A stretch of DNA of 23,153 nucleotides from a virus, in IMG/VR virus record IMGVR_UViG_3300044647_000519, positions 1-23,153 of that record; one strand, 5' to 3'. Under the pieces are notes generated by a model, which saw nothing but the letters and a program-made list of their open reading frames with translations, did no database searches and was not told the DNA's origin. Shown piece by piece: positions 1 through 23,153 of this stretch. The first letter of the stretch is position 1; each line of letters begins with the position of its first letter. The position numbers and the translations under genes are program-made.

Positions 1-1
1 T

Positions 2-220
2 TATCAAAATGCTGGATCAACGGGTCCAGTGGACATTGTTGCAATTAAGAACGGAAAGGTTTGGTTGTTTGATATCAAGAGCAAGAACAGTGAACTGAAC
101 TGGGGTTTTAGTAGAACCTTTGCTCAGGAGATGCTTGGAGTACAGATCCTAGTGTTTAATCCTAGAACACGAAAGATGCGCTTTGTCAAGCACCGTAAGC
201 ACAACGAGGGTATTCTATGA
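2..220 (+). CDS. Holliday-junction-resolvase-like PD-(D/E)XK nuclease, 5'-truncated by window edge
   Basis: The frame is open from the first bases of the window, so only the C-terminal 72 residues are seen and the true start lies upstream; the GTG at 29 is internal. The visible part has the core of a small PD-(D/E)XK nuclease: GPVDIVAI (the metal-binding Asp), a beta-hairpin, then LFDIKSK (the D-x-K motif), as in archaeal Hjc-like resolvases and phage recombination nucleases. The likely role is cutting branched DNA during phage replication or packaging. The stop overlaps the ATG of the next gene by 4 nt (ATGA), so the two are probably translationally coupled. The family assignment rests on the motif pair only; another small restriction-like nuclease is possible. 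Confidence 0.6.
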   Translation, partial: YQNAGSTGPVDIVAIKNGKVWLFDIKSKNSELNWGFSRTFAQEMLGVQILVFNPRTRKMRFVKHRKHNEGIL

Positions 221-1086
221 TTCATACACTAGTAGATGATATTTACTCTTTGGTTCTCTCCAAGAGGGCACCGGAGGGGGTTGATGTTGAGAAAGAGATT
301 GACGCCTTTGGTGAGGCAGTCAAGGATCTCATGCGTAAGGAGTTCCTTAGCAAGAGCTTCGATTCTCGCAAGCTGAGGCTCTCAAATATTGGAAGAGACG
401 ACCGTTATTTATGGAATCACTACCATAGTAAAGCACGACAGAAGTACCGCCCAGAGAACCTCATCAAGTTCCTCTATGGTCACATCATCGAGGAGATGCT
501 GCTGTTCCTGGTTAAGATGTCCGGGCATAAGGTGACACATGAACAGCATCCCTGTGAGGTAGCTGAAGTCAAGGGGTCTATGGACTGTAAGATTGATGGG
601 ATTGTGACTGACATCAAGTCCACCAGCACCTACGGCTTCAAGAAGTTCAAGGATGGCTCACTGGCTTATGATGATCCCTTTGCCTATGTGGGACAGATCA
701 AAGCCTATGCTCACTCCGAGGGTGAGACAAAGTACGGGTGGCTTGCAATGGACAAGCAGAATGGACACCTGACCTATCTCATGTACGATGAGAAGGACAC
801 ACAGGCTCCAGTACATGAGAAGATTAGCTACTCCATCGAGGATCGAGTGAAGCACGTATGGCAGATGGTGAATAAGAATGAACCACCTGAGAAGCCCTGT
901 GCAGAGCCTGTGCCTGATGGCAAGAGTGGCAACATGGCATTGACGGCTACCTGCTCCTACTGTCACTTCAAGAAGGTCTGCTGGGAGGGTGTACGAGGGT
1001 TTGTGTACTCCACGGGTCCAAAGTTCTTCACCAAGGTAGTTAATGAACCCAAGGTTCCAGAGATCCCCTATGCCGAGATCCAGTAG
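217..1086 (+). CDS. RecB/Cas4-like PD-(D/E)XK exonuclease
   Basis: This 289-aa protein has the motif series of the RecB/lambda-exo/Cas4 branch of PD-(D/E)XK nucleases: a helical GHIIEE segment (from G88), D127 in KIDG, D132-I-K134 in VTDIKST, and the QIKAY motif (Q160, Y164) on the helix after the core. Near the C-terminus C246, C249 and C255 form a C-x2-C-x5-C cluster like the C-terminal Cys group of the Cas4/AddB Fe-S cluster; an upstream Cys such as C113 could supply a fourth ligand. The likely role is a DNA exonuclease for host DNA breakdown or recombination, doing the job of T7 gp6 although from another family. It starts in a 4-nt overlap with the previous nuclease and its end overlaps endonuclease I by 44 nt. 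Nuclease class is firm; exact polarity and Fe-S content are inferred. Confidence 0.8.
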   Translation: MIHTLVDDIYSLVLSKRAPEGVDVEKEIDAFGEAVKDLMRKEFLSKSFDSRKLRLSNIGRDDRYLWNHYHSKARQKYRPENLIKFLYGHIIEEMLLFLVKMSGHKVTHEQHPCEVAEVKGSMDCKIDGIVTDIKSTSTYGFKKFKDGSLAYDDPFAYVGQIKAYAHSEGETKYGWLAMDKQNGHLTYLMYDEKDTQAPVHEKISYSIEDRVKHVWQMVNKNEPPEKPCAEPVPDGKSGNMALTATCSYCHFKKVCWEGVRGFVYSTGPKFFTKVVNEPKVPEIPYAEIQ

Positions 1087-1483
1087 TAGATACCGAAGTG
1101 GTCTTGAGAGGGACTTTGCACAAGGGGTAACTGGATGGGAGTTCAAGTTTGAACCCTTCATGTTGCCCTATGTGATCCACAGGGAGTACAAACCTGACTT
1201 TGTACACTCGGACAGTGGGATCATTGTGGAGTGCAAGGGGTTCTTTAGGACGGGTGATACTCAAAAGTACAAAGCCATTAGGGACAGTATCAATAAGTAC
1301 AATGAATTGATATTTATTCTCTCTGACCCAAGGAAGAAAGTACGTAAAGGTTCTGACATTACTATGGGCAAGTGGTGTGAGAAGGAAGGGTTTAGATACT
1401 TTACACTATCACAACTAGATGAGTTCCTTGCTTATGTTGACAATGCTTCAAAGAAGAAGAGAAAGAAGTCGGCAAGACTGTAA
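1043..1483 (+). CDS. T7-type endonuclease I (Holliday junction resolvase)
   Basis: This 146-aa protein matches the phage T7 gp3 endonuclease I family in length and motif order. The catalytic set is visible as E22 (SGLERD), D52 (YKPDF), E63 and K65 (VECKG), followed by the SDPRKKVRKGSD and KWCEKEGF segments that parallel T7 gp3. These dimeric enzymes resolve four-way junctions and branched DNA and help degrade host DNA. I chose ATG 1043 because an AAGG lies about 8 nt upstream; the ATG at 1070 is an alternative that still keeps all active-site residues. The start lies 44 nt inside the upstream exonuclease gene. The basic C-terminal tail (KKKRKKSARL) may aid DNA binding. The identification is secure. 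Confidence 0.9.
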   Translation: MNPRFQRSPMPRSSSRYRSGLERDFAQGVTGWEFKFEPFMLPYVIHREYKPDFVHSDSGIIVECKGFFRTGDTQKYKAIRDSINKYNELIFILSDPRKKVRKGSDITMGKWCEKEGFRYFTLSQLDEFLAYVDNASKKKRKKSARL

Positions 1484-1499
1484 CTGGGAGACATTCTTT

Positions 1500-1754
1500 A
1501 TGAGAAACAGTATTGATGATGCTACCCCTGCTGAATGGGATGCCGTTGCAAAGCCAAAGCACTACAACCAAGGGTCCATTGAAGCCATAGAATACATTAG
1601 GCAACAATTGGGATCAGGTTTGTGTAACTATTATGAGGGTTCTGTGTTAAAATATATGCACAGGTATAAGTACAAGAATGGTCTTGAGGATCTTAAGAAG
1701 GCTAGCTGGTACTTGGAAAGACTCATTGAGGAGTACATTGTGCATGGAAAATAA
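1500..1754 (+). CDS. DUF3310 family phage protein
   Basis: This 84-aa protein has the DUF3310 signature: KPKHYN (residues 18-23), a GSIEAIEYI helix, then GSVLKYMHRYKYKNG and DLKKASWYLERLIEE. This small helical domain is common in the early and middle regions of phage genomes, often beside nucleotide-metabolism genes; its biochemical role is not established. The frame is open further upstream, but the ATG at 1500 has a GGGAGA ribosome-binding site about 8 nt upstream and begins just before the conserved region, so longer versions starting near 1419 are unlikely. It follows endonuclease I after 16 nt and overlaps the MazG-like gene by 11 nt, pointing to coupled translation. Confidence 0.85.
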   Translation: MRNSIDDATPAEWDAVAKPKHYNQGSIEAIEYIRQQLGSGLCNYYEGSVLKYMHRYKYKNGLEDLKKASWYLERLIEEYIVHGK

Positions 1755-2076
1755 AGAGGAAAAATATCTTGACTTTAATCTGTATCAGCGCCTTGCTTCT
1801 CGCACTGCGCTTTATGAAGACCGAATGTATCCCGTTTGTTCTCTCATGGTGGAAGCAGCGGAACTGGCTGACCTGTTCATCAAGCCCATTCTGAGGGGTG
1901 ATGCTGTTAGTGTGGACCGTGTAAAGGTCATTAGTGAAGCAGGGGATGTCCTTTGGAACCTTGCCATGATCTTGGATGATATGAACATTGACTTTGAGAA
2001 AGTAGCTAAAGCCAATGTAGAGAAACTTAAGAAGCGCTTGGAAGACGGGACCATTCAGGGTAGAGGTGATCGCTGA
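1744..2076 (+). CDS. MazG-like nucleoside triphosphate pyrophosphohydrolase
   Basis: This 110-aa protein carries the all-alpha NTP pyrophosphohydrolase metal motif: E37-A-A-E40 on one helix and E65-A-G-D68 on the next (EXXE...EXXD), followed by NVEKLKKRLEDG near the C-terminus, as in MazG domains. Such enzymes hydrolyse (d)NTPs to the monophosphate plus PPi. In phages they are thought to clean the nucleotide pool or alter host alarmone levels. It is a single-domain version, as is usual in phages. ATG 1744 is chosen because it begins 11 nt inside the DUF3310 gene and gives a normal family length; codons upstream in this frame encode an unrelated-looking stretch. The stop overlaps the next ATG by 1 nt (TGATG). 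Its position two genes before ribonucleotide reductase suits a nucleotide-pool role. Confidence 0.8.
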   Translation: MENKEEKYLDFNLYQRLASRTALYEDRMYPVCSLMVEAAELADLFIKPILRGDAVSVDRVKVISEAGDVLWNLAMILDDMNIDFEKVAKANVEKLKKRLEDGTIQGRGDR

Positions 2077-2333
2077 TGCAAGTCATTCAAGGTGGCTTTG
2101 GGAAGAAGGGAAAAGAAGAAGCTGAAAAGACCATTCAGGAGATCATTGATAAAATTGAGATCAAGGATAAGGTTCCTGATTCTTTTGTAGCCTTCATTGA
2201 GCATGAAGGGGAGCTACACACTATCTGTTACCCGATACTCAGCCCAATAGAGATCCTTGGTGCCCTTGAGGCACATAAGTTCAACATTCAGTTTGCAATG
2301 GCTATGGGGACACAGGAAGAGGAGGACCTTTGA
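2076..2333 (+). CDS. Small hypothetical phage protein between MazG and RNR
   Basis: This 85-aa protein is not recognised. It has a Lys/Glu-rich N-terminal helix (residues 10-32), then a central segment PDSFVAFIEHEGELH that reads as beta strands, a helix SPIEILGALEAHKF, and an acidic EEED tail. There is no signal peptide, membrane segment or Cys pair. It is joined to both neighbours by TGATG overlaps, so it is certainly translated with the MazG-like and reductase genes. A GGAGG within its 3' end (2321-2325) serves as the ribosome-binding site of the reductase. A role in nucleotide metabolism is only guilt by association. Confidence 0.7.
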   Translation: MQVIQGGFGKKGKEEAEKTIQEIIDKIEIKDKVPDSFVAFIEHEGELHTICYPILSPIEILGALEAHKFNIQFAMAMGTQEEEDL

Positions 2334-4222
2334 TGGATCTATACCAACAGTACATTCATAAATCCAGGTATGCTCGATACCTACCCAATCATAACCGAAG
2401 GGAGCACTGGGGAGAGACAGTCTTTCGATACACCAATTATTGGTTTAACAAAGGCTTGATTGATAAAGAGACAGAGGACTTGCTTTGGGCTTCCATCTTT
2501 GACATGCAAGTCATGCCCTCCATGCGGGCACTGATGACAGCAGGTGAAGCACTAGATCGAGACAACGTAGCAGGATTCAACTGTAGCTACATTGCCGTAG
2601 ACAGCCCCCGAGCCTTCGATGAGATGATGTACATTCTCATGTGTGGCACTGGGGTGGGCTTTAGTGTAGAAAGACAATACATTGCTAAGTTGCCTGAAGT
2701 AGCTGAAGACTTCTATGACACAGACACCATCATTCACGTATCGGATTCAAAGATCGGGTGGGCAAAAGCCTTCCGAGAACTCCTATCGTTGCTCTATTCA
2801 GGTCAAGTACCCAAGTGGGACGTTAGTCGAGTGCGTCCTGCTGGGGCACCTCTCCGGACTTTCGGAGGGAGGGCTTCAGGTCCAGAACCTCTTGTCAGCC
2901 TATTCCGGTTCTCAGTTGACCTCTTTAAGGGAGCTGCTGGAAGAAAACTTACAAGCCTGGAATGCCACGACCTCTGCTGCAAAATCGCTCAGATTGTTGT
3001 CGTTGGAGGAGTCCGTAGGTCAGCCCTGATTAGCCTGAGTAACCTGAGTGATGATCGCCTTCGGCGTGCAAAGCATGGTCAGTGGTGGGTAGACCAGCCC
3101 CAGCGTGGCTTGTCGAACAACAGTGCTTGCTATACGGAGAAGCCCGAGTTTGATCAGTTCCTGTCTGAATGGGCTGCACTGTATGAGTCCCGTAGTGGTG
3201 AACGAGGGATCTTCTCAAGGGTAGCTTCTCAGAAGCAGGCAGCCAGGAACGGTCGTAGGGACACTAACTTTGAGTTTGGTACAAACCCCTGCTCAGAGAT
3301 CATCCTACGTCCCAACCAGTTCTGCAACCTGAGTGAGGTTGTGGTTAGACCCAATGACACCTTGGATGATCTAAAGAACAAAGTACGTGTAGCTACAATC
3401 CTTGGAACCCTTCAGTCCACCTTGACGGACTTCCGTTACCTCCGGAATGCATGGGCTGTGAACACCAAGGAAGAATGTCTGCTGGGGGTGTCCCTTACAG
3501 GGATCATGGACCATTGGTTGTTGGGTAATCCCAATTCAAAGGATCTTGAAAAATGGCTTACTGCCATGAAGGAGACTGCAATTGAAACTAATAAAGAATG
3601 GGCTGCCAAGTTGGGCGTCAATCAAAGCACGGCTATTACTTGCGTTAAGCCTTCCGGTACTGTATCCCAGTTGGTTAATTCCGCCAGTGGTATTCATGGT
3701 CGTTATAGCCCTTATTACATTCGTCGGGTAAGAGCTGACTCCAGAGACCCCCTGTGTGCCACTCTGGAAGCCGCTGGGGTGCCTGTGGAGACTGATGTGA
3801 CCTCACCCACTACCAAGGTATTCACCTTCTACCAAAAGGCTCCAGAGGGCTCTGTGATGGCTTCCAAGCAGTCCGCTATGGATCAGTTGAAGCTGAACAG
3901 CCTGTACCAGAACTATTGGTGTGAACACAAAGTGTCACAGACGGTGTACTACAAGGACAGTGAGTTCTTGGAGGTAGGACAGTGGATCTACAACAACTTT
4001 GATGAAGTATCAGGGATTAGCTTCCTGCCCTTCTCAGAGCACACCTACCAACAGGCTCCCTATGAGGAGATCACTGAGGGGGCTTACTTGATTGGTATAG
4101 AGACAATGCCCAAAGAGATTGATTGGGACATCCAAGAGATGTCTGACAATACCGAAGGGGCACAAACTCTAGCCTGTGTGGGTAATGCCTGTGAGATAGA
4201 GTTTATCAAAGATCCACTTTAA
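2333..4222 (+). CDS. nrdJ: Class II adenosylcobalamin-dependent ribonucleotide reductase (monomeric RTPR type)
   Basis: This 629-aa protein reduces ribonucleotides to deoxyribonucleotides with adenosylcobalamin as radical source, without oxygen or a separate small subunit. It opens with SRYARYLPNHNRREHW as in Lactobacillus RTPR. The catalytic set is visible: redox Cys C84 (GFNCSYI) paired with C331 (NQFCNLSEV), and N318-P-C320-S-E322 holding the thiyl-radical Cys, Asn and Glu. CGTGVGFSVER (104-114) and CVKPSGTVSQL (437-447) are substrate-loop motifs, and the C-terminal C615/C620 pair relays reductant. At 629 aa it is shorter than the 739-aa Lactobacillus enzyme. ATG 2333 is preferred over TTG 2330 because GGAGG sits 7 nt upstream. 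It is the last gene of the plus-strand operon and is followed by hairpins. The host must supply cobalamin. Confidence 0.93.
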   Translation: MDLYQQYIHKSRYARYLPNHNRREHWGETVFRYTNYWFNKGLIDKETEDLLWASIFDMQVMPSMRALMTAGEALDRDNVAGFNCSYIAVDSPRAFDEMMYILMCGTGVGFSVERQYIAKLPEVAEDFYDTDTIIHVSDSKIGWAKAFRELLSLLYSGQVPKWDVSRVRPAGAPLRTFGGRASGPEPLVSLFRFSVDLFKGAAGRKLTSLECHDLCCKIAQIVVVGGVRRSALISLSNLSDDRLRRAKHGQWWVDQPQRGLSNNSACYTEKPEFDQFLSEWAALYESRSGERGIFSRVASQKQAARNGRRDTNFEFGTNPCSEIILRPNQFCNLSEVVVRPNDTLDDLKNKVRVATILGTLQSTLTDFRYLRNAWAVNTKEECLLGVSLTGIMDHWLLGNPNSKDLEKWLTAMKETAIETNKEWAAKLGVNQSTAITCVKPSGTVSQLVNSASGIHGRYSPYYIRRVRADSRDPLCATLEAAGVPVETDVTSPTTKVFTFYQKAPEGSVMASKQSAMDQLKLNSLYQNYWCEHKVSQTVYYKDSEFLEVGQWIYNNFDEVSGISFLPFSEHTYQQAPYEEITEGAYLIGIETMPKEIDWDIQEMSDNTEGAQTLACVGNACEIEFIKDPL

Positions 4223-4234
4223 AAAGTGACATAA

Positions 4235-4264
4235 GGGGGGTCTGTAGGGTAGTAGCGACCCCCC
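4235..4264 (+). terminator. GC-rich hairpin after the reductase gene
   Basis: GGGGGGTC (4235-4242) and GACCCCCC (4257-4264) form a perfect 8-bp stem around a 14-nt loop, starting 12 nt after the reductase stop. No U-run follows, so it is not a classic intrinsic terminator by itself. It may be an mRNA 3'-end stabiliser or part of a larger structured 3' region with the next hairpin. Confidence 0.5.
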
Positions 4265-4321
4265 TGGCATAGTGCCCTGGAAGCCACGGTTTTACTGGGG
4301 TGTTTTGGGCTAAAAGAGACA

Positions 4322-4349
4322 AAGGGGGCTTAGTGCCCCCCTTGTTTTT
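4322..4349. terminator. Probable bidirectional intrinsic terminator between convergent operons
   Basis: AAGGGGG (4322-4328) pairs with CCCCCTT (4337-4343) around an 8-nt loop. On the plus strand the stem is followed by GTTTTTG; on the minus strand it is followed by TTGTCTCTTTT. This is what a terminator serving both directions should look like. It sits exactly where the plus-strand DNA-metabolism operon meets the minus-strand late operon. Confidence 0.7.
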
Positions 4350-4386
4350 GTGTTACATTCTTTCGTCAGTTATCAAGAAGTGACGA

Positions 4387-4488
4387 CTATTTGTAACCTT
4401 TCACCTTCTCCTGAGTAGCCTTCTTAAGGCACTTCCCTGCCTTCTTACACTTAGCTGGGCTAGGGCATCCTTTGCAAACCTTGAACAT
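4387..4488 (-). CDS. 33-aa basic four-cysteine microprotein
   Basis: This tiny gene was found by reading the minus strand directly. ATG at 4488 is preceded by AGGAG (spacing 9 nt), and its A is shared with the TAA of the previous gene (TAATG). The product begins MFKVCKGCPSPAKCKK and has C5, C8, C14 and C20, a C-x2-C-x5-C-x5-C pattern that could bind one zinc ion, in a Lys-rich chain (11 Lys). It is the last gene of the late operon, just before the shared terminator. A good ribosome-binding site, coupling and an ordered Cys pattern support it as real. Function is unknown; small basic Cys-rich phage proteins of this kind may bind nucleic acid or host proteins, but that is conjecture. Confidence 0.7.
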   Translation of the reverse strand: MFKVCKGCPSPAKCKKAGKCLKKATQEKVKGYK

Positions 4489-4640
4489 TACTTTTTGCTC
4501 CTCTTATTTCTTGTCTTAGCTGCCTTCTCAAAGGCTTCTTCTGTGGGTGCTCCTTTGGAACCCTTCTTCCTCATTCGCTCACCACTACCTGCTTCAATCC
4601 TAGCACGTTTCTTATGAATGTTCTCGTAAAGACCGGGCAT
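4488..4640 (-). CDS. 50-aa conserved-type basic phage protein (MPGLYENIH... family)
   Basis: The 50-aa product starts MPGLYENIHKKRARIEAG and continues with GERMRKKGSKGAPTEEAF and a basic tail. From memory, very similar small proteins (MPGLY-x-NIH-x-KR...AGSGE-x-MRK-x-G-x-KGAPT) occur widely in tailed phages, so this is a conserved family rather than a chance frame; no function is known to me. It is highly basic and probably disordered apart from a C-terminal helix. The ATG at 4640 shares its A with the TAA of the upstream gene (TAATG), and its own TAA overlaps the next ATG the same way. Coupling at both ends suggests the three tiny products are made in step, late in infection. Confidence 0.8.
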   Translation of the reverse strand: MPGLYENIHKKRARIEAGSGERMRKKGSKGAPTEEAFEKAAKTRNKRSKK

Positions 4641-4906
4641 TACCATTTCACCTTATCAGCCCAATAGGCTGCTGAACTTTTACCTTTTGCAATATTCTTT
4701 CCGTGTCGTGCCTTAAAACTCTTTCTCTTTTGTGTCATCTCCTTAGACTCACCCTTCTTAGGTTTGCCTGCTGTCTTTGCTCCTTGCTCACCAAATCGAA
4801 TGACCTTCTCCTTACCACCCTCACATGCTTTGACAACATGAGACTTCTTAGGGTGACCTGGGGTTCTCTTTGGTTGGTTACACTTGAGGTCTGATTTTTT
4901 GATCAC
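4640..4906 (-). CDS. 88-aa basic conserved-type phage protein
   Basis: This 88-aa Lys-rich protein contains KSHVVKACEGGKEKVIRFG, GEQGAKTAGKPKKGESK, and a C-terminal block with SFKARHGKNIAKGKSSAAYW and WADKVKW. I recall closely related sequences in many unrelated tailed phages, sometimes beside the MPGLY protein, with no assigned function. The pattern of beta strands followed by a basic R-x-R-H helix suggests nucleic-acid contact, but this is inference. It starts with GTG at 4906, overlapping the stop of the 805-aa gene by 4 nt (GTGA), with GGAGG about 10 nt upstream. It ends TAATG onto the next small gene. A plus-strand frame across the same bases is a shadow. Confidence 0.75.
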   Translation of the reverse strand: MIKKSDLKCNQPKRTPGHPKKSHVVKACEGGKEKVIRFGEQGAKTAGKPKKGESKEMTQKRKSFKARHGKNIAKGKSSAAYWADKVKW

Positions 4907-7320
4907 TGATACAACGCCTCCGTTAGCATCCCAGCGGAAACCACAGGAAGATTCTTAGTTAAAACCTTGTTTACCAATTGACCTCCACTGCTCTGCATAG
5001 CACGTTGTGCAGCCATTTGAGGGGCCGTTTGACCAGCAGCAAATCGTTGCATAGTGGGTGATGCTGCTCCACGAAGGGCTCCAGCAGCAGCTACAGTAGA
5101 ACCAAGGGCAGCAAGAGGGGCTGCAAAAGCGCCTGCTCCAGCAACACCACTAGCAAGACCCGGCAGTATATTCCTTAGAAGATTAAAAGTAGTCGTTTCC
5201 TGTTGCCAAGAAGGCATGTCGGATATCTTAAGACTCTTGTATTCATCCAAAGAACTGTTAATGAACTGCAACTTTTGCTGCGCAGCAGTTACAGCGGTCT
5301 GTGCTTCAGCAGCCTTTTGTGCGTACTCTGGAAGATGGGGCATTAGCTTTTTAGCTTTCTCTAGTTCAGCTTTTTTTGCATTGAGCAAGGCTTCAGTTGC
5401 TCTTTTCTCTGCATCAACCTTATCCTTAATAATCTTAGCTCTGTTTGCAAAAGAAGATCTCATGTAAGCAGTGATTGTTCTTTCATTTTCATTCAATGAC
5501 TTTAGAGCTTTTTCTGCTTCTGGGACCAAAGGACCAGTACCATACCTTTTGTTTGTTTTGCCCAAAGTCTCAACGGACTTAAGATAGTCATTAACAGACC
5601 ATCTTCCTTGTACACCAGGCTTTAGACCTGTGTTTTCTGCTGAGTTTCTTATTGCAAGAAGAGTCTTCCACTTTTGCTTTTCTTTTTGGAAGTTGACAAG
5701 GGTTTGCTTTGGTACGTTATTCTCAAGGATGTCCAACAAAACATTTTGAACAGCGTAAAAACCTCTTTTGACATTAGGGTCAGAAGCCATTGCTGCGTTT
5801 CTACCAAGTTGGGCATAAGCAGCACCTAGTTTGGTAGGATCAATAAATTTATCCTCTTTTAGTTTTACTCTTTTGCCCACAATCCTTGCAGGAGCAGTGT
5901 AGAAAAAACCTTCGTTGATTTTTGTAAGCGCAGATTTAAAAGAGGCGTTCCTAGATGCTTGCAAAAGACCTTCATCAGCACTAAGGCTTGCCTGCATATC
6001 TTTCAAGACTTGCTTCCTTTCAAGGGCAGTTCCAGCAGGAATCTCATCAAAGAAAGGCTTAAATCCCTTCTCTCTCCATTGGAAGTCTAGATCAGCCATT
6101 GCGTCCCTTGGGTCTGATACAAGTTTTTGTTCAATAGCCTTTAGTGCAGTCTTGTCCCCATAGAAAGGAAAAGCCTCAAAGAAAGCAAGTTTTCTAAAAT
6201 TGTGTTCCAAGACATCATTAGAAGTTTTTACTATGTCTGCGGTCCTTGTTGCAAACTCACTACTTGGTCCAGTGCCCATAAGCGCTTTGTACTGGTCTTC
6301 AGATAGACCTACCTTTGTTTTGCCGATGTCAGTCACATTTTCGATGTCAGCCTTTAGGGCGCTGACTGCTTGGTCTCGTGCTTCTTTAGAAGCTGCATCA
6401 CTCTCAGCAAGAATTTGTTTCTGAGCAGCTACCAATTGTTCTGATTCTGTTTTTGCTTTTTCTGCTGCTTCTTGGATAGGGGACACAAACTTTTTTTGCT
6501 GCTCCCTTAGAACAGAACCAGAGAAAGGAGCATTCCCTAGAATATTCCTATAGAACTTTTGTACACCACCAGTAAACCCTTCTTCTTGTGGTGCAAGAAA
6601 GATTGGAGTAAATGAACCATCAGGCTTCAAAAGATCTGTCTGGATGTTTCTCTTTGACATAAAATCAATAACTTTTCCTAGCCCAGAAGTGACGCCCATG
6701 ACACCCAAGGTTGTGCCTGCTCCAAGGGCTGCGCCTCCTAGTCTTTCCTCTAGAGTTACATCTTCCCCAGTAATTCCTGCTGCTCCAGAAACACCACCAA
6801 GACCTACAGTAGTCCCTACTTTAGCAGAAGCACCACCAGGAATAGGGGCAAGCAAACCACCTGCAAGCTCTGCCCCCAACATTGCCCCGCCTATTTCTTC
6901 TTCAGCGGCTGCTTGCTGTTCATCGTAATCTTTTCTCATCTTACGATAAATAGTGGAGTAGTCCTCAGTAACACCAGGGGTTGCTTTTGCAGCAGCAGCA
7001 GCAGCAGCAAGACCAATATAAGGGCTTAGTTCAAAAGTAAAACCCTCCAACATAGACCTAGCAATTGCACGCGCATTGTCAAGAGTCCACTTAGTGTCAC
7101 TAAGGCTTTCTATTGTTCTTTCTTGCTCTACATCCCTTTGTGGTGCTTTGGGTATTTGATCTAAAGCAGCTAGAGCTTCATTTGCTGCACGAACGGCATC
7201 CTCGTCTGCTGGTGTTTCCGTTGAGGAAAACATTATTTGAGAGTCAGTAAGTGGGCTCGTTCCTTCTTCTTTTTCTTTTTCTTTGTAGTTAATGAAACTC
7301 ATCAAGTCTTCATTGCTCAT
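4903..7320 (-). CDS. Large putative internal virion (DNA-ejection) protein, 805 aa
   Basis: The protein is not recognised by name, but composition and position suit an internal virion protein. It has an acidic N-terminus (1-75), an Ala7 run (105-111), an Ala/Gly-rich membrane-compatible stretch (143-215), long charged helical segments likely to form coiled coils (about 280-335 and 620-695), and a second Ala/Gly-rich hydrophobic stretch (about 718-754). No lysozyme or transglycosylase motif is evident, unlike T7 gp16. It is last of three large minus-strand genes after the tail tube genes, the place where T7-like phages encode gp14-gp16, which build the channel carrying DNA through the cell envelope. 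ATG 7320 lies 7 nt after the previous stop with AAGG about 11 nt upstream. Ejection function is inference from order and composition. Confidence 0.65.
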   Translation of the reverse strand: MSNEDLMSFINYKEKEKEEGTSPLTDSQIMFSSTETPADEDAVRAANEALAALDQIPKAPQRDVEQERTIESLSDTKWTLDNARAIARSMLEGFTFELSPYIGLAAAAAAAKATPGVTEDYSTIYRKMRKDYDEQQAAAEEEIGGAMLGAELAGGLLAPIPGGASAKVGTTVGLGGVSGAAGITGEDVTLEERLGGAALGAGTTLGVMGVTSGLGKVIDFMSKRNIQTDLLKPDGSFTPIFLAPQEEGFTGGVQKFYRNILGNAPFSGSVLREQQKKFVSPIQEAAEKAKTESEQLVAAQKQILAESDAASKEARDQAVSALKADIENVTDIGKTKVGLSEDQYKALMGTGPSSEFATRTADIVKTSNDVLEHNFRKLAFFEAFPFYGDKTALKAIEQKLVSDPRDAMADLDFQWREKGFKPFFDEIPAGTALERKQVLKDMQASLSADEGLLQASRNASFKSALTKINEGFFYTAPARIVGKRVKLKEDKFIDPTKLGAAYAQLGRNAAMASDPNVKRGFYAVQNVLLDILENNVPKQTLVNFQKEKQKWKTLLAIRNSAENTGLKPGVQGRWSVNDYLKSVETLGKTNKRYGTGPLVPEAEKALKSLNENERTITAYMRSSFANRAKIIKDKVDAEKRATEALLNAKKAELEKAKKLMPHLPEYAQKAAEAQTAVTAAQQKLQFINSSLDEYKSLKISDMPSWQQETTTFNLLRNILPGLASGVAGAGAFAAPLAALGSTVAAAGALRGAASPTMQRFAAGQTAPQMAAQRAMQSSGGQLVNKVLTKNLPVVSAGMLTEALYQ
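6989..7009. repeat. (GCA)7 trinucleotide microsatellite
   Basis: Seven uninterrupted GCA units within the 805-aa gene encode, on the minus strand, the Ala7 run at residues 105-111. Gain or loss of units would keep the frame. Confidence 0.85.
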
Positions 7321-7327
7321 AGCTTAT

Positions 7328-8704
7328 TTACCTTTTAGTCTTAAATCTTGTTTCAAAGCTATTTACTCTTTCCGAGTACGTCTTGAAATCCGCCCCGGCT
7401 GCCTCTGCTTGCGCAATAATGGAAGCAAATTCAGGTTTCTCTTGCTTGATTTTATTAATTGCCGCTGCTTTATTAGCAGGACTCAAGTCAGGGTTAGAGA
7501 AAATTGTCTGATCAAGAATCCTGTATTCTTGTGTCTTTTTCAATTCAGCGATTCTTTGCTCACTTCTTTTGAGCATAACTGTATCGTTAAAACCAGCAAT
7601 TGTTCCATAATTAGAAATGTGACTTGCTTTATCTTGATTGTATCTTGCCCTTGCTTCTTCAAGTTCAATCTTTCTCTTCAAAAAGAATTCAAGCTCTGTA
7701 TCACTAAGGGAAGCAGGGTCTTTTGCTTGTTGTTCTGCCCATTGAAGTTCAAAGTTTGAAATAGCTCCTGGTCTTGGCAAATAGGCTTGCAAGGCTTCAT
7801 CTTTGAACATAGAGGTAACGTCCTGATAAGCCGTAGCAAGCTCATCTCGACTACCAAAAAGACCTAACACATTTGATCTTAGTTCTACTAATGGTCTCCC
7901 TCTTACATTACCCCTATTGCTTAAAATATCCAGACCTCTTTTAGCCATTCCTGCCTGAACGGTTGCTTTGGAAGCATTTGTTAGACTTTCATCAATTATT
8001 CTTGTTTCGGTAGCGTTGATATCTGGAGGAAGATCCGCTGGCGCTACTTTTTCTTTTTCTTCTTCTGGTTCTGCTGTTTTAGTAAACTCAACACGCCCAT
8101 CAGGGTATATAGTAGTATAACCACCAACAACACTTGTTACTTTAGGCATATTGGCTTTTTCAGCAGTTTCTCCGGAAGCTGTGAATACAACCCTTCCATC
8201 AGGATACGTAGTCGTATAACCACCAGGAACACTATTGACTTTAGGAACACTAGTTTTTGCCTGTGCTTCATAAGACGCTTGTATAAACTTCTGCACGGAT
8301 TCCATAGGGGCAGACTTAAGAGCATCAGCAAGCTCAGGTCTGCCCATAGACCTTGCTATTTTCTGAGCAGCAAGGCGCGCATTGATCAATTCTGACTCTT
8401 GCTCAAGAACATTAGCCACTTGCCTCTTTTGTTCTCGCTCAGCAGTGCGTTGTTGCTGACCAATACTAAAGGCTGAAAGAGCTTGTTGTCTTTCTTCAGG
8501 GGTTCTAGCTTGTTCAATAATCCGCTGAAAAGCGTTCATATCAGGAGCCCCAAGAGCCTGAGACATCAAATTTGTTTGTCTCTCATCTCTAGCCCTCTGT
8601 GCTCTAGCCCCACCCATAAGCATCCCAAGGGGTTCTTGGAGGGTTTGTAGATTAAAATTTGGCTGAAGAAGACCTTGGATTAAAGTGTCACTAATTGATG
8701 CCAT
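7328..8704 (-). CDS. Putative internal virion protein with a duplicated YPDGRV module, 458 aa
   Basis: This 458-aa protein has a mostly helical Gln/Arg/Glu-rich N-terminal part (1-150), two copies of a PKVxSVxGGYTTxYPDGRV module (154-179 and 187-212) followed by a Glu/Lys linker, and a long helical C-terminal region (225-458). The module reads as a short beta-hairpin unit. No enzyme motif is seen. Its place between two other Gly/Ala/Gln-rich proteins, downstream of the tail genes, suggests a virion-internal or ejection protein. ATG 8704 has AAGGAG about 9 nt upstream; that site includes part of the stop of the preceding gene. The stop is 7 nt from the next ATG. I cannot exclude a tail accessory role. 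Confidence 0.6.
   Translation of the reverse strand: MASISDTLIQGLLQPNFNLQTLQEPLGMLMGGARAQRARDERQTNLMSQALGAPDMNAFQRIIEQARTPEERQQALSAFSIGQQQRTAEREQKRQVANVLEQESELINARLAAQKIARSMGRPELADALKSAPMESVQKFIQASYEAQAKTSVPKVNSVPGGYTTTYPDGRVVFTASGETAEKANMPKVTSVVGGYTTIYPDGRVEFTKTAEPEEEKEKVAPADLPPDINATETRIIDESLTNASKATVQAGMAKRGLDILSNRGNVRGRPLVELRSNVLGLFGSRDELATAYQDVTSMFKDEALQAYLPRPGAISNFELQWAEQQAKDPASLSDTELEFFLKRKIELEEARARYNQDKASHISNYGTIAGFNDTVMLKRSEQRIAELKKTQEYRILDQTIFSNPDLSPANKAAAINKIKQEKPEFASIIAQAEAAGADFKTYSERVNSFETRFKTKR
8069..8245 (-). repeat. Tandem protein module duplication (YPDGRV repeat)
   Basis: Residues 154-179 and 187-212 of the 458-aa protein are two copies, offset by 33 residues, sharing PKV, SV, GGYTT, YPDGRV and FT. 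Codons differ at many third positions, so the duplication is not recent or is under diversifying drift. Confidence 0.75.
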
Positions 8705-8715
8705 TATTTATCTCC

Positions 8716-9663
8716 TTAAGTACCAGAACCTGATGTCATTCTGCCGCCACTTTGGTCAAAAAGACCACCAAGCCATCCAAATAAACCTTCAAAAGCCGAC
8801 CCAAGAGCACTTGAGCCTGTTTCGGCAGCCTCACTATTCATGCTGTTCAATGCCCCTGTAGCAAGTGCTGAACCAAACTGACCAGCAAGGTTACCTTGTG
8901 CAAGACGGCTTGCCAGCAAGGCATTAACACCACCCATAGATGCTTCACCAAAGAGTTCTGCTCCAATCCGCTGAAGCTCGGAAGACAATTGAGATCCTGC
9001 AAGACCTGGCTCATAAGCACTCAACATGGCATTCAATGGGAGATAACCACTAGTCATAAACAGCTTACCAAGCTCAGCAGCCTGCGCTTGTTCCTTCTGG
9101 GCTTGCTCAATAGAGTAAAGAGCTGCCTGATTCTTTGCTTCTTCTTGTGCTTTAGCAAGAGCAAGTTGCTCAGGCGTTCCACCGTACTGTGCTGTGCTAA
9201 CACCAAGACGCCCCTGTCCCATAAGACGTTCCTCAAGGGCTAGGCGTTGTCTCTCTTCCTCTGGGGTCTGTGTTGCCCTGAGTCTGTTGTAGACATCCTG
9301 TATTCGAGCATCCATAGGTTGAGTTGCTTGATTAAAGAAGCCGCCAGCACCGCCAAAGAGTTGTCTTTGAAGAGCTTCCTGCTCAGGGCTAAGATTCATT
9401 GTATAGCCACCTTCAGGTGTAGCAGCCATATTTCCAAGGTTTGTTGTGACTGTAAAAGGTCTAAAGCGGGTTTGATCAATAGCCGTTGAAGCTAGTGCAT
9501 TTGATCTGTTCAAAGCACTTTCACCAACATCACCAATGTTTTGATATGCTTCATTAACCAAAGCAGCACCACCAGCAAGACCTGCGCCTTGCCCTATGGC
9601 ACCTAGATTATCACTAATCCCTCCAAAAAGACCGCCCCAGATATCAGACAAAGAAAGAGCCAT
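8716..9663 (-). CDS. Putative internal virion protein, 315 aa
   Basis: The 315-aa product opens with MALSLSDIWGGLFGG and a Gly/Ala-rich hydrophobic segment (9-40). It has NLSPEQEALQRQLFGGAGGF, a helical Gln/Ala/Glu-rich middle (about 130-200), then LNAMLSAYEPGL and a Gly/Ala/Leu-rich segment (about 235-300) with GGLFDQSGGR near the end. The amphipathic Gly/Ala-rich ends resemble phage ejection proteins of the size of T7 gp14 (196 aa) or P22 gp7. It is the first of three such genes after the nozzle gene, matching the 14-15-16 order of T7. ATG 9663 has GGAG about 10 nt upstream. Function is inferred from composition and order; no homologue is named with confidence. Confidence 0.6.
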   Translation of the reverse strand: MALSLSDIWGGLFGGISDNLGAIGQGAGLAGGAALVNEAYQNIGDVGESALNRSNALASTAIDQTRFRPFTVTTNLGNMAATPEGGYTMNLSPEQEALQRQLFGGAGGFFNQATQPMDARIQDVYNRLRATQTPEEERQRLALEERLMGQGRLGVSTAQYGGTPEQLALAKAQEEAKNQAALYSIEQAQKEQAQAAELGKLFMTSGYLPLNAMLSAYEPGLAGSQLSSELQRIGAELFGEASMGGVNALLASRLAQGNLAGQFGSALATGALNSMNSEAAETGSSALGSAFEGLFGWLGGLFDQSGGRMTSGSGT

Positions 9664-9680
9664 ATATTAAGATCTCCAAG

Positions 9681-11198
9681 TTAATAAGTTTTGCCAATCA
9701 AGGTAAAGATGTTGAATTCCTGCAAGGATATTTGGTCAGTTACAGGAACTTCCAAACCAACAACAACATTCGTTCCACTACCGTTTGTATTAATATTGGG
9801 AACAATGTACTGAGAACCACCAGAATACTCTGCTACGTTAAATTGAGCATTGCCGTAAAAAGGAAAGGAACCAAAGTTCTCCAAATTAACAGAATACGAC
9901 TTGAATGAGTCATTAAAACCATATCCCCATTTGAACGTGAGTGTTGTTGAGTTACCTCCAATGATAGTTGGCTTCATCTTTTTGAGAAACTTAATCTTAG
10001 AAGAATCCCCAAAGGTCAAGTGAGGACTGTAGTACTTCATAATATAAGTTGCTGTGCCGTCCAAGTAGCCTGAGTAGGAGGCTATACCGGAGGAAGTACC
10101 AATGTATAAAGTGCCATCAATAAGCCTTTCAAAACATTTTAGCTTACTAGTGGGCCATCGAGTTACTCTAAAAGAACCATTCTCAAGAGTACCTTTGACA
10201 TCAAAGCAGAAGATAGTGCTACTTGTAGGGAAGTACACCAAATAAAAATAGTTCTCAGGGCTGTACACAGATGTAATCTGCCCTGTTTCACTTCTTATAA
10301 GGTTAATTATATCAGTTTTTATGTTTCTGGACAAATCATTTAATGGAAGTGCTTTTTCTTGAATAGACCTGCTAAACGATCTTAGACCAGAGTAACTCAT
10401 AAAGAGAACATCAGTTCCTGTGTACTGGACTGAATCCCTTGCAACACAACCTACACCAGCTACAGTATCATAAAGTTCCATAGTAGCAGGAGCTTCAGCC
10501 CCTGTGTACGAGACAATACTGTGCTTACCAAAAATAATCAAAAGGTTGTTATGTGCAGCCAAGGCTACAACTTCATCATAACCATCAGGCCATACTTTAG
10601 TAATATCAATAGATCCACTAGTACCACCAGACCACTTCTGACCATTAAGCAAGTCAGACCAATAGATCGTAGTCTTATTGGAACTTGTATCAGCTACCCA
10701 TAGACGACCATAAGCTGCAAGCACCTCATGTGCATAGGGCACAGTGGCTGAGTAGGAAGGATGACTGGACATCTTGGTAACAGCACCGAGGGTGTTGCTG
10801 TACACCAAAGGCTCATAACCCCTTTGGAAGAAGTAGCAATGATCGTTAAAGTTTACAATCTTCCAAGCATTCGAGGTGATGGTGTAAGACCCAGGGGTTA
10901 CATCCGTCAGTGTAGTCGTTCCCCTGAAAATCTTGTTGTTTCCTGCTGAAAAGATTGCAAGGTTTCCTGCTGCGTCTCTAAACTGTTTAACTGCCTGAAT
11001 ATAACTGGTTCCCAAAGGGCTTGCTGAGGTAGTGATAACTGAATATCCCTTCCTTGCAGAGATCCTCCCGTACTTATCAATTACACAGTTGTCTGCATAA
11101 GTGGCAAAGGAGGGGTCCATAGAAAGAACAGAGTCCTCTGTATTAAGACCCCTAAACCCAGGCTCTACGAGATTTAATACTTGTAGTGGTTGTGACAT
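9681..11198 (-). CDS. Tail nozzle / packaged-DNA stabilisation-type protein (TtpB or P22 gp10-like)
   Basis: This 505-aa protein starts with VEPGFRGLNTEDSVLSMDP and DNCVIDKYGRISARKGY, the opening typical of podovirus proteins that close the tail below the adaptor ring. Blade-like repeats follow (IFSAGNNKIFRG, VNFNDHCYFFQRG, VLAAYGRLWVAD, VVALAAHNNLLIIFGKHSI, DVLFMSYSGLRSFSR), consistent with a beta-propeller. In P22 the equivalent gp10 forms a hexamer under gp4; in T7 the nozzle is gp12. Length (505 aa) is nearer gp10 (472) than T7 gp12 (794). It directly follows the adaptor gene with no spacer (TAA then ATG), the usual order. The tail-nozzle role is well supported by order and motifs; the exact family is less certain. 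Confidence 0.75.
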   Translation of the reverse strand: MSQPLQVLNLVEPGFRGLNTEDSVLSMDPSFATYADNCVIDKYGRISARKGYSVITTSASPLGTSYIQAVKQFRDAAGNLAIFSAGNNKIFRGTTTLTDVTPGSYTITSNAWKIVNFNDHCYFFQRGYEPLVYSNTLGAVTKMSSHPSYSATVPYAHEVLAAYGRLWVADTSSNKTTIYWSDLLNGQKWSGGTSGSIDITKVWPDGYDEVVALAAHNNLLIIFGKHSIVSYTGAEAPATMELYDTVAGVGCVARDSVQYTGTDVLFMSYSGLRSFSRSIQEKALPLNDLSRNIKTDIINLIRSETGQITSVYSPENYFYLVYFPTSSTIFCFDVKGTLENGSFRVTRWPTSKLKCFERLIDGTLYIGTSSGIASYSGYLDGTATYIMKYYSPHLTFGDSSKIKFLKKMKPTIIGGNSTTLTFKWGYGFNDSFKSYSVNLENFGSFPFYGNAQFNVAEYSGGSQYIVPNINTNGSGTNVVVGLEVPVTDQISLQEFNIFTLIGKTY

Positions 11199-11849
11199 TT
11201 AGACTACTCTGAAAATTGTTTCTTCAGGATGGTAGGCAGCATCCAATGCAATAGCTTCAGCAAGATATTTATTTGAGATGGCAAGGTATTCTGCTGTTCC
11301 TGTGCCTCCGGTCTCTCCTCGCTCTCTAGAAGCAAAAGCAACAGCAAGGTGCATCACAGGAGCCCAAGGCACCTTTATGACATCCGTTGATAGTGCCAAG
11401 GGTGCTTGACGAACAACACCATAGAACTTCAGGGTGTAAGCTGCGGCAGGCGTAGGGTACAGAACAATCTTCATATCCCCATTGGAGTCTGCATTGGTGT
11501 AACTAAAGTACGTTGGGGTCCCTTGAAGAGGGGTATCAGCAATATTGTTCTGTATATCAATCCAGTCCTTAGCTTGATACTCAATAGTAGTCCCATTTGT
11601 GTTATCAAGAAACTTAAGATACTTGAAGTCACTACCAAAGCCAGTCAAGGTGTATTCATTGACACCTGCCGTTGTGGTGATAGTTACAGTGGTTCTAAGG
11701 GCAGTCCAGTCCCAAGAATGCTCTACGGAGGTCTTAGCGTCATTTACGAGATCACCAATCAAGGCTGCATAGGGGCTTTGATTGATCGTTGTAATCTCAT
11801 CTTCTCTAATCCTACGGAGAACATTATTTACCAAAGTGAGATAGTTCAT
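11199..11849 (-). CDS. Tail tubular protein A-like head-tail adaptor (gp11-like)
   Basis: This 216-aa protein resembles T7 gp11/P22 gp4-type adaptors in length and pattern. It has an N-terminal helix (LTLVNNVLRRIRE), a second helix ending VEHSWDWTALRTTVT, then beta-rich strands (EYTLTGFGSDFKYLKFL, MKIVLYPTPAAAYTLKFYG) and a C-terminal helical hairpin. The W-x-W-x-x-L segment after the second helix is characteristic of this adaptor group. Twelve copies would bind below the portal and receive the nozzle. It overlaps the upstream 814-aa gene by 4 nt (ATGA) and abuts the nozzle gene downstream. High confidence in the role. Confidence 0.85.
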   Translation of the reverse strand: MNYLTLVNNVLRRIREDEITTINQSPYAALIGDLVNDAKTSVEHSWDWTALRTTVTITTTAGVNEYTLTGFGSDFKYLKFLDNTNGTTIEYQAKDWIDIQNNIADTPLQGTPTYFSYTNADSNGDMKIVLYPTPAAAYTLKFYGVVRQAPLALSTDVIKVPWAPVMHLAVAFASRERGETGGTGTAEYLAISNKYLAEAIALDAAYHPEETIFRVV

Positions 11850-14290
11850 GCTATACCTCTAGTTTTATAAAACTCTTGCAAAAGAACAGACAAAGGGTCT
11901 CTTGAAACAATCTTTGACAACCCTTGGATTCTTGGGTCGTAAGAGACTGTAGCCATGTAAGGGTTGTACTCGGGGCTGGCTGCGTTTTGTCGTGGTCTTT
12001 GCTGTGACATAAGTCCTGTACCAAGTAAACCTGAAAATAGACTATTAATGTCAAACGATGGCATACTTAGGTTTCTTATGGACTCTTCTACAGCTTCATT
12101 AATGTCAACTAAATCTTTATCAAGAACATCCTGTACAGCACCTTCTACATTCTCATAAGCAGTTTGTACCGGTTCTTCTATAGCCTCATAAGCGTTCTGA
12201 ACAACACCTTCTGCATTTTGATAAGCGTCTTGTACTGCACCTTCTACATTCTCATAAGCATTTTGAACAGGTTCTTCTACAGCCTCATATACATCCTGTA
12301 CAGTACCTTCTACATTCTCATAAGCATTTTGAACAGGTTCTTCTACAGCCTCATAAGCAGTCTGAACAGCGCCCTCGGCATTTTGATAAGCGTCTTGTAC
12401 AGTACCCTCTACATTCTCATAAGCAGTCTGTACAGCTCCTTCAGTATTCTGATAAGCGTCCTGTACAGCACCCTCTACATTTTCGTAAAGAGCTTGTAGT
12501 TCATCAGGAATTAAGCCCCCTGTGTTTTGTAAAGCATCAGCCAATGCTTCATAAACATCTTGTGCAGTTCCTTCTACGTTTTGATATACGTCCTGTACTG
12601 CTCCCTCTGCATTCTGATAAACATTTTGAACGGCTCCTTCTACATTCTCATAAGCATTTTGCAGCCAGTTTGGTACGTTAATGTTGGCACCGTTAATGTT
12701 CAAAGAAGGGGTGTTTAAGTCTCCTAAGATATCAAGCAACGAAGATGTATTAAGACCACCGACATTTGAAAGAACATCGGATACTTGAACATTCTCTAAA
12801 AAGTTTTGAACACCGCCAGGAAGCGAACTAAGAAGACCTGATTCAGCCAATGTACCAAGGTCCATGTCTCCAAAAAGATCACCTACAGCAGACCATTGAT
12901 CATCTCCAATATTAAGACCAAACTTAAGTGCATCAGCCAAACTAAGGTTTTCTAGTCCAGTAGCTAATGTATTAGCACCAATATCAAGCCCAAGGGTCTC
13001 CCCTAGAGTTCCACTCAGGAGACCACCAGGGGCACCTGCGTAGCCAAGGACACCTGCAATCAGTGCGTCCTCTAGGTCTCCTCCTCTTGCCAAAGAAAGA
13101 CCAGCCCTTGCTAAACCTTGACCTGCTGCTGTCTCCATAAAAGAAGATATTGTAGACCCTATGCCAGTAGACCCAGCAGCACCCCCAGCGGCTCCAGTAG
13201 CCCCGGATGCAGCTCCTGAAGCACCTCCTGCCACATTACCAAGGTAAGAACTTCCTCCTGCCATAGCAGCGGCAGTAAGTGCGTCACCCCAATCAGCACC
13301 TGAAGCTCTTGTAGTGAGACCTGAAGCAAGAGCAGCCCCAATAGGGCCGCCTACTGCACTACCTATGGCTGTTGCCACAGCCCCAACAAGAGGATTAGAC
13401 ATTGCTTGTTGAAACTCACTGGGATCGTTTTCAGGGTTCCAATAGCCACCAATGGAAGGACCGTATTGCTGAAGGTCTGAATACGGGTTATCCGAATACT
13501 TCTTCCTTTTGGTGCCGTAGGAGAAGTGTGCTTCAAAGTCCTCAAAACCAACCTTCTTGGGAAGATTGAACTGAGAACGAATGTCATTAATCTTGTTTGT
13601 AAAGGCTTCTTGTGTGTATCTATCATTTCGATAGTCCAACCAAGCAAGCTCAGTCTGTTCGTCAGCGGACAGATATTTTCTAAAATCCTCGTTGTCAGTG
13701 TAATACTCATACCAAGTCTTGATGTCATCAGCTACTTGAGCGCCTTCCCCTGAAGGTCTGTAGGGGAGATACATGTCACCAATTTGTTCAGGTCTGTTGG
13801 TGGCTACATAACCAGGTGCTTGGTTAAGTTGAAGCATCTCACTGTAGCCAACACGGGTTCTATCGGGAGTTGCCAAAGGTGACTCATAGGTTCTACCACC
13901 AAAGATGTCCGTAGCTCCTACAAGACTTACATCAGGATTAAAAACATAAGCAGCAGTGTAAGGATTGGTGATTGTACTGGAAGTAGCACCAGGAACACCC
14001 ATCATTCCTGAAGCACCTGCAATAGCATTTAGGTCAAGATTTGAAAGGATGTTTGCAGCCTGAGCAGCAGAGATAGTTCCTGTTGTAGAGGCTCCAGAAA
14101 CCCCTGTAGAGGCTGTTGAGCCTGTAGTGGCTGTAGAGGTACTAGTATTGGTAGAAACAGGCTGAGAAGCCGCTGTAGAGGCTACAGAAGCATTTGTAGC
14201 TGCTGGTGAGGTCATCATACCACCAGCGTTAGCAGCAAGTGCGTTTAAAGCAGCTAGATTAAGGTTAGGTATAAGAATATTACCGTACAT
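11846..14290 (-). CDS. Putative virion protein with sixteen 11-residue amphipathic repeats, 814 aa
   Basis: No named homologue is recognised. In order the protein has a Ser/Thr/Ala low-complexity N-terminus (about 25-100), a folded-looking acidic/aromatic region (about 165-285; YLPYRPSGEGAQVADDIKTW), and a Gly/Ala-rich hydrophobic stretch (about 300-385; GSAVGGPIGAALASG) that could contact membrane. Residues 545-720 are sixteen contiguous 11-residue units of consensus x-A-Y-E-N-V-E-G-A-V-Q, followed by a short C-terminal tail. Such 11-mers form long helices with three turns per repeat, as in LEA and alpha-synuclein-type proteins. The gene lies between the holin and the tail adaptor; its start overlaps the holin by 11 nt and its stop overlaps the adaptor by 4 nt. 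A virion, probably ejection or tail-associated, role is inferred. Confidence 0.6.
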   Translation of the reverse strand: MYGNILIPNLNLAALNALAANAGGMMTSPAATNASVASTAASQPVSTNTSTSTATTGSTASTGVSGASTTGTISAAQAANILSNLDLNAIAGASGMMGVPGATSSTITNPYTAAYVFNPDVSLVGATDIFGGRTYESPLATPDRTRVGYSEMLQLNQAPGYVATNRPEQIGDMYLPYRPSGEGAQVADDIKTWYEYYTDNEDFRKYLSADEQTELAWLDYRNDRYTQEAFTNKINDIRSQFNLPKKVGFEDFEAHFSYGTKRKKYSDNPYSDLQQYGPSIGGYWNPENDPSEFQQAMSNPLVGAVATAIGSAVGGPIGAALASGLTTRASGADWGDALTAAAMAGGSSYLGNVAGGASGAASGATGAAGGAAGSTGIGSTISSFMETAAGQGLARAGLSLARGGDLEDALIAGVLGYAGAPGGLLSGTLGETLGLDIGANTLATGLENLSLADALKFGLNIGDDQWSAVGDLFGDMDLGTLAESGLLSSLPGGVQNFLENVQVSDVLSNVGGLNTSSLLDILGDLNTPSLNINGANINVPNWLQNAYENVEGAVQNVYQNAEGAVQDVYQNVEGTAQDVYEALADALQNTGGLIPDELQALYENVEGAVQDAYQNTEGAVQTAYENVEGTVQDAYQNAEGAVQTAYEAVEEPVQNAYENVEGTVQDVYEAVEEPVQNAYENVEGAVQDAYQNAEGVVQNAYEAIEEPVQTAYENVEGAVQDVLDKDLVDINEAVEESIRNLSMPSFDINSLFSGLLGTGLMSQQRPRQNAASPEYNPYMATVSYDPRIQGLSKIVSRDPLSVLLQEFYKTRGIA
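12131..12658 (-). repeat. Array of sixteen 33-bp (11-residue) repeats
   Basis: Exactly 528 bp encode 16 units of 11 residues with no register break. Unit types are xAYENVEGAVQ, xAYQNAEGAVQ and xAYEAVEEPVQ, plus one degenerate unit (NTGGLIPDELQ) that still keeps the length. Codons vary between units, so the period is held at the protein level. The three types alternate partly in pairs, suggesting past duplication of 66-bp blocks. Confidence 0.9.
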
Positions 14291-14687
14291 CTTCTTTGTT
14301 ACTCAATACCGATTTAGTTATTTTCTCTGCGGATCTACCCACTACATAACCACCAAGACCCAACTGAAGCAGAGACCATGCTTCATCCCTAAGTGGGCTG
14401 GAGAGAAGCCCAAGGCTGTCTCCAACACACAAAGCAAGGAATGTGAGCATGGTCACTGGTCTCCAAATAGCCGTGAGCCAATGTTCCGACTTAGCCTCTG
14501 CTTCAATGATCTTTGCCCTAGACTCAAAGGAGTCCTTCTCGTACTGAAGCACTTGGTCAATGACTGCTGCTTGAGTAACCAAGAGTCTTTCTTTGTGTTG
14601 TAGCTTTTCCTCTTGACTAGTGTGTACATTGTCAATGAGTTCTACAGCGGGCTTAAAGATGGACTGAATGAGGTTAAGTAATTGCAT
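14280..14687 (-). CDS. Holin of the 3TM / GTA-holin type
   Basis: This 135-aa protein has a helical N-terminal half (HTSQEEKLQHKERLLVTQA ... SFESRAKIIEAEAKSEHWL) and then the conserved WLTAIWRPVTMLTFLALCV membrane segment. A second hydrophobic stretch follows (GLLSSPLRD), and the ending LLQLGLGGYVVGRSAEK is the mark of the holin family first described in gene transfer agents. It would form inner-membrane lesions timing lysis. No endolysin gene is seen in the window, so that enzyme must lie elsewhere. ATG 14687 sits 2 nt after the preceding stop with AAAGAG upstream. The identification is good. Confidence 0.82.
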   Translation of the reverse strand: MQLLNLIQSIFKPAVELIDNVHTSQEEKLQHKERLLVTQAAVIDQVLQYEKDSFESRAKIIEAEAKSEHWLTAIWRPVTMLTFLALCVGDSLGLLSSPLRDEAWSLLQLGLGGYVVGRSAEKITKSVLSNKEDVR

Positions 14688-14689
14688 TG

Positions 14690-14893
14690 TTACTCTTTAG
14701 GGGTCTTACCAAGAACAGCATCTACAGAATCTTTATGAGCAGCCAACGCCATTTCAACAACAATAGGATCTGGAGGCGGTGGAATAGGGTCACTGTTTGG
14801 CTTAGGATTAGGTTTACGTCGATGAGTATTCAGAACATAGACACAAAAGAGAGTTACAACGCAGCCGATAACTATATAAATAAAAAAATCCAT
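14690..14893 (-). CDS. 67-aa single-pass membrane protein with Pro-rich tail
   Basis: Begins MDFFIYIVIGCVVTLFC, one hydrophobic segment (residues 2-21), then a basic NTHRRKPNPK stretch and the proline cluster IPPPPDP before a helical C-terminus. The charge pattern puts the N-terminus outside and the tail in the cytoplasm. ATG 14893 is chosen over TTG 14917 because AAAGGA lies 7 nt upstream and the membrane segment starts directly. It lies immediately before the holin, so a lysis accessory role (antiholin or spanin-like) is possible. It lacks a lipobox and does not look like a canonical Rz or Rz1. Function is not established. Confidence 0.65.
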   Translation of the reverse strand: MDFFIYIVIGCVVTLFCVYVLNTHRRKPNPKPNSDPIPPPPDPIVVEMALAAHKDSVDAVLGKTPKE

Positions 14894-14903
14894 AATATTT
14901 CCT

Positions 14904-15503
14904 TTAAGTGAAGACAAACCTTACACGTCCAGCACTACCCGAAGTTGGTGAACCACCGGCACTAGCACCGTTACCTCCAGCGCCAGCAGTTGCACCACCG
15001 TCCCCAGAACGTGCTGCGCCACCTGCTCCGCCAACGCCAGAAGATTGTGCGCTACCATTAGCACCTGTGGTGTTAGTGACATTACCGCCAGTAGGCGCAA
15101 TTCCGGTGCCCCCTGCGCCGCCTAATGTACCAGGAAGTCCTGGTCCCGCAGACGAAGACAACATATCGGTCATCGTATAGGTACCAGAAGCTCCAGCGGT
15201 AGATTGTCCACCTGATGAGCCCGCACCTCCTATATTAGTACCTCCACCAGCACCAACTACATAACCAACAGTTTGTCCTGCGTTAGAAGTTACAGTAAAA
15301 CTACTTTTAACGTATGATCCTGAAGCACCGCCACCACCACCAACAGTGCCATTATCATCTCCACCACCGCCGCCGCCTCCCCAGACCTCAACGACCATCG
15401 TGGTAGCACCGGTGGGGATGGTTACTGTTCCAGAGCCTGAAGGAAAATCATTGGTTACTGGAGTGAAACCAAGGTAACCAAGGGTTCTAGAGGCAAAACT
15501 CAT
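14904..15503 (-). CDS. Gly-rich tail-fibre-tip adhesin-like protein
   Basis: This 199-aa protein has an N-terminal module (about 1-45) with TVTIPTGATTMVVEVWGGGG, a signature of the phage glycine-rich domain. It continues with many GG/GGG tracts separated by short Ser/Thr/Asn segments, ending GRVRFVFT. Glycine is the dominant residue. In T-even-like phages Gly-rich proteins such as S16 gp38 fold into polyglycine-II sandwiches at the fibre tip and bind the receptor. The resemblance here is in composition and the opening motif. It is coupled to the long fibre gene by TAATG, the fibre-then-adhesin order of gp37-gp38. Host-receptor binding is therefore a reasonable inference; a minor fibre is the alternative. 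An opposite-strand Pro/Ala frame is a shadow. Confidence 0.7.
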   Translation of the reverse strand: MSFASRTLGYLGFTPVTNDFPSGSGTVTIPTGATTMVVEVWGGGGGGGDDNGTVGGGGGASGSYVKSSFTVTSNAGQTVGYVVGAGGGTNIGGAGSSGGQSTAGASGTYTMTDMLSSSAGPGLPGTLGGAGGTGIAPTGGNVTNTTGANGSAQSSGVGGAGGAARSGDGGATAGAGGNGASAGGSPTSGSAGRVRFVFT

Positions 15504-18500
15504 TACTTGAAGTCCTTTGCAATAGTTGCATACCAGAAGCCAGTAGCAGACCTGTAGGTAGCTACAACAAGATCCACAGAATTAGCAGCCGTGCTTAAGA
15601 CACCTACCGTACCACCGGGCCATTTGAAACCAGTGGGCCAGTTACCCCCAATTGTCCTACTACCAGTACCATCTTGAGTGATAAACCAGTTAATGGTTTG
15701 ACCATCTTGAGGGTTAGAGATAGTGGGTGCCGTGGTTACGTTTGCAGTGAAGGTCGTGGTAAACACGTTGGAGTCAGCACAGTTCAGCGTCATTGCAGTA
15801 GCACTGAAGGTGACAGCTACAGGGGTAGTCTGAGCATTACCCGTAAAGGTTGCACCATCAATGGTTGGGTTGGTGTTGAGAACAACAGAGCCAGAGCCCG
15901 TTGAAGTCGTTACACCAGTGCCACCATTGGCTACTGGAAGGGTACCTGCGACGTTGCTGGTGAGGCTACAGAAGGTTGTAGCAGTGGTTCCAGTGCCCCC
16001 GTTAGCAATCGGCAGAGTACCTGAAACATGGGTAGTAAGACCTACCTTTCCCCAACCAGGTGCCGTACTGACACCACCTGAAGTAAGCACATTACCAGTC
16101 ACAACACCCGCAAGGCGAGTCAAAGCACTGGTGGTTGAGGCATACAGGAGATCACCTACAGCATAGGTAGTCTGACCTGTGCCACCATTGGCTGCTGCTA
16201 CTGTGCCAGTGACGTTTGCAGCATTGCCACTGATGTTCCCGGATACTTTGCTCCCAGCAAGGGAGGTGATCCAAGTGGGGTCTGCGTAGCTTCCAGTGCT
16301 ATAAAGACCATTAGTTACAGTTGCTGCGTTACCATTGATTGAACCAGCAATGGTGCTGCTAAAGGTCTTGGTACCTGCAATCGTTTGGTTGCCAGTTGTG
16401 TAAACACCGTTGGTAACCGTTGCTGCATTACCTGTGATGGAAGCAACAATATTGCTACTGAAACTCTTAGTTCCTGCAATGGTTTGGTCACCTGATGTGT
16501 AAACACCACCAGTTACCGTTCCTGCATTACCAGAGATACCAATAGACCACGTACCTGTAGCACCAACACCAGAGGTGCTAGGAACACCAAGGGCAGTACG
16601 TGCATCGGAAGCCGTAGTAGACCCAGTACCACCATTGGCAACTGCCAGGGTGCCTGCCAAGGTGATAGTGCCCGTTCCTGTGACAGGACCACCGGAAGTC
16701 GTAAGACCAGTAGTACCACCAGAAACATCAACACTCGTTACAGTTCCACTTCCAGTACCACCAGTAGATGCAATGGTAATTGTACCGTTGCCATTAGTGA
16801 TGGTGATGTTGCTGCCTGCGGTAAGGGTTGCTTTGGACAAACTACCCGTTGCAGTGTTACCAATAAGAAGTTGACCGTTGGTGTACGAAGTTTGACCAGT
16901 ACCTCCGTTTGCAACAGGTAGGGTATCCGTGACGTTGGAGGCTAGGCTGCAATAAGCAGTTGCAGTAGAACCAGTTCCGCCGTTAGCGATTGGCAAAGTC
17001 CCACTGACATGGGTCGTTAAACCAATCTTACCCCATGAGGGTGCAACGCCAACCCCACCGGAGATCAGGCTGTTGCCGGTTGCAACGTCAGCCAGTTTAG
17101 AAAGGGCAGTGGTTCCTGATGCAAATAGAAGGTCACCTACGGTGTAGGAACTGTTTCCTGTTCCACCGTTGTTTGCAGCAAGAGATCCAGATACGTTGGT
17201 TGCAAGGTTTACAAAGGTGGAACTTGAGGTTCCAGTACCGCCATTGGCTACAGGGAGAACACCATCTACGTGAGTAGTCAGTCCAATCTTACCCCAAACA
17301 GGGTTTGAAGCTACACCACCAGAGATAATGGCACTACCAGTAGCAACATCAGCAAGAACACCAATAGTGCTTGCTCCAGTTGCCAAAAGGATGTCACCTG
17401 TGGAGTAACTGCTAAGACCAGTACCACCATTGCCCACAGGGAGGACATTGGATACGGTGGTGGTGAGGTTGATTTTACCCCATGAAGGTGCTGCACCTAC
17501 ACCGTTACCAATAAGAGCATTGCCTGTTGCAGGGGCTGCCAATTGTGTAAGGGTGGTTGCACCAGAGGCATAAACCAAGTCACCAATCGTGTAACTCGCA
17601 ATCCCCGTACCACCATTCGCTGCCGGTAGGGTTCCAGAGACATGAGTCGTTAGACCAATCTTGCCCCAGGAAGGAGCCACACCAACACCACCAGAGATAA
17701 GAGAGTTGCCCGTGGCAACATCAGCCAGCTTTGCAAGAGTGGTTGATCCTGATGCGTAAACAAGATCACCAATCGTGTAGCTGGTGAGACCTGTTCCACC
17801 ATTGGCAATAGGTAAGGTACCAGAGACATTGGAGGTCAAGCTGCAATAGTCGGTAGCAGTGGACCCTGTGCCACCATTAGCAATCGGGAGGGTTCCTGAT
17901 ACGTGAGTGGTAAGTCCAACTTTGCCCCACGAGGGTGCAGTTCCAGTGCCACCAGAGATCAGGGTATTACCCGTAGCAACACCTGCCAGTTTGGAAAGAG
18001 CACTGGTGGTGGAAGCATAGAGAATGTCTCCTACAGCGTAGCTGCTTTGTCCAGTACCACCATTAGCAGCCACAAGGGTTCCTGCCAAGGTAATCGTGCC
18101 ACTGGTGGTCACAGGGCTATTTGAGACAGTGATACCTGTGGTGCCACCTGAGACACCTACACTGGTGACAGTACCCACACCACCCGTAACTGCTTCAATG
18201 GTGATCGTGCCACCACCGTTGATGATGTTAATACCAGAACCCGCAGTAAGCGTTCCCTTGGTCAGGGTGTTGCCTGTGGTGTTACCAATGAGGAGCTGAC
18301 CATTGGTGTAGGAGGTCTGACCCGTACCGCCGTTGGCTACAGGCAGAGTTCCGGATACATGGGTATCAAGACCTACTTTGCCCCAAGAGGGTGCTGCCCC
18401 TACCCCACCGGAGATAAGGGTATTTCCAGTGGCTACATCAGCCAACTTGGAGAGGGTAGTGGAGCCAGAGGCGTACAGGAGATCACCAATGGTGTAGCTG

Positions 18501-19657
18501 GCGTTACCAGTGCCACCGTTAGCTGCCGGAAGGGTTCCTGTGACATTAGCCGTCAGGCTGCAATACGTGGTGGAAGTAGATCCAGTGCCTCCATTGGCAA
18601 TGGGGAGTGTCCCAGTGACATTGGTGGTAAGGCTGCAATAGGTGGTAGACGTGCTTCCAGTTCCACCATTGGTGATGGGAAGAGTTCCACTGACATGAGT
18701 AGCAAGACCTACTTTACCCCACGAAGGAGCAACACCAATACCACCCGAGATAAGAGCACTTCCAGTGGCTACGTCAGCAAGAGCACTGATAGCCGTAGAA
18801 CCTGATGCGTACAGCAGGTCACCTACAGCATAGCTAGCAAGCCCGGTGCCGCCATTGGCAGCAGGAAGGGTTCCAGTGACGTTACTGGCGAGGCTGCAAT
18901 AGGCAGTAGCCGTCGTACCCGTACCGCCATTAGCAATGGGCAACGTACCGGAGACGTGCGTAGTAAGACCAATTTTACCCCAAGAAGGTGCTACTCCTGC
19001 ACCACCTGAGATGAGTGAATTGCCAGTGGCTGCTGCACCAAGAGCACTAAGGGCAGTAGAGCCAGAGGCGTAGAGAATGTCACCAATGGCATAACTGGCA
19101 ACACCAGTGCCTCCATTGGCTGCTGGCAAAGTACCAGTTACGTTAGCCGTAAGACTGCAATAGGTCGTTGAGGTGCTGCCGGTACCACCATTGGCGATAG
19201 GAAGGGTTCCAGTTACATTGGTAGTAAGACTACAGAAGGTAGTCGAGGTAGTCCCCGTGCCACCATTGGCGATTGGTAGGGTGCCTGAGACGTGTGTGGT
19301 GAGACCGATCTTACCCCAAGAGGGGGCAGTGCCTACGCCTCCAGAGATGATAGAGTTTCCTGTAGCAACGCCTGCCAACTTGGACAGAGCAGTTGCTCCT
19401 GAAGCATAAAGAATATCGCCTATGGTGTAGCTAGCGAAACTAGTGCCACCATTGGCTACGGGAAGAGTGCCAGTAACATTAACTGCAAGGTTGACAAAAG
19501 TGGACGTGTCGCCTGACTTATCCACCTTAGAGTTGACTGCTGTTTCAATGGCATTAAATTCAGTATCGAACTCAGCACCACGAACGATCTTTTGAGAGTC
19601 GCCGGAAGGAAGGGAGTCTTTGGCTGTGAAATTAGTAGCCTTGGTATAATTTGACAT
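15503..19657 (-). CDS. Giant repetitive tail fibre, 1384 aa
   Basis: The N-terminus (1-50; VRGAEFDTEFNAIETAVNSK) resembles virion-attachment ends of phage fibres. Residues about 61-1270 carry about 23 copies of a (I/V/A)ANGGTG motif in two unit types: short units with xYCSLTxNVTGTLP, and long units with SYxIGDLLYASGSTxLSKL, DVATGNSLISGGVGVAPSW and GKxGLTTHVSGTLP. Two further segments share TVTSVxVSGGTTG. A non-repetitive C-terminal domain (about 1270-1384) follows, with NWFITQDGTGSRTIGG and FKWPGGT. Such LPxANGGTG repeats occur in many phage fibres and are thought to form a trimeric shaft. The ATG overlaps the preceding TAA (TAATG). It would reach for the host surface, with the Gly-rich neighbour as a possible tip. 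The fibre role is strong; the receptor is unknown. Confidence 0.88.
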   Translation of the reverse strand: MSNYTKATNFTAKDSLPSGDSQKIVRGAEFDTEFNAIETAVNSKVDKSGDTSTFVNLAVNVTGTLPVANGGTSFASYTIGDILYASGATALSKLAGVATGNSIISGGVGTAPSWGKIGLTTHVSGTLPIANGGTGTTSTTFCSLTTNVTGTLPIANGGTGSTSTTYCSLTANVTGTLPAANGGTGVASYAIGDILYASGSTALSALGAAATGNSLISGGAGVAPSWGKIGLTTHVSGTLPIANGGTGTTATAYCSLASNVTGTLPAANGGTGLASYAVGDLLYASGSTAISALADVATGSALISGGIGVAPSWGKVGLATHVSGTLPITNGGTGSTSTTYCSLTTNVTGTLPIANGGTGSTSTTYCSLTANVTGTLPAANGGTGNASYTIGDLLYASGSTTLSKLADVATGNTLISGGVGAAPSWGKVGLDTHVSGTLPVANGGTGQTSYTNGQLLIGNTTGNTLTKGTLTAGSGINIINGGGTITIEAVTGGVGTVTSVGVSGGTTGITVSNSPVTTSGTITLAGTLVAANGGTGQSSYAVGDILYASTTSALSKLAGVATGNTLISGGTGTAPSWGKVGLTTHVSGTLPIANGGTGSTATDYCSLTSNVSGTLPIANGGTGLTSYTIGDLVYASGSTTLAKLADVATGNSLISGGVGVAPSWGKIGLTTHVSGTLPAANGGTGIASYTIGDLVYASGATTLTQLAAPATGNALIGNGVGAAPSWGKINLTTTVSNVLPVGNGGTGLSSYSTGDILLATGASTIGVLADVATGSAIISGGVASNPVWGKIGLTTHVDGVLPVANGGTGTSSSTFVNLATNVSGSLAANNGGTGNSSYTVGDLLFASGTTALSKLADVATGNSLISGGVGVAPSWGKIGLTTHVSGTLPIANGGTGSTATAYCSLASNVTDTLPVANGGTGQTSYTNGQLLIGNTATGSLSKATLTAGSNITITNGNGTITIASTGGTGSGTVTSVDVSGGTTGLTTSGGPVTGTGTITLAGTLAVANGGTGSTTASDARTALGVPSTSGVGATGTWSIGISGNAGTVTGGVYTSGDQTIAGTKSFSSNIVASITGNAATVTNGVYTTGNQTIAGTKTFSSTIAGSINGNAATVTNGLYSTGSYADPTWITSLAGSKVSGNISGNAANVTGTVAAANGGTGQTTYAVGDLLYASTTSALTRLAGVVTGNVLTSGGVSTAPGWGKVGLTTHVSGTLPIANGGTGTTATTFCSLTSNVAGTLPVANGGTGVTTSTGSGSVVLNTNPTIDGATFTGNAQTTPVAVTFSATAMTLNCADSNVFTTTFTANVTTAPTISNPQDGQTINWFITQDGTGSRTIGGNWPTGFKWPGGTVGVLSTAANSVDLVVATYRSATGFWYATIAKDFK
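15905..19477 (-). repeat. Long/short NGGTG repeat array in the fibre gene
   Basis: About 23 NGGT-containing units cover roughly 3.6 kb. The long unit is about 62 residues and the short unit about 25. Adjacent long units share long blocks of sequence but differ at many third positions, so the array is diverged yet still a substrate for in-frame recombination. Eight short units carry the YCSL/FCSL cysteine. Confidence 0.88.
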
Positions 19658-19935
19658 TAGTTGCTTACCTTAATGTAATAAGTGGCAAAACTTGCCAGCG
19701 TAGCCAAACAAAACCAGAGCGCTCTTTCAAAGAATGATACTTGCTTTGTATGTACAGCCACCTTAGAGATCAGCTCCCCAATGGACTGCTCTTGCTTTTC
19801 AACCCTATCTTCAATCTTTTGTATTCTTTCATTGGAAGCAAGAACCTTTTCTTCAACTCTGGCAATTGTCAGAATTGCTTCGGTTAGCTTATCTAGCTTG
19901 TTTTCAATCCTGGAGAGTCTGTCTTCAGGTGTCAT
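19657..19935 (-). CDS. Coiled-coil plus single TM protein (XhlA-like)
   Basis: This 92-aa protein has a heptad-rich N-terminal coiled coil (about residues 5-62: RLSRIENKLDKLTEAIL, RIQKIEDRVEKQEQSIGEL), then a C-terminal hydrophobic segment WFCLATLASFATYYI. The layout is that of XhlA/hemolysin-type holin accessory proteins and of small fibre-base proteins in some podoviruses. ATG 19935 has AAGG about 9 nt upstream. It is the first gene after the capsid terminator and is coupled to the fibre gene by TAATG. A lysis role is plausible given the holin further downstream, but the coupling to the fibre leaves a structural role open. Confidence 0.65.
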   Translation of the reverse strand: MTPEDRLSRIENKLDKLTEAILTIARVEEKVLASNERIQKIEDRVEKQEQSIGELISKVAVHTKQVSFFERALWFCLATLASFATYYIKVSN

Positions 19936-19949
19936 TGGTACTGCCCTTA

Positions 19950-20002
19950 GTGATAAAAAGAAGGCAGGGGTACTTCTCTTGGTGTAGAGTTTCTCCCTGC
20001 CT
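19950..20002 (-). terminator. Intrinsic terminator after the major capsid gene
   Basis: Read on the minus strand, AGGCAGGG (20002-19995) pairs with CCCTGCCT (19969-19962). A 25-nt interior contains a further CTCT/AGAG pairing. The stem is followed by TCTTTTTA (19961-19954). It begins 17 nt after the capsid stop. The position matches T7 T-phi, which follows gene 10 and lowers expression of the genes beyond while letting some transcripts through. Confidence 0.75.
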
Positions 20003-20018
20003 ACTTAGTTGGTTTTAC

Positions 20019-21020
20019 TTACAGGTCGTTAACTGCAAGAACAAAACCTGCTTCAGGGCGATAGACTTGTACACCATAAAGCGTGTCAGCAGTGAACAGG
20101 GTGGACAGGTATTCCTGCTTGTACTGCGTCTGCGAACGGACAGCCATCTGCTCTGCAAGGACAATTGCTTCCTTGTGGAACAGAAGAGCACCACGGATAT
20201 CTACACTGTTCGTTGCTGCCGTGTTAAGAGTTGCGGTTTCAATCACAGGGCAGTTGGACGATACATAGATATCAATACCATAAAGAGACCCAATTAGACC
20301 CGATTGTACCGTTCGGGCATCACGGAAGTCACTGGAGACATATCGCTCAGTGCCCATGATTGCAGAACGGAGTGCCGGAGGAATAACAAATACACGATTG
20401 TCCATCGGTACGTTGTTATCATCGAGCTTCTTAATCAGACCACGGAAAGCCGCATCGGAATACGGGTCAGCATCAATAACGGTATCTACAGCATATGCAG
20501 ACAGACCATTCGTTGCATCGTTGTAGAACGTAGCCGTGTTAACCCAAGCAGTACCGTCAACTGCGGCAGGAGCAAGGTTAAGGGTTCCGTTGCCAAAGCC
20601 CGTAGCAACCATAAAGAGGTCCGTATCAACACGGAGGGCAAGTTGATAACCAGCATCTTCCGTGTAGAACCGACGAAGGCTCGACAGTGCTTGCACTTCA
20701 ACGATATCCTCGATAAGACGCGAATACTCGAAGTGACGGTTGATGCTAACAGTCAGCTCAGACTCAAGGTTTGCTTGGATCGTTACTGCCGTAGCTTCTG
20801 CCTTTGCAAAAGCCGAGCCACGAACGGGCTTCGGAATGTGGATAAGATCGCCCTTCTTGCCCTTCATGGTCAGCTTCTTGACCAGAGGAGCCATCTTCAG
20901 ATTCTTTTGATAAGATGCGATGATCTCATCAGACCAAATCTCTGGGATAAATTTATCCGCTGCTACTTTGTCAACTACAGCGGCTGCTGTAAAATATGCA
21001 CCTGAAGTTTCACCAGCCAT
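20019..21020 (-). CDS. Major capsid protein (T7-like podovirus type)
   Basis: This 333-aa protein has the features of T7-group coat proteins with the HK97 fold: an N-terminal arm, FIPEIWSDEIIASYQKN, a strand-rich KKGDLIHIPKPVRGSAFAK, then LTVSINRHFEYSRLIEDI and the spine-helix region DAGYQLALRVDTDLF. It also has a central RGLIKKLDDNNVPMDNRVFVIPP and a C-terminal LYGVQVYRPEAGFVL. Length is close to T7 gp10A (345 aa). It follows the scaffold gene after 22 nt with GAGG upstream of ATG 21020, and a terminator follows its stop. No slippery site or extension for a 10B-like frameshift product is evident before the stop. It forms the icosahedral shell. Confidence 0.92.
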   Translation of the reverse strand: MAGETSGAYFTAAAVVDKVAADKFIPEIWSDEIIASYQKNLKMAPLVKKLTMKGKKGDLIHIPKPVRGSAFAKAEATAVTIQANLESELTVSINRHFEYSRLIEDIVEVQALSSLRRFYTEDAGYQLALRVDTDLFMVATGFGNGTLNLAPAAVDGTAWVNTATFYNDATNGLSAYAVDTVIDADPYSDAAFRGLIKKLDDNNVPMDNRVFVIPPALRSAIMGTERYVSSDFRDARTVQSGLIGSLYGIDIYVSSNCPVIETATLNTAATNSVDIRGALLFHKEAIVLAEQMAVRSQTQYKQEYLSTLFTADTLYGVQVYRPEAGFVLAVNDL

Positions 21021-21042
21021 TTTTAAATAACCTCAATGATTG

Positions 21043-21876
21043 TTAAATAACCCTCCCTTCAGCATAAGCCCGCATGATTTCTGGTTGCAAAGCCTCGTAA
21101 CGCGAAGGGTCGGAATTCATAAGTTTAATGATATCAGCCCTACGGAACTTCTTCTTAGCGCTTTGCTCGCCACTAGCCCGTGCACTTCCAGTGCTGGCGG
21201 ATCGAAGAGCATCTTTACGTGCTGCTTTCTCCACCGTAGCTGTGTTCTGCACTACTTGCTGGCGATCTTTCCACAAGGTAAAAAGCTCATCTGCTGCATC
21301 GGCATCGTATTGTTTGTCTGCCATTACGAACAGTTGAGTTCTGATCTTGCTTGCTTGAATCCATTCAGCAAAGGAAGGATCTTTGAGAATCCCTTCCATG
21401 TCAGGATGTTTGTTCTTGACAAGAGTCAAAGAAGCTGCTCTACGAGCTTGCTCCGTGTACTCCTTTGCCTGCCGGATGCTAGGATGGTTTTCAATCTGTT
21501 GTTGAGTTGCCTTTACAGGGTCAACGAAGAAATCTACTTCTTCATCCTCTGGCTTCTGTTGTTGTCCCGTATTTCCTGTTTGGTTTTGGTTGAGTTGTGC
21601 CGCGATGTACTGATCGACAACCTTCCTAAGTTCACCTACTTCGGAACTATGGCGACCAAGAAGTTTTTCAGCTTCTTGATGCATTCGTACCAAATCTTTG
21701 ATAGACTTGTTTCGGTACTTATCAGGAACATCATCATCTTGATCTTGAGTAAACTCTTGTGCTACAAAAGTGTCCTGTTGCGTAGGGTCTTGTAGTGTTT
21801 GTGAATCTACTTCTTGATCTTCAGTATCGTCAAGACGCTCAGTTGTGTCTTCATCAAGTAGGATTGCTCTACCCAT
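21043..21876 (-). CDS. Capsid scaffolding / assembly protein
   Basis: This 277-aa protein is acidic and Gln-rich at the N-terminus (LDDTEDQEVDSQTLQDP, TQDQDDDVPDKYRNK), has a helical core (SIKDLVRMHQEAEKLLGRH, KATQQQIENHPSIRQ), a Ser/Ala linker (about 225-242) and a basic C-terminal helical hairpin (KKKFRRADIIKLMNSDPSRY). A basic C-terminal helix that docks on the coat protein is the hallmark of podovirus scaffolds such as P22 gp8 and T7 gp9. It sits directly before the coat gene, the invariant order in these phages. ATG 21876 has GGAGAAG upstream. It would guide procapsid assembly and leave before maturation. Confidence 0.88.
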   Translation of the reverse strand: MGRAILLDEDTTERLDDTEDQEVDSQTLQDPTQQDTFVAQEFTQDQDDDVPDKYRNKSIKDLVRMHQEAEKLLGRHSSEVGELRKVVDQYIAAQLNQNQTGNTGQQQKPEDEEVDFFVDPVKATQQQIENHPSIRQAKEYTEQARRAASLTLVKNKHPDMEGILKDPSFAEWIQASKIRTQLFVMADKQYDADAADELFTLWKDRQQVVQNTATVEKAARKDALRSASTGSARASGEQSAKKKFRRADIIKLMNSDPSRYEALQPEIMRAYAEGRVI

Positions 21877-21936
21877 TGAACTTACTTCTCCGTGGCGTTA
21901 ACCATTGTGGATTTATTTAAAAATGAAAGTTACCCC

Positions 21937-22164
21937 TTAGAGGCTTCCATTGTTTTTACGACCAGCCTTCTCGTGCTCCTTAATCCACTTAGATTCCGCT
22001 GTAGGGAAACTAAGGGGATCAAGGATGCTACGAATAGGGCTGATAATTCTGTTGGAGTGAGAAGCACATCGTGGGCACGACACTAGTTCTTTTGGGTCTT
22101 CCACAAGTGCTTCAAAGATGTGATCCTCACTACATTGAAAATCATACATCCGTAGAGGAGGCAT
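21937..22164 (-). CDS. FmdB-type zinc-ribbon small protein
   Basis: This 75-aa protein resembles the FmdB-like putative regulatory zinc ribbons common in phages: MYDFQCSEDHIFEALV supplies C11 and H15 (C-x3-H), and ELVSCPRCAS supplies C30 and C33 (C-x2-C). A basic tail (WIKEHEKAGRKNN) follows. The likely structure is a one-zinc ribbon; the partner is unknown. Many phages encode such a protein between portal and scaffold. ATG 22164 is inside the 79-aa gene (23-nt overlap) with AAGG upstream. ATG 22149, overlapping that gene's stop, is an alternative that keeps all ligands. The 60-nt gap to the scaffold contains no clear gene or hairpin. Confidence 0.75.
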   Translation of the reverse strand: MPPLRMYDFQCSEDHIFEALVEDPKELVSCPRCASHSNRIISPIRSILDPLSFPTAESKWIKEHEKAGRKNNGSL

Positions 22165-22381
22165 CCTGGAATCCTTGGTTAATGTATGCTTCGAGGTTGA
22201 TGATCATTGCAAGAACAGTCAATTGACCTTTCTTGAAGAAAAGTTCCTCAGCATCCTTAACATTTTCTACGGAATTAATTACATTGGCATTCTGCTTAAA
22301 CTCATCAACGAATTGTGCCCAACCAGGCGTGCGGAAGAGTTCAAAGTAATTGTTGTAGTACAGTTCAGTTTCTTTATTCAC
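22142..22381 (-). CDS. 79-aa helical phage protein of unknown function
   Basis: The product (NKETELYYNNYFELFRTPGW at the N-terminus, then AQFVDEFKQNANVINS, VKDAEELFFKKGQL and LEAYINQGFQD) is predicted all-helical with a conserved-looking FELFRTPGW motif. Similar small proteins are common before the scaffold gene of podoviruses, with no assigned role known to me. It begins with GTG at 22381, 7 nt after a strong AAGGAG, and is the first gene after the promoter at 22416-22444, so it heads the head-assembly transcript. A role in head assembly is inferred from position only. Confidence 0.75.
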   Translation of the reverse strand: MNKETELYYNNYFELFRTPGWAQFVDEFKQNANVINSVENVKDAEELFFKKGQLTVLAMIINLEAYINQGFQDASSTDV

Positions 22382-22401
22382 AATTTCTCCTTATAAGTGG
22401 A

Positions 22402-22415
22402 TTGTGTATACTCAA
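22402..22415. promoter_or_regulatory. Imperfect 14-bp palindrome over the expected transcription start
   Basis: TTGTGTATACTCAA is palindromic at 12 of 14 positions around GTATAC. It directly follows the -10 box on the minus strand and would cover the start of transcription near 22409, an operator-like position. It is short, and the surrounding sequence is A/T-rich, so chance is possible. Confidence 0.3.
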
Positions 22416-22444
22416 ATTATATCATAAATAAAAGAAATAATCAA
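22416..22444 (-). promoter_or_regulatory. Strong sigma70-type promoter with extended -10
   Basis: On the minus strand TTGATT (22444-22439) is followed by a 17-nt spacer and a perfect TATAAT (22421-22416), with TG at the extended -10 position (TGATATAAT). It lies in the only noncoding gap of the head region, overlaps the stop of the 42-aa gene by two bases, and precedes the 79-aa, zinc-ribbon, scaffold and capsid genes. It implies host RNA polymerase can transcribe the capsid genes. Confidence 0.7.
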
Positions 22445-22569
22445 TCTTTACTTTTCTTCTTCTTTAGTTCCTCTATTTCCTTCTTCAGCTTCTCAAGATC
22501 CTCCCTAATCCCATTAAACATGGAATTAATTTGATCAACGATATTTTGCATTTCTCTAGGGGTTAACAT
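22441..22569 (-). CDS. 42-aa coiled-coil microprotein
   Basis: Found by reading the minus strand in the gap between two longer genes. ATG 22569 has AGAGGA 5 nt upstream and lies 8 nt after the previous stop. The product, MLTPREMQNIVDQINSMFNG followed by IREDLEKLKKEIEELKKKKS, has a heptad-type helix with Leu/Ile spacing (residues 21-37) and a basic end. A good ribosome-binding site, coding-like composition and the coiled-coil pattern support a real gene. It could be an oligomerisation peptide or structural accessory; function is unknown. A plus-strand reading gives nothing comparable. Confidence 0.65.
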   Translation of the reverse strand: MLTPREMQNIVDQINSMFNGIREDLEKLKKEIEELKKKKSKD

Positions 22570-22577
22570 AAGTCCTC

Positions 22578-23153
22578 TTAATACCCATACCACTTGTTGC
22601 TGTTTTGGTAGAAGGTTATTGCTGACAGTGAAGTGATGCTTGCACTGGCTGCATAGTTAATTGGCTTTCTCTGCAAAAGGCTAGGTGTGCTGATTACAGA
22701 GACACTTTGGAGATCATTAGCCAGAAGGGCGGAAGTCCCTAAAGAGACTACTGTAGGCGTAGAGACCGTAGAAACACTTTGTAGATTGTCTGCTAGAAGA
22801 GCGTTGCTTTGGCTAATGCTTGGTGTAGATAATGAAGAAACACTTTGTAGATTATCTGCAAGCAGAACATGGACTTGCCCTACAGTAGGTGTAGATAATG
22901 AAGAAGTGCTTTGTAGATCATCAGCCAAAAGCACATGAGTCTGACCCAAGGTGGGTGTAGAGACACTGGAGGTGCTCTGGAGGTTGTCTGCAAGAAGATT
23001 ATCAACATTAGAAAAAGCAGCTAAGCTCGGTGTGGATACCGAGGAAGTGCTCTGGAGATTGTCTGCTAAAAGACCATGAACCTGCCCCAAAGAAGGCGTA
23101 GAGAGTTGTGAAAGGCTCTGTAGGTCATTAGCAGTTAAGGCATCAGTACCTCC
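22578..23153 (-). CDS. 22-residue-repeat structural protein, 5' end beyond window
   Basis: The frame is open to the right edge of the window; a TTG at 23090 is internal to the repeats and not the start. The visible 191 residues are seven copies of a unit with consensus LLADNLQSxSxxSTPxxxQ, mostly 22 residues long with two of 24-25, followed by NYAASASITSLSAITFYQNS and an aromatic end (KWYGY). The regular Leu/Ser/Thr pattern suits a beta-solenoid or fibrous fold. It precedes the head-assembly genes, so a head-tail fibre, portal-associated or decoration role is possible. A plus-strand frame over the repeats is a shadow. I do not recognise the family with certainty. Confidence 0.7.
   Translation of the reverse strand, partial: GGTDALTANDLQSLSQLSTPSLGQVHGLLADNLQSTSSVSTPSLAAFSNVDNLLADNLQSTSSVSTPTLGQTHVLLADDLQSTSSLSTPTVGQVHVLLADNLQSVSSLSTPSISQSNALLADNLQSVSTVSTPTVVSLGTSALLANDLQSVSVISTPSLLQRKPINYAASASITSLSAITFYQNSNKWYGY
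22630..23153 (-). repeat. Tandem 66-75-bp repeats encoding LLADNLQS units
   Basis: Seven units occur in the window and more may lie beyond the edge. TTGTCTGC, STP-coding and LQS-coding blocks recur at the DNA level with moderate divergence. Most units are 66 bp and two are longer by 2-3 codons. Confidence 0.85.

Follow-up and report, generated by a model that had tools for sequence, protein, structure and literature searches.

Sixteen contiguous 11-residue units in an 814-residue protein of an uncultured short-tailed phage occupy a slot that, among relatives, grows or shrinks in whole units or is exchanged for unrelated repeats. We read this array as a length-adjustable and exchangeable helical spacer, running from a Gly/Ala-rich core to a C-terminal motif in what is probably a virion protein, possibly one with a role in genome delivery, and we give this reading about an even chance of being correct. 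The window, by which we mean the whole stretch of viral DNA analysed, is 23,153 nucleotides long, and the features identified in it are collected in Table 1.

Table 1. Features of the window, with positions counted from its first nucleotide.
Feature	Position	Strand	Remarks
Divergent early module	217-4222	+	Cas4-type exonuclease, endonuclease, MazG-like pyrophosphatase, ribonucleotide reductase
Three genes (315, 458 and 805 aa)	4903..9663	-	Putative counterparts, by order and sizes, of the podovirus ejection-protein trio
458-aa protein	7328-8704	-	Duplicated 33-residue segment (VPKVNSVPGGYTTTYPDGRVVFT)
Nozzle / packaged-DNA-stabilisation-type tail protein	9681..11198	-	
Tail adaptor	11199..11849	-	SU10_adaptor 2e-17; overlaps end of 814-aa gene
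814-aa protein with array	11846..14290	-	Undescribed family; core at about residues 120-530, C-terminal DPLS[IV]LL
C-terminal tail with DPLS[IV]LL, residues 747-814	11849..12052	-	Candidate docking segment; invariant D798, P799, L800, L803, L804
DKDLVDI-type segment after array, residues 721-746	12053..12130	-	Single motif copy; amplified in same slot of L014, L016 and L018
Array, sixteen hendecad units, residues 545-720	12131..12658	-	
Unit 5, NTGGLIPDELQ	12494..12526	-	Atypical but in register; two predicted helices are separated here
Gly/Ala-rich, mildly hydrophobic part of core, residues 301-430	13001..13390	-	19-residue hydropathy maximum 1.54 at 301-319
Holin	14280..14687	-	phrog_3427 4e-34; PF11351; overlaps start of 814-aa gene
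Tail fibre, 1384 aa	15503-19657	-	25- and 33-residue repeats (NVTGTLPxANGGTG)
Open ORF	22578-23153	-	Tandem repeats of 22 residues (LLADNLQS.S..STP); probable terminal part of a fibre-like protein

Units, register and helical periodicity of the array

The array covers 528 bases, and its identity with itself is 52% at a lag of 11 residues, 56% at 22 and 53% at 33, with values of 0-20% at the remaining lags. Tyr is found at unit position 3 in 15 of the 16 units, Gln at position 11 in every unit and Asn at position 5 in 11 of them. The repeat was also picked up independently by TRF, with periods of 33 bp (10.8 copies) and 99 bp (3.3 copies). Matching is weak in unit 5 and in half of unit 4, and the register is kept in both, so that the preliminary description of sixteen units of exactly 11 residues, never out of register even in a degenerate unit, proved exact. 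Unit 5 resembles a QNTGGMF motif that recurs along the N-terminal linkers of relatives, those of L014, L017 and L022 being very long and rich in Pro, Ala and Val. There are 36 Asp or Glu residues in the array and no Lys or Arg, giving a net charge of -36, or about -7 per 33 residues.

The same gene is present, identical, in the contig IMGVR_UViG_3300036406_000229 and in near-identical copies in four further contigs, and the array is therefore not an assembly artefact. Recent slippage was also considered as an origin and is ruled out by the high synonymous divergence between units (pS 0.59, with pN 0.19 and a pN/pS of 0.32). These values point to old units on which purifying selection acts.

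Taken over the whole array, the hydrophobic moment is highest at 98.0-98.5 degrees per residue, corresponding to 11/3, where it reaches 0.40. The maximum reached by shuffled sequences was 0.15, and 0.5% of the permutations of unit columns equalled the value of the array. The hydrophobic positions V10, A2, Y3 and V6 correspond to hendecad positions a, d, e and h and make up a continuous hydrophobic face. An 11-mer helix with three turns per repeat and an amphipathic face, as had been proposed earlier, is thus supported by the periodicity.

AlphaFold2 applied to the full protein predicted helices at residues 541-589 and 595-738 (pLDDT at most about 77 within the array and 42 averaged over the protein, pTM 0.25); applied to the segment alone it predicted three helices, interrupted at units 5 and 11 (pLDDT about 60, pTM 0.49). 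A helix is the best reading of the array from these models of modest confidence, and at that level a rod, a bundle and partial disorder look alike. The long rod that had also been suggested is possible, and a straight one would be kinked by Pro, which is present in three array units and in relatives often alternates with Gly. A Foldseek comparison of the array model with the PDB gave no match at E < 0.001, the best being ClyA and designed three-helix bundles, and a comparison of the full low-confidence model with BFVD was uninformative.

An undescribed family with an exchangeable slot

Scans of IMG/VR recovered about 42 loci of the family, which is undescribed. The core had no match in cultured phages even at an E-value of 1, and no member was found in the bacterial genomes searched. 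The family is also absent from HMO-2011-type phages and from Microcystis phage Mae-Yong1326-1, with which a distant relative of the nozzle protein is the sole item shared. A DNA-pattern search of other phages for the YENVEGAVQ-type repeat returned members of the same family only. Within the family, the core and the C-terminal motif are conserved, and the Pro/Ala-rich N-terminal linker and the slot holding the array are hypervariable.

The order of genes, which runs fibre, holin, 814-aa gene, adaptor, nozzle and then the genes for 315, 458 and 805 aa, is kept as far as the contigs reach; the exception is the GTGT subgroup, where the core is found in a different phage context. Downstream of the 814-aa gene, all genes with matches are structural. 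In a 38-kb relative (G001), TerL and portal genes were found, and none of the genes scanned there matched a tail-tube gene. The neighbours and their conserved order place the gene in a late structural operon, which upholds this part of the preliminary description as a late virion gene; the location of the protein in the virion is probable, judged from those same neighbours. In comparison with L062, the core is 54% identical and the adaptor and nozzle are 86% and 85% identical; the 814-aa gene as a whole diverges faster than its neighbours.

Five loci (L020, L023, L024, L026 and L035) have the same core, carry an extended repeat of the dipeptide Gly-Thr towards the C-terminus, lack DPLSILL and lie in another neighbourhood, which suggests that the core moves between phage types.

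We compared 16 slots of the family, from proteins as little as about 44% identical, and the moment peaks of all of them fall at 97-98 degrees. Within a clade, slot lengths are spaced in multiples of 11 residues (59, 81 and 103 residues in one, and 41, 52, 74 and 96 in another). Where it is helical, the slot holds 3-16 hendecads, the array of the window being the longest seen; elsewhere it is filled with DKDLVDIPE-type 30-mers or LPNVN-type repeats, and in the GTGT subgroup the C-terminal part is a GTGT repeat. The relatives L016 and L067 have 98.5% DNA identity over 781 bp before the slot and 99.7% over 3201 bp after it, with unrelated repeats in between, and the same was found for L014 and L017 (96.7% and 98.1% flanking identity). 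On the core tree, two cassette types need three changes each, on well-supported branches. The breakpoints around the exchanged cassette of the first pair (L016 1550-1880 versus L067 781-1066) are sharp, making it a clean natural example of recombination.

Since relatives have the slot in shorter or longer form or filled with unrelated repeats, it is better seen as an exchangeable spacer than as a membrane coat. Each 11-residue unit would make three helical turns, so that Val, Ala and Tyr would line up in an unbroken stripe, and the helix may pack on itself or on other copies, as a hendecad coiled coil or a helical bundle. In this way the spacer would hold the Gly/Ala-rich core domain apart from the C-terminal motif, which probably docks on a partner. 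The number of repeats shifts in whole units, and the entire cassette can be swapped by recombination. This would make the protein, which is unstudied, an example of a podovirus protein with a fast-evolving spacer slot, growing by whole units or exchanged for unrelated repeats within nearly identical flanking DNA. If the protein is ejected, the natural length variants would test directly whether the length of the spacer matches the host envelope.

Alternative readings

Perhaps the slot is a mostly disordered linker driven by composition, the 11-mers being one solution among others and the helix marginal. That LPNVN-type, DKDLVD-type and perhaps GTGT repeats can take the place of the 11-mers would agree with this, as would the low AlphaFold2 confidence and the presence of the hypervariable Pro/Ala-rich N-terminal linker in the same protein. 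However, a linker of this kind does not account for the strong 11/3 amphipathicity in diverged relatives, the unit-sized length steps or the constraint between units given by their pN/pS, and we consider it rather unlikely.

The hendecad helices might otherwise form an alpha-helical tube carrying DNA across the periplasm, with the number of hendecads setting its length; 16 units come to about 26 nm of helix. The model for this is protein H of phiX174, whose tube has hendecads and an inner face rich in amides (PMC7354561). The array is likewise part of a phage protein, its hendecads are probably helical with amide-rich polar positions (Gln 11 and Asn 5), and a Gly/Ala-rich hydrophobic segment lies upstream of it. 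Set against the amide and guanidinium lumen of an H-type tube, Gln and Asn are abundant in the array but Arg is absent and Glu and Asp dominate, so that the polar face is strongly acidic. There are also 16 units where H has 3 hendecads plus heptads, relatives have 3-4 hendecads or none, Pro occurs within units, the ejection trio is already fitted by three other genes, and the H protein was not matched by sequence in a PDB search. Such a tube is therefore, in our judgement, unlikely.

A trimeric rod of a tail needle or fibre-like appendage would suit a gene that adjoins the adaptor and a spacer of variable length, podovirus needles being coiled-coil trimers (PMC9509320), but it is improbable, as fibre and needle profiles do not match the protein, the large Gly/Ala-rich core is unlike a needle, and the gene stands before the adaptor and not after the nozzle. 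Equally doubtful is that the protein stays out of the virion and acts late inside the cell, in lysis or assembly for instance, being translated together with the holin. The start of the gene does overlap the holin, and no homologue of known virion location was found; however, its end overlaps the tail adaptor, the downstream genes with matches are all structural and the order with the tail genes is conserved.

A tempting reading for 11-mers is that of the preliminary description, in which an amphipathic helix like those of alpha-synuclein, perilipin or LEA proteins binds membrane and, once ejected, forms a coat or lining of the host envelope; apolipoproteins can be added to these models. This reading has to be corrected. 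Lipid binding was scored with the HeliQuest discriminant D = 0.944 × muH + 0.33 × z, for which the threshold is 0.68. The best window of the array scores -0.21 and the mean is -0.85. The helices of other relatives are less acidic and some are borderline (D up to 0.74), so that lipid contact stays possible in the family as a whole. Pfam gave weak matches to ApoLp-III (6e-6), apolipoprotein (3e-4) and perilipin (1e-3), all below the curated gathering scores (26.9 versus 36.3, 20.8 versus 90 and 18.6 versus 33 bits, respectively). The array has in common with perilipin, alpha-synuclein and apolipoprotein 11-mers its gapless tandem repeats of 11/3 amphipathicity, and the Pro-punctuated 11- and 22-mers of relatives recall apolipoproteins, but it has no basic residues, a large net negative charge and a large Tyr in nearly every unit. 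A change in net charge from +1 to -1 per 33 residues is enough to make the helix of perilipin 4 cytosolic (PMC5889406). Given this charge effect, and a slot chemistry so little conserved that near-identical phages carry unrelated repeats in place of the cassette, coating of a membrane by the window array is unlikely, and we rejected it as an explanation.

Comparison with ejection and tape-measure proteins

The 814-aa gene resembles those of the podovirus ejection proteins (T7 gp14/15/16; P22 gp7/20/16; PMC8954989) in being late and in the tail module, and its product in having a Gly/Ala-rich hydrophobic segment and fast, mosaic evolution. Unlike them, it comes before the adaptor, with the separate 315/458/805-aa trio after the nozzle, and its product has no sequence match to known ejection-protein families. 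The trio appears, in order and size, to correspond to the P22 and T7 ejection proteins (PMC8954989), which would make the 814-aa protein an additional component. The ejection proteins of SU10 are of five types (PMC9509320), and an additional ejected protein is therefore possible.

The siphophage tape-measure proteins are built of 11-residue units with aromatic markers, gained and lost in unit-sized steps (PMC3271669). In the tape measure of TP901-1, changing a whole unit to alanines had no effect, and removing 1.5 units left no visible plaques (PMC5099701). The array has the same tandem, probably helical 11-mers, an aromatic marker (Tyr), gain and loss by the unit and a hydrophobic region in the same protein. 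It differs in belonging to a short-tailed phage with adaptor and nozzle and no detected tail-tube genes, and in that whole cassettes of the slot are swapped for unrelated repeats. Several PHROG tape-measure profiles are matched by the array on its own, the best at 2e-7. One full shuffle gave no match, one column permutation matched none of the array's profiles, and the reversed array matched some tape-measure profiles more weakly, from which we conclude that the matches mostly reflect amphipathic periodicity. Nearly all PHROG matches centre on the array and none is a full-length tape-measure match for the protein; homology to tape-measure proteins was accordingly rejected in favour of shared periodicity. 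Separately, another phage, record G002, encodes near its nozzle gene a 973-aa protein (L083 4042-6960, minus strand) with 11- and 18-residue helical periodicity (GLSAEQLAAQT...) that recalls the 11-11-18 pattern of tape-measure proteins.

A podoviral counterpart of the tape measure can be imagined, in which ejected copies would build a helical rod or tube across the envelope, its length given by the number of 11-residue units and tuned to the host envelope by gain and loss of units and exchange of cassettes; we assign this only a small probability. As an exchangeable spacer, the array would find its closest analogues in the siphophage tape measures and in the hendecads of the phiX174 H-tube, by resemblance rather than by membership of either group.
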